The notes below the pieces were generated by a model. The model saw only the letters and a program-made list of their open reading frames with translations, had not been told where the DNA came from and did not search any database. Both the position numbers and the translations under genes were made by a program. Shown in pieces: positions 1 to 64,000 of a DNA stretch of 64,000 bases. The stretch's first letter is position 1; the number at the start of each line of letters is the position of its first letter. The stretch covers positions 1 through 64,000 of the forward strand of contig CABYIV010000001.1 of the NCBI GenBank assembly GCA_902519255.1. Direction: 5' to 3'. Source of the DNA: an uncultured Pelagibacteraceae bacterium. Lineage in GTDB: Bacteria > Pseudomonadota > Alphaproteobacteria > Pelagibacterales > Pelagibacteraceae.

Positions 1-561
1 AAAAAAAAATATTACTGGTAATAAAAATATAGTTGTTGATAATAAATTTAATGAATAGGTGCCTATATAAGATAAAATTTGTAAAGAAGGTAAATTATTT
101 GAAAGACTGAAAACCACTAAATTCCACGGAAAACCACCAAAAATAAAACTTCTTAGAAACTCAACTCCACCAAAAATAATTGAAAAGATTAAAATTGATG
201 AGATTTTATTTTTTAAATTAAAAAAATTGCATAGAAAAGTAACTAAACCATAAAATATTCCCAAAAATAGAGGAAATAATATTAATGCAAATGGAATAAT
301 AAATTTAAAATTTACATCAAATGTCAAAGAATTTGCAATCCAATAAAGGTTAGAAATAAAATAACCAAATCCAAAGACCCAACCAACAAAAAATGATGTG
401 ATTTTTTTATTGGTATAATTTATTAATATATAAAGTAATGTTGGAAGTGATAAAAAATTAAGAAATACATAATTATATGGCGGTAAACTAAATGACGTTA
501 TTATACCTAAAAATAAACATATTAAATATAGATAAGCTTTATTTTCTAGAATAGATTTCAA
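1..561 (-). CDS. lnt: Apolipoprotein N-acyltransferase, N-terminal part (runs off the window)
   Basis: Inner-membrane enzyme that adds the third acyl chain to lipoproteins, the last step of lipoprotein maturation. The 187 codons visible are open to the left edge. They encode several hydrophobic segments with family landmarks: a SLPPYNY stretch near residue 25, YWIANSL near residue 75 and GGFPWNL near residue 135. The catalytic nitrilase-like domain would lie beyond the edge. No ATG fits; a TTG at 561 overlaps the ybeY stop in a TTGA quartet, which is why this start is chosen. In many alphaproteobacteria a tlyC-like gene lies between ybeY and lnt; none is present here. Identification is from hand translation and motif memory. 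Confidence 0.85.
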   Translation of the reverse strand, partial: MKSILENKAYLYLICLFLGIITSFSLPPYNYVFLNFLSLPTLLYILINYTNKKITSFFVGWVFGFGYFISNLYWIANSLTFDVNFKFIIPFALILFPLFLGIFYGLVTFLCNFFNLKNKISSILIFSIIFGGVEFLRSFIFGGFPWNLVVFSLSNNLPSLQILSYIGTYSLNLLSTTIFLLPVIFFF

Positions 562-1004
562 TTTATTTTATTCAATTTTTTAAATATTAAATTTTCTTTT
601 TTCTTCATTAAAAAATAATCTTTATTTTTTTTATGATCATGTCCTAAGAGATGTAAATAACCATGTATCCACATTTTATCTAATTCATGATCAAAAATAG
701 ACGATTTTGATCTTCTATTAATTATTTCAAAAGAAATTGCAATATCTCCTAAATATAATTTATTTTTAAATTTAACTTTTAGAGGAAAAGAAAGCACATC
801 TGTAGAGATATTTTTATTTCTAAACTTTAAATTTAAATCTTTCATTTTTTTATTATTAGTAAGCATCACAGTAAATTCTTGATTTTTATTTTTAAAGAAA
901 CTTAATTTAGATAATTTGTTTAATTTCTTTTTAAAGTAAATCTCTGGTTTTTTTAATTTTTTTTCCCAAATTTTTTTGTCTATAACTATGTTGGCTTTAA
1001 TCAT
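558..1004 (-). CDS. ybeY: Endoribonuclease YbeY (rRNA maturation)
   Basis: Single-strand endoribonuclease needed for 16S rRNA 3' end maturation and ribosome quality control. The 148-residue protein has the usual length and carries the zinc-binding HGYLHLLGHDH motif at residues 114-124, with the three histidines in HxxxHxxxxxH spacing. TDVLSFP near residue 68 is another family signature. The gene follows phoH (ATG overlaps the phoH stop by one base) and overlaps lnt, the conserved phoH-ybeY-lnt order. Very lysine-rich and asparagine-rich, as expected for an AT-rich genome. Confidence 0.95.
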   Translation of the reverse strand: MIKANIVIDKKIWEKKLKKPEIYFKKKLNKLSKLSFFKNKNQEFTVMLTNNKKMKDLNLKFRNKNISTDVLSFPLKVKFKNKLYLGDIAISFEIINRRSKSSIFDHELDKMWIHGYLHLLGHDHKKNKDYFLMKKKENLIFKKLNKIN

Positions 1005-2011
1005 TAATCTGAATTTTTATCAGAATAAGCCTTAACTATCTTTGAAACTAGCGGGTGTCTTACAACATCCGTATGATCGAAATCTACTACAGATATCTCC
1101 ATTAAATGACCTAGTAATTTTTTTGATCTATTTAAACCTGACATTGTTTTATTAGGTAAGTCTATTTGGGAAGGATCACCGTTAATAACTATTTTGGAAT
1201 TTTCACCAATTCTTGTTAAGAACATTTTTATTTGAGTATCACTGGCATTTTGTGCTTCATCAAGAATTGCAAAAGAATTTTTTAAAGTTCTTCCCCTCAT
1301 AAAAGCAAGTGGTGCTATTTCAATATCTCCAACTTCTATTTTTTTTTGAATTTTTTCAAAATCTAATAGGTCATATAATGAATCGTAAAGAGGTCTTAGG
1401 TAGGGATCAACTTTTTCTCTCATATCTCCTGGTAAAAAACCCAATCTCTCTCCTGCTTCTACAGCAGGTCTAGATAAAATGATTCGCTCTATTTTTTTTT
1501 CAAGTAACATTGTTAAAGCAACTGCGACAGCTAAAAAAGTTTTACCAGTTCCTGCTGGTCCTGCAGAAATAACAATATCTGATTCTTTTAACGCTCTTAT
1601 ATAATTTTTTTGTTTCTCTGATCTTGGTATTACGGATTTTTTTGGAGTTTTTATTATGTATTCAACATTTTCACTTTTATTTGTAACCTTCTCATTAATC
1701 ATAAATTTATTTACTGATGACTCTATATCCTTTTTTTCTAATGTTCCATTATTTAAAAATTGATCTACGAGAAATTGAATTGCATTCTTTATTATTTCAT
1801 TTTTTTCAGGAGTATTTTTTAACAAAATTGAGTTTCCCCTAGAGTAAATGCTAGTATTTGTAATTTTTTCTAATTCTTTTAAGTTATTATTAAATTCTCC
1901 TAGAACACCTAAAAGTAACTCATTGCTTTGAAATACAATACTTAAGGCGTTATTTTCTGAATATACATATTTTAAATCAGCGTTAATTTTCGATTTTGCA
2001 AAATTTTTCAA
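1004..2011 (-). CDS. phoH: PhoH-like ATPase (YbeZ type)
   Basis: P-loop NTPase of the PhoH family, thought to act with YbeY in RNA metabolism. An N-terminal KH-like region (about residues 15-85) precedes the ATPase domain, with Walker A GPAGTGKT at residues 151-158 and a Walker B-like ILDEAQN near residue 245. The 335-residue length is normal. The start is a TTG at 2011, one base after the miaB stop; no ATG lies between the miaB stop and the first conserved residues, so TTG is the most economical start. Co-directional with miaB and ybeY, probably one operon. Confidence 0.93.
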   Translation of the reverse strand: MKNFAKSKINADLKYVYSENNALSIVFQSNELLLGVLGEFNNNLKELEKITNTSIYSRGNSILLKNTPEKNEIIKNAIQFLVDQFLNNGTLEKKDIESSVNKFMINEKVTNKSENVEYIIKTPKKSVIPRSEKQKNYIRALKESDIVISAGPAGTGKTFLAVAVALTMLLEKKIERIILSRPAVEAGERLGFLPGDMREKVDPYLRPLYDSLYDLLDFEKIQKKIEVGDIEIAPLAFMRGRTLKNSFAILDEAQNASDTQIKMFLTRIGENSKIVINGDPSQIDLPNKTMSGLNRSKKLLGHLMEISVVDFDHTDVVRHPLVSKIVKAYSDKNSD

Positions 2012-2012
2012 A

Positions 2013-3344
2013 TTACGCTGCTTTCATTTCATCTGTTACTTTGCCAAATAAAGAGTTTTGATTACTTTTTTCGATATTAACATTAATTAATTTGCCAATA
2101 TGACTTTCATTACCCTCAAAAATTACTGAATTTAAAAATTTATTTCGTCCAAAAAATTTGTTTTGGTTTTTAAGTTTATTTTCAACGAGTACCTCTAAGG
2201 TTTTGCCTTCTAAAGATTTATTCAATTCTATTTGATTACTAAATAATTTTTCTTGAATAGTTAACAGTCTATTTTTAAGTCTATCTTTATCAATAATCTC
2301 TAATTCTGCAGCTTTAGTTCCAGGTCTTGGACTAAATATAAAAGAGAATGAATTTATAAATTTAATTTTATTAACTAAATTTATAGTTTCTTTAAAATCA
2401 TTTTCTGTTTCTCCAGGATATCCAATAATAAAGTCACTAGAAAATTTTATATCAGGATTAATTTTGATTAATTTTTCATAAATATTTAAATAATAATTTA
2501 CAGTATGCTTTCTGTTCATCATTTTTAATATTCTGTCAGAACCACTTTGAATTGGTAAATGAACAAAAGGCATTAATTTCTTTGAATTTTTGTAACATTC
2601 AATAAGATCGTCTGTCATATCTCTTGGATGAGATGTGGTATATCTAATTCTACTTATTTCGTTATATTTGCTGAGTGTATTAATAAGATCTGACAATCGG
2701 TACTCACTGGATCCATCTTTATAAGAATATGCATTTACGTTTTGACCAAGAAAAGTTATTTCTCTAGATCCATTCTTTATCAATCTCTCAGCTTCATCAA
2801 TAATTTTATTGAATGGTCTAGAATATTCTGGTCCTCTAGTATAAGGAACAACACAAAAGTGACAGAACTTATCACAACCTTCTTGAATTGTTAAAAAAGA
2901 TGAAACATTGGTATTGTTATTTTTAATATTGTCGAAGTACCTAAACTTTGAAACTGAGTCAAATTCGGTTTCTTCAACTTTATTTTCTTCTTCAAAACTT
3001 TTTAAAATATTATTTATTTTTTGATAAGATTGAGGACCTATAACTAAATCTATATATTTCTCTCTATTAAGCATCTCAGTATTTTCAGCTTGTGCAACAC
3101 AGCCTGCAACAACCATTATTGGTTTTTTTTTATCTTTATATAATTTTTTAACCCTTCCAATCTCATGATAAACTTTATCTTTAGCTTTATCTCTAATGTG
3201 ACAAGTGTTTAAAATATAGCAATCAGCTTCATCTTGATTTTCAGTTTTGTTATAACCTATTGCCTTGACAGCATCATATATCCTGTTCGAGTCATACTCA
3301 TTCATTTGACAACCAAATGTCTTTATAAAAACCTTTTTATTCAT
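2013..3344 (-). CDS. miaB: tRNA-2-methylthio-N6-dimethylallyladenosine synthase MiaB
   Basis: Radical-SAM methylthiotransferase that modifies A37 of tRNAs reading U-starting codons. The N-terminal UPF0004 domain has three cysteines (C12 in FGCQMNEYD, one in LNTCHIRDKA near 48, one in VAGCVAQAE near 82) for the auxiliary cluster. The radical SAM motif CDKFCHFC lies near residue 157. A TRAM domain follows at the C-terminus. FGCQMN at the N-terminus favours MiaB over MtaB or RimO. 443 residues is usual. Lies between the Fur-family gene and phoH in the usual alphaproteobacterial order. Confidence 0.95.
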   Translation of the reverse strand: MNKKVFIKTFGCQMNEYDSNRIYDAVKAIGYNKTENQDEADCYILNTCHIRDKAKDKVYHEIGRVKKLYKDKKKPIMVVAGCVAQAENTEMLNREKYIDLVIGPQSYQKINNILKSFEEENKVEETEFDSVSKFRYFDNIKNNNTNVSSFLTIQEGCDKFCHFCVVPYTRGPEYSRPFNKIIDEAERLIKNGSREITFLGQNVNAYSYKDGSSEYRLSDLINTLSKYNEISRIRYTTSHPRDMTDDLIECYKNSKKLMPFVHLPIQSGSDRILKMMNRKHTVNYYLNIYEKLIKINPDIKFSSDFIIGYPGETENDFKETINLVNKIKFINSFSFIFSPRPGTKAAELEIIDKDRLKNRLLTIQEKLFSNQIELNKSLEGKTLEVLVENKLKNQNKFFGRNKFLNSVIFEGNESHIGKLINVNIEKSNQNSLFGKVTDEMKAA

Positions 3345-3347
3345 GAA

Positions 3348-3767
3348 TTACTTTTTTTTGATTCCGTATAGTTCTAATTTATGATCAACGAGCTTATAGC
3401 CATACTTATCAGCAATTTTTTTTTGTAATTCTTCGATATCCTCATCAACAAATTCAATTATTTCTCCAGTTTTAATATCTATCAGGTGATTATGATCATC
3501 ATTTAGCTCATATCTTGCTTTGCCAGACTTAAAATCATGCTTTGTTAAAATTCCAGCTTCCTCAAAAAGTTTGACTGTTCTATAAACTGTAGCAATACTA
3601 ATTTTAGAATCTATTTGAGAAACTCTGTTATATAATTCATCAACATCTGGGTGGTCAGATTCTCCATATGTCTTTTTGGACTCGGATATTACTCTTGCGA
3701 TTATCCTTCTTTGATCTGTAAGTTTTACTCCATTTTTTTGACATTTTTCTTCAATAGTTTCTAACAT
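3348..3767 (-). CDS. fur: Fur-family metal-responsive transcriptional regulator
   Basis: DNA-binding repressor of the ferric-uptake-regulator family, 139 residues. The winged helix (about residues 10-85) includes the typical KISIATVYRTVKLFEEAGI recognition-helix region. The metal-binding stretch DDHNHLID follows near residue 92. No CxxC structural zinc sites are present, as in alphaproteobacterial Fur/Mur proteins, so the metal (iron or manganese) cannot be decided from sequence. Sits in the tsaB-fur-miaB-phoH order. RimI, often encoded between tsaB and fur in relatives, is missing here. Confidence 0.9.
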   Translation of the reverse strand: MLETIEEKCQKNGVKLTDQRRIIARVISESKKTYGESDHPDVDELYNRVSQIDSKISIATVYRTVKLFEEAGILTKHDFKSGKARYELNDDHNHLIDIKTGEIIEFVDEDIEELQKKIADKYGYKLVDHKLELYGIKKK

Positions 3768-3775
3768 AATATATT

Positions 3776-4153
3776 TTAACTCGAGTAAAGGGGTTTAATC
3801 AAATTAATATTTGTAAAATTTTTTTTATCGATTTTTACCAGCTGATCTACACTTTTTTTTGTTAAGTGTTCACTTAAAAATCCATATAAATCAATATTTT
3901 TTGCAAAAGCTATACCTTTGGCAATTGCTATTGAATTTCTAATACTCGAGATTTTGCCAGGACCTTGATTGACAAATATTTCACTTATTTTGTCTAAATT
4001 TGAATCGTGCTCTTTAAGGAAATTTAAAATTAATATCATTATTTTGTCAAAATTTTCCCTACTGTTTACATGAGCGGTAGTATAAGATTCTATGTTAGTT
4101 ATGAGAGAAAATAAAATTTTATCATCTGCAGCATTAATAACTAAAGTATTCAT
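3776..4153 (-). CDS. tsaB: Shortened TsaB-like protein (tRNA t6A synthesis)
   Basis: TsaB partners TsaD in making N6-threonylcarbamoyladenosine on tRNA. The protein has the N-terminal ASKHA fold strand (MNTLVINAADDKILFSL) and the family signature NQGPGKISSIRNSIAIAKGIA near residue 62-82, equivalent to the usual GPGSFTGLR helix. It is only 125 residues, whereas TsaB is usually about 200-230. The last residues (LIKPLYSS) resemble the normal C-terminal PLYxR end, so the loss looks internal (second lobe) rather than a frameshift. The stop lies only 8 bases before fur, which leaves no room for a lost tail. Reading frame intact and conserved in the dimerising lobe. Confidence 0.82.
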   Translation of the reverse strand: MNTLVINAADDKILFSLITNIESYTTAHVNSRENFDKIMILILNFLKEHDSNLDKISEIFVNQGPGKISSIRNSIAIAKGIAFAKNIDLYGFLSEHLTKKSVDQLVKIDKKNFTNINLIKPLYSS

Positions 4154-5153
4154 TTTTTCTATTATTTTTTTAAACGTTAAAGCTGAAGTAGTAAATAAAA
4201 AATATTTTAAAAATGAGCAAGGAATCTTAGCAATTATGTATCATAGATTTGAAGAAAATAAGTATCCATCAACAAATATAAGATTAGATGTATTTAAAAA
4301 ACACATTAATTTAATAAAAGAAAACAATTTAAATTTTTATAATCCTGGTGAATTTTCAGAAAGTTTTAAAAAAGTTAAGGAACAAAAGAAAATTTTACTA
4401 ACTATTGATGATGCATTCATATCATTTTATGAAAATGCGTGGCCAATCCTAAAAACAGAGAAAATTCCATTTATTTTATTTGTCTCAACAGAGTCTGTGG
4501 GAAATAAAGGATACATGAGCTGGAAACAAATAAAAGAGATAGAAAAAGAGGACTATGCGTACATTGGTAATCATTCACATTCGCACGATTATTTAGTTAA
4601 ATTTACTTTTCAAAAATTTGTAGAAGATATTGAGAAATCAATTAAAATTTTTAATGATAAATTAGGTTATAATCCTAGTTTTTTTTCATATCCATTTGGT
4701 GAATATAATTTAGAGCAAAAAAATTATATTTCAAATAATTTTGAATTTGCATTTGGCCAACATTCAGGCGTTATTGATTTAAACAAAGATAGATACGAAC
4801 TGCCAAGGTTCCCTATAAACGAAAAATATGGACAAATAAAAAGATTTAAAGAAGTGATATCTTATTTGCCACTTCAGTATAGAATTATTAAACCCGAAAA
4901 CAAATTTATGAATGATGAAGAAAACCCACCTAAAATGACAATAGAATTTTTTAAAGATCAAAAAAATTTAGAAAATATTAATTGTTTTTCAAATGAAGGC
5001 TCAAAATGGAGAAAAACAAAAATTGTCTTAATTGACAATATATTGAATATTAATTTTGCCGAAAAATTTACCGAAAGAAGAGGGAGAATTAATTGTTCTT
5101 TAAAGGACGAAAATGGGTGGAGATTTTCAGGTTTTCAATTTGTTCAAAATTAA
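4101..5153 (+). CDS. Exported polysaccharide deacetylase (NodB-fold)
   Basis: Carbohydrate esterase family 4-type protein that would remove N- or O-acetyl groups from a glycan in the periplasm. Seen: a hydrophobic leader (KVFIFSIIFLNVKA, likely signal peptide), an MYHRF motif near residue 45, TIDDA replacing the usual TFDDG metal/catalytic motif, GNHSHSHD as the zinc-binding H-box, and SYPFGEYN. A C-terminal extension of about 80 residues has no assignment. The start is uncertain: every ATG (4092, 4101) lies inside the divergent tsaB gene, and the first conserved residues begin around 4140. The stop shares a 4-bp TTAA with the Bax-like gene. Substrate unknown. Confidence 0.8.
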   Translation: MRENKILSSAALITKVFIFSIIFLNVKAEVVNKKYFKNEQGILAIMYHRFEENKYPSTNIRLDVFKKHINLIKENNLNFYNPGEFSESFKKVKEQKKILLTIDDAFISFYENAWPILKTEKIPFILFVSTESVGNKGYMSWKQIKEIEKEDYAYIGNHSHSHDYLVKFTFQKFVEDIEKSIKIFNDKLGYNPSFFSYPFGEYNLEQKNYISNNFEFAFGQHSGVIDLNKDRYELPRFPINEKYGQIKRFKEVISYLPLQYRIIKPENKFMNDEENPPKMTIEFFKDQKNLENINCFSNEGSKWRKTKIVLIDNILNINFAEKFTERRGRINCSLKDENGWRFSGFQFVQN

Positions 5154-6241
5154 ATTAATTTTTTAGTCTTATTACTTGTAGGCATTACATTTACATCATC
5201 AAAATCAGTTAGGGAATTTTGCTTTATAATTTGTTTTAACACATCAATATATTGTCGCCCTGTCTCCGCGTATTTATCTAAATAATTTGCCAACTTTAAA
5301 CTGTCTAATTTATCATCGTTGTCTCTTTGAATTGCTCTTTCTTTTCTAAATTCAATATAGCTGCTATGAGTATTTAAATTTCGTTGATATGCTCTCACTG
5401 ATGCCTTAAGAACTGCAAACTTTGCAACTTTGTGTTTTGCATCTTTGTCCACACCTGCTGGTCTTATTCCTTCGCCATTCCAAGTCCATTGTCCAAATAA
5501 TGCATTGCCTTCTTGAGCAAATCTCGATGTACCCCATCCAGTTTCTTTAGCAGCTTGAGCAAGTGCTAAGGAGACGGGTATTTCATCCATTCTTACTTTC
5601 AGAGAATAGAAATCTCCATCTCTTAAACCATATTGTTTAAACTTTTGTTTTAACCAATTTTTTTCTTTTTGAGTGTTAATATTTTTGCCCAATATTCTAA
5701 ATAATTCCCTTCTATCAAGTCGAATCTTAGCATTCTCTTCTACAATTAACGGTAAAACTATTTGGATAAATAGTTTTTTTCTTTTTTTTGAGCTCTCAAT
5801 ACTTTTAATCTCTTTTGGAAGATGGTCAATTTTATTACCTATATTTACTAACTTAGTCTCTCTAACTCTTTCAAGATTATAATTTGTATCTTTAAATAAT
5901 TGCTCTATTGTTCTTGCATCAAATCTAATTGAATTTTGTCCCTCTTCATCTGTGCTGAAAAAATCAATATCAGCAAATATATTTTTTAAACTCAGTTTAT
6001 TTGTTATAGTTTCTTTCTCTCCATCAAGGATTTTTTTTCTTTTTTCTAGTTCTTGGTCAAAATTTACACCAGCACTTGAGATTACTGATCTTTTAAAATT
6101 TAAATTTTTATCCAAAAAAATTTTTATAGAAGGTAATGTAAAAAATGAAAAAATCACTAAAAGACTGATTGCTGAAAATCTAAATATATTATTTTTCTTT
6201 TGCTTGAGTTTAATACTTTTATTATTTGTACGTCTGACCAT
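5150..6241 (-). CDS. Bax-like membrane-anchored glucosaminidase
   Basis: Predicted peptidoglycan hydrolase. The N-terminus has a basic stretch followed by one membrane helix (FSAISLLVIFSFFTLPSI), then a long linker (about residues 45-195) and a FlgJ/Bax-type glucosaminidase domain. The domain carries LALAQAAKETGWGTSRFA with the presumed catalytic glutamate, followed by NALFGQWTW. I take the ATG at 6241 rather than the TTG three codons upstream. Convergent with the deacetylase, so both neighbours act on cell-envelope glycans, although they are on opposite strands and not one operon. Length 363 residues, near Bax proteins of other Gram-negatives. Confidence 0.85.
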   Translation of the reverse strand: MVRRTNNKSIKLKQKKNNIFRFSAISLLVIFSFFTLPSIKIFLDKNLNFKRSVISSAGVNFDQELEKRKKILDGEKETITNKLSLKNIFADIDFFSTDEEGQNSIRFDARTIEQLFKDTNYNLERVRETKLVNIGNKIDHLPKEIKSIESSKKRKKLFIQIVLPLIVEENAKIRLDRRELFRILGKNINTQKEKNWLKQKFKQYGLRDGDFYSLKVRMDEIPVSLALAQAAKETGWGTSRFAQEGNALFGQWTWNGEGIRPAGVDKDAKHKVAKFAVLKASVRAYQRNLNTHSSYIEFRKERAIQRDNDDKLDSLKLANYLDKYAETGRQYIDVLKQIIKQNSLTDFDDVNVMPTSNKTKKLI

Positions 6242-6269
6242 TAGTTTCAATATAATTATTATTTATTAT

Positions 6270-6812
6270 TTATACAGCTAAAACTTCTTTAACTTCAGGA
6301 ATATAATGACAAAGCAAGTTTTCTACACCTTTTTTTAAAGTAAGAGTTGAAGATGGACAGCCCGAACAACTACCTTTTAACAAAACTTTAACTTTTCCAT
6401 CCTTGAATTCTTGGAACTTTATATCTCCTCCATCTCTTGCAACTGCAGGTCTAATTTTAGAATCTAAAATACTTATTATTTTTTTTTCAATCTCTGAATA
6501 ATTATTGTTTTGCTCATCTTTATTTATTTTGTCTATAATGCAGGTATTACCATTTGCATAGTGCTCATTTACATAAGATATAACAATGTGTTGGATATCT
6601 TCCCATTTTTTATTCTCTTCTTTATTTATAGAAAAAAAATCTTCACCTAAAAATACTCCAATCACTCCATTTATTTGTAATAAGTTCTTTATCAATAAGT
6701 TATTTGTATCTTCCTGATTTAAAACCTCTAATGGACCATTATTAGAAACTTTTCTACCAGGTAGAAACTTTAATGAATTTGGGTTTGGTGTATTTTCTGT
6801 TTGTATAAACAT
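6270..6812 (-). CDS. NifU-family Fe-S cluster scaffold (Nfu type)
   Basis: Carrier that delivers Fe-S clusters to client enzymes. The N-terminal Nfu_N domain (MFIQTENTPNPNSLKFLPG, about residues 1-90) is joined to a C-terminal NifU-like domain with GSCSGCPSS near residue 150, the CxxC that binds the cluster at a dimer interface. The architecture is that of mitochondrial NFU1 and alphaproteobacterial homologues, not E. coli NfuA with its A-type N-domain, so no symbol is given. 180 residues is usual. Encoded downstream of trpS with a 37-base gap. Confidence 0.93.
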   Translation of the reverse strand: MFIQTENTPNPNSLKFLPGRKVSNNGPLEVLNQEDTNNLLIKNLLQINGVIGVFLGEDFFSINKEENKKWEDIQHIVISYVNEHYANGNTCIIDKINKDEQNNNYSEIEKKIISILDSKIRPAVARDGGDIKFQEFKDGKVKVLLKGSCSGCPSSTLTLKKGVENLLCHYIPEVKEVLAV

Positions 6813-6849
6813 GTGATCTATATAATGTTTATTTCAAAATATTAAATGA

Positions 6850-7851
6850 TTAAAAACCAACAATTTCTTTTATTTTTTTAACTTTTTTAGATGAAATATT
6901 CTCAGCTTTTGCTGCGCCATCCTCTAAAATTTGATCTATATAATTTTTATCTGACAATAATTTTTGTATTTCTTTTGATATAGGTGACAGTTTAGACACA
7001 ATTATTTCTGATAGTTTATCTTTTAAATCAGAGTAATTTTTTCCCTCAAATTCATTTAATGTATCTGTAATATTTTGATTACTTAAGCTAGAGTAAATAC
7101 CCATCAAATTTTCCGCTTCAGGTCTGCCTTTAAGACCATTTTCATTTCCAGGTAAAGTATCATTGTCTGTTTTTGCTTTTTTTATTTTGTTAATAATTTG
7201 ATCCTCATTATCTGTTAGATTGATCCTACTTCCTTCAGCAATATCTGACTTACTCATTTTTTTTGTGCCATCTTTCAAACTCATTATTCTTGAGAAATGT
7301 TTTTGTATTAGAGGCTCAGGAGGTCTTAGGAAATCTGGACATTTATATTCGTTATTAAATTTTTGAGCTATATCTCTACAGAGTTCTAGATGTTGTTTTT
7401 GATCATCTCCAACCGGTACATGAGTAGCATCATACAAAAGGATGTCGGAAGCCATAAGAACTGGATAAATATATAAACCAACGCTAGCTTTTTCCTTATC
7501 TTTTCCAGCTTTCTCTTTGAATTGTGTCATTCTATTGAGCCATCCCATTCTAGCAATACATCCCAATATCCAAGAACCCTCGGTGTGAGCTGGAACTAAA
7601 GATTGATTAAATATTATACTATTTTTTGGGTCAATACCGCTTGCGATAAACGCAGCTGCTGTCTCTCTAATATTATTTTTTAATTCTATTGGATCTTGCA
7701 TTACAGTAATGGCATGAAGATCAACAACGCAAAAAATGCAATTGTTATCTTTATTGTTTTGTAAATCGACAAAATTCTTTATTGCACCTATATAATTACC
7801 AAGATGCAAATTTCCTGTTGGTTGCACTCCAGAAAAAATTTTTTTAGACAT
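6850..7851 (-). CDS. trpS: Tryptophanyl-tRNA synthetase
   Basis: Class I aminoacyl-tRNA synthetase charging tRNA-Trp. The HIGH-type motif HLGN is at residues 16-19 and the KMSKS loop (KKMSKSD) near residue 197; [15 protein letters not shown] is the tryptophan-family signature. 333 residues is normal for the bacterial enzyme. The ATG is 3 bases after the murJ stop, so the two are probably co-transcribed, an order seen in several alphaproteobacteria. Confidence 0.97.
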
Positions 7852-7854
7852 AAT

Positions 7855-9381
7855 TTAATACTTTAATTTAATATCAGATATTTTAAAGGCCTTAATGAGT
7901 ATTGAAATCAACAAATAAAAAGTAAATGTTAAAAAAACTAATAATATAATCGCTAAAAATTTATAGCTATTTGAAAACACAAAATAATTACTAAAATAAT
8001 TTATTAAAATTTTAAAAGATCCCAGACAAATAAGATTTGAAATAAATATTTTAAAGAGCTGAGTAAAAAATGAACTGTTAAAATTAAAGTAATTTTTATT
8101 TAAAACAAATATCATCAATAAGAACCCATTTACCCATGAAGAAATAGTTGTTGCAATAGGAATTATAATAAAACCTAATTTACCAAATAAAGATAAACTA
8201 ATAATTATATTCAAAATTACAGAAATTAATGAAAAGTAAAAAGGTGTTTTAGTATTATTTCTAGCAAATATAAAACTTGAAAATATTTTTATCATCGAAA
8301 ATGCGGGGAGGCCCAATGCAAAATAAAATAATGCAAGGGCTGAATTTTTGACACTTTCTTCGTTAAAAGATCCATATCCAAATAGAGCAGAAACAATTTC
8401 TTCAGAAGCAAAAATTAATGCAAGTGTAGCCGGAAGACTTAAAAATAAACTTAATTCTAAAGACTTATTTTGTAAAATTTGCAGTTTTGATTTGTTTTTA
8501 CTTTTAACATATCTACTCAAGTTGGGTAAAATAATAATACCGATTGCAATCCCAGCTACTGCTAAGTTTATCTGATATATTCTGTCCGCGTAATACAAAT
8601 ATGAAACTGCATTTGCTTGGAAAGAGGCAATTATTGTTCCAACTAATATATTAATTTGAGTAACACCAGATGAAAATATACTTGGCAGTAGCTTTTTAAA
8701 AAAGAATTTTATTTTGCTATCAATTTGGAAGTTAAAATTAAAACTTGGATAAAAATATTTTCTAGTAAAAATAATTAGAAATACAAATTGTATAATTCCT
8801 GCTAATGTTATTGCGTAGCTTAGATAGTAAACTAAACCTGTTTCATTTTTTATAATAAGAAAACATATTATTAATAATATATTTAAAAAAAGTGGGGCAG
8901 CAGCGGCAGCGGCAAATTTATTATGAGAATTTAAGATTGCTGAAAAAAAAGAAGCTATACTTATGAAAAATAAAAATGGAAAAGTAATTCTTGTTAAATC
9001 AACTGCTAATTTAAACTTTTCTTCTACATCTGAAAAACCAGGAGCAAGAAGTTTTATAAAGCTGGGCATAAAAATCTCGACTAATATTGTCAGAATTAAA
9101 AGTGCTAAGACTAATAAATTAAATACCGAGTTTGCAAACTTTTGAGCTTTTTTTTTATTAGACAAATATTCTGATGTGTAAGATGGAACAAATGCTGCAT
9201 TAAAAGTACCTTCAGCAAATAATCTTCTAAAAGTGTTTGGTATTCTAAATGCTACAAAGAATGCATCAGCAATCGGTCCTGAACCAAGATAAATAGCGAT
9301 GAAAAAGTCTCTAATGTATCCAAAAATTCTGCTTAGTATAACAAACAGACTAAATGTGCCTGTTGACTTAATTAAATTCAT
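7855..9381 (-). CDS. murJ: Lipid II flippase MurJ (MviN)
   Basis: Inner-membrane protein that moves the peptidoglycan precursor lipid II across the membrane. The 508 residues consist of about 14 hydrophobic segments. The N-terminus (SRIFGYIRDFFIAIYLG followed by ADAFFVAFRIPN and RRLFAEGTFNAAFVP) is diagnostic of MurJ. Divergently placed from maeB with only 44 bases between the two start codons, so promoters of both genes must lie in that short gap or in coding DNA. Confidence 0.96.
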   Translation of the reverse strand: MNLIKSTGTFSLFVILSRIFGYIRDFFIAIYLGSGPIADAFFVAFRIPNTFRRLFAEGTFNAAFVPSYTSEYLSNKKKAQKFANSVFNLLVLALLILTILVEIFMPSFIKLLAPGFSDVEEKFKLAVDLTRITFPFLFFISIASFFSAILNSHNKFAAAAAAPLFLNILLIICFLIIKNETGLVYYLSYAITLAGIIQFVFLIIFTRKYFYPSFNFNFQIDSKIKFFFKKLLPSIFSSGVTQINILVGTIIASFQANAVSYLYYADRIYQINLAVAGIAIGIIILPNLSRYVKSKNKSKLQILQNKSLELSLFLSLPATLALIFASEEIVSALFGYGSFNEESVKNSALALFYFALGLPAFSMIKIFSSFIFARNNTKTPFYFSLISVILNIIISLSLFGKLGFIIIPIATTISSWVNGFLLMIFVLNKNYFNFNSSFFTQLFKIFISNLICLGSFKILINYFSNYFVFSNSYKFLAIILLVFLTFTFYLLISILIKAFKISDIKLKY

Positions 9382-9425
9382 AAATCATATTACTAACTTA
9401 ATCCTTTTGTATATCTAAACAAATA

Positions 9426-11714
9426 ATGAAAAAAAACAAAATTGAACATTATTCTGATAAAGAAGCTTTAGATTTTCATACTAATGATAAATCAGGCAAA
9501 ATAGAGATCATTTCATCTAAGCCTGTAACTACAAAGAGAGACTTGGCATTAGCTTATTCTCCTGGAGTGGCCGCTCCAGTAAAAGCTATAGCAGTCAATC
9601 CAGAGTTAGCATATGAATATACTACAAAAGGAAATCTTGTAGCTGTGATTAGTAACGGATCAGCAATATTAGGACTAGGAAATTTAGGTGCTATAGCATC
9701 AAAACCAGTAATGGAAGGAAAAGCTGTTCTATTCAAAAGATTTGCAGATATTGACTCGATAGATTTAGAGATAGACACTGAGGATACAAAAGAAATAATT
9801 AATTCAATAAAACATATAGCAAAAAGTTTTGGTGGTATAAATCTTGAAGATATTGCAGCGCCAAACTGTTTTATAATTGAAGAAGAATTAAAAAAAATTC
9901 TAGATATTCCAGTATTTCATGACGATCAACATGGTACAGCAATCATAACAACAGCTGCATTAATTAATGCAGTTGATATTGCAAAAAAAAACTTAAATAA
10001 AATTAAAATAGTTATTAACGGTGCCGGTGCTGCAGCTATGGCATGCGCAAAATTATTTAGAAGCAAAGGTGTTCCAAGAAATAACATCAAAATGTTAGAT
10101 TCAAAAGGTGTAATAAATAAAAATAGAAAAGATATTAATTCTTGGAAAAAAGAATTTGCAGTCGAAACAAAGGATAAAAATTTAGAAGATGCGATGAAAA
10201 ATGCAGATGTATTTTTAGGTTTATCTGCAGCAGATGTTGTAAAAAAAAGTATGGTAAAAAAAATGGCGAAAAATCCAATTATATTTGCCTGTGCGAATCC
10301 AGATCCTGAGATAAAACCAGAAGATATAGAAAAAGTGAGAAATGATGCAATTATAGCAACAGGTAGATCTGATTATCCAAACCAAGTAAATAATTTAATT
10401 GGGTTTCCATACATATTTAGGGGAGCATTAGATGTTAGAGCAAAAACTATTAATGAAGAAATGAAAATTGCAGCAGCTAATGCAATTGCTTCACTTGCAA
10501 GGGAATTTGTGCCTGACGAGGTCGCGGCTGCTATGGGTGGTGAAAGGCCTAATTATGGAAAAGAATATATTATTCCATCTACTTTTGATCCAAGATTGAT
10601 AAGTGTAATTCCAGTAGCAGTAGCAAAGGCTGCTATAAAATCTGGTGTAGCTAGAAAAAAAATAGAAAATTTTGATAAATACTCTGAACAGCTAAAACAA
10701 AGGCTTGATCCATCTGTAACTATTATGCAGGGAATAAATAACCAAATTAAAAAAACAAATAAAAAAGTTGTATTTGCCGATGGTGAAGATGAAAATACTT
10801 TAAAGGCTGCAATAGCATTTAAAAATAGTGGACTAGGCACGCCTATTTTAGTTGCCAAAGAAAAAGTGGTTAAAGAAAAACTAAGAGAGATTGGCTATGG
10901 AGAAAACTTTGATATTGAAATTGTAAACTCGACTTTGAGCGATAAACGAAAAAAATATGTAAATTATCTATTTAAAAAACTTCAAAGAACAGAGGGATTG
11001 CTTGAAAGAGATTGTGATAAGATGGTTAGAAATGACAGAGTTATTTGGGGTTCTTGCATGGTTGCATGTGGTGATGCTGATGCAATGGTTACCGGTAATT
11101 CGAGAAGGTATGGACAATCTCTGGATAAGGTAAAAAAGGTCATTGATGCTAGACCAGGAGAAATTATGTTTGGGTTAAACATGATTGTCAATAAAGGCAA
11201 AACTGTCTTTATCGCAGATACAAGTGTTCATGAGTATCCAACTTCTGCACAATTGTCTGAAATAGCCATTTCTGCGTCTAGAGTCGCAAAATTATTTGGT
11301 TTTGAACCAAAAGTCGCTTTTCTTTCACACTCAACATTCGGCCAACCAATTACTGCAAGAACTAGACATATAAGAGATGCAGTAGAAATTTTAAGAAATA
11401 AAAAAGTTAATTTTAAGTTTGATGGAGATATGCAGCCTGATGTAGCTTTAAGTGATGAGTATAAGGACCTTTATCCATTCTCTGAGATTGTGGGTAATGC
11501 AAATATATTAATTATGCCCGGACAACACAGCGCTGCCATAACATATAAAATAATGAAAACTTTAGGTGGTGCCAAAGTTATTGGGCCATTGTTAATTGGT
11601 TTGGGGCAAGCAATTGAAATTGCTCCTTTAAGGTCGTCGACTTCTGACATATTAAATTTAGCTTCTGTTGCAGCTTATTCGGCAGGTGTAATTAATTATA
11701 AAAAACCAAATTAG
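9426..11714 (+). CDS. maeB: NADP-dependent malic enzyme fused to phosphotransacetylase-like domain
   Basis: Decarboxylates malate to pyruvate with NADP reduction. The N-terminal malic enzyme part (about residues 1-430) includes KRDLALAYSPGVAAP, an HDDQHGTA metal-site motif and a Rossmann GAGAAAMACA. The C-terminal part (about 430-762) resembles phosphate acetyltransferase and is usually regulatory rather than catalytic in these fusions. 762 residues matches the MaeB fusion family. The ATG is preceded by an A-rich leader without a strong Shine-Dalgarno. Its stop overlaps the BON lipoprotein gene in a 4-bp TTAG. Confidence 0.96.
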   Translation: MKKNKIEHYSDKEALDFHTNDKSGKIEIISSKPVTTKRDLALAYSPGVAAPVKAIAVNPELAYEYTTKGNLVAVISNGSAILGLGNLGAIASKPVMEGKAVLFKRFADIDSIDLEIDTEDTKEIINSIKHIAKSFGGINLEDIAAPNCFIIEEELKKILDIPVFHDDQHGTAIITTAALINAVDIAKKNLNKIKIVINGAGAAAMACAKLFRSKGVPRNNIKMLDSKGVINKNRKDINSWKKEFAVETKDKNLEDAMKNADVFLGLSAADVVKKSMVKKMAKNPIIFACANPDPEIKPEDIEKVRNDAIIATGRSDYPNQVNNLIGFPYIFRGALDVRAKTINEEMKIAAANAIASLAREFVPDEVAAAMGGERPNYGKEYIIPSTFDPRLISVIPVAVAKAAIKSGVARKKIENFDKYSEQLKQRLDPSVTIMQGINNQIKKTNKKVVFADGEDENTLKAAIAFKNSGLGTPILVAKEKVVKEKLREIGYGENFDIEIVNSTLSDKRKKYVNYLFKKLQRTEGLLERDCDKMVRNDRVIWGSCMVACGDADAMVTGNSRRYGQSLDKVKKVIDARPGEIMFGLNMIVNKGKTVFIADTSVHEYPTSAQLSEIAISASRVAKLFGFEPKVAFLSHSTFGQPITARTRHIRDAVEILRNKKVNFKFDGDMQPDVALSDEYKDLYPFSEIVGNANILIMPGQHSAAITYKIMKTLGGAKVIGPLLIGLGQAIEIAPLRSSTSDILNLASVAAYSAGVINYKKPN

Positions 11715-12304
11715 TTTTTTATTACTCTCAAGTCCTCAACTAAAAAAATACTTGTAATTACATCTTCGACATCAAGAACTTTTTTAGCCTCATTTATAAC
11801 TTCAGCTCTTTCATCCTCGTTTTGTGAAATACCATAAACATAAATTATTTTTTTGTATGTATCGATATCATAATTCGCAGACTTTATTTTTTTATTTGTT
11901 ATTAAAGCAGTTCTTAATTGTGAAGTTATCAGTACATCTTTTGCTGTCTGTGTGAAGTTAAACTTCTCTTTAATTTTTAAATCATTTTTTACTGATCTAG
12001 CTCCTTTTATTTCCCATCCTAGTTTTGTAATTTTGAGTTTTTCCTCTATTGTATCTACTTTACCTGTAATAAATATTCTTCCATCTAAAACTTTAGTTTT
12101 AACTTTTAATAAATAACTACTGTCTATTAATATTAATTTTGCCCTTAAATTTTTTTGCATTATTGAGTCATCTATTTGTGTGCCAATAGTTCTGGGATCC
12201 ATGGCAACTGAAACTCCTGTGCCTAAAACTCCGGTAGATGAATATCCAACACATCCTGAAATAAATATGAAAGTCATAATCAATATAATTTTTTTAAATT
12301 TCAT
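11711..12304 (-). CDS. BON-domain lipoprotein
   Basis: Predicted outer-membrane or periplasmic lipoprotein with two BON domains, similar in layout to the DolP/YraP family involved in envelope integrity. The leader KFKKIILIMTFIFISGC has a lipobox ending ISGC at about residue 18. The first BON domain spans roughly residues 45-110 (RAKLILIDSSYLLKVKTKVLDG) and the second roughly 115-185 (ITSQLRTALITNKKIKSAN). 197 residues. The start overlaps the 3' end of rsmI by 11 bases, so it is translated from the same transcript. Proximity to an LpoA-like gene and rsmI matches the E. coli yraL-yraM-yraN-diaA-yraP neighbourhood. Confidence 0.88.
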   Translation of the reverse strand: MKFKKIILIMTFIFISGCVGYSSTGVLGTGVSVAMDPRTIGTQIDDSIMQKNLRAKLILIDSSYLLKVKTKVLDGRIFITGKVDTIEEKLKITKLGWEIKGARSVKNDLKIKEKFNFTQTAKDVLITSQLRTALITNKKIKSANYDIDTYKKIIYVYGISQNEDERAEVINEAKKVLDVEDVITSIFLVEDLRVIKN

Positions 12305-13151
12305 TTTTTTTCTTCAAACAAAAATCGTAAACAATTTTTTTTGATATATTATTCTCCTTGCTAATTTTTGATGTAATATCTTTAATCGACATTTTTTTTA
12401 AAAGTTTAACTATTTTTTTTTTAACTGATTCTTCGATTACTTGTAACCTATTTTGCAAACTTGAATTTTCTGATATAACTACAGTAACCTCACCTTTTTC
12501 TGATATCTTAATATTATTGAGGTTTTTAACCTCATCTCTAATATATTCCTCATGAAATTTTGTCATTTCTCTAGTAATTAAAATATCTCTATCATTAAAA
12601 TATTTTTGGATTTGAGCTGTTACTTTTTTTATTTTTTTTGGTGAGATAAAAAAAACAATTGAATAATTTAAATTGGAAATTTTTTGAAAAAGTTGATCAA
12701 TTTGCAACTTTTTATCTGGCAAAAAACCACAAAAAAAGAAGTTGTTTGAAAACCCACTTATAGAAACAGCCGCTGTGGTAGCAGAGGATCCTGGAACTGG
12801 AAATATATCAATTTTATTCTTGATACATTCATTTATCAAAATTCCACCTGGATCTGAAATTGTTGGAGTACCCGCATCTGAAATGATAGAAATTATTTTA
12901 TTTTCTTTTAATAAATTTAAAACATTTTTTACATTTTTTCTCTCATTGAATTTATGATTAGGTAGTAATTTAGTCTTTATATTAAATTTAGATAATAGTT
13001 TACTTGAAACTCTAGTGTCTTCTGACAGAATAAGATGTGATTTATTTAGAATATCTATGGCCCTAAGAGTCATATCACCTAAATTTCCTATAGGTGTAGA
13101 AACACAATATAGCCCAGGTTTTAAAATATCATTTAATTCAAAATTATACAT
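12294..13151 (-). CDS. rsmI: 16S rRNA (cytidine1402-2'-O)-methyltransferase RsmI
   Basis: Tetrapyrrole-methylase-fold enzyme that 2'-O-methylates C1402 of 16S rRNA. Seen: GLYCVSTPIGNLGDMTLRA at the N-terminus, LSEDTRVSSKLL near residue 40, SDAGTPTISDPG near 92 and PVPGSSA near 118, all RsmI signatures. 285 residues. Head to head with the LpoA-like gene, 9 bases between the two ATGs, and overlapping the BON lipoprotein downstream. Confidence 0.96.
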   Translation of the reverse strand: MYNFELNDILKPGLYCVSTPIGNLGDMTLRAIDILNKSHLILSEDTRVSSKLLSKFNIKTKLLPNHKFNERKNVKNVLNLLKENKIISIISDAGTPTISDPGGILINECIKNKIDIFPVPGSSATTAAVSISGFSNNFFFCGFLPDKKLQIDQLFQKISNLNYSIVFFISPKKIKKVTAQIQKYFNDRDILITREMTKFHEEYIRDEVKNLNNIKISEKGEVTVVISENSSLQNRLQVIEESVKKKIVKLLKKMSIKDITSKISKENNISKKIVYDFCLKKKNEI

Positions 13152-13160
13152 TTAAAGGCA

Positions 13161-14312
13161 ATGAGAAAATTATATATCATATTTTTAAAAGTTTTTCTTA
13201 TAATCGTTTTAACTAATCTTAAAGCAATTTCAGATGAGAAAATTAAAATTGGTTTAATTGTACCTTTGTCTGGTGAATATTCATATATAGGTAAATCAAT
13301 TCTTAAGTCGACAAGAATGGCATTAGATAAAATAAATGATGAAAGAATTACAATAATACCAAAAGATACAAAAGCAAATCCAATAGACACACTTAAAGTT
13401 TCAAATGAGCTATACAATAATGGTATAAAAATAATTATTGGACCAGTATTTAATGAAAGCAATAAGTATTTAGATGAATTAAATGAAATAACATTCTTAT
13501 CTTTTACAAACAAAATTAGAAATAATCCAAAAAATGTAATTTCTGCAGGTGTAAATGCAATATCGCAAATAAATACAATTAAAAAATATTTAAGTGAAAA
13601 TAATTTAAAAAATACAATATTTTTGGTTCCAGAAACAGAGTATAAAAAAGAGATTATAGAAGCTATTGAGAAATCTAATTTAATATTAAAAGAAAAATTT
13701 ATTTATAGCAAAGACCCTACTTTGTTAACAAAACAAATAGAAGATTTAACTAGGTACCAACAAAGAAAACAAAATTTAGAAGACGAAATCAAAAGAATAG
13801 AAAATTCAAATACTTTTAATAAAAAGAAAAAAATTGACGAATTAAAAAAAAAAGATACGCTAGGTTTCATTAATTTTGACTCAGTAATAATTGCTGATTT
13901 TAGTGAAAGTCTGAAAAGTGTTGCCACATCGTTGTTGTACACCGATGTATCTTCAGAAAGAATAAAATATATTACATTAAATCAATGGTTTGATGAGAGT
14001 CTTTTAAAGGAAACTTCATTGCATCCAATTTATTTCCCATCAATAAATAAAGATAATTTTGAATTATTTCAAAGAGAATACATTCAAAACTTCAAAAATA
14101 CACCAAATCAAATTGCTTTTTTAAGTTATGATCTAATAGGGTTGGTATATTACTTGTTAATAAATAATGATTTAAAGACTAATGAAAATTTATTTATTAA
14201 GAAAAACAAATTTAAAGGAAAGATAGGCATCTTTGAAATAAACAATAAAACAATCACTCATCAATTAAACTTTTATGAAATACAAGATAAAAATTTTAAA
14301 AAAATTTTTTAA
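13161..14312 (+). CDS. LpoA/YraM-like penicillin-binding protein activator
   Basis: Periplasmic-binding-protein fold of the LppC/LpoA class (also resembling branched-chain amino acid receptors). A hydrophobic leader (LYIIFLKVFLIIVLTNLKAIS) ends near residue 25 with no lipobox cysteine. Residues 30-60 (KIGLIVPLSGEYSYIGKSIL) form the first strand-helix of the type I receptor fold. Divergence from rsmI is the conserved yraL-yraM arrangement, which is the main reason to prefer a peptidoglycan-synthase activator over a transport receptor. 383 residues, shorter than E. coli LpoA because the N-terminal TPR part is absent. The 3' end overlaps rdgB by 17 bases. Confidence 0.75.
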   Translation: MRKLYIIFLKVFLIIVLTNLKAISDEKIKIGLIVPLSGEYSYIGKSILKSTRMALDKINDERITIIPKDTKANPIDTLKVSNELYNNGIKIIIGPVFNESNKYLDELNEITFLSFTNKIRNNPKNVISAGVNAISQINTIKKYLSENNLKNTIFLVPETEYKKEIIEAIEKSNLILKEKFIYSKDPTLLTKQIEDLTRYQQRKQNLEDEIKRIENSNTFNKKKKIDELKKKDTLGFINFDSVIIADFSESLKSVATSLLYTDVSSERIKYITLNQWFDESLLKETSLHPIYFPSINKDNFELFQREYIQNFKNTPNQIAFLSYDLIGLVYYLLINNDLKTNENLFIKKNKFKGKIGIFEINNKTITHQLNFYEIQDKNFKKIF

Positions 14313-14898
14313 TTTTTTTAAAAGCTTTGGCTCGGTGGTCATTTTTAAATTTTAACTTTTGGCTCATTTGACCAAATGTTAATCTTTTATTAGCAGGAAT
14401 AAAAATTGGATCATAACCAAAACCTTTATTTCCAATTTTCTTTTTAGAGATTACACCATTGACAACTCCTAAAGACTGAATTGGTTTTTTTTTTAATCCA
14501 TAAATAGTCAATGCACAAATAAATCTTGCTTTAACTTTTTTTGACTGCCAGTTTTTATCTACCTTCGATAGCTTTTGATATACTTTCGATATTGCCAAAT
14601 TAAAATCACCTTTTTTTCCACCCCATCTTGCTGAGTAAATACCTGGTTGATTATTTAGCAAATCAATTTCAAGACCAGAATCATCTGCAATGCAAATTTT
14701 TTTTGTTTTTTTTGAAAAATGCTTCGCTTTGATTAATGAATTTTTTAGAAAAGTATCCCCATTTTCTCTAGGGCTTTTGAGATTATAGTCTCTTGGTGAG
14801 GTAATAATATAGTATTTGGGCAGTAAATCTTTTATTTCTTTTATTTTTCCTTCATTATTTGACCCTACGACTATTTCTTTATTTTTTTTTTTTAACAT
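14296..14898 (-). CDS. rdgB: RdgB/HAM1 non-canonical purine NTP pyrophosphatase
   Basis: Hydrolyses dITP, dXTP and ITP to monophosphates, keeping damaged purines out of nucleic acids. Signatures: VVGSNNEGKIKEIKDLL near residue 10, IADDSGLEIDLLNNQPGIYSARW near 70-92, GFGYDPIFIP near 160. 200 residues is normal. In other alphaproteobacteria it also lies beside the heat-shock genes. Convergent with the LpoA-like gene (17-bp overlap) and divergent from grpE (36 bases). Confidence 0.95.
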   Translation of the reverse strand: MLKKKNKEIVVGSNNEGKIKEIKDLLPKYYIITSPRDYNLKSPRENGDTFLKNSLIKAKHFSKKTKKICIADDSGLEIDLLNNQPGIYSARWGGKKGDFNLAISKVYQKLSKVDKNWQSKKVKARFICALTIYGLKKKPIQSLGVVNGVISKKKIGNKGFGYDPIFIPANKRLTFGQMSQKLKFKNDHRAKAFKKIKKFF

Positions 14899-14934
14899 CT
14901 AGAATTTTATAAATTTCTTACCATATAGTGTTTG

Positions 14935-15573
14935 ATGGAAAAAGAAGAAACACAAAATATAAAAGATCAAAATTTAAAAGATGAAAATTCTGAGCCAAAT
15001 GCAGATAAAGAGGCTCTAGAAGAGACGAAAAAAACTGAGGAAGAGGAACAACTTTCACTCGAAGATGAAATAGCAAGTCTTAAAGATAAAGTTGCTAGAA
15101 CATTTGCTGAGATGGAAAATCAGAGGAGAAGATTTGAGAAAGAGAAAGATGAAGCTTTTGAATATGGTGGATTTTCATTTGCGAGAGAAACTCTTAATCT
15201 TCTAGATAATTTAGAAAGATCAAAACAAACTTTGGAAAGTGATGAAACTATAAAAGATAAAGACACTTTAAAAAAATTGATAGAACATATCGATATTATT
15301 AATAAAGATATGATTTCTATTTTCAGAAAAAATAACATTGAGCCAATTAAGGCAATAAACGAAAAACTGGATCCAAATTTACATCAAGCTATGATGGAAG
15401 TTGAAGATGATACTAAAGATCAAGGAACAATTGTTCAAGAAATTCAAAAAGGGTTTATGATGAAGGATAGGTTGTTAAGACCATCGTTAGTAGCTGTATC
15501 TAAAAAAAAAGTTGAAGAGAAACAAAATAACCAAAAAGACCAGGAAATTGAGGAAAAAGAGGTAAAAAATTAA
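14935..15573 (+). CDS. grpE: Nucleotide exchange factor GrpE
   Basis: Exchange factor that releases ADP from DnaK. An acidic, disordered N-terminus (about residues 1-40) leads into a long coiled coil (about 40-100, KDKVARTFAEMENQRRRFEKEKDEA) and the C-terminal beta domain with PNLHQAMMEVEDD. 212 residues. I choose ATG 14935 over the TTG at 14932. Immediately upstream of dnaK (61-base gap) and dnaJ, a heat-shock operon; no hrcA gene is visible beside it. Confidence 0.96.
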   Translation: MEKEETQNIKDQNLKDENSEPNADKEALEETKKTEEEEQLSLEDEIASLKDKVARTFAEMENQRRRFEKEKDEAFEYGGFSFARETLNLLDNLERSKQTLESDETIKDKDTLKKLIEHIDIINKDMISIFRKNNIEPIKAINEKLDPNLHQAMMEVEDDTKDQGTIVQEIQKGFMMKDRLLRPSLVAVSKKKVEEKQNNQKDQEIEEKEVKN

Positions 15574-15634
15574 TTATTTATTATGGTTGTAGTTGTAAAA
15601 TTAGCACTTATATGAGGATTGATTAGGTTAAATT

Positions 15635-17557
15635 ATGAGTAAAGTTATAGGAATAGATTTAGGAACAACAAATTCTTGTGTTGCAGTTATGGAAGGGGCA
15701 CAAGCAAAAGTATTAGAAAATGCTGAAGGAGCAAGAACTACTCCTTCTGTTGTTGCATTTACAGATGAAGGTGAAAAATTAATAGGTCAACCAGCAAAAA
15801 GACAGGCTGTTACAAATCCTGAAAACACAATATTTGCAGTCAAAAGATTAATTGGAAGAAATTTTGATGATCCAACAGTAAAAAAAGATGTGGAGACTGC
15901 ACCTTTTAAAATAGTTAACTCTGATAAGGGTGATGCATGGATAGAAGCAAAAGGCCAAAAATATTCGCCATCACAAATTTCAGCTTTCACGCTTCAAAAA
16001 ATGAAAGAGACAGCAGAAAAGTATTTAGGTTCTGAGGTGAAGCAAGCCGTTATTACTGTTCCAGCATATTTTAATGATGCTCAGAGACAAGCTACTAAAG
16101 ATGCAGGTAAAATAGCTGGTCTTGAAGTTTTAAGAATTATAAATGAACCTACAGCAGCATCACTTGCTTATGGTTTAGACAAGAAGGCAAATAAAAAAAT
16201 AGCAGTCTATGATTTAGGAGGAGGAACATTCGATGTTTCAATTCTTGAATTAGGTGATGGTGTATTTGAAGTTAAGTCAACCAATGGTGATACATTTTTA
16301 GGTGGAGAAGATTTTGATAATGCAATAGTTGAATACTTACTTTCAGAATTCAAAAAAGAAAATGGTATTGATTTAAAATCAGATAAATTAGCTTTACAAA
16401 GATTAAAAGAAGCTGCAGAAAAAGCAAAAATAGAACTTTCATCAGCGACCCAAACAGAAATAAATTTGCCGTTTATTACAGCTGACAAAACTGGACCTAA
16501 ACATATTAACTTGAAAATGACTAGAGCCAAACTCGAAGCGTTAGTAGAAGATTTAATTTCAAGAACAATACCACCATGTAAAACAGCATTAAAAGACGCA
16601 GGATTGTCTGCGAGTGAAGTGGATGAAATTGTATTAGTTGGTGGTATGACTAGAATGCCAAAGGTCATAGAAGAAGTTAAAAATTTCTTTGGGAAAGATC
16701 CTAACAAATCTGTGAACCCAGATGAAGTTGTTGCAATGGGTGCTGCGATTCAAGCAGGGGTATTACAAGGTGATGTAAAAGATGTATTGCTTCTAGATGT
16801 AACTCCTTTATCTTTAGGGATAGAAACTTTAGGTGGTGTATCTACGAAATTAATAGATAAAAATACGACAATACCAACCAAAAAAAGCCAGGTATTTTCC
16901 ACTGCCGAGGATAATCAACCAGCAGTATCAATTAGAGTTCTTCAGGGTGAGAGAGAGATGGCTTCAGATAATAAAGTATTAGGAAACTTTGAATTAGTTG
17001 GAATAGCTCCTGCGCCAAGAGGAGTTCCACAAATTGAAGTGACATTTGATATAGATGCAAATGGTATTGTCAATGTCTCAGCCAAAGACAAAGGTACTGG
17101 TAAAGAACAAAAAATTCAAATTCAAGCATCTGGAGGATTAAGTGACGAAGAAATTAATCAAATGGTAAAAGATGCTGAGTCAAATAAAGAGGAAGATAAA
17201 AAGAAAAGAGAAGCTGTTGATGCAAGAAATCAAGCAGATACATTAATTCATTCAACTGAAAAAAACTTAAAAGAACATGGAAGCAAAGTTTCTGATGCAG
17301 ATAAAAAAGCTATTGAGGACGCATCAGCAAACTTGAGAAATGCACTAAAAGGAACAGATGTTGAGGAAATTAAGAAAAAGACACAAGATTTAGTTCAGGC
17401 ATCTATGAAATTAGGTGAGGCAATCTATAAATCACAAAAAGGTGCAAAACCTGAAGATGCTCCAAAAGACGCGAAGAAAGAAGATACGAAAGACGATAAC
17501 GTTGTTGATGCAGATTTTGAAGAAGTAAAAGACGAGAATAAAGAAAAAAGCGCCTAA
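15635..17557 (+). CDS. dnaK: Chaperone DnaK (Hsp70)
   Basis: ATP-dependent chaperone that binds exposed hydrophobic segments together with DnaJ and GrpE. Begins [21 protein letters not shown]; the ATPase domain (1-380) has [15 protein letters not shown] near residue 190 and [10 protein letters not shown] near 335. The linker [18 protein letters not shown] is near 390, the substrate domain and lid follow, and the acidic tail ends in [16 protein letters not shown]. 640 residues is standard. Codons are less extreme than neighbours, as expected for a highly expressed gene. Confidence 0.99.
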
Positions 17558-17585
17558 CAAAACAACTGTTTGTCTATAACATGTT

Positions 17586-18710
17586 ATGGCAAAAAGAGAC
17601 TATTACGAAGTTTTAGGTGTAAATAAAAGTGCTTCTGCAGACCAAATAAAATCAGCTTATAGAAAACTCGCAGTTAAATTTCATCCTGATAAAAATAAGG
17701 GTGACAAAGGTGCTGAGGAAAAATTTAAAGAAGCATCAGAAGCTTATCATGTACTATCTAATTCTGAAAGAAAGCAAAACTACGATAATTTTGGTCATGC
17801 TGCTTTTGAGAATGGAGGAGGCGGAAGAGGAGGATTTGGAAATTTCGATTTTTCAAATCATTTTTCTGATATTTTTGAAGACTTTTTTGGTGAGGGTTTT
17901 GGTGGAGGTCGTAGATCTAGAAGGTCAAATAACAGAGGCTCAGACTTGAGATATGATTTATCTATATCTTTGGAGGAAGCCTTTTCTGGAAAAAAACAAG
18001 ATATTAAATTCTCCACATCTGAAAAATGTGATACTTGTAATGGCTCAGGTTCAAAACCTGGGCATCAAGCTGGAGCATGTTCAATGTGTGGTGGTCATGG
18101 TCAAGTAAGATCAAGCCAAGGCTTTTTTACAGTCCAACAGACATGTCCTCAATGTGCTGGTGCTGGTGAAGAAATTACTCATCCTTGTACAAACTGCAAT
18201 GGTCAAGGAAAAAAACAGGCATCAAAAAGATTATCAGTTACTATTCCAAAAGGTGTGGATGATGGAACTAGAATAAGACTATCAGGAAAAGGTGAGGCTG
18301 GTTCGAGAGGCGGTAGTAGTGGTGACTTATATTTATTTATTAATGTTCATTCTCATGATCTATTTAAAAGATCGGATGAAAACTTATTTTTTGAATGTCC
18401 AGTTTCTATTGCAGATGCTGCTCTTGGAACATCAATTGAAATTCCAACAATTGATGGAGGAAAAGCTAAAATTAAAATTCCAGCAGGAACTCAAAGTGGT
18501 AAACAATTTAGATTAAGAGGAAAAGGTATGCCTTACATGAGAGGAAGTGATTTTGGAGACCTTTATGTACAAGTAAATACTGAAGTTCCAATATCACTAA
18601 ATAAAGAACAGAAAGAATTATTAGAAAAATTTAGAGAAATTGAAAATGAAAAATCTAACCCAAGTATTAAAAAATTCTTTCAAAAAGCCAAAAGTTTTTG
18701 GAAAAACTAG
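17586..18710 (+). CDS. dnaJ: Co-chaperone DnaJ
   Basis: Hsp40 that delivers substrates to DnaK and stimulates its ATPase. The J domain (residues 1-70) has the HPD motif in KFHPDKNKG; a Gly/Phe-rich linker (about 75-120) follows. The zinc-finger region has four CxxCxGxG-type repeats ([32 protein letters not shown], about residues 145-210), then the C-terminal substrate domains. 374 residues. Follows dnaK by 28 bases. Confidence 0.98.
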
Positions 18711-18737
18711 CCAATAGTGCTAATCTAAATCTTTGTA

Positions 18738-19514
18738 ATGAGTAAAATTAATTTAGCCATAACAGGATGTATGGGGAGGATGGGTCAACAGCTCATTAAA
18801 TCCGCTAATAAAGATAGGACTATTAAGTTAGTTGCGCTTACAGAAAATAGGATAATAAATAAAAAGATTAATGGAATTAAACCTGAATTAAATACTGATA
18901 AAGCTTTAAGTAAAGCAAATGTCATAATAGATTTTACTATACCAAAATGTACATTCGAAGTTTTAAAAATAGCTACAAAACTAAAAAAAAAAGTTGTTAT
19001 TGGAACAACAGGCTTTACAAAAAAAGAGGAGGATTTAATTAAGAAGTTTTCTAAAAAAATCCCAATTTTAAAAGCTGGAAACATGAGCATTGGAATTAAT
19101 TTACTTATGTACTTAACCGAGATTACATCGGCATCCCTTGGCAATAATTATCTAAGTAAAGTTTTTGAAGTACATCACAAGCATAAAAAAGATCATCCTT
19201 CTGGAACAGCTTTAATGCTTGGAAAAGGCATAGCTATTGGGAAAAATAAAGACTTTTATAAATTAATGGGTAAAAAATTTTTAAATAAAAAAAAGTTTCC
19301 TTACGGAAAAAAAATTAACTTTAATTCAATTAGAAAAGGCGAAATCATAGGCGAACACGAAGTTACTTTTTCAAGCGGAAAAGAAATTTTAACACTAAAT
19401 CATGAAGCTTTCGATAGAGCTTTGTATTCAGATGGAGCAATAACTGCTGCAAAATGGTTAATAAATAAAAGGCCAGGACTTTATTCAATGAGAAATCTTC
19501 TGAACTTTAAATAA
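18738..19514 (+). CDS. dapB: 4-hydroxy-tetrahydrodipicolinate reductase
   Basis: Lysine and diaminopimelate biosynthesis enzyme. N-terminal Rossmann motif AITGCMGRMGQQLI near residue 6-19; VIGTTGFTKKE near 92; the catalytic EVHHKHKKDHPSGTA near 145-160 contains the HHxxKxDxPSGT signature. 258 residues. Its TAA overlaps the nth ATG (TAATG), so nth translation is probably coupled. Lies directly after dnaJ. Confidence 0.97.
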   Translation: MSKINLAITGCMGRMGQQLIKSANKDRTIKLVALTENRIINKKINGIKPELNTDKALSKANVIIDFTIPKCTFEVLKIATKLKKKVVIGTTGFTKKEEDLIKKFSKKIPILKAGNMSIGINLLMYLTEITSASLGNNYLSKVFEVHHKHKKDHPSGTALMLGKGIAIGKNKDFYKLMGKKFLNKKKFPYGKKINFNSIRKGEIIGEHEVTFSSGKEILTLNHEAFDRALYSDGAITAAKWLINKRPGLYSMRNLLNFK

Positions 19515-20167
19515 TGAATGAAGAAGAAAGAGCCAAAATAGTTCTAAAAATACTCAATAAAACCTATCCAACAACACCTATACCATTAAAACATAGAAAT
19601 ATATTCACACTATTAATATCTGTTTTACTTTCTGCTCAATGTACAGATGTGAATGTTAATAATGTTACAAAGAATATTTACCCAAAATACAATAAACCTG
19701 AACATTTTGTTAAGCTTGGAAGAAAAAAAATAGAAAAGTTAATAAGAAGTATTGGAATTTTTAGAATTAAAGCTAAAAGTGTTTACAATCTTTCAAAAAC
19801 TTTAGTAGAAAAATATAACGGTAAAGTACCTAAGACTTTTGAACAATTAGAAGAGTTACCTGGAGTTGGACACAAAACAGCAAGTGTCGTTATGTCTCAA
19901 GGTTTTGGTTACCCTGCGTTTCCAATTGATACACATATACATAGACTTGCACAAAGATGGGGTTTATCAAATGGAAATAATGTAATCCAAACAGAAAAAG
20001 ACCTGAAACGGTTATTCCCAAAAAAAAATTGGAATAAATTGCATCTTCAAATAATTTATTACGGAAGAGAATATTGTAAAGCAAGAGAATGTTACGGTAT
20101 TACTTGTAAAATTTGTACTTCTTGTTATCCTAAAAGAAAAAAACCAATTAAAACCAAGAAAGCATAA
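19514..20167 (+). CDS. nth: Endonuclease III (DNA glycosylase/AP lyase)
   Basis: Base-excision repair enzyme for oxidised pyrimidines. The HhH motif LEELPGVGHKTASVV near residue 113-128 contains the catalytic lysine, followed by FPIDTHIHRLAQRWG with the catalytic aspartate. The [4Fe-4S] cysteine cluster lies at the end (CKARECYGITCKICTSCYP; C-x6-C-x2-C-x5-C-type). 217 residues. Overlaps dapB by one base. Confidence 0.97.
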   Translation: MNEEERAKIVLKILNKTYPTTPIPLKHRNIFTLLISVLLSAQCTDVNVNNVTKNIYPKYNKPEHFVKLGRKKIEKLIRSIGIFRIKAKSVYNLSKTLVEKYNGKVPKTFEQLEELPGVGHKTASVVMSQGFGYPAFPIDTHIHRLAQRWGLSNGNNVIQTEKDLKRLFPKKNWNKLHLQIIYYGREYCKARECYGITCKICTSCYPKRKKPIKTKKA

Positions 20168-20168
20168 T

Positions 20169-21098
20169 ATGAAAATTTTGGGAATAGGTAACGCAATTGT
20201 TGATGTTATATGTAGGGTGGATGAAAATTTTATTGCTCAAAATAATTTAACAAAGGGAACAATGAAATTAATTTTTGATAAGAAAGAGTTTCAATTATTA
20301 CTTTCTACTCTTACAATAGAGAAAACAGTATCAGGTGGATCAGTTGCCAATTCTATAGTTGGACTTTCTCAATTAGGAAATAAAGTAGGTTTTATAGGCA
20401 AAGTAAGTGATGACGAATTAGGTGACAAATATGAAGATGGATTGAGATCAGAAAATGTCGAATATTTTTATTCAAAAAAAAAAGAAGAATTACCGACTGG
20501 AACCTGTTTAATTTTAGTAACACCAGACTCAGAGAGGACAATGTGTACTTTTTTAGGAACAGCAGGAAAAATTAATGAAAATGATATAGATGAAAAAACA
20601 GTCAAAAGTTCAGAAATAATATTTCTTGAGGGTTACTTGTGGGATGAAGGTGAACCTAAAAAAGCGTTTGAAAAAGCAATAAATAATGCAAAAAAAGTTG
20701 CCATGTCATTATCAGATCAATTTTGTGTTGATAGACATAAGAAACATTTTTTAAATTTAGTTGAAAATAAATTAGATGTCACATTTGCAAACGAACAAGA
20801 AATTATGTCATTAATAGAAGCAAAAAATTTTGGCGAAGTTATAGAATTTGGAAAAAATTTAAGTAAATTATTAGTTATAACACGTGGAGAAAAAGGGGCA
20901 GTATCTATCTCAGGAAACGATGTTAAAGAAAATGGTGTAAAGGAAAATTTAAAGATAAAAGATTTAACAGGTGCAGGAGATCTATTTGCAGCAGGATATT
21001 TACATGGATATTTGAATAAATTTGATGAAATTGAATGTTTAAATAAAGGAAGAGAAATGTCCTCGAAAGTTATTCAACAAATAGGTGCTAGACTTTAG
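20169..21098 (+). CDS. PfkB-family carbohydrate/nucleoside kinase
   Basis: Ribokinase-like sugar or nucleoside kinase. ILGIGNAIVDVICRVD at the N-terminus and SGGSVANSIVGLSQLG near residue 56-71 form the substrate lid region; the C-terminal DLTGAGDLFAAGYLHGYL near residue 262 has the catalytic aspartate and anion hole of the family. Closest to the adenosine-kinase-like branch often annotated in alphaproteobacteria, but substrate cannot be settled. 309 residues. Starts one base after the nth stop. Its last 11 bases overlap the convergent arfA-like gene. Confidence 0.9.
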   Translation: MKILGIGNAIVDVICRVDENFIAQNNLTKGTMKLIFDKKEFQLLLSTLTIEKTVSGGSVANSIVGLSQLGNKVGFIGKVSDDELGDKYEDGLRSENVEYFYSKKKEELPTGTCLILVTPDSERTMCTFLGTAGKINENDIDEKTVKSSEIIFLEGYLWDEGEPKKAFEKAINNAKKVAMSLSDQFCVDRHKKHFLNLVENKLDVTFANEQEIMSLIEAKNFGEVIEFGKNLSKLLVITRGEKGAVSISGNDVKENGVKENLKIKDLTGAGDLFAAGYLHGYLNKFDEIECLNKGREMSSKVIQQIGARL

Positions 21099-21216
21099 AA
21101 TTTTTTCTACTGTAACTTCCTTTACCTTTTTTTGCTTTAACAATTCTTAATTTATACTTTGAAGAGAATAACTCTTTTGCAATCTTATTTTTCTTAGACT
21201 TTAATTTTGTACCCAT
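21088..21216 (-). CDS. arfA: ArfA-like alternative ribosome-rescue factor (42 aa)
   Basis: Very short gene found by reading the minus strand. The product carries KAKKGKGSYSRKNSK at its C-terminus, which I recognise as the ArfA core (E. coli KNKKGKGSYMRKG), preceded by a helix KIAKELFSSKYKLRIV corresponding to the ArfA leucine/arginine helix. ArfA frees ribosomes stalled on mRNAs lacking a stop codon by recruiting RF2, as a backup for tmRNA. The reading frame ends in a natural TAG right after the basic motif, so the hydrophobic C-tail that makes E. coli ArfA unstable is absent. The ATG lies inside the last 23 bases of the winged-helix gene; the stop overlaps pfkB by 11 bases. Confidence 0.78.
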   Translation of the reverse strand: MGTKLKSKKNKIAKELFSSKYKLRIVKAKKGKGSYSRKNSKV

Positions 21217-21757
21217 TTTTTTTACTAACTATGAATGTCTTATCTTTGAATATTTTTTCAACTTTTTTTCTGAGTCTATAAATGTGAGTTTCAACAGTGT
21301 GAGTCTCTAACTTAGATTTATATCCCCAAACTTCTGACTGCAGCTTATTTACATTTACAGGTCCTTTTGAATTATTTAAAAAATTTATGATTTTAATTTC
21401 TTTTTCTGTAAGTTGTATAGAACTTTTATCAGAACTCATAAACCTTGAATTTAAATTAACACGGTAATTACCAACTTTAACATCATTTTGCTCATTAAAT
21501 TTGTTTTTTAGAAATTGAATATTAATTATTTCAATTAATTTTTGAATATTTACAGGAAATTCATAAATATGAATTTGGTTTTCAAAATCTTTTTTTTTAC
21601 TTCCAGAAATTATCACTAAGTTTGATTCTTTTGGTATTTTTGTAAATTCTTCATTTTCAAAATGCTCAATTTTAAAATTTAAATATTTTTTTAATTCGTT
21701 TAGTACACCAAATAATACTGGAAATTTGTGAATAATTAAGGATTGGTTTATATTCAT
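21194..21757 (-). CDS. Winged-helix (OmpR/PhoB-type) regulator with degenerate receiver-like domain
   Basis: DNA-binding protein of 187 residues from ATG 21757. The C-terminal half (about residues 100-187, LTEKEIKIINFLNNSKGPVN through ETHTVETHIYRLRKKVE and FIVSKKNGYKI) is a clear Trans_reg_C winged helix. The N-terminal half looks like a receiver remnant (LVIISGSKK near residue 50, FPVNIQKLIEIINIQFL near 68-85) but I see no phosphoacceptor aspartate in the expected place and no conserved switch lysine, so phosphorylation is unlikely. An upstream ATG at 21775 would overlap the neighbouring start and is less likely. Co-directional and overlapping with arfA. Target genes unknown. Confidence 0.82.
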   Translation of the reverse strand: MNINQSLIIHKFPVLFGVLNELKKYLNFKIEHFENEEFTKIPKESNLVIISGSKKKDFENQIHIYEFPVNIQKLIEIINIQFLKNKFNEQNDVKVGNYRVNLNSRFMSSDKSSIQLTEKEIKIINFLNNSKGPVNVNKLQSEVWGYKSKLETHTVETHIYRLRKKVEKIFKDKTFIVSKKNGYKIKV

Positions 21758-21768
21758 ATATATACAAT

Positions 21769-22263
21769 ATGACAATTATTGTTAAAAATAAAGAAACACT
21801 AATATTTGATGAATTTATTTTCAAATGTTGTGTCGGAAAAAATGGATTTTCAAACAGCAAAATTGAAGGTGACAAAAAAACCCCTAAAGGGAAATTTTCA
21901 TTGGGGAACATTTATTACAGAAAAGACAGAAAAAAAAAACCTGCCACAGAATTAAAAGTTTTGGAAATAAAAAAAAACGTGGGTTGGTGTGATGATGTTA
22001 ATTCAAAAAGATTTTATAATCGTTTAATTAAATTGAACCCAAAAATAAAAAGTGAAAAATTATTTAGATTTGATTATAAGTATGATTTTTTTATACCTAT
22101 AAAATATAATTGGAAAAAAGTTAAAATTGGAATAGGAAGTGCAATTTTTTTACACTTAACAAAAAACTATAAACCAACCGATGGATGTATTGGACTAAGG
22201 GAAAAAGATTTTTTGATACTTATAAAATTAATAAAAAAAGACACAAAAATAAAAATTCTTTAG
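21769..22263 (+). CDS. YkuD-type L,D-transpeptidase family protein
   Basis: Catalytic domain of the YkuD family (COG3786-like), 164 residues. The histidine-cysteine signature is seen as IFLHLTKNYKPTDGCIGL near residues 125-143, with the cysteine as nucleophile. No signal peptide or membrane helix is visible, so the site of action is unclear: these enzymes normally cross-link peptidoglycan in the periplasm. An early KTPKGKFSLGNIYYR motif matches the family. The start codon lies 11 bases from that of the divergent winged-helix gene, and the stop shares a 4-bp TTAG with yggS. Confidence 0.85.
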   Translation: MTIIVKNKETLIFDEFIFKCCVGKNGFSNSKIEGDKKTPKGKFSLGNIYYRKDRKKKPATELKVLEIKKNVGWCDDVNSKRFYNRLIKLNPKIKSEKLFRFDYKYDFFIPIKYNWKKVKIGIGSAIFLHLTKNYKPTDGCIGLREKDFLILIKLIKKDTKIKIL

Positions 22264-22922
22264 ACTCTCTCTCCAAAAATTTGAGATCCAATTCTTAAGT
22301 ATGTTGCACCATTTTCTGTTGCTTCTAAATAATCAGATGACATTCCCATGCTCAATTCATTGAGTTTAAGAAGTTTTTTAAAATGAAACATTTCAAGAAA
22401 GTATTTGTTCACTTCATCACCAAATGGAGGTATGCACATAAGTCCAATAATATCTAAATCTAAATTTTTACAATAATCATAAAATTCGAAAACTTCATTT
22501 TTTGGTATTCCTGATTTTTGACCTTCATTACCTATATTAACCTGAATAAATATTTTGGTTTTTTTATTTAATTCTTTTTCTGTCTTACATATTTTATCCG
22601 CGAGTCTTTTATTGTCTAATGAATGTATAAAATCAAATAAACTTAAAGCTAATTTAACTTTATTAGTTTGTAGTCTTCCAATTAGATGTAATTTTATTTT
22701 ATTATTATTTTTTTTTATTTTAGTCCATTTATCTGATGCTTCTTGAACCTTATTCTCGCCATAATGGGTATGACCATTATTTATAAGGGGCATTATATGA
22801 TCTAATTTAAATGTTTTTGATACTGCAATAATTTCAGGAGTTTTAATTAATTTCTCATTATTATCAAACTTACCCTTAACTTTTTCTTTAATTTTAAGTA
22901 AATTTTCCACTGTATTATGCAT
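22260..22922 (-). CDS. yggS: YggS-family pyridoxal phosphate homeostasis protein
   Basis: PLP-binding TIM-barrel protein (PLPBP/YggS) that keeps free PLP in balance. IIAVSKTFKLDHIMPLINNG near residue 31 contains the PLP lysine; HLIGRLQTNKVK near 79 and QVNIGNEGQKSGI near 127 are family signatures, and LSMGMSSDYLEA with RIGSQIFG ends the barrel. 220 residues. The ATG forms an ATGCAT palindrome with the ATG of the divergent thiE-like gene; a GTG at codon 5 is an alternative start. Confidence 0.94.
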   Translation of the reverse strand: MHNTVENLLKIKEKVKGKFDNNEKLIKTPEIIAVSKTFKLDHIMPLINNGHTHYGENKVQEASDKWTKIKKNNNKIKLHLIGRLQTNKVKLALSLFDFIHSLDNKRLADKICKTEKELNKKTKIFIQVNIGNEGQKSGIPKNEVFEFYDYCKNLDLDIIGLMCIPPFGDEVNKYFLEMFHFKKLLKLNELSMGMSSDYLEATENGATYLRIGSQIFGERV

Positions 22923-23474
22923 AACAATATTCCAAAAAAATTTTATTTTATAAATTCTTTTAATGAAAATATTATTAATAATTTGGATAATAATACAGGT
23001 GTTATTTATAGAAATTATACAAAAAAATTAGATATCAAAGAGATTATTAAAATTAAAGAGTTCTGTTTAAAAAAAAAGGTTAGGTTTTATTTGTCAAATA
23101 ACTTTAAAATTGCACTAAAATTAAGATTAGACGGTGCATATTTGCCATCGTTTAATAAAAATTATAGACATTTGAGCTATAAAATTAGACATTCATTTTT
23201 AATTTTAGGTTCTGCTCATAATATTAATGAAATTAGAATAAAGGAAGTTCAAAGAGTAAATTTTATATTCATCTCTTCAATATTCAAAAAAAATAAAAAC
23301 TATCTCGGGATTTACAGATTTAGAAAAATTAGAAAACTTACAAAAAAAAATGTTATAGCACTTGGTGGTATTTCACAAAAAAATATAAAAAAAATTAGAT
23401 TGCTAGATTGTAATGGACTTAGTGGAATATCTTATTTTGAAAAAAAAAGGCCCCAAAAAATGGGGCCCTTTTAA
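22917..23474 (+). CDS. ThiE-like thiamine phosphate synthase family protein
   Basis: TIM-barrel protein of the thiamine-phosphate synthase/TenI group, 185 residues. KKFYFINSF near residue 8 is the first strand, GAYLP near 74 corresponds to DGVHLG, ILGSAHN near 98 to the GxS(x)H helix, and NVIALGGISQKNI near 148 to the GG phosphate-binding loop. The usual pyrophosphate region (GPIFPTxTK) is replaced by SSIFKKNKNYLG, so catalytic competence is uncertain and no symbol is given. Its last codons (KRPQKMGPF) are written by the transcription terminator hairpin. Starts inside the start codon palindrome of yggS. Confidence 0.72.
   Translation: MHNNIPKKFYFINSFNENIINNLDNNTGVIYRNYTKKLDIKEIIKIKEFCLKKKVRFYLSNNFKIALKLRLDGAYLPSFNKNYRHLSYKIRHSFLILGSAHNINEIRIKEVQRVNFIFISSIFKKNKNYLGIYRFRKIRKLTKKNVIALGGISQKNIKKIRLLDCNGLSGISYFEKKRPQKMGPF
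23449..23472. terminator. Bidirectional intrinsic terminator between thiE-like gene and porin
   Basis: A 6-bp GC-only stem (GGCCCC at 23449-23454, GGGGCC at 23462-23467) with a 7-base A-rich loop is flanked by eight A residues on the left and CTTTT on the right. On either strand the hairpin is followed by a T run. It lies inside the last codons of the thiE-like gene and 25 bases from the porin stop, so it can end both transcripts. This is the clearest hairpin terminator in the window. Confidence 0.85.
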
Positions 23475-23491
23475 AGATTAAATTTTACAAA

Positions 23492-24472
23492 TTAGAATGC
23501 AAAACTTAAACCAAGTTGATAACCTTCTCTGTCATTAGATCCAGAGTGAGCTATATTGTCTACTTGGTTCATTGACAATGCGATACCTAATGATCCCATT
23601 GTGTATGATACACCAATAGCAGTTGACTCTTGGTCATCTGATCCAGTTTTCTCCATAGTGTTAGTACCATAAGAGATAGCTAAATCATCGTTTACTTGGT
23701 AAGATAAACCAATTCCAGTTGTTTCAACATCAGATGCACCATCGTTGTCTTTTTCAGATAACTGCATACCAACAGTTAAACCAAAACCATCGAATGCATA
23801 CTTAGCAAACATTGTGCTTTCTTCTGATTTAGTTCCAGTTGTTGACTCAACGTCACCTTCTCCGTAACCGATAGTTAAACCAGCCATACCAGTATAAGTA
23901 ACACCGTAATCACTGTATGATACGTCAGTTACTGTACCTGCATTGATGTAACTAGCTGTTAAGTTTAGACCTGAGTCATGGCTGTATTTGTAAGTGAACA
24001 TGTTGTCACCAGAAAAACCATTAACAACACCAGCATCAGCACCTGAGATTACATCCCATGGCTCTTCTGAAGCTGTTGGCATCACGTCATCGTTTGCACT
24101 CATGAAACCATCACCACCGTGACCAGCAAATACTAATGTACCTGCATCACCGAAGTCAAAAGTAATTGAGTGACTGTCAACAACGTTAGTAGCATTTGCA
24201 GATGAGTAACCTGTTGTTGCGTTAGATTTTTTTGACTGTGCGTCACCATCTAGCTCTATGCTTAATGTAACACCAATATCATTTACATCTCCTGAAGCAG
24301 AAAATGTTACTGAGTCAGCCATTGTCCAACCATTACCGTGGTTTGCTTTTTCATCACCACCTGTAAAAGTCATTGTAGCACTACCAGAAGCTGACATTTC
24401 AGCAGCTGAAACAGATCCAGCAACTAAAGAACCAGCAAGAGCTGTTAGTCCTATTTTTTTATATTTGTTCAT
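23492..24472 (-). CDS. Outer-membrane porin (gram-negative type)
   Basis: Trimeric-type general porin, 326 residues. Signal peptide about residues 1-23 (LTALAGSLVAGSVSA then AEMSASG). The mature protein is rich in Gly, Ser, Asp and alternating beta-strand patterns (SGLNLTASYINAG, LAISYGTNTMEK, LGIALSMNQV) and ends YQLGLSFAF with the terminal phenylalanine needed for BAM insertion. Base composition is clearly richer in G and C than neighbours and codons look selected, which fits a very abundant protein. Preceded by a strong AAGGAG site (24481-24486), 8 bases from the ATG, unusual in this window, plus a 217-base leader region. Substrate selectivity unknown. Confidence 0.92.
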   Translation of the reverse strand: MNKYKKIGLTALAGSLVAGSVSAAEMSASGSATMTFTGGDEKANHGNGWTMADSVTFSASGDVNDIGVTLSIELDGDAQSKKSNATTGYSSANATNVVDSHSITFDFGDAGTLVFAGHGGDGFMSANDDVMPTASEEPWDVISGADAGVVNGFSGDNMFTYKYSHDSGLNLTASYINAGTVTDVSYSDYGVTYTGMAGLTIGYGEGDVESTTGTKSEESTMFAKYAFDGFGLTVGMQLSEKDNDGASDVETTGIGLSYQVNDDLAISYGTNTMEKTGSDDQESTAIGVSYTMGSLGIALSMNQVDNIAHSGSNDREGYQLGLSFAF

Positions 24473-24689
24473 ATTAAGTACTCCTTGTTATTGTTTAATA
24501 TTAAACAGTACCTATTTATCAAAATTCTTTAAAAACACATAAATTTATAGGGATTTTAGATTATTTAATGCAGAAGTGTTGCATTTTTGCATCATCTAAA
24601 TTGTATAAAAAATAGGGTTTTTTTTATTTTTTTGTATAAATGTCTATTGTTTTCAAATTATTCTAAATTCTTATATTTATAATTTAATT
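24473..24689. promoter_or_regulatory. Intergenic control region between porin and DUF3576 lipoprotein
   Basis: 217 gene-free bases between divergent genes. On the minus strand a TATACA at 24601-24609 region could be a -10 for the porin, giving a leader of about 120 bases. An inverted repeat AATGCA-N7-TGCATT (24567-24585) lies between that position and the porin start, and a further TGCAT copy follows it. Poly-T tracts near 24617 are present on the plus strand. No RNA gene or riboswitch fold was recognised. Confidence 0.4.
24481..24486 (-). promoter_or_regulatory. Strong Shine-Dalgarno of the porin gene
   Basis: Reading the minus strand gives AAGGAG eight bases before the porin ATG. Most genes here have no such full anti-16S match, so this fixes the porin start and points to heavy translation. 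Confidence 0.8.
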
Positions 24690-25220
24690 ATGCAAAAAAT
24701 TTTAAATTTTTCCATTTTAAAAGTTTTATTTTTAACCTTTTTTTTATCTTCTTGCGCTGATGGATTAAAGGGAGGAGATGCAAGGAAGACACCTGCAAAT
24801 ATGACTGAAAGACAGAGACAAAATATTGACGAAGGTAGAGGATTTAGTTTAGGAAAAACATTCGGCACAAATAGATCTGGAGAATTTGATTTTGCAAGTT
24901 CGAATGAGCTTTGGAGAGCATCATTGGACACATTGGAATTTATGCCACTGTCGTTAGCAAATTATAGTGGTGGTATTATTGTTACAGATTGGTACACCGG
25001 GCAAGGTATAGAAAATGAATCAGTAAAAATTTCAATAAGATTCTTAAGTAATGAAATTCGGTCAGATGCATTGTCAATTAAGGTATTTTATAAAAAATGT
25101 TCAATGCAAGACAATTGTGAGATTACAGACAAAACTAGTGCTTTGGCAAATGATATCGAAAAAAAAATACTTACAAAAGCTGTTTTGTATGAGAAAGAAA
25201 ACAAATCAAAAAAAAAATAA
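24690..25220 (+). CDS. DUF3576 lipoprotein
   Basis: Predicted lipoprotein of unknown function, 176 residues. The leader KVLFLTFFLSSC ends in a lipobox cysteine at about residue 23. The conserved block SNELWRASLDTLEFMPLSLANYSGGIIVTDWY (quoted here as two pieces: ELWRASLDTLEFMPLS and GGIIVTDWY) near residues 70-100 marks DUF3576. It lies 38 bases upstream of leuS, the usual position in alphaproteobacteria, and with lptE downstream it suggests a role in the envelope. Function is otherwise unknown. Confidence 0.85.
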   Translation: MQKILNFSILKVLFLTFFLSSCADGLKGGDARKTPANMTERQRQNIDEGRGFSLGKTFGTNRSGEFDFASSNELWRASLDTLEFMPLSLANYSGGIIVTDWYTGQGIENESVKISIRFLSNEIRSDALSIKVFYKKCSMQDNCEITDKTSALANDIEKKILTKAVLYEKENKSKKK

Positions 25221-25258
25221 CTTAAATATAAAAATATAAATTTATCAAAACATTCATA

Positions 25259-27802
25259 GTGGAACGTTATAATTTTAAAGAAGTTGAAGAAAGATGGCAA
25301 AAAAAATGGAATGATAATAAAATTTTTCAAACAGAAGTAGACAGAAAAAAAGAAAAGTTTTACTGCTTAGAGATGTTTCCTTACCCATCTGGAAAAATAC
25401 ACATGGGCCATGTAAGAAATTATACTATTGGCGATGTTTTATCTAGATATAAAAAACTAAAAGGATTTAATGTTTTGCATCCTATGGGCTGGGATGCATT
25501 TGGTATGCCCGCAGAGAACGCAGCTAGAGAAAATAATCTAGATCCTAAAGAGTGGACAAATAAAAACATAAAAACCATGAAAAAGCAGTTAAAGAGGCTC
25601 GGCCTATCAATAGATTGGGAGCGGGAAATTTCAACATGTAATGAAGATTATTATAAGCATCAACAAATTTTTTTTTTAGAATTATATGAAAAAGGCTTAG
25701 TTTACAGAAAAGAAAATTATGTAAATTGGGATCCTGTAGATCAAACAGTTTTAGCTAATGAACAAGTAATAGATGGCAAAGGATGGAGATCGGGTGCAAT
25801 AGTAGAAAGAAAAAAATTGAATCAATGGTTTTTTAATATTTCTAAATTTTCACAAGACCTGTTAGATGGTTTAAATAGGCTAGATAACTGGCCAAATAAA
25901 GTGAAAGTAATGCAACAAAATTGGATTGGAAAATCATTTGGCTGTGAGATTGACTTCAAAATTAAGGGAGATTTGCCCGTTAATAATATAAGATGTTTTA
26001 CTACGAGACCTGATACACTTTTTGGTTTTTCATTCCTAGCTTTATCAATAGACCATGAGGTTTCAAAATATTTTAAGAATGACAATAAATTTATAAAATT
26101 TAAAGAAGAATGTTCTAAGACTGGTACAACTGAAGAATCAATAGCTGTAGGAGAAAAAATTGGTTTCAAAACAAATTTGGAGGCATATAACCCTCTTAAC
26201 CCAAATCAAAAGGTGCCTGTATATTTCGCAAATTTTGTATTAATGGATTATGGTTTTGGTGCTGTATTTGGTTGTCCAGCTCATGATCAAAGAGACTTTG
26301 ATTTTGCAAAAAAATATAATTTAGAAATAAAAACAGTTGTTAGACCAAAAGATAAAAACAGTGATTATAAGGTTGAAGATGAAGCTTACTCTGGACCTGG
26401 GGTTATTATAAACTCAGATTTTTTAAACGGTTTAGAAGTACCTAACAAATCTGTTAGTGAAACTATCAAAATAATTGAGAAAAAAAAATTAGGAAAGAAA
26501 AAAACTAATTATAGATTAAAAGATTGGGGTGTATCCAGACAAAGGTATTGGGGTTGTCCTATACCAGTGGCTTACGACGAAAAGGGAAATGTACATGTAA
26601 TACCAAAATCAAAGTTACCCGTAAAATTACCAGAAAAAATTGACCTTTCGGTTAAAGGTAATCCTTTGGATAGTCAGGAAGACTGGAAAAATATAATAAT
26701 TGATGGAAAAAAATGCACGAGAGAAACTGATACTTTAGATACTTTTGTATGTTCATCTTGGTATTATCTTAGATTTTGCTCTCCTAATGAAAAAAGCTAT
26801 GGATTTAAAAAAGATGAAATAGACTATTGGATGCCAGTTGATCAATATATAGGCGGAATTGAGCATGCGATTTTACATTTGTTATATTCACGGTTTTTTA
26901 TGAGAGCAATAGATTATAAAAATATGAAATTTAACATAAAAGAACCATTTCAAAGTTTATTTACGCAAGGTATGGTATGTCATGAGACATATAAAGATGA
27001 AAATAACAATTGGTTAAGTCCTGAAGATGTAGAGAAAATTAACAATAATTATGTGCAGAAAAACAACCCAAATAAAATTGTAAAAGTTGGCCCCTCAGAG
27101 TCTATGTCCAAGTCAAAGAAAAATGTTATAGACCCTGAATTTATTGTTAATAACTATGGTGCTGATGCAGTAAGATTATTTATTCTATCAGATAGTCCGC
27201 CAGAAAAAGATGTACAATGGTCTGAACAGGGAATGACATCTTCTTACAAATTTATTCAAAAACTTTGGTTACTACACATCGATATTAAAAAGAAATTTTT
27301 ATCAGAAACTGAGGGACATATTGATTTAGAAATTCAAAATTTTACAAATCAATTAATTGCAAAATTTACAAATAATTTAGAAAAATTTAACTATAATGTA
27401 GCTGTAGCAAATATGTACGAAACATATAATTATTTAATTAAGATTACTAAAAACAAAAAAAATGTAAAAAACTTTATTGAAAACTATAAAAAAATACTGA
27501 TTTGTTTTACCCCATTCATACCTCACTTTGCAAACGAATGCCTAAATGACCTTGGATTTTACGAAGAAATTAAGTGGCCTCAATACGATAAACTAGCTTT
27601 AGAAAAAGAAGAAATTAAATTTGTTATTCAAATAAATGGAAAAAAAAGGGATATATTGAATGTAAAAAAAGATATTAAAGAAATTGAAGTAATGCAAGAA
27701 ATTAAAAATAAAAAAATCTTGAAAAAATATTTAAGCCAAAAAAATATTAAAAAAATTATATTTGTCAAAAACCGTTTAATAAATATATTAATTAATGAAT
27801 AA
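25259..27802 (+). CDS. leuS: Leucyl-tRNA synthetase
   Basis: Class Ia synthetase charging tRNA-Leu, 847 residues. The HIGH motif HMGH is at residues 48-51 in [18 protein letters not shown]; the CP1 editing domain with [16 protein letters not shown] is near 250; the KMSKS loop appears as MSKSKKNV near 617. The start is GTG at 25259, supported by the immediate conserved [16 protein letters not shown]. Overlaps lptE by 8 bases and is part of the DUF3576-leuS-lptE-holA unit. Confidence 0.98.
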
Positions 27803-28253
27803 ATTATTTGTCATTTTAATAACTTTTTTTCTATCATACGGCTGCTCTTATAAGCCTATATTATCTGTAAAGGAATATGATTTTAAATTTACAAACATTT
27901 ACTTTGATGAAAAAAGTAAAATTAATAATTTAATTAGAAATAAATTAATTAAAAACAGTAAAAAATCAAGCGAGGAAGAATATGATTTATCTTTTTCCAC
28001 TATAAAAAACAAAGAGGTAGTTTCATCAAATAAAAAGGGAGATCCTACTATTTTTAAAATTGAAATATTGCTTAATTATTCTTTGAAAAGAGATGGAGAA
28101 ATTATTTTAAATGACAAGATACGAAAACAAGTAACTTATAATAATATTAATGATAAATTTGAATTACTAAAATATGAAGAAAATGTATTAAATGATATTC
28201 TAGAAAATATTATTTCAGAAGTATTAATGTCTGTAACCTACTTTAATAAATGA
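27795..28253 (+). CDS. lptE: LptE-like LPS-assembly lipoprotein
   Basis: Outer-membrane lipoprotein that plugs LptD for lipopolysaccharide insertion. Leader [18 protein letters not shown] has a lipobox cysteine near residue 17. Body of 152 residues with alternating strand pattern; overall similarity to LptE is weak by eye, and the call leans on position between leuS and holA, which is the conserved place of lptE. Overlaps both neighbours (8 bases with leuS, 4 with holA). Confidence 0.8.
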
Positions 28254-29227
28254 TAGTCAAACAATTTGAGTTAAATAAATTTGATTTTACAAAGTTTAAT
28301 ATTTATCTTTTTTATGGAAGAAATGAGGGTCTACAAAACAAAATAGCTGAGAAATATTTGATAAAAGATTTTGGTAATAATGTACAAAAATACGAAGAAA
28401 TAGAAGTTATTAATAATAAGGATATAATAATTGAAGAGATACTGTCAAAATCTCTTTTTGAAAATAATAAAATTATAATAATTTCCAGAGCTACAGATAA
28501 AATAGTAGAGTTTATAAGAGATATACTTGAAAGAAATATTAAAGATGTTTTAATTTTATTAAAAAGCTTATCTCTAGAAAAAAGATCAAAATTAAGAACA
28601 TTTTTCGAAAAAAATAAATCTTTGGCAGTTATTCCATTTTATGAAGACGATGAAAAAAACTTATCATCTATTATTTACGATTTTTTAAAACAAAATAATA
28701 TTAAATTGTCTAGAGAATCTATAAATTTACTGGTCAGTAGGGCTGGTGGTGATAGAAAAAACCTTAATATGGAACTTGATAAAATTCTTAATTATTCAAT
28801 TTCTAATAAAAAAATTGAATATTCAAATGTTGAAAAACTAACTAACTTAGTTGAAAATTACACTGTGAATGAACTGGCTAATTCTTATTTAAGTAAAAAT
28901 AAAAAAAATGTTACAAAAATTTTAAATGAAAACAATTACACTGATGAAGACTGTGTCTTAATATTAAGAACTATATTAAGTAAATCGAAAAGATTACTAA
29001 CAATTATGCAAGAATTAAAAAAATCAGAAAATATAGATAAAGCAATATCAGAGATAAGACCTCCTATATTTTGGAAAGAAAAAGATAGTGTAAAAAGACA
29101 AGTAATTTCATGGAAAACACAGGATTTAAAAAAAAAAATTTATGAAATAAATGATATAGAATTACTGATAAAATCAAATTCGAAGAATTCTTTAAACTTT
29201 GTATCAGATTTTATATTAAATTATTAA
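28250..29227 (+). CDS. holA: DNA polymerase III delta subunit
   Basis: Clamp-loader subunit that opens the beta sliding clamp. 325 residues with an N-terminal NIYLFYGRNEGLQNKIAEKY (P-loop-like but non-catalytic), LSKSLFENNKIIIISRA near residue 65-80, and the domain III region VNELANSYLSKNKK near 200. Weakly conserved family; the position after lptE is strong support. ATG overlaps lptE stop (ATGA); its TAA shares a TTAA palindrome with parB. Confidence 0.88.
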   Translation: MIVKQFELNKFDFTKFNIYLFYGRNEGLQNKIAEKYLIKDFGNNVQKYEEIEVINNKDIIIEEILSKSLFENNKIIIISRATDKIVEFIRDILERNIKDVLILLKSLSLEKRSKLRTFFEKNKSLAVIPFYEDDEKNLSSIIYDFLKQNNIKLSRESINLLVSRAGGDRKNLNMELDKILNYSISNKKIEYSNVEKLTNLVENYTVNELANSYLSKNKKNVTKILNENNYTDEDCVLILRTILSKSKRLLTIMQELKKSENIDKAISEIRPPIFWKEKDSVKRQVISWKTQDLKKKIYEINDIELLIKSNSKNSLNFVSDFILNY

Positions 29228-30075
29228 TAATTTCTCTTTATCGTATTGATTAGTCTGTCCAACTGATCTAAAGCCTTATATTCAAAAGTTAATGAACCTG
29301 AATTATTTTTTTTGTTATTTAGAATTACTCTCATCCCTATTTTTTCTGTAAGCTCATTTTCAGTAGCAATAAAATTTGGATCTTTGGAAAAATATTTTTT
29401 TTTCGAACCAGTTTTCAATATTCTTACAAGATTCTCGGTTTGACGAACTGACAATTTTTTTTTGATTATGTTTTCAGCCAAGAGTAAAGCATTATCTAAA
29501 CCAATCAATATTTTTGCGTGTCCTTGCGAAATTTTATAATTTCTAATCATATCAAGTATTTTATCTGGAAGAGAGAGTAGTCTAAGAGAGTTTGAAATAT
29601 GGGATCTGCTTTTTCCTATAAACTGAGAAACTTTATGATGGTCATATGAGAAATTATCAATTAGATTTTTATAACTTTCTGCCTCCTCGATTGGATTTAA
29701 ATCTTTTCTTTGAACATTCTCTATAATTGCTAACTCTAAAGATTTTAAATTATCAGCTTCTATGACTACAACTGGCACTTCATGAAGACCCGCGGACTGA
29801 GCTGCTTGCCAACGTCTTTCACCAGCAATTAGTTCAAATTTATCATCGTTATCTTTTGATTTCCTTACTATTAATGGTTGAATTATACCTCTCTCTTTTA
29901 TTGAGTTTGTTAGTTCCTCAAGAGCATCCTTTTCAAATATTTTTCTAGGTTGATTTTTGTTTGGTACTATAGAACTAATAGCAATGTTATCTTTTGCAGT
30001 TTTTATTTCATTGTCACCAATCAAAGATGACAGACCTCTTCCAAGACCTTTCTTGCTTTTAAAGGGATTAATCAT
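29224..30075 (-). CDS. parB: Chromosome-partitioning protein ParB
   Basis: CTP-dependent DNA clamp that loads at parS and organises the origin region. Begins with KKGLGRGLSSLIGD; ParB/Srx CTPase domain about residues 35-130 with GERRWQAAQSAGL (CTP-binding GERR); HTH region near 140-170 (KSRSHISNSLRLLSLP); C-terminal dimer domain. 283 residues. Overlaps parA in an ATGA. A perfect parS lies about 1.4 kb away in rsmG, see separate entry. Confidence 0.97.
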   Translation of the reverse strand: MINPFKSKKGLGRGLSSLIGDNEIKTAKDNIAISSIVPNKNQPRKIFEKDALEELTNSIKERGIIQPLIVRKSKDNDDKFELIAGERRWQAAQSAGLHEVPVVVIEADNLKSLELAIIENVQRKDLNPIEEAESYKNLIDNFSYDHHKVSQFIGKSRSHISNSLRLLSLPDKILDMIRNYKISQGHAKILIGLDNALLLAENIIKKKLSVRQTENLVRILKTGSKKKYFSKDPNFIATENELTEKIGMRVILNNKKNNSGSLTFEYKALDQLDRLINTIKRNY

Positions 30076-30872
30076 GCGGCACTCTCAACCTGATTATCTT
30101 GTTCTAAAAATTCTTCTGTAAATTTGAAATATGCTTTACTACCTGGACATATCTTATCATACATAAGAACTGGTATACCGTGGGATGGTGCTTCGGATAA
30201 TCTTACATTTCTTGGGACAGCTGTAGAATATACTTTTTCTTTAAAATAGTTCCTCGCCTCTAGCTCAACTTGACCTGAAAGCTTATTTCTTTTGTCAAAC
30301 ATAGTTAGTAGGATGCCTCTAATCTCTAAAGTAGGGTTCAAATTAGATTTTATCCTTTCTATGGTTTTCATTAATTGTGTAAGTCCTTCTAAAGCAAAAA
30401 ATTCTGTCTGGAGAGGTACAACTATAGCTTCAGAGGCTACCAAAGCCATGATTGTAAGAAGACTTAGAGATGGAGGACAGTCTATTAGTATATAATCGTA
30501 TGATGCTTCAGAATCATTTAAAATAAGGGCTAATTCGTCCTTTAATTTATAAGCTCTACGACTATCTCCAGCTGTTTCAACCTCAAGACCTGACAAATCT
30601 ACATTGGAACTTATCAAATTAAGATTTACAAAACTTGTTGGCTGTATCACTTCAGAAATTTTTTTATTTCCGTTTAACACATTATAGATTGTTTTATCTG
30701 AGTTTGTATTGTTAGGAAGTCCAAGACCTGTAGTTGCATTACCTTGAGGATCTAAGTCAATAACAAGAATTTTTTTACCTTTAATAGTTAATCCAGCAGC
30801 AAGATTAATTACTGTGGTGGTCTTACCCACCCCACCTTTTTGATTTATGACTGAAATAATTTTTTTATTCAT
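30072..30872 (-). CDS. parA: Chromosome-partitioning ATPase ParA
   Basis: Deviant-Walker ATPase that moves ParB-bound origins. KGGVGKTTTVINLAAGL near residue 12-28 is the deviant Walker A with signature lysine; VIDLDPQGNATTGLG near 37; IDCPPSLSLLTI near 128. 266 residues, chromosomal type. Overlaps rsmG by 8 bases and parB by 4, a single transcription unit mnmG-rsmG-parA-parB is likely. Confidence 0.97.
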   Translation of the reverse strand: MNKKIISVINQKGGVGKTTTVINLAAGLTIKGKKILVIDLDPQGNATTGLGLPNNTNSDKTIYNVLNGNKKISEVIQPTSFVNLNLISSNVDLSGLEVETAGDSRRAYKLKDELALILNDSEASYDYILIDCPPSLSLLTIMALVASEAIVVPLQTEFFALEGLTQLMKTIERIKSNLNPTLEIRGILLTMFDKRNKLSGQVELEARNYFKEKVYSTAVPRNVRLSEAPSHGIPVLMYDKICPGSKAYFKFTEEFLEQDNQVESAA

Positions 30873-31509
30873 TTTTTTTTTTTAAATTTGAAATTTTTAC
30901 TACAGAAGACTCATCACTAGTTAGACTTTTCATTTCTTCCACATCAAATTTCCATTTTGTAGAGACATCTTTTAAAATTTTTTTTCCACTCTTTCCTAAG
31001 TACATGACTATATATTTAAAGTTTTTGAAATTATTTGTTGCTATTTCAAAAATAACCGGCAAAGGTTTAAATGCTCGACAAATTATTACATCTGTAATTA
31101 AGTTTTTCTCCTCAAAAATATTTTTTTGATAAATTTTAGCTTCCAATTTGAATTTTTTTGCCATCTCTTTTAAGAAATTGCTTTTATGATAACTTTTTTC
31201 ATAAAAAATTAGCTTAAAACCTTGTTTTTTAGGTTTCATCAAAATACCTAAAACTATACTAGGAAGCCCCGCGCCTGATCCAAGATCAGTGCATACTTTG
31301 ATATCATTTTTATCAATAAAATCAAATGTTTGCGCACTATCGTAAATATGTCTTGAATTTATTGACTTTTCTGTACTTGAGCTTATTAAATTAATTTTCC
31401 TATTTGTAATTAAAATTGACTGCGAATAGTCTTCAAGCTCCATTAATGTTTCACGTGAAACATTTGGAAGATAAATTTTCTCTTTTTTTATTATTTTCGA
31501 ATCAATCAA
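30865..31509 (-). CDS. rsmG: 16S rRNA (guanine527-N7)-methyltransferase
   Basis: SAM-dependent methyltransferase of 16S rRNA (GidB). [16 protein letters not shown] near residue 75 is the SAM-binding glycine motif; [19 protein letters not shown] near 40-58 is family-typical. 214 residues. The start is a TTG at 31509 fused with the mnmG stop (TTGA). Residues NVSRET near 17-22 are encoded by the parS palindrome, a known placement of parS inside gidB. Confidence 0.95.
31447..31462. promoter_or_regulatory. parS centromere site (perfect 16-bp palindrome)
   Basis: TGTTTCACGTGAAACA, identical to the bacterial parS consensus and fully palindromic. It lies inside the 5' part of rsmG, 1.4 kb from parB and about 10 kb from the candidate origin, where ParB is expected to load. 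Confidence 0.95.
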
Positions 31510-33377
31510 GCTATATGCTTAATAGACTTTCTTTTAACGTGAGACAACAAAATATATACTGCAGCTGGAGTAATCCCATCTATTCTAAGTGCTTGACCAA
31601 GTGTTTTAGGCTTTATTTTTTTAAATTTTGACTTAACTTCATTTGATAATCCAGAAAATTGATCATAATCTAGATTTTCCGGTATTTTAAGATTCTCATC
31701 TCTTTTAAATGCTAAAATATCTGCATTTTGCTTTTTTAGATATCCTTTATAATGGGCTTTTATCTCAATTTGCTCATCGATTTCACGTGAAACATATTTA
31801 ATTTCTGGCCAAATTTCCCTAATTTTAATCATATTTACTGACTTTTGACACAGTATTTCTAATGCATTTCTTTTAACTCCATCTTTAGCAATATTAATTC
31901 CAAATTTAGATGCTTTTGAAGGGGAAATAAAAGAATTTTCCATATTTTTAAGACTTTTTTCTAATTTAGACGCTTTCTCTTTATATATACGTTTCCTATC
32001 ATCTAATATTAAACCAATATCAATTCCTTTTTGGGTAAGTCTTATATCTGCATTATCAGCTCTCAAAGATAGCCTGTATTCTGCTCTTGAGGTGAACATT
32101 CTATAGGGTTCTGCAACTCCTTTTGTAACTAAATCATCTATCATGACACCTATGTATGCCTCAGATCTATCAAGTATAAATGGTTCATTACCTTTAATAG
32201 TGAGAGCTGCATTTATTCCAGCTATCAAACCTTGAGCTGCAGCTTCTTCATAGCCTGTAGTTCCATTTATTTGTCCTGCGAGGTAAAGATTTTTAATTTT
32301 TTTTGTCTCTAGAGTTAGGAATAGCTCGCGCGGATCAACAAAATCATATTCAATTGCGTACCCAGGCCTTAAAATTTTTACATTCTCTAAACCATTGATA
32401 TTATTGCATATTTCTTGCTGTATTTCAGATGGTAAAGAAGTTGAAATCCCATTAGGGTAGATTGTTTTATCATTAAGACCTTCTGGCTCTAAAAATATTT
32501 GATGTTTTTGCTTATCAGCAAACTTAAAAATTTTATCTTCTATTGAAGGACAATATCTAGGACCGACACCTTGTATACTTCCTGAGTACATAGCACTTCT
32601 TTTTATATTTTTAGATATGATCTCATGAACTGCTCGATTGGTATAAGTCATCCTGCATGAAATTTGTCTATTGATATTTTTTTTTGTCAGGAAAGAAAAA
32701 AAATAAGGATCTTCATCTGCTTGCTGCTCTTCAAGTTTTTCGAAATTAATTGTCGTTGCATCCAATCTTGGTGGTGTTCCTGTTTTTAATCTTCCAATTT
32801 TAAAATCATATTTTTCTAACTGTTCACTTAGACCTGTTGAAGGTTTTTCATTAAATCTTCCTGCAGGTGTTTTTTCTTCACCAATGTGAATTAAACCATT
32901 TAAAAAAGTTCCAGTTGTTAAGATTACTTTAGATGATAGTACTTTTTTACCTGCTTGTGTAATAAAACCAATTATATTGTTTTTTTCAAAAATAAACTCT
33001 ATTACAGGATCACAAAAAATGCTTAAATTACAATAGTTTACAAGTTTTTCTTGCATATATTTTTTATATAATGATCTATCACTTTGAGTACGAGGTCCAC
33101 GCACTGCAGGGCCTCTACTTCTATTTAACAATCGAAATTGTATTCCTGATTTATCTGCAACTTCCCCCATTACACCATCTAGTGCATCTATTTCTCGAAC
33201 GAGATGGCCTTTACCTAATCCTCCTATAGCAGGGTTACATGACATCTCACCAATAGTATCAAATTTATGAGTAAATAAGGCAGTGTTTACACCTAATCTG
33301 GCAGATGCAGCTGCTGCTTCACATCCTGCGTGACCGCCTCCAATTACTACTACATCAAAAAATAGCTCGTTTTTCAT
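31506..33377 (-). CDS. mnmG: tRNA uridine-34 5-carboxymethylaminomethyl synthase subunit MnmG (GidA)
   Basis: FAD enzyme that with MnmE modifies wobble uridines. [17 protein letters not shown] near residues 8-24 is the FAD loop; [14 protein letters not shown]-type sequence ([19 protein letters not shown]) near 44; [13 protein letters not shown] near 156; [11 protein letters not shown] and [15 protein letters not shown] follow. 623 residues. Downstream of mnmE with a 76-base gap and overlapping rsmG. The 3' half contains a second, imperfect parS. Confidence 0.97.
31779..31794. promoter_or_regulatory. Second parS-like site (14 of 16 matches)
   Basis: GATTTCACGTGAAACA inside mnmG; the central 12 bases TTTCACGTGAAA are a perfect palindrome and only the first two bases differ from the perfect site 332 bases away. 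Multiple parS copies near the origin are usual. Confidence 0.8.
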
Positions 33378-33453
33378 GACTATAATTTATTATTGATCTT
33401 AAAATTTACAAGAAAACACTTAAAAATGTCTAAAAAGCTATTAAAATTAACAT

Positions 33454-34785
33454 TTATTTGCCTATACAGAAATCATTAAAAATGGAACCTATTATTTCCT
33501 CAACATCTACTTTTCCAACAATCATGCCCAAGTGTCTCGTTGCTAACCTTAAATCCTCTGCAGCTTTATCAAAATCTTCTTGGGAATTTTTTTTCTCAAA
33601 GTGTTTTAAATTTTCAACACAAGCTTCTAAACTTTGCCTATGTCTTTCTCTCGTAATTAAAGTTTCGTTCGGACTCACAAATTTATTATTTAGTTTATCT
33701 TTAATTCTATTTATTAACTCATCTAAATTTGTTTCATTTTTTATTGATAAGAAAATTGGATTAAACTTTTCAATTTGTTTATTTATATTTTTATAACCTT
33801 GGTCTATTTTATTGATTACAATTATTGATTTATCACTAACTAAATTGTTTAAAAATCCAGTAAAATCAACATTTTTTGGCTCTATTACAATAATGTTAAG
33901 ATCAGCATCTTCAGCTCTTTTAAGTGCTAATTTAATTCCTTTTTTTTCAATCTCATCTTGAGACTCTCTAATTCCAGCTGTGTCAGAAATTACAACTGGA
34001 TAGCCATCTAAATTTAAATGAGCTTCAATAACATCTCTAGTCGTACCTGCAATTTCTGAAACAATTGCAACATCACGATTAGAAAGATAATTTAATAAAG
34101 AGGATTTTCCTGCGTTAGCTGGTCCAATTATCGCAATTTTAAAACCCTCTCTAATTCTTTCCCCAACTTTTTGATCATCTAAAATTTTTTCAATTTCTTT
34201 TCTTATTTTTTCTGAGTCAATTTTAATATTTTTAATTATATCAGCTGGAAGATCTTCTTCTGGAAAATCAATTTTTGCTTCAACATTTGATAAAATTTTC
34301 AAAAGTTTTTCTCTAAGTGAATTAAATTTATCTGAACTTTTTCCACTCATTATTTTTAATGCTTGTTGTCTTTGAATCTCAGTTTCTGAGGAAATTAAAT
34401 CAGAAATGCTCTCGGCTTTTAACAAGTTGATTTTTCCATTTTGAAAAGCAATTTTAGTAAACTCTCCGGGTTCGGCTAATCTGCAACCACCAATTTTTGA
34501 AATTGATAAATGAATTTCTTCTATTACTGATTTGCTACCATGGACGTGTAATTCTGCCATATCTTCCCCTGTATAGCTATTTGGGCCGGGAAACCATATT
34601 AAAATACCCTCGTCAATTAACTCATTATTATCGATTTTGCTGAATTTTCTGATGGTTGCTACTCTCGGGCTTGGTATTGGCAAATTAGTTAATTTCTTTA
34701 TAACATTTTTTGTTTTTGACCCAGATACTCGAATAACAGCTATTCCTGAAACTCCTTGACCTGAAGATAGTGCATATATAGTCAT
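33454..34785 (-). CDS. mnmE: tRNA modification GTPase MnmE (TrmE)
   Basis: GTPase partner of MnmG in wobble uridine modification. N-terminal formyl-THF-binding domain (ALSSGQGVSGIAVIRVSG); G domain with GPANAGKSSLLN near 220, DTAGIRES near 268 and NKID near 330; the C-terminal tetrad CIGK (CxGK) is present. 443 residues. Divergent from the sulfotransferase (46 bases). The gap to mnmG (33378-33453) holds nothing recognisable. Confidence 0.97.
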   Translation of the reverse strand: MTIYALSSGQGVSGIAVIRVSGSKTKNVIKKLTNLPIPSPRVATIRKFSKIDNNELIDEGILIWFPGPNSYTGEDMAELHVHGSKSVIEEIHLSISKIGGCRLAEPGEFTKIAFQNGKINLLKAESISDLISSETEIQRQQALKIMSGKSSDKFNSLREKLLKILSNVEAKIDFPEEDLPADIIKNIKIDSEKIRKEIEKILDDQKVGERIREGFKIAIIGPANAGKSSLLNYLSNRDVAIVSEIAGTTRDVIEAHLNLDGYPVVISDTAGIRESQDEIEKKGIKLALKRAEDADLNIIVIEPKNVDFTGFLNNLVSDKSIIVINKIDQGYKNINKQIEKFNPIFLSIKNETNLDELINRIKDKLNNKFVSPNETLITRERHRQSLEACVENLKHFEKKNSQEDFDKAAEDLRLATRHLGMIVGKVDVEEIIGSIFNDFCIGK

Positions 34786-34831
34786 ATTTTTAAATATAAT
34801 TGATATAATAATTAAATATACATATTGTTAT

Positions 34832-35668
34832 ATGATAATTTGGATTGCTTCATACCCTAAAAGTGGAAACACATATATCAGATCATTTTTATCAGCATAC
34901 TATTTTTCTAAAGATGGAAATTTTAATTTTGAACTTTTAAAAAATATAAAACAATTCCCCAATGTAGAGTTTTTTGAAGAACCTTTCGAAGGAGCAGAAC
35001 AAGCGTCCAAAAATTGGTTAATAGCCCAAAAAATGATTAAAGATAAAAAGAAAGTATTTTTCCTAAAAACACATAGTTGCCTTGGTTTATTTAAAGGTAA
35101 GCCGTTTACTACACCAGAATACTCGCTAGGAGGCATATATATTGTGAGAGATCCAAGAAATGTAATAACATCTGTTAAAAATCATTTTTCCTTAGATGAA
35201 GAAGGTGCTTACAAATTTATTACAGACATAAATACGAATGCTAAAGAGCTTTATTCAAAAGATTACAGAACTTGGGTACTTTTAAGTAATTGGTCTAATC
35301 ATTACAGGTCTTGGGTTAAATCAAAAAATTTTAGGAAATTATTAATCAAATATGAAGATTTTGAGGATAACAAATACAGAACATTTAGAGATATAATAAT
35401 TTTTGTTAACACTTTAATGAATAATACTGAAAGGGTAGATGAAGCAAAATTAGAAAAAGCAATTGAAAGTACTAATTTTAACGTTCTAAAAAATAAAGAA
35501 AAAAACGAGGGTTTTGAAGAGGCTGCTTATTCAAAAGATGAACAAAAGAAAAAAGTTTTTTTTAATCTTGGATTTAATAATAGATGGAAAAATTTGTTAA
35601 ACGATGACATGCGTAAGAAAATAGAGAATGAGTTTAATAGTGAAATGAAAGAATTAAATTATTTATAA
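34832..35668 (+). CDS. Sulfotransferase-domain protein
   Basis: Predicted PAPS-dependent sulfotransferase, 278 residues. WIASYPKSGNTYIRSFLSA near residues 3-21 is the 5'-phosphosulfate loop and GIYIVRDPRNVITSVKNHF near 105-123 the 3'-phosphate motif; a C-terminal NLGFNNRWKNLL resembles the family's end. No signal peptide or TM. Acceptor unknown. It precedes by 14 bases a SPINDLY-like glycosyltransferase on the same strand; the pair is inserted between the minus-strand mnmE and rho genes. Confidence 0.85.
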   Translation: MIIWIASYPKSGNTYIRSFLSAYYFSKDGNFNFELLKNIKQFPNVEFFEEPFEGAEQASKNWLIAQKMIKDKKKVFFLKTHSCLGLFKGKPFTTPEYSLGGIYIVRDPRNVITSVKNHFSLDEEGAYKFITDINTNAKELYSKDYRTWVLLSNWSNHYRSWVKSKNFRKLLIKYEDFEDNKYRTFRDIIIFVNTLMNNTERVDEAKLEKAIESTNFNVLKNKEKNEGFEEAAYSKDEQKKKVFFNLGFNNRWKNLLNDDMRKKIENEFNSEMKELNYL

Positions 35669-35682
35669 TTAAATAAGCAAGC

Positions 35683-37617
35683 GTGTTAATAAATCATTTA
35701 AAAGATAACTTTGATAAAGCTAAAAAATTACATCAAAAAGGTGATTTAATTTCAGCAATCAGTATTTACCTAGAGATATTAAAAATTGATAAAAATAATT
35801 CAATAATTAATTTTTATTTGGGTACTGCTTATTTACAGAGTGGAGCATTTGAAAATTCAATTAAATATTTAGAAAAATCTCTAAGTAGTAAATCCACAAA
35901 TCCAATGATTTATAATAATTTAGGGATCTCTTTTATGGAAATATTTGAGTTTGAAAAAGCTAAAGAAAATTTTGACAAAGCTTTAAAAATAAAGATAGAT
36001 TTTCCTGAAGTTTACAACAATCAAGGAATAATTTTCAGAAAATTAAAAGATTTTGATCAGTCATTAAAATACCTTAAAAAAGCGATTGAACTTAAACCAT
36101 ATTACTCAGAAGCTTATAACAATACAGGAAACACTCTTAATGATATTGGTGAAAAAGAAAAAGCCATTATAAATTACAAAAAGGCAATCCAGCTAAACCC
36201 AAAATATATAGAAGCTTATCTAAATATAGGAACATGTTATCAGGAATTGAAAAATTATGAGGAAGCAAAAAAAAATTATCTTAAAGTTAAGGAATTAGAT
36301 CCATATTATGACTTTATAAATGGAAAAATTTTACACCTCAATATGAGCATTTGTAATTGGGAAACTTTTGATAATGAAAAAAAAATTATTGAAAACTCTG
36401 TATCTAGTAAAAGCATTACCGATCCGTTTTTATTCTTAAGTGTATCCGACGATCCAGAAATTCAAAAAATAATATCTGAGAATTATATAAAAAAAAGTTA
36501 TAGCAAATATTCGAGCAAGATTAATAAAACTAAAAATAAAATACCAAAAATAGGTTATTTTTCACCAGATTTTTCAAATCATCCTGTTTTACATTTAATG
36601 CAGGATACTTTTAAAAACCACGATAAGAAAAATTTTGATATTTATGCGTTCTCTTTTGGATTAAAAACTAGAAGTGAAAGCCATTACAAAATAAAAAAAT
36701 ATTTTAAAAAATTTAATTATATTGACAATATTTCTGACAAAAATGTTGCTACTCTTTGTAGAGAAATTGGTATTGATATTGCTGTAGATCTATGTGGACA
36801 CACAGCTGAAAACAGGATGGGATTATTTGCAGAAAGGGTAGGTAAAAAACAGATAAATTATTTAGGATATCCTGGGACAACAGGCGCAAAATTTATGGAT
36901 TACATTATAACTGATAAGTTTATTATTCCTGAACAAGATCAAAAAAGTTATACTGAAAAAGTTTTATACTTACCAAATTGCTATCAATCAAATCCAAAAA
37001 ATGATTCGGCCTCAAAAAATAATTATAGTAAAAGTGATTTTAATTTACCTGAAAATAAATTTATTTACTGTAGTTTTAATAATCACAATAAAATAACACC
37101 AGAAATTTTTCTATCTTGGATGAAAATATTAAAAAGAGTAAAAAATAGCGTGTTATGGTTATACTTAACAAATGAAACTGCAAAGAATAATATTTTACTT
37201 GAGACAAAAAAAGTTAACATCAGTGCTGATAGGATAATTTTTGCATCCAGTATTGAGCACAGCGATCATCTTAAAAGGTTAAATCTAGCTGATTTGTTCT
37301 TGGATACATTTCCTTACAATGCTCATACTACAGGAAGTGATGCATTTAGGATGGGACTACCAATGATAACTTTAAAAGGTAAAAGTTTTGCTTCTAGAGT
37401 TTTAGCGAGTATTTTAAACACAAACGGACTTAATGAGCTAGTAACCGAGGATTTAAAAGATTATGTGAATCTAGCAATAAAATTAGGGTCAGATAACAAT
37501 TTTTATCTAAATTTAAAAAAAAAAGTACAAGAAAAAAGCTTAAACAGTGTACTATTCGATAACATAAAATTTACTCGAGATTTAGAATTTATTTATACAA
37601 ATATCCTAAAATCTTAA
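35683..37617 (+). CDS. TPR protein with SPINDLY/OGT-like glycosyltransferase domain
   Basis: The N-terminal half (about residues 1-215) has about six tetratricopeptide repeats (e.g. [38 protein letters not shown]). The C-terminal half (about 285-640) resembles family GT41 O-GlcNAc transferases: [55 protein letters not shown] and [18 protein letters not shown]. The expected product is O-glycosylation of proteins by a nucleotide sugar, but acceptor and donor are unknown. Start is GTG at 35683, 14 bases after the sulfotransferase stop. Its stop shares TTAA with rho. 644 residues. Confidence 0.9.
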
Positions 37618-38885
37618 GATGGCTTGTTCATCGAATTAAAAAAATCAGAATTATTTTTTGTATCTTTCAGTTTTGAATTAATAAACTCAATTGCATCCAT
37701 AGAACCCATGGGTGCAATTATTCTTCTCAAAACATTCATCTTTTGAAGATCATTTTTTTCAAATATTAATTCTTCTCTTCTAGTTCCAGATTTGGTGATA
37801 TCTATTGCTGGAAATATTCTTTTTTCAGAAATTTTTCTGTCTAATATTGTTTCGCTATTTCCAGTTCCTTTGAACTCTTCAAAAATTACTTCATCCATTC
37901 GACTACCTGTATCTATTAATGCTGTTGCTATAATTGTTAATGATCCACCTTCTTCGATATTTCTTGCGGCACCAAAAAATCTTTTTGGTCTTTGAAGGGC
38001 ATTCGCATCTACTCCCCCAGTCAAAACTTTACCAGAACTTGGTACAACTGCATTATATGCTCTTCCCAATCTAGTTATGGAATCTAAAAGTATCACTACA
38101 TCTTTTTTATGCTCCGTTAATCTTTTGGCTTTTTCAATTACCATTTCGGCTACTGCTACGTGTCTTTGGGCTGGTTCATCAAAAGTTGAGCTTATTACTT
38201 CTCCCTTAACAGTTCTTTGCATATCTGTAACTTCCTCTGGTCTTTCATCTATTAAAAGAACCATCAGGTAACACTCTGGATGATTTGCCGTAATTGAGTT
38301 GGCTATACTTTGTAATATCATTGTTTTTCCGGCCTTCGGTGGAGATATAATTAAAGATCTTTGACCTTTTCCTATTGGACTTACTAAATCTATTAATCTC
38401 GGGGTTAGATCTACTTTCTTTTCCACTTTATTTGTTTCAACTTCCATAACTAGTTGTTTGTTTGGGTAAAGAGGGGTTAAGTTATCAAATGCTATTTTAT
38501 GTTTGAATTTATCTGTTTCCTCAAAATTAATTTTACTTACCTGAAGAAGTGCAAAATATCTTTCACCTTCTTTCGGTGACCTAATTGGACCTTCAACCGT
38601 ATCTCCAGTTCGAAGTCCAAATCTTCTAATTTGATTTGGGCTTACATAGATATCGTCGGCACCAGGTAAATAATTTGACTCTATAGCTCTAAGAAAACCA
38701 AAACCATCTTGAAGCAATTGAAGGACTCCACCCCCAGTAATTTCTTCTCCCTTTTCGGCTAATTTTTTTAAAATTGCGAAATAAATTTCTTGTCTCCTTA
38801 GAGTGCTAGCGTTCTCGATTCCTAAATTTTCAGCTTCAGTGATAAGTTTTTCGGAGCTTTTTTCTTTTAATTCTTGAATGTTCAT
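37614..38885 (-). CDS. rho: Transcription termination factor Rho
   Basis: Hexameric RNA helicase that ends transcription at unstructured C-rich sites. Rho N-terminal domain ([18 protein letters not shown]), RNA-binding CSD ([19 protein letters not shown] near residue 52-70, [19 protein letters not shown]), P-loop [12 protein letters not shown] near 184, and [15 protein letters not shown] near 224. 423 residues. Co-directional with hemJ-hemH-hemE. With few hairpins visible in this window, Rho may serve many of the tightly packed gene ends. Confidence 0.98.
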
Positions 38886-38942
38886 AGTGTGGGGAATTTG
38901 ATATTAGATATTTATATTATAGTAATCTGTTTAAATTATTTC

Positions 38943-38958
38943 AAGCCTATAAAGGCTT
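38943..38958 (-). terminator. Small hairpin at the 3' end of hemJ
   Basis: AAGCCT-ATAA-AGGCTT forms a 6-bp stem over the hemJ stop codon. The bases after it on the minus strand (GAAATAATTTA) are not a clear U run, so termination activity is doubtful. Confidence 0.35.
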
Positions 38959-39381
38959 AAATATTACAACAAAAACAATCAAAATAAGCAATATTGTGGG
39001 TATTTCATTAATTAATCTATAAAATTTATGAGAACGGTTATTTTGATCGGTTTTAAACTTAATTAAAGTTTTCCCTAAGTATAAATGATAAATGGTAAGT
39101 AATATTACAAATACAATTTTTAATAACATCCACGTTTGACTTAATTGTTGAAATCCTATGGAATGTATCAAAAGCAAGCCAAACACCCATGATAGTATCA
39201 TGGCAGGGGTCATTATGTAGAAATATAATTTCCTCTCCATAACCTTAAATACTTCTGACGTATTGTTATTATTTTTATTTTCAGCATGATAAACGAATAT
39301 TCTTGGGAGATATAATAAACCAGCCATCCAAGAAATAACTGAAATGAGATGTAAAGATTTAAAAAGAAGGTAAATATTCAT
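38947..39381 (-). CDS. hemJ: Protoporphyrinogen oxidase HemJ
   Basis: Membrane enzyme oxidising protoporphyrinogen IX in alphaproteobacteria and cyanobacteria lacking HemG/HemY. 144 residues with four hydrophobic helices; SLHLISVISWMAGLLYLPRIFVYH near residue 9-32 (quoted in parts SLHLISVISW and GLLYLPRIFVYH) has the conserved heme-ligand histidines, and ILSWVFGLLL and WMLLKIVFVILL follow. Immediately downstream of hemH (3-base gap). Confidence 0.93.
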   Translation of the reverse strand: MNIYLLFKSLHLISVISWMAGLLYLPRIFVYHAENKNNNNTSEVFKVMERKLYFYIMTPAMILSWVFGLLLIHSIGFQQLSQTWMLLKIVFVILLTIYHLYLGKTLIKFKTDQNNRSHKFYRLINEIPTILLILIVFVVIFKPL

Positions 39382-39384
39382 TTA

Positions 39385-40377
39385 TCAAATATTACTTTTA
39401 ATCAAACTATTAAGTAATTTTATATGATCATCGTTGTCATTTAGACATGGTATCATATCAAAATTTTCGCCACCTGCCTCCATGAAGCTTTCTTTACCTT
39501 GGATCAATATTTCTTCTAACGTTTCTACACAATCAGATGAAAACCCAGGGCATATCGCAAGAACATTTTTCATTCCCTCCTTTGGCAAATTTTCTAATGT
39601 TTTATCGGTGTAAGGTTGTAGCCATTCTTGTGGTCCAAATCTTGATTGAAACGTAGTTTTAATCTTAACTGATTTAAACTTCTCCGAAATTAATCTGGTA
39701 GTCTTGTGACAATAACAATGGTATGGATCTCCTTTATCAAAATATTTTTTTGGTATACCATGATAAGATGCTAAAATTAAGTCTGGTTTCCAATTTATCA
39801 TTTCCAACTTGGCATTAATAGAATTTACCAAAGCTTCAATATACAAAGGCTCAGATTCATAGTGAGGTATAATTTTTAAGGAAGGTTGCCATCGCATATC
39901 CATTAAGGTTCTATAAACTTCGTCACAAACTGTAGCCGTAGTTGCGGCTGCGTATTGAGGATATAGTGGTAAAATTACCAGATTTTCACAACCATTTTCA
40001 TGTAATTTTTCAACTTTACTTTTGATGCTAGGATTTCCATATCTCATAGCAAAATCAATTATAAGGTTTTCATTTGAAAGTATATTTGAAAGTTTTTGAG
40101 CTTGTTTTTTTGTGTAATACAGTAGTGGTGAAATATTTTCATCTTTCATCCATATTTCTTTATAAGCTTTCGCTGTTTTTGAGGGTCTTAAATTTAAAAT
40201 AAAGATATTTAATATTATTTTCCACAAAATTGGGTTTACTTCTATTACTCTTCTATCTGATAGAAATTCTTTTAAGTATTTTCTAATATCTAACCAACCT
40301 GTCGAATCAGGTGTACCAAGATTAATAATTAATACACCCGTTTTCCCAAATTTGATTTTTGGATGATTTTCTATCAT
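39385..40377 (-). CDS. hemH: Ferrochelatase
   Basis: Inserts iron into protoporphyrin IX, the final step of heme b synthesis. GVLIINLGTPDS near residue 14, the metal-site SYHGIPKKYFDKGDPY near 205, TFQSRFGPQEWLQPYTD near 240, and CPGFSSDCVETLEEI near 275 are signature motifs. 330 residues. ATG fused with the hemE stop (ATGA-type 4-bp overlap). Confidence 0.97.
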   Translation of the reverse strand: MIENHPKIKFGKTGVLIINLGTPDSTGWLDIRKYLKEFLSDRRVIEVNPILWKIILNIFILNLRPSKTAKAYKEIWMKDENISPLLYYTKKQAQKLSNILSNENLIIDFAMRYGNPSIKSKVEKLHENGCENLVILPLYPQYAAATTATVCDEVYRTLMDMRWQPSLKIIPHYESEPLYIEALVNSINAKLEMINWKPDLILASYHGIPKKYFDKGDPYHCYCHKTTRLISEKFKSVKIKTTFQSRFGPQEWLQPYTDKTLENLPKEGMKNVLAICPGFSSDCVETLEEILIQGKESFMEAGGENFDMIPCLNDNDDHIKLLNSLIKSNI

Positions 40378-41375
40378 TTGTATTCTCTAACTATTTTTAC
40401 AAGCTCTGCTACCATTTCAATTTTTGTCTGAGGAAGGATTCCATGACCTAAATTAAATACATAAGGATGACTTTTAAAAATTTCCAAATAGTTTGTTACT
40501 TGTTTTCTTAAGTTATCTTTATCTGTTAATAAAACTTTTGGGTCTAATCCACCCTGAACTGGAATTTGAATATTTTTTATCAATTCTTTTGGATTTATAT
40601 TATAATCAATGTTAATCATATCTGGATTTACAATTTTACAATATTCGGCGTAATTAGATATACCTCTTGGAAAACAAATAACTGGGACACCAATCTCTTT
40701 TGTATAATTAACTAAAGATGCAGTAGGATTATATAGATATTTGTCGAAATCTTTTGTAATCAAACCTGCCCAACTATCAAATATTTGTATTAACGTTGCT
40801 CCAGCTTTTACTTGGTTCCTAATGTGAACCTTAATAAACCTATCAAGAATTTTCAATAGATCGCTAATTAAATTTTTGTCAGAAAAAAAATTTTCAGATA
40901 AACCGTTTTTTGGGGAGACTCTATTAATCATATATACAAGCAAGGTCCAAGGAGCTCCAACAAAACCTATTAGATCTTTATTTTCTAATTTATTATTTTT
41001 ACTTAAATTTTGTAAAAGTTTATAAATTGACGACAACTTATCTGTAAAAATATTTTCTTCTGTCTCTAAAATTTTAGCTGCATTTATTTTTCCAAGACTA
41101 GGTCCAAAATCTTTCTTAAATTCTACTTGTTGCCCAAGCCCATAAGGTATCATTAGGATATCAGAGAATATAATAGCAGCATCAAAATCAAATCGATCTA
41201 TTGGTTGTATTGTTATTTCTTCCGAAAGATTAGAGTTTAAACATAAGTCTATAAAGTTAGTATTATTCTTTCTTATTTCCCTGAATTCAGGTAAATATCT
41301 TCCTGCTTGCCTCATTAACCATATAGGATTGAGATTTGTTTTATTATTTATCAAGCACTCTTTTATTGGTGTCAT
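40374..41375 (-). CDS. hemE: Uroporphyrinogen decarboxylase
   Basis: Converts uroporphyrinogen III to coproporphyrinogen III. PIWLMRQAGRYLPEFREIR near residues 17-35 and DAAIIFSDILMIPYGLG near 66 are signatures; FVGAPWTLLVYMI near 138. 333 residues. First gene of hemE-hemH-hemJ-rho. Its start faces the candidate origin, the same arrangement as hemE beside the Caulobacter origin. Confidence 0.97.
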   Translation of the reverse strand: MTPIKECLINNKTNLNPIWLMRQAGRYLPEFREIRKNNTNFIDLCLNSNLSEEITIQPIDRFDFDAAIIFSDILMIPYGLGQQVEFKKDFGPSLGKINAAKILETEENIFTDKLSSIYKLLQNLSKNNKLENKDLIGFVGAPWTLLVYMINRVSPKNGLSENFFSDKNLISDLLKILDRFIKVHIRNQVKAGATLIQIFDSWAGLITKDFDKYLYNPTASLVNYTKEIGVPVICFPRGISNYAEYCKIVNPDMINIDYNINPKELIKNIQIPVQGGLDPKVLLTDKDNLRKQVTNYLEIFKSHPYVFNLGHGILPQTKIEMVAELVKIVREYK

Positions 41376-41418
41376 TTATAATAAGATAATTATATTTGGA
41401 TTTATTATTAGTATGAAT

Positions 41419-41460
41419 TGTTGATAACGTAAATTACTCAATTTCAACAGTTTATCCACT
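41419..41460. promoter_or_regulatory. DnaA-box-like 9-mers on the hemE side
   Basis: TTATCAACA on the minus strand at 41419-41427 and TTATCCACT on the plus strand at 41452-41460, each one base from the consensus, separated by 24 bases. Confidence 0.6.
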
Positions 41461-41532
41461 TTTTATTAATATATATGAAAAGAAAATCCTTTAAATATTG
41501 GGGTATTTTATCACTCTAATAAATACTTGAAT

Positions 41533-41551
41533 TGTTAATAAGTTATTCACA
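41533..41551. promoter_or_regulatory. Back-to-back DnaA box pair
   Basis: TGTTAATAA, one G, then TTATTCACA: two 9-mers in opposite orientation separated by one base. The right one is a full consensus match; the left one has a single mismatch on the minus strand. Confidence 0.7.
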
Positions 41552-41656
41552 TTTACGAAAATGTTGAGAAAATAATTATAAATTTAAAGAAATACCATAA
41601 AATTAATATATCAACTGTTTTTCTTATTCTTTAATTAATTTATATTCAAGTTATAC

Positions 41657-42478
41657 ATGAAAAATACACACCAAGTTTTCCTAATATCAGATTCAACGGG
41701 CGAAACTCTTGATAGAATATTTATGGCCTTAAAAGCCCAGTTTAATAATTTCAATTATGATCTAAGTCAGTATTCATTTACAAGAACTGAGAACCAAATT
41801 TCAACAATTTTAAATAATGCAAAAAAACAAGAAAGTCCAATAATTTTATATACTGTTGTTAACAGCAAACTTGCTAAATTTCTTGCAGAAGAAGCTAACA
41901 AAAAGAAAATTCCATGCTTTGGGGTTTTAGGTGACCTTATTTTAAATTTTTCTAAAATTTTAAATCAAAAAGCAACCCATCAGCCAAGTGCCCAACATGT
42001 TTTAGATGATGATTATTACAAAAGAATTGAAGCAATACAATTTACAATGAACCATGATGATGGAAATAGTACTGAAGATATAAAAGAGTCTGATATCATT
42101 CTAATTGGTGTTAGTCGTACTAGCAAAACACCTACTTCAATTTATTTAGCTAACAAAGGTTTAAAAACATCAAATATTCCTTTGGTTAATGAAATGAATA
42201 TTCCTTCAGATGTTATTAATTCCAATACTTTATGTGTAGTAGGTTTAGTCACTGAAGCAGAAAGACTTTTTGATATTAGGAGAAATAGGCTCAACTCACT
42301 TAAAGAAAATGAAGCATCTGATTACACAAATTTAGAGAAAATTAGAGATGAAGTAGATCAATCAAAAAAAATATTTAAAAAAAACAAATGGCCAGTCATT
42401 GATGTAACAAGAAAATCTGTTGAGGAGACAGCCGCATCGATAATTAAGATATTTGAAATACGGAACAAAAATGGCTGA
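41657..42478 (+). CDS. ppsR: Pyruvate, phosphate dikinase regulatory protein (bifunctional kinase/phosphorylase)
   Basis: DUF299 protein that phosphorylates and dephosphorylates PEP synthase or PPDK. VFLISDSTGETLDRIF at the N-terminus, and the P-loop-like GVSRTSKTPTSIYLANKG near residue 152-169 are diagnostic. 273 residues. First gene right of the candidate origin; homologues (RP001 type) occupy this place in Rickettsia and Caulobacter. Overlaps maf by 8 bases. Confidence 0.95.
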   Translation: MKNTHQVFLISDSTGETLDRIFMALKAQFNNFNYDLSQYSFTRTENQISTILNNAKKQESPIILYTVVNSKLAKFLAEEANKKKIPCFGVLGDLILNFSKILNQKATHQPSAQHVLDDDYYKRIEAIQFTMNHDDGNSTEDIKESDIILIGVSRTSKTPTSIYLANKGLKTSNIPLVNEMNIPSDVINSNTLCVVGLVTEAERLFDIRRNRLNSLKENEASDYTNLEKIRDEVDQSKKIFKKNKWPVIDVTRKSVEETAASIIKIFEIRNKNG

Positions 42479-43055
42479 AATAATACTAGCTTCTAAGAGT
42501 AAGGTTAGAGAAGAAATATTAATTAATCATAATATAAGTTGCTTAGTTAAACCATCCAATGTAGATGAGGATCCTATAAAATATAGCTTACTCAAAGAAG
42601 GGGCTTCTCCTGAAATAATTTCAAAAAATTTAGCAGAGCTTAAAGCGAATAAAGTGAGCAATAATATTCATGATGCCTTAGTTTTAGGAGCTGATAGCGT
42701 TATTGATTTAAATGGTGAATTAATTTCTAAACCAGAAAATAGGGATGAAGCCTTAAATATATTAAAGAAATTAAATGGTAAAAAGCATTCCCTTATAAGT
42801 TCTGTTTGCATATCTAAAAACGGTTCCATGATATGGAATTACACGGACAAAGCTTTCCTAACAATGAAAAATTTTTCAGATCAAGATTTAAAGGATTACT
42901 TAAAAAAAATTTCGGACGAAGCTTTATATGCTTATAATGTTTATCAAATAGAGGGTGAAGGTAGAAAATTGTTTACAAAAATTGATGGAGATGAGAATAC
43001 AGTAATGGGGCTCCCAGTTAAAAGAATAAAAAATTATTTGGAAAGTTATAAATGA
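42471..43055 (+). CDS. maf: Maf-like nucleotide pyrophosphatase
   Basis: Hydrolyses non-canonical or canonical nucleoside triphosphates; house-cleaning family. EIILASKSKVREEIL is the N-terminal signature (SxSxxR); LGADSVIDLNGELISKP near residue 70 and GEGRKLFTKIDGDENTVMGLP near 160-180 follow (quoted as GEGRKLFTKI and NTVMGLP). ATG 42471 is chosen because the family begins right there; the frame is open 18 bases further. 194 residues. Overlaps ppsR by 8 and aroE by 4 bases. Confidence 0.93.
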   Translation: MAEIILASKSKVREEILINHNISCLVKPSNVDEDPIKYSLLKEGASPEIISKNLAELKANKVSNNIHDALVLGADSVIDLNGELISKPENRDEALNILKKLNGKKHSLISSVCISKNGSMIWNYTDKAFLTMKNFSDQDLKDYLKKISDEALYAYNVYQIEGEGRKLFTKIDGDENTVMGLPVKRIKNYLESYK

Positions 43056-43864
43056 AAAAATTTCTAGTAATAGGAAATCCTATTGATCACTCATTATCAC
43101 CTAAATTACATAATTATTGGATAAAAAAAAATGGGTTGAAATCAATTTATGGGAAATTGGCAGTTAAAGAGAATGAATTATCCGAACTATGCAATAATTT
43201 AAGACAAGGCGAACTAAATGGCATAAATGTAACTGTACCATTTAAAAAAGCAATAATACCTCATGTCGACATTTTAAGTGGTCATGCATTAAGGACAAAT
43301 TCAATTAATACTATTTCTGTAGATAATGGAAATTTGGTTGGACATAATACTGATATTGAAGGATTTGAACTTAGTATAAAAAAATCAAATTATGATGTCA
43401 GTAATAAAAATATAATTATTTTAGGTGCAGGAGGAGTTGTACCATCAATAATATATGCTTTAAAAAGAATGAATGCAGATAAAATAATTTTGAGCAATAG
43501 AACTAGAGAAAAAGCTGAAGAGTTAAAAAAATTGTATAAAGATTTAATTATTTTGGATTGGGGTGAACTAATTGAGTTTGATATGATAATAAATGCAACA
43601 AGTATTGGGCTCAATGAAAACGACAATTTTGAGATAGATTTCACAAAGGTTGGAAATAATAAATTTTTTTATGATGTAATTTACAAGCCGTATAAAAATA
43701 ACTTCTCTAAAGCAGGCAATCAAAAAGGCAACATCTTTAAAAACGGTCTAAATATGTTTTTATATCAGGCCCAAAAAGCTTTTAATATATGGCATAAAAT
43801 TGAACCTGTTATTGATGAAGAAGTTTTAGATTTTTTAGATAATAATAATGAGATTAAAAAATAA
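43052..43864 (+). CDS. aroE: Shikimate dehydrogenase
   Basis: NADPH-dependent reduction of 3-dehydroshikimate in aromatic amino acid synthesis. GNPIDHSLSPKLHNYW near residue 7-22, GINVTVPFKKAI near 57 with the catalytic lysine, GHNTDIEGFE near 97, and the nucleotide loop LGAGGVVPSI near 127. 270 residues. Overlaps maf by 4 and the SDR gene by 17 bases. Confidence 0.96.
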   Translation: MKKFLVIGNPIDHSLSPKLHNYWIKKNGLKSIYGKLAVKENELSELCNNLRQGELNGINVTVPFKKAIIPHVDILSGHALRTNSINTISVDNGNLVGHNTDIEGFELSIKKSNYDVSNKNIIILGAGGVVPSIIYALKRMNADKIILSNRTREKAEELKKLYKDLIILDWGELIEFDMIINATSIGLNENDNFEIDFTKVGNNKFFYDVIYKPYKNNFSKAGNQKGNIFKNGLNMFLYQAQKAFNIWHKIEPVIDEEVLDFLDNNNEIKK

Positions 43865-44588
43865 AATTGCAATAATTACTGGATCGGCATCCGGATTTGG
43901 AAAAGGAATAGCAAAAAAATTTTCACAAGAAGGTGCTAAATTAATTATGGTAGATATAAATTCAAAATTATTAAAAAAGATTTCTAAAAATCTATCTCAA
44001 GATTATTTTGTTGCAGATGTATCAAAAAGTTCAGATTTTAAATCTTTGAAAAATTTTGCATATAAAAAATATGGGAATATAGACATAGTAGTTAACAATG
44101 CAGGAGTAACACATAAGCCAAAATTTATGGAGTCAGTAGATGAAAAAGATTTTAATAGGGTTTTTAATGTGAATGCTAAATCAGTCTATTATTGTGCAAA
44201 GTATTTTATACCAAGGATGAAAAAAAATAGAAAAGGTGTTATTTTAAATGTTGCTTCAACAGCAGGCATATCACCTAGACCTAAGTTAAATTGGTACAAT
44301 GCAACCAAAGGATGGATGATTACAGCTACTAAAGCAATGGCTATTGAGTTAGCTACCTTTAATGTAAGAGTTAATGCAATAGCTCCAGTTGCAGGTTTGA
44401 CGCCACTATTAAAATCATTTATGGGCGGCAATACTCCAAAAAAAAAACGCTCATTTTTGTCTACAATTCCAATAGGCAGATTTTCTACTCCTGAAGATAT
44501 GGGAAATGCTGCATGTTTTTTATGTTCTGATGAAGCAAGCATGATAACAGGAACCATTTTAGAAGTAGATGGGGGAAGGTGTATATAG
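43848..44588 (+). CDS. Short-chain dehydrogenase/reductase
   Basis: Classical SDR with NAD(P)-binding TGSASGFGKGIA near residues 10-21, NNAGVTHKP near 82, the catalytic serine region NVASTAGISP near 135, and YNATKGWM with catalytic Tyr and Lys near 148-152. The C-terminal ITGTILEVDGGRCI is typical of FabG-like and sugar-dehydrogenase members. 246 residues. Substrate unknown. It sits between aroE and coaE, which are usually neighbours in alphaproteobacteria, so it is an insertion into a conserved cluster. Confidence 0.88.
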   Translation: MRLKNKIAIITGSASGFGKGIAKKFSQEGAKLIMVDINSKLLKKISKNLSQDYFVADVSKSSDFKSLKNFAYKKYGNIDIVVNNAGVTHKPKFMESVDEKDFNRVFNVNAKSVYYCAKYFIPRMKKNRKGVILNVASTAGISPRPKLNWYNATKGWMITATKAMAIELATFNVRVNAIAPVAGLTPLLKSFMGGNTPKKKRSFLSTIPIGRFSTPEDMGNAACFLCSDEASMITGTILEVDGGRCI

Positions 44589-44594
44589 AAAATT

Positions 44595-45182
44595 ATGATT
44601 AGAATAGGGGTTATCGGAGGAATAGGTTCTGGTAAATCATTTATTGCTAAATTATTTAAATATCCAGTTTTTAATGCTGATAAAGAGGTTAATTTAATTT
44701 ACAGAAATAATAAAGAATGCTTTAAGAAGCTAAAAAAACGCCTACCAAATTATATTAAATCTTACCCAGTAAAAAAAGATGAGTTAATAAGAGCTATATC
44801 TTCAAATAATAAAAATTTAAAACTCATATCTTCTATAGTGCACCCAATCGTAAGAAGAAAAATGAAAAAATTTTTAAAAGAGAAAATTAAGTCAAAAATT
44901 GTTATTTTAGACATTCCATTACTTATAGAAAATAAACTTTACAGAAAGGGAGATATCTTGGTTTTTGTTAATTCAAACAAATCAAAAATTATTTCCAGAT
45001 TAAAAAAAAGAAAAAATTTTAATAAAAAGATATTTAAAAGTTTAAAAAATAACCAAGTAACACTGTTAAGAAAAAAAAAATTAGCTAATTATCTAATAGA
45101 TAATAACTATTCTCCTAATATAATGAGGAAAAAAATTAAAATATTAAAAAACAAAATTCTGAATGAAAGAAATAGTACTTGA
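44595..45182 (+). CDS. coaE: Dephospho-CoA kinase
   Basis: Last step of coenzyme A synthesis. IGVIGGIGSGKSFIAKLF near residue 4-21 is the P-loop; VFNADKEVN near 29 and VILDIPLLIENKLY near 105 are family motifs. 195 residues. Six bases after the SDR, 20-base overlap with dnaQ. Confidence 0.95.
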   Translation: MIRIGVIGGIGSGKSFIAKLFKYPVFNADKEVNLIYRNNKECFKKLKKRLPNYIKSYPVKKDELIRAISSNNKNLKLISSIVHPIVRRKMKKFLKEKIKSKIVILDIPLLIENKLYRKGDILVFVNSNKSKIISRLKKRKNFNKKIFKSLKNNQVTLLRKKKLANYLIDNNYSPNIMRKKIKILKNKILNERNST

Positions 45183-45828
45183 TACAGAGACAACAGGCCT
45201 TTCGGTTAAGGATGGACATAGAATTGTTGAGATAGGGTGTATTGAATTGGATGATTTAATACCAACAAAAAAAATCTTTCATTGTTATCTAAATCCAGAG
45301 AGAAAGGTATCTGAAAGCGCTCTAAAAGTACATGGCTATACTGATAATTTTTTATCAGACAAAAAAAAATTCTCGGACATTGCTGATGATTTTCTTAAAT
45401 TTGTAGATGGAAAAAAAATAATTATTCATAATGCTGAATTTGATATTGCACATTTAAATAACGAGTTATCATTAATTAATAAAAATCTTATTTCAAAAGA
45501 TAATGTCATCGACACCCTTGAAATTGCAAGAAATAAATTCCCAGGATCAAGCATTAGTCTTGATGCACTTTGTAAAAGATTTAAAATTGATAATTCTAGA
45601 AGAGTTAAACATACAGCAATAATAGATTGTGAGTTGCTTTCCAAAGTATACATAAATCTAATTGATCAAAAAGCGCCTTTATTCCAATTTCAAAACGAAA
45701 ATGAAAATAGTAATATAATTTCAACTAAACCTAATAGCTATTCAAAAAAAATTATTAGAATTACCCAAGATGAATATGAGAAACACAGAAATTTTTTAAA
45801 AACTGATTTAAAAAAAAACTTTTTTTAA
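45163..45828 (+). CDS. dnaQ: DNA polymerase III epsilon subunit (3'-5' exonuclease)
   Basis: Proofreading subunit of the replicase. Exo I motif VLDTETTGLSVKDGHRIVEIG at residues 4-24 (shown as VLDTETTGL and HRIVEIG), Exo II HNAEFDIAHLNNEL near 88, Exo III HTAIIDCELLSKVY near 146. 221 residues, usual for alphaproteobacterial DnaQ beside coaE and secB. Shares a TTAA stop overlap with secB. Confidence 0.96.
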   Translation: MKEIVLDTETTGLSVKDGHRIVEIGCIELDDLIPTKKIFHCYLNPERKVSESALKVHGYTDNFLSDKKKFSDIADDFLKFVDGKKIIIHNAEFDIAHLNNELSLINKNLISKDNVIDTLEIARNKFPGSSISLDALCKRFKIDNSRRVKHTAIIDCELLSKVYINLIDQKAPLFQFQNENENSNIISTKPNSYSKKIIRITQDEYEKHRNFLKTDLKKNFF

Positions 45829-46247
45829 TTTAACCTTTGTTGGTATAATTTTTCAAAATCAACTTTTTTTTCTAATTTCAAGTCAGGAAATCCCGAATCT
45901 TTAACAACATTCAAAAAAATTTTTTCTAAACCTGGATATATTTCATTTTGAACATCACAAAGAATAATTCTCTCTAGTTCTTCTTTTTTAAGATTTTTAT
46001 CTTTGATTTTTATTATAGTTGCGTAGAGTATTTCAAAATAAGATTTTCTTTTATTTTCTGTTGGATCTTTATAATTAACTTTTGTAATTACTTCTATCAT
46101 TTCATCTTTTAATGGCTTTGTGGTTATATTTATTCCTAACGAATATTTAGTAATATATTCCCTGCTGAATATGAAAGTCTCGGCATTTGGGATCTCAACA
46201 GATAGATCTTTTATATATTTTAATACTATTTCATATTTTTTTGTCAT
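45825..46247 (-). CDS. secB: Protein-export chaperone SecB
   Basis: Cytosolic tetrameric chaperone that hands preproteins to SecA. YIKDLSVEIPNAETFIF near residue 10-25 is the conserved beta core, and NEIYPGLEKIFLNVVKDSGFPDL near 105-128 the conserved C-terminal helix region (quoted as YPGLEKIFLNVVKDSGFPDL). 140 residues from ATG 46247; a GTG at 46256 is also possible. Overlaps fxsA by 17 bases, convergent with dnaQ. Confidence 0.92.
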   Translation of the reverse strand: MTKKYEIVLKYIKDLSVEIPNAETFIFSREYITKYSLGINITTKPLKDEMIEVITKVNYKDPTENKRKSYFEILYATIIKIKDKNLKKEELERIILCDVQNEIYPGLEKIFLNVVKDSGFPDLKLEKKVDFEKLYQQRLN

Positions 46248-46656
46248 TATCGTCACTTAAATCTTCATAATCTCCGTCAATATAATTTTCATCAATCTTT
46301 TTTTTATAATTCGTCTTTTTTACAAATCTGTTAAGTATAATTTTTCTTGAAAAAGGAACAACTAACAAAACACCAATAAAGTCAGTTGCAAAACCAGGAA
46401 AAATTAATAATAAAGCTGCAAATGCAAGTGTTGCACCAGAGATTAATTCATAAATAGGTAATTCATTTTTAATTAATTGTCTCATGCCTGCTTTTAGAGT
46501 GTTAAAGCCCTCGTATCTAGCATACGCAACTCCAACCACTGCCGTAAGCAAAATTAACAAAACCGTGTTAAAAGCACCAATTTGAGAACCTATCTTTATA
46601 AATAAGTAGATCTCGATAAGAGGCACACCAATGATTAAAATTAGTACTGTGTTCAT
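46231..46656 (-). CDS. fxsA: FxsA family membrane protein
   Basis: Small inner-membrane protein, 141 residues, with three or four hydrophobic segments: VLILIIGVPLIEIYLFIKIG at the N-terminus, TVLLILLTAVVGVAYARYEG near 30-50 and ALLLIFPGFATDFIGVLLVV near 78-98. The YEGFNTL and PGFATDFIG patterns match FxsA. A charged acidic tail follows. Exact role unknown; in E. coli it relieves phage exclusion when overexpressed. Divergent from the Tim44-like gene, as in other alphaproteobacteria. Confidence 0.88.
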   Translation of the reverse strand: MNTVLILIIGVPLIEIYLFIKIGSQIGAFNTVLLILLTAVVGVAYARYEGFNTLKAGMRQLIKNELPIYELISGATLAFAALLLIFPGFATDFIGVLLVVPFSRKIILNRFVKKTNYKKKIDENYIDGDYEDLSDDNDKKI

Positions 46657-46714
46657 TTGTCTATAATTTAATTACCAGGTTGAAATTTATCAACTTAGTA
46701 AATATTATACATAT

Positions 46715-47302
46715 ATGAGTTATAGTTTTGAATATATAGATATTATCCTCCTTGCAATGATAGCTGGATTTATTTTCTTAAGATTAAGAGGTATTTTAGG
46801 AAAAAAGACAGGTTTTGAAGAGGATATTAATTCTAGTTTCCCGCACGAAGCACCACCATCAAAACCAGTAGTTGATTTAAATGCTACTACATTTGATGAT
46901 AATGCTAAAAAAGAGTTTGTTAAAGGAGCTAAGATTGCATATGAAACAATTATAACTAATTTTGCTAAAGGAAAGCTAAAAGATGTTAAATTATTGCTTG
47001 ATAAAAGTGTATATCAGCAATTTGAAGAAGCTATAAAAGATAGAGATCAGAAAAAATTTTCTTCAGAAACCACTTTTATAGGAATAAATTCTGCAGAAAT
47101 AAAAGAACATCAACAAAATAAAAATATGCTTGAGGTTACTGTAGAATTTGTAAGTGAAATTATTTCATGCGTAAAAGATAAAGATAACAAAATAGTTTCT
47201 GGTGATCCAGAAAAAATTAAAAAAGTATTAGATACTTGGAAGTTCTCAAAAGATAGCAGATCGACAAATCCTAACTGGCTTTTAATTGACACACAAGCTT
47301 GA
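46715..47302 (+). CDS. Tim44-like domain protein (TimA)
   Basis: Membrane-anchored Tim44-domain protein, 195 residues. One N-terminal helix (YIDIILLAMIAGFIFLRLRG) is followed by a linker and the Tim44/TimA domain (KKEFVKGAKIAYETIITNFAKG near 62-85, DTWKFSKDSRSTNPNWLLIDTQ at the end; longer stretches shortened). In alphaproteobacteria this protein is located between secB/fxsA and smr. Function may be in membrane protein quality or transport. Overlaps smr in TTGA. Confidence 0.9.
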   Translation: MSYSFEYIDIILLAMIAGFIFLRLRGILGKKTGFEEDINSSFPHEAPPSKPVVDLNATTFDDNAKKEFVKGAKIAYETIITNFAKGKLKDVKLLLDKSVYQQFEEAIKDRDQKKFSSETTFIGINSAEIKEHQQNKNMLEVTVEFVSEIISCVKDKDNKIVSGDPEKIKKVLDTWKFSKDSRSTNPNWLLIDTQA

Positions 47303-47712
47303 CAGATAAATTATCAGAAAAAGATAAAAAAGACTGGCATAAATTTGTAAATAGCGACGAAAAATTAGAAATCAAAGATAATGAGTTTTTGAAACAAGAT
47401 AGATTAAATGAGAAATCTATTGATCTCCATGGTTTCACTTTAGATGAAGCTAATGATAAAATATTTAAATTTATTTCCTACTGTTATCACAATAAAGTTA
47501 AAAAAATAAATGTTATTACTGGGAAAGGTATGAGATCAAAAAATTTGACTGATCCATATAAATCAAGTGATTTAGGTATACTAAAACATTCCGTTCCTGA
47601 CTATATTAAAAACAATTCAGAACTAATGAAAAAAATTATTAAAATAGACTTTGAGGCAGTCAATAGTCCTTCAAGTGGTAATTTTGATATTTTTTTAAAA
47701 ACTATAAAATAA
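47299..47712 (+). CDS. Smr-domain protein
   Basis: 137-residue protein with a C-terminal Smr (small MutS-related) domain: [19 protein letters not shown] near residues 41-59, [13 protein letters not shown] near 74-86 and [12 protein letters not shown]. Smr domains are nicking or RNA-cleaving nucleases; this stand-alone form is common in alphaproteobacteria. Start is TTG at 47299 fused with the TGA of the Tim44-like gene. Its end overlaps hslU by 11 bases. Confidence 0.88.
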
Positions 47713-49069
47713 ATTTAGAAAGGTCAGTATCTTTTACTAATTCACCAATATTATCTTTTATATACTTTCCATCTACAGTTATTTTTTCTCCAGCTCTATC
47801 TGTAGCTGTAAAACTTATCTCGTCCAAAACCCTCTCAATTATCGTGTGTAGTCTTCTTGCGCCTATGTTTTCAACTGAGGAATTTACTTCACTTGCAATG
47901 TGAGCAATTGTATTAATACCATCTTCTGTAAATTCTAAATCAACATTTTCAGTTTTTAAAAGAGCCTTATACTGCTTAATTAAACTATTATCTGGCTCTT
48001 TTAATATTCTAATAAAATCATCACTATTTAATGCATCAAGTTCAACTCTTATCGGAAGTCTACCTTGTAGCTCTGGTAAAAGATCCGATGGTTTTGCTAA
48101 CTGAAATGCACCAGAAGCTATAAATAGAATGTGATCTGTTTTAACAGGTCCATATTTAGTACTAACAGTTGTACCCTCTATTAATGGCAATAAATCTCTT
48201 TGAACACCTTCTCTTGAAACATCACCACCAACCCTATCTGTTCTTGCAGAAATTTTATCTATTTCATCTAAAAAAACTATTCCGTTATTTTCAGTTGAAT
48301 CTTTTGCGGATTTAATAATTTTATCTTGTTCAATAAGTTTGTCTGACTCTTCATTTATTAAAATGTCGTGAGATTCTTTTACTGTCATCTTCTTTTTTTT
48401 AGCCTTTTGACCCATAGATTTACCAAGCATGTCTGAAATATTAATCATTCCAACATTTGCACCAGGCATTCCAGGTATCTCAAATGATGGCATTTGATTA
48501 GACTCACTTACAGCTATTTCAATCTCATTATCATCTAGATCTCCATCTCTTAGTCTTTTTCGAAAACTTTCTCTTGTTGCAACACTTGCTTTATTACCAA
48601 CAAGTGCATCTAAAACTCTGTCTTCAGCCAATTTTTGTGCTTGAGCGTGAACTTCTTTTCTTTTCTTTACTTTCTCCATTGCAATTGCAATTTCTAATAA
48701 ATCTCTTACGATTTGTTCTACATCACGTCCCACATATCCTACTTCAGTAAATCTTGTTGCTTCAACTTTTACAAACGGTGCTTCTGCTAATTTTGAAAGT
48801 CTTCTGGAAATTTCTGTTTTACCAACACCAGTTGGTCCAATCATTAAAATGTTTTTTGGAAGAACTTCATCTTTCATATTATCTTCTAATGCTTGCCTTC
48901 TCCATCGATTTCTTAAAGCGATCGCAACAGCTCTTTTAGCTTTATTTTGTCCAACAACAAATCTGTCTAACTCTGAAACAATTTCTCTTGGTGATAATGA
49001 ATTTGCTATTGTAGTTTTTTCTTTTGTAACTTTGCCTTTTGGAAACGATGTAACATTTGATTTTTCCAT
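47702..49069 (-). CDS. hslU: ATP-dependent protease ATPase subunit HslU
   Basis: AAA+ unfoldase of the HslUV protease. [20 protein letters not shown] near residue 26-45, Walker [16 protein letters not shown] near 83, [17 protein letters not shown] near 107, Walker B FLDEIDKI near 268. 455 residues. The ATG is directly adjacent to the hslV stop (1-base overlap). Confidence 0.97.
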
Positions 49070-49584
49070 TATATTTTCTCCATACTCAAATTGTCGTTAG
49101 TAAATACACAAATATCGGAAGCAACTTTAATAGACTTTTTAGCAATTTCTTCTGCAGTCATATCAGTATCCATTAATACCTTTGCAGCTGCTAAGGCATA
49201 GTTTCCGCCCGAACCAATTCCTATTACATCGCCTTCTGGTTCTAAAACATCGCCAGTCCCCGAAATTATAAAACTTTTTTCTTTATCACCAATTGCCATT
49301 AAAGCTTCTAATCTTCTTAAATATTTATCTGTACGCCAATCTTTTGCTAATTCTACAGCAGCTCTTGTCAGATTACCTGCATGTTTTTCAAGTTTTGACT
49401 CTAATCTTTCAAACAATGTTAAAGCATCTGCTGTTGACCCAGCAAAACCTGCAATTACATTTCTTTTCTCAATTTTACGAACTTTGATTGCAGTTTTCTT
49501 AATTACAGTATTACCCATACTAACTTGACCGTCACTGGCCACAACTACGTCATTATTCTTTCTTACAAGTACAATTGTTGTCAT
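49069..49584 (-). CDS. hslV: ATP-dependent protease subunit HslV
   Basis: Threonine peptidase of the HslUV complex. After Met removal the N-terminus is [23 protein letters not shown], with catalytic Thr1 (given here as TTIVLVRKN and ASDGQVSMG). [17 protein letters not shown] near 47. 171 residues. Divergent from hisB with a 90-base gap that must hold promoters for both units. Confidence 0.97.
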
Positions 49585-49639
49585 GAACTATAGATGGATA
49601 TGAATTTAAATAGTTCAAGCCCAGGTTTAGTATTATTGA

Positions 49640-49645
49640 TATAAT
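49640..49645 (+). promoter_or_regulatory. Possible -10 element of the his cluster
   Basis: TATAAT 30 bases before the hisB ATG in the hslV/hisB gap. No good -35 at 17 bases; TTCAAG lies at 20 bases. Position is plausible but AT-rich DNA makes such matches common. Confidence 0.35.
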
Positions 49646-49674
49646 CAAAAATACCTATATACCTAATTTAAATT

Positions 49675-50265
49675 ATGAAAAGAAAAGCAAAAATAGCTAG
49701 AAAAACAAAAGAAACCAATATCAGCGTCGACATTAATATTGATGGAAAAGGTAAGTACAAAGTTGACACAGGAATAGGTTTTTTAGATCACATGCTCGAG
49801 CAGTTATCTAAACACTCATCTATGGATTTAACTGTTAAAGCTAAAGGTGACACACACATTGATCTTCACCACACAACTGAAGATACCGGAATAGCTATTG
49901 GAGAATGTTTAAAAAAAGCATCAAAAAAATTTGTAGGCATCAAAAGATATGCTCACATTCTTTTACCGATGGATGAAACACTAACAAGAGTTGCAATAGA
50001 TGTTTCAAACAGACCTTATTTAATTTGGAACGTAAAATTAAAAGTTGAAAAACTTGGTGAAATGGACACGGAATTGTTTAAAGAGTGGTTCCAAGCCTTT
50101 TCACAAGCTGCTGGAATTACTTTGCACGTTGAAAATATTTACGGTGATAATAGTCACCACATCATAGAGTCTTGCTATAAAGGCTTAGCAAGAACTTTGA
50201 GAGCTGCATTAGAATTGGATCCAAGAAACAAAAGTACAATTCCTTCAACAAAGGGCTCTTTATAA
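49675..50265 (+). CDS. hisB: Imidazoleglycerol-phosphate dehydratase
   Basis: Histidine biosynthesis, monofunctional IGPD. Metal-binding motifs [15 protein letters not shown] near residue 62-76 and [17 protein letters not shown] near 159-175; [16 protein letters not shown] near 32. 196 residues. First gene of hisB-hisH-(two SHOCT genes)-hisA-hisF-hisE. Confidence 0.97.
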
Positions 50266-50270
50266 GATTA

Positions 50271-50897
50271 ATGGACGTCACAATTGTTGACTATAAATCG
50301 GGCAATATTAGTTCTGTAATTAACTCCTTTAAGGAAGTTGCCAAAGATAAAGTTAATATCGAGGTAACCTCAGATTTAAATAAAATTAAATCAAGCGACA
50401 AAGTAGTTTTACCAGGGCAGGGCTCCTTTAAGAGCTGTATAGATGGTTTAAATGGCATAAATGGTTTGATTGATACTTTAAGTGAATTTGCATTAAATAA
50501 CAAAAAACCACTTCTCGGTATTTGTGTAGGCCTCCAAATGTTTGCAGATGTTGGTTATGAAGAAGTTGAAACCAAAGGTTTAGGATGGATTTCAGGCAAA
50601 GTTTCTAAAATTGATAATCAAGATGGAAAATATAAACTTCCTCATATTGGTTGGAACCAAATAAATATTGTTAAGGAAAGTAAAATTTTTAAAGATATAG
50701 AAAATAACTCACATATGTATTTTGTTCACAGTTATGAATTTATTCCAAATGATAAATCAGTCACCGCTGCTACAACTGATTATTCATCAAATATTGTGTG
50801 TGCCATTGAAAAAGACAATATATTTGGAACGCAGTTTCACCCTGAAAAAAGTGATAAGACTGGTCTAAAAATAATTGATAATTTTATAAACTTATAA
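50271..50897 (+). CDS. hisH: Imidazole glycerol phosphate synthase glutaminase subunit
   Basis: Glutaminase that feeds ammonia to HisF. Nucleophile motif LGICVGLQMFAD near residue 80, catalytic histidine region GTQFHPEKSDKTG near 187. VDYKSGNISSV at the N-terminus. 208 residues. Followed after one base by the first SHOCT-tailed gene rather than hisA. Confidence 0.96.
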   Translation: MDVTIVDYKSGNISSVINSFKEVAKDKVNIEVTSDLNKIKSSDKVVLPGQGSFKSCIDGLNGINGLIDTLSEFALNNKKPLLGICVGLQMFADVGYEEVETKGLGWISGKVSKIDNQDGKYKLPHIGWNQINIVKESKIFKDIENNSHMYFVHSYEFIPNDKSVTAATTDYSSNIVCAIEKDNIFGTQFHPEKSDKTGLKIIDNFINL

Positions 50898-50898
50898 A

Positions 50899-51810
50899 AT
50901 GAAAAAATATATTTTAATTTTAAGTTTAATTTTTATTTCAACAAAATCCTTTACAAAAGAGTTAGATCTAGGAATGCACAAAATAATTTTTCCTAAAAAA
51001 TTCAATGTAATTAATTGGAATAATACAAGTTTTGGCTCTTCTCTTTGTCAAGAATTTTCAACTTGTTTTGGCTTAATTGATAATAAAGCTCTTGAAATTG
51101 TTAATCAGTTAGAAGCTGGAAAAAATTTTGAAGAGATAAAAGCTATAAAGCCAATAATAACTAAATATAATAAAATGATAGATTCGTTCAGTGATACCAA
51201 GGTTAAAAGTTTGTTTAAGACTACAAAAAATATTTTAAAAAAAAATAAATCTGGAACATTTTTTACATATTTTAGAACTGATGAAAATATAAATGATAAT
51301 GATATATTATCTGAATATGGGATTAATATTGATGAACTAAGAGATATGTCTTCACAAGAACTACAAAAATTCTCTAATGAAATTAAAAACGAAATAACAT
51401 CTGGCAAAGATTATTATATGTTCATGGATGGTTTATTTATAAATTTTGAAAAATTTACTGTATCAAAATATTCAAATAATAAGCCTTATCTTAAAATAAA
51501 TGGTGATATTACATATCTACTTACTTCGTCAAAGATTAAGTTGGGTAACATTGCTTACTATATTTCGGAAATCGATGATAAATTATTTGTCATGGACGGT
51601 TATTGTGCGGTCAATTGTAAAAACTTCTTCTCAGATTTTGACCAAATAATAGATGATTCTTTTAAATCGAAAAGTAAATCTATTAAAATTGAGAGTTCGA
51701 ATAAAGATACTGATTTTATAAATCAGATACAGGATTTAAACGAACTTTACAAATCTGGTGTATTATCAAAAGAAGAATTTGAAAAAGCTAAAAAAAAAAT
51801 ATTAAATTAA
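50899..51810 (+). CDS. Exported protein of unknown function with SHOCT-like C-terminal tail
   Basis: 303 residues; I do not recognise the main domain. N-terminal signal peptide (ILILSLIFISTKSFT, cleavage near residue 19). The body has paired cysteines (SSLCQEFSTCFG near 50-60 and GYCAVNCKNFF near 233-243) that may form disulfides, and mixed helical and strand segments. The last 30 residues, INQIQDLNELYKSGVLSKEE plus FEKAKKKILN, match the SHOCT motif, a short oligomerisation-type tail. Lies between hisH and hisA with one-base and zero-base spacing, so it is translated with the his genes. No histidine-pathway motif is seen. Confidence 0.7.
   Translation: MKKYILILSLIFISTKSFTKELDLGMHKIIFPKKFNVINWNNTSFGSSLCQEFSTCFGLIDNKALEIVNQLEAGKNFEEIKAIKPIITKYNKMIDSFSDTKVKSLFKTTKNILKKNKSGTFFTYFRTDENINDNDILSEYGINIDELRDMSSQELQKFSNEIKNEITSGKDYYMFMDGLFINFEKFTVSKYSNNKPYLKINGDITYLLTSSKIKLGNIAYYISEIDDKLFVMDGYCAVNCKNFFSDFDQIIDDSFKSKSKSIKIESSNKDTDFINQIQDLNELYKSGVLSKEEFEKAKKKILN
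51766..51810 (+). repeat. SHOCT-tail direct repeat, copy 1
   Basis: 45 bases encoding SKEEFEKAKKKILN plus stop; 43 of 45 bases match copy 2 at 52423-52467, with both differences at third codon positions. Confidence 0.85.
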
Positions 51811-52467
51811 ATGTTTACGAATTTTAAAATATTAATTTACTTACTGATTGCATTAGTTTTTACCTCTAATAGTTATGCTGTTAAGATTTATAAAAAAGGT
51901 AAAGGTCCTTTAAATCTGTCAGAAAATACAGCGCATGTTTTGGAATATTATTTTAGTGGTGGTACAAAAGGAAAGTGGGCTGAACCAGAAAAAGCAGATT
52001 GGAATCCTTATGTTATTGCTATATCAGAGGATGGACATTATTTTGGTATCATAAGACAACCAAAAAAATTTGCTTCTCATAATGTAGATCAAAAAAACTA
52101 TTCAGCATTAGCCATAGGAGATTGTAAAAAAATGGCAAAAAATGATGGTTACCCTCAAGAATGTTTTTTGTTTGCTGTGAAAACAAAAATTGTTTGGGAT
52201 AATGGAAGTGATAAAAAAAGAAGAAAGCTTAAAAAGTCCGAAATTAAAGCAGGCAAGACTTTTTCAATTTTAAAAGAATTAGATTTTTATAAAGGTGAAA
52301 GTCAAAATTTAAATACAAATAAAAGTAATAATACTTCTTCAAATAATAATTCTAATTCGTCAAATAGCGAACTAGTAGAACAAATTAAATCTTTAAAAAA
52401 GTTATATGATGATGGTGTTTTGTCAAAAGAAGAATTTGAAAAAGCTAAAAAGAAAATTTTAAATTAA
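51811..52467 (+). CDS. Second exported SHOCT-tailed protein of unknown function
   Basis: 218 residues. Signal peptide LIYLLIALVFTSNSYA then VKIYKKG. The body (about 25-160) has ISEDGHYFGIIRQPKKFASH and AIGDCKKMAKNDGYPQECFLFAV with two cysteines, a layout seen in small periplasmic proteins. A serine/asparagine linker (about 165-190) leads to LVEQIKSLKKLYDDGVLSKE and EFEKAKKKILN, whose last 17 residues equal those of the preceding gene. Starts on the base after that gene's stop and ends on the base before the hisA GTG. Confidence 0.7.
   Translation: MFTNFKILIYLLIALVFTSNSYAVKIYKKGKGPLNLSENTAHVLEYYFSGGTKGKWAEPEKADWNPYVIAISEDGHYFGIIRQPKKFASHNVDQKNYSALAIGDCKKMAKNDGYPQECFLFAVKTKIVWDNGSDKKRRKLKKSEIKAGKTFSILKELDFYKGESQNLNTNKSNNTSSNNNSNSSNSELVEQIKSLKKLYDDGVLSKEEFEKAKKKILN
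52423..52467 (+). repeat. SHOCT-tail direct repeat, copy 2
   Basis: Second copy of the 45-base tail, 657 bases downstream of the first, at the very end of the second SHOCT gene. Confidence 0.85.
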
Positions 52468-53187
52468 GTGAAAATTTTTCCAGCAATAGATATTAAAGAT
52501 AAAAAATGTGTAAGACTAATTAAAGGAGACTTTGAAAACAAAACTGAATATGAAATGTCTCCAGTAGATCAAGCTGGAAAATATAAAGACAATGGATTTA
52601 AAAATTTACATATAGTTGATCTAGACGGTGCATTAACTGGAGATCCGATTAATATTGATATTATTCATGAAATTGTTGGAAAAATTGATCTTAAAATAGA
52701 AATAGGAGGTGGGATCAGAAATTTTGAGACTATTCAAAAATATATTGATGCTGGTGTTGAAAAAGTAATTTTGGGAAGTGCTGCCATAAAAGATAGAAGA
52801 TTTTTAGAAGAAGCTTGTAATAAATTTCCAAACCAAATTGCATTAGGTTTAGATGCTAAAGATGGTCATCTTGCAATTTCAGGTTGGACAGAAGAGTCGG
52901 ATAAACTGACAACCGAATATCTAAAAAAAGTAAATGATTATGGCGTAAGCAGAATTATTTACACAGATATTAATAGAGATGGAACTAAGCAAAGTCCTAA
53001 TTTTGAAGAAACTCAAAAAGTGGCGAATATTTCAAATTGCCCAGTCGTTATATCTGGTGGTGTTTCTTCAATTAGTGACATTAAAAGAGCTAAAAATTTA
53101 AATAATATCGAAGGTGTAATAGTTGGAAAAGCGATATACGATGGAGATATAAAGTTAGATGAACTTGCAAAAGAAATAGATGCTTAA
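52468..53187 (+). CDS. hisA: ProFAR isomerase HisA
   Basis: Isomerises ProFAR to PRFAR in histidine synthesis. [20 protein letters not shown] at the start, [13 protein letters not shown] near 49, [11 protein letters not shown] near 81, [11 protein letters not shown] near 197 complete the half-barrel signatures. 239 residues. GTG start at 52468 directly abuts the preceding stop. Overlaps hisF by 8 bases. Confidence 0.97.
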
Positions 53188-53932
53188 AAATAGAATTATA
53201 CCTTGTTTAGATGTTAAAAATGGGCGTGTTGTAAAAGGTATTAACTTTGTTGATCTTAAAGATGCAGGAGATCCTGTAGAACAAGCAAAAATTTATAGCG
53301 ATGGCGGTGCAGATGAAATTTGCTTTTTAGACATCACTGCTTCAAATGAAAATAGAGATACTATTTATGAAGTGGTAGAGAAAACTTCTAAAAAATGTTT
53401 CGTTCCTTTAACAGTAGGTGGTGGTGTAAGGAGTATTGATGATATTAATAAATTACTTAATTGTGGCGCTGATAAAGTGTCAATAAATACAGCAGCTGTT
53501 CAAAATTCAAAAGTTGTTGAAGATAGTTCTAGAAAGTTTGGATCACAGTGCATTGTTGTTGCAATTGATGCAAAAAGAAAAGACGATGGTTGGGAAATCT
53601 TCACTCACGGTGGAAGAAATCCTACAGGTTTAAATGTATTAGAATTCGCTTCTAAAATGGAGAAATGTGGTGCAGGGGAACTTTTAGTTACTTCAATGGA
53701 TAAAGATGGAACTCAATCTGGATATGATAATGAATTGATGCAAAAGATATCATCCATGGTCAACATTCCAGTTATTGCATCAGGTGGAGTTGGGACTTTA
53801 GATCATTTAGTAGATGGAATAAAATCAGGTGCTAGTGCTGTTTTAGCAGCATCTATATTTCATTATGGGACTTATTCAGTTAGTGAAGCTAAGCAATATT
53901 TGGCTTCGAAAGATATACCTGTTAGGATTTAG
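53180..53932 (+). CDS. hisF: Imidazole glycerol phosphate synthase cyclase subunit
   Basis: Makes IGP and AICAR from PRFAR and ammonia. [19 protein letters not shown] at the start with catalytic Asp, [10 protein letters not shown] near 50, [11 protein letters not shown] near 80, [15 protein letters not shown] near 200 (approximate). 250 residues. hisE starts one base after its stop. Confidence 0.97.
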
Positions 53933-53933
53933 T

Positions 53934-54206
53934 ATGTTAAAGATTTTAGAAGATCTCGTTACCCTTGCAAGAGAGCGAAAAAGTAACCCTGTTGAAGGCT
54001 CATATACTAATAAGCTTTTAGAAGATAAATCTTTAGCAAAAGAAAAAGTCCTAGAAGAAATTAATGAACTTATAGAAGCTGTAGAGCAAGACTCTAATAA
54101 AATCCACGAAGCAGCAGATGTTTTATATCACTTAATCATGTATCTTGAAAAAAGTGGCATAAAAATTGAAGATGTAATGGATGAACTAAATAGTCGTAAG
54201 AAATAA
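53934..54206 (+). CDS. hisE: Phosphoribosyl-ATP pyrophosphatase
   Basis: MazG-like fold enzyme for the second histidine step. LEDLVTLARERKSNPVEGSY near residue 4-23, SLAKEKVLEEINELIEAVEQ near 33 and HEAADVLYHLIMYL near 60 carry the metal-binding acidic residues. The upstream open frame begins inside hisF; ATG 53934 is chosen because the family starts there. 90 residues. Confidence 0.95.
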   Translation: MLKILEDLVTLARERKSNPVEGSYTNKLLEDKSLAKEKVLEEINELIEAVEQDSNKIHEAADVLYHLIMYLEKSGIKIEDVMDELNSRKK

Positions 54207-54208
54207 TT

Positions 54209-54361
54209 ATGATGCAAGGTTATATTAATTGGGAAAAAAAACAAATTCAGTGGTGGAAGAAAAAACTAGGACTTTCTGAACATGGACTTGCGTGGGTATC
54301 TTTTATAAAGGGAATTTTGGTTGGATTATTAATTTATCATTTCTTTTTTTTAGCAAAATAA
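54209..54361 (+). CDS. Small membrane protein, 50 aa, unknown function
   Basis: Short gene two bases after hisE, starting ATGATG. The product begins with a tryptophan- and lysine-rich amphipathic part (YINWEKKQIQWWKKKLGLSE) and has one hydrophobic helix (WVSFIKGILVGLLIYHFFFL) at the C-terminus. No homology recognised. Tight spacing to hisE and sensible composition suggest a real gene rather than chance. It ends one base before the broken tRNA copy region. Confidence 0.6.
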   Translation: MMQGYINWEKKQIQWWKKKLGLSEHGLAWVSFIKGILVGLLIYHFFFLAK

Positions 54362-54370
54362 CAAACTTCA

Positions 54371-54415
54371 TCAGAGCGCGGGACTCATAAGCCCGAGGTC
54401 AGTGGTTGAATAGCC
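54371..54415 (+). pseudogene. Broken tRNA(CAT) remnant, 3' half
   Basis: Sequence from the D-stem 3' arm to part of the T arm: GAGC, anticodon stem-loop CGGGA-CTCATAA-GCCCG with anticodon CAT at 54386-54388, variable AGGTC, then AGTGG and a damaged T loop (TTGAAT, missing the C of TTCGAAT). The acceptor stem and the 5' D arm are absent. It cannot fold into a working tRNA. It shares 19 bases with the other remnant at 55876-55894. Confidence 0.8.
54373..54391 (+). repeat. 19-bp direct repeat in tRNA remnants, left copy
   Basis: AGAGCGCGGGACTCATAAG, identical to 55876-55894. The two copies bracket the protease gene at a distance of 1.5 kb, as attachment-site cores do. Confidence 0.8.
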
Positions 54416-54489
54416 TTAATACACAATCATTATTTGCAAACAATAAAATATTGATCACACATAGATCACAGTGATAGAGTCTGTCTGTC

Positions 54490-55728
54490 ATGAAAAATAA
54501 TTGGATCACAAAAATATTAAGCCTAATTGTTCTAATTATATTTTGTCCATATTCTGCAAATGCTGCAAAAATAATGAATAATAGTGACAACGTATTTACA
54601 ATTTCGTGTGAAGGTAAAATAAATTCTGTCAATAGTGGAAGCTGGGGTACCGAAACAACATCTGATAGATTTTCTGAAGATTTAAAAATTATAGCTTTAG
54701 ATAATAAAAAAATTTTTTCTGTAGAGATTGAGGATAGCACAGATTATTACGCAAGAGATATGATATATTTTTTTGGAGCAAATTTAAAAACTGTCTCAAA
54801 TGGAAAAACATTAATTATGAAATCCAAAGAAGTAGTATCTGATGATGGTGATTTAATAAGAAAAAATACAAAAATGAGGTTATCAATTACTAATGGCACT
54901 TATAATGGAGAATTCGATATTATATGGAAAGATGGATCAGCAAAAAGATTTAAAACAATTGATGCGGTATGTTCAGGCACCGATAGACTATTAGCATATA
55001 TAAATGAAGAAAAAGAAATAGATCCACTTCCAAAAATTAAAGATGAGGAAATAGTACCTGCATCTTCAGGTACAGGTTTTTTTGTATCAAAAAAGAGTCA
55101 TATCATAACAAATTTTCATGTGATTGACAGTTGCTCGAAAGTAAAAGCAGTAACTAAAGGCAATGAATATGATACAGAAATTTTAGCTGTAGATAAAGTA
55201 AATGATCTTGCAATTTTAAAAACAAATTTTGTGCCAAAAAAAGTTTTTTCAATTTCTGATGAAGATGGTCAACTTTTAGAAGAAGTGATTGTAGCAGGAT
55301 ATCCTTTGGGAAAAAAAATTAGCGCGTCAATTAAAGCCACTAGCGGAACAGTAACAGCTTTAGCTGGTTTAGGAGATAATTATGCAGAATTCCAAACAGA
55401 TGCTGCGTTAAACTCAGGTAACAGTGGAGGACCTATAATAAATGAGTATGGAAATGTTATAGGGGTCGCTGTTTCAAAAATTCAGCAAGAGGGAGTTGAA
55501 AGTTTCAATTTTGGAATTAAATCATCAGTCTTAAAAATATTTGCAAACGCAAATGGTTTGAAATTCTTCCCACCAAATAACAGGGAAATGAAAAAAAAAG
55601 ATTTAGGATCACTTATAACTGAAGCAACAATATATTTAGATTGTTGGATGACAGGTAAAGAAATAAAAAGACTAATCTCACAAAATCAAAAATCTCAGAA
55701 AGCTTTTTATAGTAAGTTTATTAATTAG
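54490..55728 (+). CDS. Exported trypsin-like serine protease
   Basis: 412 residues. Signal peptide WITKILSLIVLIIFCPYSANA, cleavage near residue 26. About residues 27-185 form an unassigned domain with two cysteines. The protease domain (about 190-365) has the triad: His in ITNFHVIDS, Asp in DKVNDLAIL and Ser in NSGNSGGPII. It resembles the DegP/HtrA catalytic domain, but no PDZ domain follows; the last 50 residues are unassigned. Bracketed by broken tRNA copies and repeated GATCACA words, suggesting arrival by site-specific integration. Confidence 0.88.
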   Translation: MKNNWITKILSLIVLIIFCPYSANAAKIMNNSDNVFTISCEGKINSVNSGSWGTETTSDRFSEDLKIIALDNKKIFSVEIEDSTDYYARDMIYFFGANLKTVSNGKTLIMKSKEVVSDDGDLIRKNTKMRLSITNGTYNGEFDIIWKDGSAKRFKTIDAVCSGTDRLLAYINEEKEIDPLPKIKDEEIVPASSGTGFFVSKKSHIITNFHVIDSCSKVKAVTKGNEYDTEILAVDKVNDLAILKTNFVPKKVFSISDEDGQLLEEVIVAGYPLGKKISASIKATSGTVTALAGLGDNYAEFQTDAALNSGNSGGPIINEYGNVIGVAVSKIQQEGVESFNFGIKSSVLKIFANANGLKFFPPNNREMKKKDLGSLITEATIYLDCWMTGKEIKRLISQNQKSQKAFYSKFIN

Positions 55729-55854
55729 ACGCGGGACAAAGCTTAATTTTTACCTTTAAAAAAAGGATCACAATCTGATCACACTCAGGTTGGAAATTAC
55801 ATAAATCTTGTTTGCATCAAAAAATAAAAGTAGTATAAACCAACAATTATTTAC
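55729..55854. other. Gap after the protease gene with possible tRNA promoter
   Basis: Just after the protease stop is CGCGGGAC (55730-55737), an 8-base word also found in the tRNA remnants. Two GATCACA words follow (55766-55772, 55777-55783). Near the end TTGCAT, 16 bases, TATAAA (about 55812-55839) looks like a promoter placed about 16 bases before the tRNA 5' half. Confidence 0.45.
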
Positions 55855-55896
55855 GGCGGGGTAGCTCAGTTGGTTAGAGCGCGGGACTCATAAGTC
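55855..55896 (+). pseudogene. Broken tRNA(CAT) remnant, 5' half
   Basis: Begins with a normal acceptor 5' strand GGCGGGG, then TA, D arm GCTC-AGTTGGTTA-GAGC, and the anticodon arm CGGGA-CTCATAA with anticodon CAT at 55889-55891. After GTCC the sequence departs from any tRNA (AAGTTTAGC) and runs into the end of the TRAP operon. The anticodon stem 3' strand, T arm and acceptor 3' strand are missing. By its anticodon it came from a tRNA-Met or tRNA-Ile2 gene. Confidence 0.85.
55876..55894 (+). repeat. 19-bp direct repeat in tRNA remnants, right copy
   Basis: Identical to 54373-54391; covers the D-stem 3' arm and anticodon loop. Confidence 0.8.
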
Positions 55897-55916
55897 CAAG
55901 TTTAGCTTTTCTTCCC

Positions 55917-57182
55917 TTATAATTTCCCAGGTAACCAGGTTGAGAATATTGGAAAGAGTATCATTAGTATTCCATAAATTATTCCAACGATTGTAAATAG
56001 AGGAACTTCTTTGAAAGCTTTGGCTGGATTTTCTTTGATCACACCTGCGGCTGTGTAAATACCAACGCATACAGGGGGTGTGATCATTCCTATTCCCGCA
56101 AAGGCAACGAATACCACATAAAGATGAAGTAAGCTTTGATTAAATGATAATGTGATTGCTGCAAAAATTGGAACCGTTAAATAAAATACAGGAACTATTT
56201 CAATAAAGGTTCCAAGTATTAAACAAATTGCTCCAAGCATTATCCAGAACAGATTTACGCTAACACCTTTGTCTGTGAAGAATGTAATAATTTTTTGAGG
56301 AGCCTGAGTGTAAGTTAAAACGACACTTAAAAATGTTGCAGTAGCTATAATTGCAAAAATAACTGCTGTTATGATTGCAGTTTCTCTTAAACAGCTCATC
56401 AAAGAAGAGAATGTAAGTTCACGGTAAATTAAAAATCCTATAAGAACTGCATAGACACCCGCAACAGCAGCTGACTCAGAGGGAGTTAGTATCCCTGCAT
56501 AAATTCCACCCAAAATAATCACTGGAGTGATCAATGCTGGTAACGCAGCGATGAAAGAACTTACTCTTTCCTTCAATGATGCCTTCTCATCTGTTCTAAT
56601 ATGCCTGCATTTAAACAAAACTAGAAGGACCATCAAAACTAAGAGAACTAAGCCTGGAATAACCCCTGCTGCAAAGGTTTTAGAAACTGGGACGTTAGTT
56701 AGAGCACTAAATAGAATTGCTGCATTGGATGGAGGTATCAATGCCTCTAATAGAGCCGCAGAGGCTGCTAGGACTACCACAAATGGGGTTGGATAACCTT
56801 GTTCAATCATCTTTGGCATCATAATTGTACCAACTGCAGTAATAGCGGCTAAGATTGAACCGCAAAAAGCTGCAAAGAAACCCATCGCGATAACCATAGC
56901 AACACCCAACCCACCTGGCCAATGACCAACTAGTGTTGTTGTAAACTTAACTAATCTTGATGCTGCTCCACCTTTTAACATAGCCATTCCAGTAAAAATA
57001 AATAATGGAACGGCGATTAGAACATGTTTAGTTAATGCACCAAACGAAACTTGAATTAGAACTGACCAAGGTAAATTTAATCCAGCGATTGCAGCTAAAG
57101 AACTTCCTAAGCCAAAAACTAAAAAAATTGGAACTGAAATAACTAATGTTATAAGAGAAATAATAAAAGCCAATCCAAACAT
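55917..57182 (-). CDS. dctM: TRAP transporter large permease (DctM family)
   Basis: Membrane subunit that carries substrate with sodium or proton symport. 421 residues with about 12 hydrophobic segments. Typical blocks: VPLFIFTGMAMLKGGAASRL near 57, ALIPPSNAAILF near 167, GGIYAGILTPSESAAVAGVY near 227, and [20 protein letters not shown] near 375. The gene ends 20 bases beyond the broken tRNA on the opposite strand. Abuts dctQ with no gap. Confidence 0.95.
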   Translation of the reverse strand: MFGLAFIISLITLVISVPIFLVFGLGSSLAAIAGLNLPWSVLIQVSFGALTKHVLIAVPLFIFTGMAMLKGGAASRLVKFTTTLVGHWPGGLGVAMVIAMGFFAAFCGSILAAITAVGTIMMPKMIEQGYPTPFVVVLAASAALLEALIPPSNAAILFSALTNVPVSKTFAAGVIPGLVLLVLMVLLVLFKCRHIRTDEKASLKERVSSFIAALPALITPVIILGGIYAGILTPSESAAVAGVYAVLIGFLIYRELTFSSLMSCLRETAIITAVIFAIIATATFLSVVLTYTQAPQKIITFFTDKGVSVNLFWIMLGAICLILGTFIEIVPVFYLTVPIFAAITLSFNQSLLHLYVVFVAFAGIGMITPPVCVGIYTAAGVIKENPAKAFKEVPLFTIVGIIYGILMILFPIFSTWLPGKL

Positions 57183-57677
57183 TTATTCTTTCCCTAAAAG
57201 TTTTTTAAAATTATCTAAAATTAGCTCTAATGAAGTTAAGGCTAAAATTAAAAAACCAACTGGAAAAGCTAAAAACATCCACCAGATAGGAATGTTAATT
57301 TCTAATTCCATCATCTGTCCTAAATTGTAATACATTGTAGTTGCATCAACTCCTGCTTTAAAGAAGACGCAAGCAGAAATTAAAGCAATTAAATTTACTA
57401 TTGTTCCAATAATATTTTTTGATTTTTCTGATAAATAGTGACTTAAAAAATCTACTTTAATGTGTTGTCCTTGTTTTAGTAAAGGACCAAGTAATGGGAA
57501 AACTAACCAACTCACCATTACAGGTGGTAATTCAATAAACCACGCAAATCCTGTACCTGTAATAAATCTTGTTGTGGCGCTTAAAGCTAAAGCTGCCACC
57601 ATTAAAAAGACGATGAACATTGCGAGCGAAATTGCAGCTTTTGCTAGCAAATTGTTAATAGCTCGCAATGCCCTCAT
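57183..57677 (-). CDS. dctQ: TRAP transporter small permease (DctQ family)
   Basis: 164 residues with four membrane helices. AALALSATTRFITGTGFAWF near 27-46 and MVSWLVFPLLGPLLKQGQHIKVD near 53-75 (central part WLVFPLLGP) carry the conserved DctQ pattern, ending with LILDNFKKLLGKE. Between dctP (27 bases) and dctM, the standard DctPQM order. Confidence 0.93.
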   Translation of the reverse strand: MRALRAINNLLAKAAISLAMFIVFLMVAALALSATTRFITGTGFAWFIELPPVMVSWLVFPLLGPLLKQGQHIKVDFLSHYLSEKSKNIIGTIVNLIALISACVFFKAGVDATTMYYNLGQMMELEINIPIWWMFLAFPVGFLILALTSLELILDNFKKLLGKE

Positions 57678-57704
57678 AATCTTTTTAGAAAAAGTTAACT
57701 TCTT

Positions 57705-58721
57705 CTAATTGCTCTTAGCATATGCTTGTGCTGCCTCTAAGGCGTCAGCATCAATCATTTTAGCCATTGCTGGCATTACTTCATCTTTCATAAGCTTATC
57801 AAACTTAGCTTTTTCAGCTCCTGAAAGCGTAGTAACAACCCCACCTCTTTCTTGGAATTTTTTAAGAGTACTTTCTCCAGTATCCATAATTAAGTCAGTT
57901 GATCTTTTTCCTACTTCCTTACCAACATCCATTATGATTTTTTGTAAGTCTGGAGATAAACTATTAAACCAAGTTGAGTTAGCCATTATATATGCATCAG
58001 CATAATATTGATAAGGCTTTTGAGCGTATTTTAAAAATTCCCACCAGCTATATGCCTCAATACTTCCCGGAGGACTGTTAATCGTATCAATCATTCCAGT
58101 TTGTAATGAAGTATAAACTTCACCGGTAGGTAAAGACACTCTATTTGCTCCTAAAGCGTCCCACATAGGCTCTTCACTTTTTAAAAGTCTTCTAGCTTTT
58201 AGACCTTTCATAGCATCAATACCTGTTAATTCTTTAGCACTTGAAAAAGTCATTACAGGTCCAACTGGGTTATACATTACTAATGTTGAATTAGTTTTTT
58301 TAGTTAACTCACCCCAAATTTCTTTTCCTTTAGGTGAGTTTTGGAAAAATCCTCTTTGCTGTTCCCACGAATTAAATAATCCAGGAAATGAGGCAACATT
58401 GAAGTTCTTATTGATTGGTGGAAAACTTACCACTCCAACAATTCCTCCAAGTTCAACTGCACCAGAAGTTACCGCTCCCATTACTTCTCTAATTCCAAAT
58501 AATTGTTTAGATGGATAAACTTCGATTTTTAATTTTCCTTTTGCTCTTTTATTTACTTCATCTGCAAATATTTGCGCATGTTTTGCACTATGATGTTTCG
58601 GACTCCAGTGAACAGATAATCGTCCAACTATCTCCGAAAAAGCAGCTGTTGAAGTAAGAACAAATGAAAAAATAAATGTTAAGCTAATAATAGCTTTATA
58701 AATTGATTTAAATTTATTCAT
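57705..58721 (-). CDS. dctP: TRAP transporter periplasmic substrate-binding protein (DctP family)
   Basis: 338 residues. Signal peptide AIISLTFIFSFVLTSTAAFS, cleavage near residue 29. DctP-type fold with KLKIEVYPSKQLFGIREVM near 62, GLKARRLLKSEEPMWDALGA near 177 with the conserved arginine pair for carboxylate binding, and VYTSLQTGMIDTINSPPG near 205. The ligand is probably an organic acid, but not identifiable. First gene of the operon, preceded by AGAGGA as ribosome site. Confidence 0.95.
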   Translation of the reverse strand: MNKFKSIYKAIISLTFIFSFVLTSTAAFSEIVGRLSVHWSPKHHSAKHAQIFADEVNKRAKGKLKIEVYPSKQLFGIREVMGAVTSGAVELGGIVGVVSFPPINKNFNVASFPGLFNSWEQQRGFFQNSPKGKEIWGELTKKTNSTLVMYNPVGPVMTFSSAKELTGIDAMKGLKARRLLKSEEPMWDALGANRVSLPTGEVYTSLQTGMIDTINSPPGSIEAYSWWEFLKYAQKPYQYYADAYIMANSTWFNSLSPDLQKIIMDVGKEVGKRSTDLIMDTGESTLKKFQERGGVVTTLSGAEKAKFDKLMKDEVMPAMAKMIDADALEAAQAYAKSN

Positions 58722-58813
58722 TTTTCCTCTCTTTTTTTAAAAGTTGATCTTATTAGTTGCATATATTTTAACAATGCAAAAATTTAAAAAATTAACTAAT
58801 ATATATTTTTAAT
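58722..58813. promoter_or_regulatory. Divergent control region between TRAP operon and pilin genes
   Basis: 92 AT-rich bases. Contains an inverted repeat TTGCAT-N11-ATGCAA at 58757-58779, similar in core to the AATGCA/TGCATT repeat upstream of the porin. No clear -35/-10 pair. Confidence 0.35.
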
Positions 58814-59317
58814 ATGAACCAAAAAGGTTTTACACTTATTGAACTTTTAGTCGTTGTGGCCATCATTGGTATCTTGGCAGCAGTTGGTGTTGTTGCTTAT
58901 AGTGGTTACACAACAGGTGCCAAAGCTTCTGCAACAAAATCTTGTTATCAATCAACCATAAAGTATATTGAAAGTGAATTATTGCTTTGTAGTATTGGAA
59001 ACACAACAGTAATGGATGGTCAATTGAGTTGCTCAGGATACAACACTCATACAGGCGCATTTAATACTATGCAGGCACTAGCTAATGTTAGATCCTTAAG
59101 AGGTTCAGTTACACCAGGTGTCGATGAGGGTGTTTTGAAATCATATAGAAATCCTTATGATACCTCACTTCCTTGCATAAGATCAAGAACAGGTTTTACT
59201 GCAGGTCAAGTGAGTATAGCTGTAAATAATACAACGTTGCAAATTAGGGCATGTTTCAAAGAAAGTTGTAACGGCAGCAATATAGCTAGTAAAGATATAG
59301 ATGTGAGTAAGAAATAA
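58814..59317 (+). CDS. Type IV pilin-like protein 1
   Basis: Prepilin of 167 residues. Leader MNQKG followed by the cleavage site and N-methylated helix FTLIELLVVVAIIGILAAVG with Glu at position 5 of the mature protein. The body has six or more cysteines (CYQST, LLCS, LSCSG, PCIRS, ACFKESC) that could form disulfides. First of three tandem paralogues that share about 38 N-terminal residues but diverge after it. Possible function: pilus or pseudopilus subunit, for surface contact or DNA uptake. No assembly gene is near. Confidence 0.9.
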   Translation: MNQKGFTLIELLVVVAIIGILAAVGVVAYSGYTTGAKASATKSCYQSTIKYIESELLLCSIGNTTVMDGQLSCSGYNTHTGAFNTMQALANVRSLRGSVTPGVDEGVLKSYRNPYDTSLPCIRSRTGFTAGQVSIAVNNTTLQIRACFKESCNGSNIASKDIDVSKK

Positions 59318-59322
59318 TATTA

Positions 59323-59808
59323 ATGTTAAAACAAAATGGTTTTACACTTATTGAACTTTTAGTTGTAGTAGCAATAATCGGTATATTGGCGGCAGTAGGT
59401 GTTGTTGCATACAGCGGATATACTTCTGGTGCAAAGAAATCTGCAGCCAAGTCTAATCATAACGCTATTGTTAAATATATTATGAGTGAATCAATGAAAT
59501 GTTCGTTGGGTGAAGCTAATGCAATGAGTGGTGAATTAGATTGTTCAAAACAAAGCCAAGCTGATTGGAAAGATGTTGTAGCAAAAGCAACAGAAAAGGC
59601 ACTTGTTGATTTTAAAAATCCATACAATAGCTCAGAAAAAGCAGTAACTCACGGGGGAGGTGTTTCAAACGACACTGATGTTGGATTTAATAGAATGAGG
59701 TCACCTGGAACCACTATTAAAGTTATGACGTGTATCACAACTCCTTGTACAGGAACCATGTGTACCGTTCCAAATCATCTTTGTAGTAAAGATATAACAA
59801 TTAAATAA
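59323..59808 (+). CDS. Type IV pilin-like protein 2
   Basis: 161 residues. Leader MLKQNG then FTLIELLVVVAIIGILAAVG and VVAYSGYTSGAKKSAAKSNH. The C-terminal half differs from copies 1 and 3 but also has cysteines (KCSLGE, DCSK, MTCITTPCTGTMCTV, HLCSK). Begins five bases after copy 1 and ends by overlapping the ATG of copy 3. Synonymous differences in the shared N-terminal DNA are many, so the copies are old and kept alike by selection. Confidence 0.9.
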   Translation: MLKQNGFTLIELLVVVAIIGILAAVGVVAYSGYTSGAKKSAAKSNHNAIVKYIMSESMKCSLGEANAMSGELDCSKQSQADWKDVVAKATEKALVDFKNPYNSSEKAVTHGGGVSNDTDVGFNRMRSPGTTIKVMTCITTPCTGTMCTVPNHLCSKDITIK

Positions 59809-60353
59809 TGAAACAAAAAGGTTTCACTTTAATTGAATTACTTGTTGTTGTAGCAATTATTGGTATTTTAGCTGCAGTAGGTGTTGTTGCGTACAGCGGT
59901 TATACTAAAGGCGCAAAGCAAAATGTATTAAAATCAAATTTTGCAAATATTGAAAAAAAAATCAAATTAGCAGCAACAGGTTGTTTTAGTGGAATTGAAA
60001 TAAAATTTGGCCCATATCAAGATGGAAGATCACCAAATACTCATACATGCAATACTCCTGGCTTTTCTAGCAATATGTTAAGCGCTGACTCAATTACATA
60101 TAAATTGTACTTAGAAAATTTTGGTATGAAAAACCCTATTAACAGCTCTCAACTTGGAATAAATTGGAGTAATGGAACTTGTCCACCTCAAAGTGTTGCT
60201 CAAGGTCAAATAGTTATGGGATATGCACACAAAAATAATACATGCGGAATGGCTGGTAATATGTCTTGCCTTAAAGTAAATTTAGGTGATATCGATGGAA
60301 ATGGATCAGATGATTTTATATCTGAAGAAATTAATTTTTGTGATTTTAGATAA
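59808..60353 (+). CDS. Type IV pilin-like protein 3
   Basis: 181 residues. Leader MKQKG then FTLIELLVVVAIIGILAAVG. The body includes KIKLAATGCFSGIEIKFGPY and a calcium-site-like LGDIDGNGSDDFISEE near residue 160-175 (Asp/Asn/Gly-rich loop), seen in some pilins and dockerin-like loops. Cysteines are fewer. The one-base overlap with copy 2 (TAATG) indicates translational coupling. Confidence 0.9.
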   Translation: MKQKGFTLIELLVVVAIIGILAAVGVVAYSGYTKGAKQNVLKSNFANIEKKIKLAATGCFSGIEIKFGPYQDGRSPNTHTCNTPGFSSNMLSADSITYKLYLENFGMKNPINSSQLGINWSNGTCPPQSVAQGQIVMGYAHKNNTCGMAGNMSCLKVNLGDIDGNGSDDFISEEINFCDFR

Positions 60354-60477
60354 ATAAAATACATAAATGATAATATATTATCCTAAATACTAAGCGGTAA
60401 AATTTTTTTTAAAACAAATGAGTAGGTTTTTATTGATCCGTCTGCAAACTTTAAATAATAATTTAAATATTTAATAA

Positions 60478-60780
60478 ATGTTAAAGTTATCTTTAATTAT
60501 TGCTGCAATTATATTTAGCATACTTACTTGGGCAACTGCTAATGTATGCAGTTATAATTATGTTATCAAAAAAAAAAGCAATATAATTGAGGAATTGAGT
60601 AAAGAGATTGATATTTCATTGGGTAATACGAGAGTATATTATTTTAGAGAGTTAAATTGTAAAAAAGCTGATTTAAGTTTTGATATGATTAGAATGATGG
60701 AAAATATAGAAGTAATATCTGTTATGTTTTATCAATACTTCACTACAGATATAACTGGAAAACCCTTGGGAGATAAATAA
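60478..60780 (+). CDS. Small exported or membrane-anchored protein of unknown function
   Basis: 100 residues, not recognised. One N-terminal hydrophobic segment (LSLIIAAIIFSILTWATANV), two cysteines (VCSY, NCKK) and a mixed charged body ending ITGKPLGDK. The ORF has normal codon use and lies 6 bases before the HIT gene, which supports its being real. The 124 bases before it (60354-60477) hold an AT-only palindrome GATAATATATTATC at 60369-60382 and nothing else recognised. Confidence 0.6.
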   Translation: MLKLSLIIAAIIFSILTWATANVCSYNYVIKKKSNIIEELSKEIDISLGNTRVYYFRELNCKKADLSFDMIRMMENIEVISVMFYQYFTTDITGKPLGDK

Positions 60781-60786
60781 TAATCT

Positions 60787-61152
60787 ATGAAATATGATGA
60801 GAATAATATATTTGCAAAAATCTTAAGAGGCGACATACCTTGCAATAAAATTTATGAGGATGATTTTGTGCTATCCTTTTATGACATCAATCCTCAAAAA
60901 AAAATTCATGCTCTAGTTATTCCAAAAGGAAAATATATTGACTTAGACGACTTCAGCACGAATGCATCCAATGAAGAAATAATTGGTTTAATGAAAGGGA
61001 TTACTATCGTTGCAAAAAAATTAGGTATATCCTCAATCGATGGCAAAGGTTATAGAGCTCTCGCTAATATAAGTGACTATGGCGGACAAGAGGTGCCACA
61101 CTTACATTTCCATTTATTCGGGGGTGAAAAAGTTGGAAAAATGGTTTCGTGA
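60787..61152 (+). CDS. HIT-family nucleotide hydrolase (HinT-like)
   Basis: 121-residue histidine triad protein. NIFAKILRGDIPCNKIYEDD near residue 7-26, HALVIPKGKYIDLDDF near 41, and the triad VPHLHFHLFGGEKVG near 102-116. HinT proteins hydrolyse purine nucleotide phosphoramidates. GTG of the GNAT gene overlaps its stop (GTGA). Confidence 0.94.
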   Translation: MKYDENNIFAKILRGDIPCNKIYEDDFVLSFYDINPQKKIHALVIPKGKYIDLDDFSTNASNEEIIGLMKGITIVAKKLGISSIDGKGYRALANISDYGGQEVPHLHFHLFGGEKVGKMVS

Positions 61153-61661
61153 TAACTAAAGTAGACAGAAAATACTTAGAGATTAATTCACTGGATGAAA
61201 TTAATGTATCAGAAAAACCAAAAAGTGGTTGTAAAGTAGAAAAAAAAAATCCACCAGATTTTCAAATCAATAAATTTTTTTATAAGCAGATAGGCAAAAG
61301 TTACCGCTGGATCGACAGATTAATATGGAATGACGCTAAGTGGATGGATTATACTAACAATTCAAATTTAGAGACTTATATTCTTACCGAAAATGATGAT
61401 TTAATTGGTTTTTTCGAACTTTTGTTTCATCCAGAGACAAGTAAATGTGAAGTAGCTTATTTCGGTATTCTCGATCAATTTATTGGAAAAAAATATGGTG
61501 CATATCTTCTATCTGAAGCATTAAAGTTAGGATTTAGAAAAAATACTAAAAATGTTTGGTTGCATACTTGCTCGCTTGACCACAAACATGCACTTAAAAA
61601 TTATTTAGGAAGAGGAATGAAAATTTTTAAATCTGAAACTATTAATTTGGATATTAGTTAA
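61149..61661 (+). CDS. GNAT-family N-acetyltransferase
   Basis: 170 residues. Central acceptor and acetyl-CoA motifs: YILTENDDLIGFFELLFHPE near 76-95, VAYFGILDQFIGKKYGAYLL near 104-123 with the Q/R-x-x-G-x-G/A-like loop, and VWLHTCSLDHKHALKNYLGRG near 136-155 (shown partly: HTCSLDHKHALKNYL). Substrate unknown. GTG start at 61149. Overlaps lolA by 8 bases at the stop. Confidence 0.88.
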   Translation: MITKVDRKYLEINSLDEINVSEKPKSGCKVEKKNPPDFQINKFFYKQIGKSYRWIDRLIWNDAKWMDYTNNSNLETYILTENDDLIGFFELLFHPETSKCEVAYFGILDQFIGKKYGAYLLSEALKLGFRKNTKNVWLHTCSLDHKHALKNYLGRGMKIFKSETINLDIS

Positions 61662-62208
61662 TATAATTTTGAACTCTAAATATTCTTTCATTAATCATTA
61701 TATTTGTTTCTACATTAGACAACTTGGTTTCAACTTGGTTAAGATAAATGTCAGTTGTAGTCCAACCTTTTATTTCATAACTATTTTTATCAAAAAAAAT
61801 ATTTAACAAATTATTGTTATGTGCAATTTTAAAAGAGAAAGTTTCATCATTCTCTTCAATTGTTTTCGCCTGATCTATTTTATCTAGTAGAAATTTTTTA
61901 TCTAAAATTAAATCAAGAGGAGTGTCTTTAAGTTGGTATCTTAAATAATTTTTAATTTTTTTACTGTTTATCACGAGTGATCTTCCGTTAGATACTAAAA
62001 CTTTATTAAAAATGTCATCGTATTTACAAAAAATTTTTTTTGGATACGAAATTATACAATCTCCCTGCTCAGTTTTTTTTCCAATTTTTTGTATAAAATT
62101 AAAAGATATATTTTCCGTTTCTTCCAATTTATTTTTTATTAATTGCTTTGAAGATGCAAAAATATTTAATGGATAAAAAAAAATTAAAATAAAAATTAAA
62201 TACTTCAC
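61654..62208 (-). CDS. lolA: Outer-membrane lipoprotein carrier LolA
   Basis: Periplasmic shuttle of lipoproteins from LolCDE to the outer membrane. Signal peptide LIFILIFFYPLNIFAS near 1-19; NISFNFIQKIGKKTEQGDCIISYPKKIFCKYDD near residues 33-65 shows the conserved Q and G-strand pattern (cited as NISFNFIQKIGKK and DCIISYPKKI). 184 residues. Downstream of ftsK, as in other alphaproteobacteria, with a one-base overlap. Confidence 0.85.
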   Translation of the reverse strand: MKYLIFILIFFYPLNIFASSKQLIKNKLEETENISFNFIQKIGKKTEQGDCIISYPKKIFCKYDDIFNKVLVSNGRSLVINSKKIKNYLRYQLKDTPLDLILDKKFLLDKIDQAKTIEENDETFSFKIAHNNNLLNIFFDKNSYEIKGWTTTDIYLNQVETKLSNVETNIMINERIFRVQNYIN

Positions 62209-64000
62209 TATTTTAAAACTTCTCTTTTACCTACATGATTAGCTTTACTTACTTCACCATTTAATTCCATTTGATCAATGATCCTCGCAGCTCTATTATA
62301 TCCTATTTGTAGTTTTCTTTGCAAAAATGAGGTAGACGCTTTTCTTTCTGATTTAATTATTTCCAATGCTTCATTATACAATTCATCAGTATCAGAATTA
62401 TCTTTATTTTTTTCACCAATTTCTTTCTCGTCAGCAAAATTCAAAATTTCATCAACATAGTCTGGCTCTGCCTGATTTCTTAAAAAGTTATTTACTTTAT
62501 CTATTTCAATTTCTGAAACGTAGGGCGCATGTATCCTTGTGATTCTATTTGCTGAAGACATATATAGCATATCTCCTTTCCCCAAGAGTTGCTCAGCTCC
62601 TTGCTCTCCTAAAATTGTTCTACTATCAATTTTAGAGGTTACTTGGAATGAAATACGAGTAGGAAAATTAGCTTTTATTGTTCCAGTTATTACGTCTACG
62701 CTCGGCCTCTGTGTGGCCATTATTATATGAATTCCAGCTGCTCTAGCCATTTGTGATAGTTTTTGAATATAGTTTTCAATTTCTTTTCCAGCTACCAACA
62801 TGAGATCTGACATTTCATCAACTATTACAACAATGTAAGGCATCTTAACTTTATGCTTCTCGTTATATCCATTAATGTTCCTCACACCCACTTTTGTCAT
62901 TAACCTGTATCTACTTTCCATTTCTTTAACTACCCAACCCAAAACAGATGCTGCTTTTTTTGCTTCAGTAATAACAGGACATAATAAATGCGGTATCCCT
63001 TCATAGGTTGAAAGTTCAAGCATTTTTGGATCGATCAAAATAAATTTACAGACGTCTGGTGTATGTTTGTAAATGAGTGATAGGATAATTGTATTAATGC
63101 ATACTGATTTCCCTGAACCAGTAGTTCCCGCTATTAATAAATGAGGCATTGAACTTAAATCACTAGTTATTGGTTCTCCAGATATACTTTTACCAAGAGC
63201 AATAGGTAATTTAATTTCTCTTTTTTTAAAATTCTTATCTGAAATTATTTCTCTTAAAAAAACATTTTCTCTGGATATCTTTGGTAGTTCAATACCAACA
63301 GTATTACTTCCAGGTATCGTGGCTATTCTTGCAGATTCTGAACTTGTATTTCTAGCAATATCTTCTGCTAAATTTATTATTTTGGAAACTTTAACCCCAG
63401 CCGCAGGCTCAAATTCATTAAGCGAAACAACTGGTCCATGACTTATTTTTTTTATTTTTCCTTCTACACCAAAATCTAGAAGTATTTTTTCTAAACCTTC
63501 TGAATCTATTTTAACATCATCCTTTTTATTAGAGCCTTTTTCTGGTTTTTTTAAAAAATCGATTAATGGTAATTTAATTTTTACATCACTTAAAACTGAT
63601 TTGTTATTAGAAAACAAATCTTCTTGAACAGGAGGTTCCTTAGATCTTTCAATTATAGTATTTCCTTTAAAAGTATTTTCTTGAGAAATTAAATTGTCTT
63701 GTTTTGATGAAAACAGTTTTTTTATCATAGTTAACGAACCTAAAATATGAGTAATTTTGAAATTACTGCTTAGCAAAAAAAATAATAAAATAAAAAATAT
63801 TAATAAATAGTAACTCACTGTTTGATTAATTTTCAAAAAATCCGTAATTACAGTTTCTGACATTAAATCACCAACAAAACCGTTGTTCCCATTTATTATT
63901 AACCAATAGGTTTCCTTATGAAAAATACTAAAGAAAAATGTTGCAATAATAGTGTAAAGAATTATGAAAAAAGTATTTTCTATAATAATAATAAATTTTT
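62208..64000 (-). CDS. ftsK: DNA translocase FtsK (N-terminus runs off the window)
   Basis: Septum-anchored DNA pump that resolves and moves chromosome ends at division. The frame stays open past an internal ATG at 63863 to the window edge; the extra codons give a membrane helix (NTFFIILYTIIATFFFSIF) and GNNGFVGDL, typical of the FtsK N-terminal domain. Visible parts: two or more helices, a short linker, alpha/beta domains (LEKILLDFGVEGKIKKISHG), Walker A AGTTGSGKSVC, Walker B IVVIVDEMSDLM and ATQRPSVDVITG, and a C-terminal gamma winged helix (KASTSFLQRKLQIGYNRAAR) for KOPS recognition. 597 codons are present in the window. Confidence 0.95.
   Translation of the reverse strand, partial: KFIIIIENTFFIILYTIIATFFFSIFHKETYWLIINGNNGFVGDLMSETVITDFLKINQTVSYYLLIFFILLFFLLSSNFKITHILGSLTMIKKLFSSKQDNLISQENTFKGNTIIERSKEPPVQEDLFSNNKSVLSDVKIKLPLIDFLKKPEKGSNKKDDVKIDSEGLEKILLDFGVEGKIKKISHGPVVSLNEFEPAAGVKVSKIINLAEDIARNTSSESARIATIPGSNTVGIELPKISRENVFLREIISDKNFKKREIKLPIALGKSISGEPITSDLSSMPHLLIAGTTGSGKSVCINTIILSLIYKHTPDVCKFILIDPKMLELSTYEGIPHLLCPVITEAKKAASVLGWVVKEMESRYRLMTKVGVRNINGYNEKHKVKMPYIVVIVDEMSDLMLVAGKEIENYIQKLSQMARAAGIHIIMATQRPSVDVITGTIKANFPTRISFQVTSKIDSRTILGEQGAEQLLGKGDMLYMSSANRITRIHAPYVSEIEIDKVNNFLRNQAEPDYVDEILNFADEKEIGEKNKDNSDTDELYNEALEIIKSERKASTSFLQRKLQIGYNRAARIIDQMELNGEVSKANHVGKREVLK

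Follow-up and report, generated by a model that had tools for sequence, protein, structure and literature searches.

hemE and ppsR diverge from an intergenic gap of exactly 281 bp (Table 1) in the first 64 kb of contig C1 (the whole stretch of DNA analysed, hereafter the window) of a SAR11 genome which is fragmented (1.07 Mb in 33 contigs, 83.8% complete). This is the arrangement of the alphaproteobacterial hemE/COG1806 locus, and both the length of the gap and the orientation of its flanking genes are as described in an earlier note on this DNA. The same note had called the gap the largest gene-free stretch, which holds for the window except for bases 1–557 at the contig edge, while two other stretches outlast it when a 120-aa ORF cut-off is applied. 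The gap is AT-rich, again as noted earlier, with a GC content of 17.8% against 28.9% in the window, a composition expected of the unwinding region of a DnaA-type oriC. To its left lie hemH, a hemJ-like gene, rho, mnmE, mnmG, rsmG, parA and parB, and to its right ppsR, maf, aroE, an SDR gene, coaE and a dnaQ-like exonuclease gene. The parAB pair and parS that the earlier note had placed about 10 kb to the left were located there. No tRNA or Rfam RNA was detected in the 64-kb window, folded DNA structure in the gap was not above chance (z 0.27) and the only inverted repeats in the gap were imperfect and AT-rich.

Table 1. Features of the hemE–ppsR gap and its surroundings, in window coordinates.
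Feature	Position	Strand	Remarks
parB	29224–30075	−	pair with parA, 29224–30872
parA	30072–30872	−	
parS	31447–31462		perfect TGTTTCACGTGAAACA; about 10 kb left of gap
Second parS core	31782–31791		TTCACGTGAA
hemE	40374–41375	−	uroporphyrinogen decarboxylase; left boundary gene; TIGR01464, PF01208
hemE–ppsR gap	41376–41656		candidate oriC; 281 bp, 17.8% GC
AT-rich stretch beyond trios	41376–41402		hemE side; moderately conserved, 0.73
Putative DnaA-trio array	41403–41414	−	5'-ATA CTA ATA ATA-3' (+ strand 3'-TAT GAT TAT TAT-5'); conservation 0.90
Spacer	41415–41418		box 1 to first in-phase triplet, 4 nt (7 nt to first CTA)
DnaA box 1	41419–41427	−	TTATCAACA; 1 mismatch to TTATNCACA; anchor box of putative unwinding module
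Conserved site upstream of box 1	41428–41437	−	GTAATTTACG; directly adjacent; probable weak tandem DnaA box
DnaA box 2	41452–41460	+	TTATCCACT; at most 1 mismatch
Weak box	41463–41471	+	TTATTAATA; TTATTAACA in 6/28 representatives
DnaA box 3	41533–41541	−	TTATTAACA; head-to-head with box 4
DnaA box 4	41543–41551	+	TTATTCACA; full consensus match
Weak box	41562–41570	−	TTCTCAACA; TAATTAACA in 13/28 representatives
ppsR-side site	41640–41648	+	TTATATTCA; degenerate in this genome; abuts ppsR
ppsR	41657–42478	+	Kinase-PPPase; right boundary gene; PF03618 = DUF299/COG1806, RP001/CC0001 family

Allowing at most one mismatch to TTATNCACA, the gap contains four near-consensus DnaA boxes where 0.68 would be expected from dinucleotide shuffles (P = 0.004). 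All four 9-mers of the earlier note were recovered, including the full match and the back-to-back pair formed by boxes 3 and 4 with 1 nt between them. Over the whole window the consensus occurs 82 times against 106.5 expected, and since it is not enriched across the window the clustering of boxes is local to the gap. Box 1 is found as TTATTCACA or TTATCCACA in several relatives, and the conserved site directly upstream of it, which reads TTAATCACC or TTAATTACC in other subclades, is probably a weak tandem DnaA box. The ppsR-side site lies within one mismatch of the consensus in 20 of the 28 same-genus representatives (for example as TTATAAACA or TTATAGACA) and has decayed here to TTATATTCA. 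The description of the gap as holding few boxes was thus an undercount, as relatives reveal further conserved weak sites, one of them abutting ppsR, and bring the number of conserved box-like sites to at least seven rather than four.

The hemE–ppsR arrangement is the same in 125 retrieved loci, a count that takes in the present locus and a few repeated matches. Among the closest relatives almost every locus has a gap of 278–288 bp, with exceptions at 254 and 271 bp, and in more distant relatives the gap is 255–284 bp long. In 36 non-redundant gaps, less than 80% identical to each other and still related rather than independent sequences, 147 near-boxes were counted against 26.5 ± 4.8 expected, and box density reached 4.15 per 281 bp, where the remaining intergenic DNA of these genomes has 0.38. 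In an alignment of 28 same-genus representatives, conservation is higher in columns that fall within boxes, tandem site or trios than in all others (0.83 against 0.67, P = 7e-11). Conservation of the 9-mers among relatives, which the earlier note had put forward as a check, is therefore borne out, with box positions kept across SAR11 gaps.

Read on its own strand, box 1 is followed on its 3' side by attc ATA CTA ATA ATA. Over the first four triplets of the 36 gaps, NTA occurs at a frequency of 0.81 in phase +4 and of 0.02–0.11 out of phase (offsets up to 12), and shuffles never exceeded 0.38, figures drawn from related AT-rich sequences that are not independent of each other. Phase is conserved throughout the genus: subclades carry either CTA ATA ATA or ATA CTA ATA, and the two arrangements differ by exactly one triplet. 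The search rule for basal unwinding systems consists of a DnaA box with at most two mismatches, a spacer of at most 16 nt and at least three 3'-NAN-5' trios (PMC8287927); here box 1 has one mismatch, the spacer is 4 nt and the trios are TAT GAT TAT TAT. It is probable, on this comparative evidence, that opening uses DnaA-trios and that the phased NTA triplets represent the basal unwinding system, with the AT-rich stretch on the hemE side of the array a likely continuation of the unwinding region. An oriC that opens without trios, in which the CTA/ATA triplets form another AT-rich unwinding element or are kept for IHF or a promoter, is unlikely although it carries some weight: an AT-rich motif near a box would also fit an E. 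coli-type unwinding element, and the array is weaker or absent in genera g4–g6 and in two of the four gaps of family f2, where the triplets are altered to CAA-like ones. Such an element would however have to account for the strict 3-nt phase and the fixed distance from box 1, neither of which is disturbed by the one-triplet displacement of CTA between subclades, and for the textbook CTACTACTACTA present at the equivalent place, beside the hemE-side box, in the other two f2 genomes (L129, L131), while an IHF role is at odds with the lack of an IHF consensus in the window gap.

Raw GC skew, in the window as in single genomes, proved too noisy and was dominated by gene orientation, and we therefore used base counts at 4-fold degenerate sites, strand-corrected, and did so in complete relatives because this genome is in pieces. 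The sample comprised six complete same-genus genomes (G003, G005, G011, G013, G015 and G020) with 2,332 genes in 120 stretches of about 20 kb, and the fit tried candidate origins all around the chromosome, each with its terminus placed opposite. Pooled lnL was maximal at the gap (78.3 at offset 0), with 77.7 at +20 kb and 49.6 at dnaA (+63 kb); permutations in which counts were shuffled among genes gave a maximum of 27.2. Gene orientation provides a separate line of evidence, independent of skew: the share of coding bases on the leading strand is likewise highest at offset 0 (63.7% in the six relatives). Skew alone cannot separate origin from terminus, but the 16S rRNA is directed away from the gap in all six genomes with a match and L2 in seven of seven, which identifies an origin. 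The six relatives, as a proxy for this fragmented genome, thus place the switch in strand composition and gene orientation typical of an oriC at the gap and not at dnaA, which is the outcome of the skew check that the earlier note had suggested.

Linkage to dnaA is the commonest arrangement of bacterial origins, and a true origin beside dnaA, at a distance of about 63 kb in the hemE direction, with the hemE–ppsR gap only a relic, would agree with the skew of G020 alone, which slightly prefers +60 kb. G015 is tied and G011 provides half of the signal, yet without G011 the gap still stays ahead of dnaA (lnL 38.8 against 29.7). In the pooled data dnaA falls short of the gap by 28.7 lnL units and the gap is preferred in 99.5% of bootstrap replicates, the intergenic DNA upstream of dnaA contains 0–2 near-boxes (ten genomes, G000 included), and the box positions in the gap remain under constraint, contrary to the expectation for a relic. 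An origin at dnaA is rejected on these grounds as very improbable.

The SAR11 skew is weak and mainly of A/T. At 4-fold sites the AT skew is +0.003 in leading and −0.045 in lagging genes, so that leading genes are relatively A-rich, while GC skew is nearly equal, and the six complete relatives do not show the customary enrichment of the leading strand in G and T. Simple GC skew is accordingly a poor guide in SAR11, and origin finders built on it may mislead.

The flanks of the gap are less stable than the gap itself. In two genomes of genus g2 (L269, L270) rho stands in place of hemE, the rho–ppsR gap is 353 bp long with three or four near-boxes, and the sole hemE match is distant (29–33% identity) and far away. 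ppsR was undetected in every sampled genome listed for family f2, where maf is the new neighbour (L129–L132); the hemE–maf gap is 271–279 bp in the three genomes with both ends read and contains 2–6 near-boxes. Turnover of one flank or the other thus leaves a gap resembling an origin in place, and this speaks against a shared promoter as its sole role. That the gap is only a bidirectional promoter region, whose boxes would let DnaA control transcription of hemE and ppsR, is extremely improbable: the genes are divergent, so promoters must sit in the gap, and DnaA is known to regulate transcription elsewhere, but sigma-70-like matches are at chance (5 against 4.7), a similar gap persists where rho replaces hemE or ppsR is lost, and the skew and orientation switch and the phased triplets would be left unexplained. 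Promoters may nevertheless coexist with an origin here. Skew, gene orientation and conserved boxes agree with the proposal of the earlier note, and we put the probability that the hemE–ppsR gap is the chromosomal replication origin, oriC, at about 94%. Its reading as an oriC of the DnaA type, placed in the hemE/COG1806 locus that is ancestral in alphaproteobacteria, is well supported by the comparative sequence data, and the gap probably includes a basal unwinding system module.

In such an origin DnaA would bind the box cluster, and a DnaA filament starting at box 1 and the weak tandem site beside it would grow in the direction of hemE along the single-stranded trios at 41403–41414. The AT-rich DNA is predicted to open at about 41376–41414, after which helicase would be loaded and forks would depart in both directions. 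We infer DnaA binding, filament direction, melting site and helicase loading from the trio model. The central and ppsR-side boxes (41452–41648) might assist assembly of the complex or its regulation, and ParABS, about 10 kb away, would segregate the copied origin.

The Cori of Caulobacter crescentus and the origin of Rickettsia prowazekii lie between divergent hemE and COG1806 genes (PMC1914354), the gene order cited in the earlier note, and with these origins the SAR11 gap shares locus, DnaA boxes and AT-richness. It differs in being shorter (theirs exceed 400 bp) and, compared with Caulobacter, in that the window gap has neither a TTAA-N7-TTAA CtrA site nor an IHF consensus (WATCAANNNNTTR); CtrA and IHF control of the Caulobacter type was rejected on this account. 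Among the 36 relatives, CtrA sites occur in 19, a count inflated by AT-rich boxes, and IHF sites in six, and no ctrA orthologue was found in Pelagibacter (PMC2877005). In Wolbachia, Anaplasma and Ehrlichia hemE is kept as a boundary and the other neighbour is swapped (PMC1914354), as in the hemE–maf gaps of f2, while genus g2 departs from them in keeping ppsR and replacing hemE by rho. The putative unwinding module resembles the basal unwinding system of Bacillus subtilis (boxes 6/7 and trios) in its box, short spacer and 3'-NAN-5' trios including GAT (PMC8287927). In contrast to B. subtilis, the SAR11 trios have drifted towards AT (GAT TAT TAT), the tandem box is very weak and the origin is not beside dnaA.

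A CcrM homologue is present in SAR11 (PMC3973325). Its motif GANTC is absent from the 36 non-redundant gaps (about 6–7 expected) and occurs twice in all 125 gaps against 28.8 expected, modest numbers from related sequences; elsewhere in SAR11 intergenic DNA the motif is mildly depleted (204 against 261 expected). The view of the earlier note that this is an unusually small origin, reflecting genome reduction, is weakened by its similarity in length to the minimal oriC of E. coli (about 245 bp) and by its at least seven sites. What stands of this view is that 281 bp is less than the 385–620 bp of Anaplasma and Wolbachia origins (PMC1914354). We tentatively suggest, as a possibility about which doubt prevails, a stripped-down SAR11 origin that consists of boxes and an AT-drifted trio module at fixed spacing, lacks CtrA sites and excludes GANTC despite the presence of CcrM in the clade. 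If this were true, initiation would be controlled by the level and state of DnaA alone, and neither of the Caulobacter origin controls (CtrA, CcrM) would act at the origin itself.

For SAR11, coverage work has described a V-shaped profile with a single origin (PMC9589681) and methylation work an origin-to-terminus gradient in Pelagibacter (PMC9516812), and the passages of these two papers available to us do not assign the origin to the hemE–ppsR pair. We found no open paper on the anatomy of SAR11 oriC. The location is nevertheless predictable from gene order and, because DoriC presumably lists the HTCC1062 origin at or near the hemE–ppsR locus, is not claimed as new. New in this analysis are the phased NTA triplets at fixed spacing from the hemE-side box. 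Phase-locked trios over many related genomes provide comparative support for the trio model, of which we found no published test in this lineage. Few cell groups in the ocean are as abundant as SAR11, and estimating their growth from metagenomes by origin-to-terminus coverage requires knowledge of the origin; skew places it to about 20 kb and sequence to a 281-bp gap, and candidate bases for DnaA binding and melting can now be named.

Some loci depart from the general pattern. In the 254-bp gap of L078 (AG-917-K10), neither box 1 nor the conserved ACGTAAATTA block is present, owing to a deletion or an assembly artefact. Both ppsR and hemE are absent from four genomes of the same genus that are 92–96% complete (G060, G065, G095 and G111), which suggests an assembly gap in the origin region and not gene loss. 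In G130 (C1:358206–359182; L128, L135), hemE is matched as two overlapping pieces in different frames, possibly a frameshift or an assembly error.
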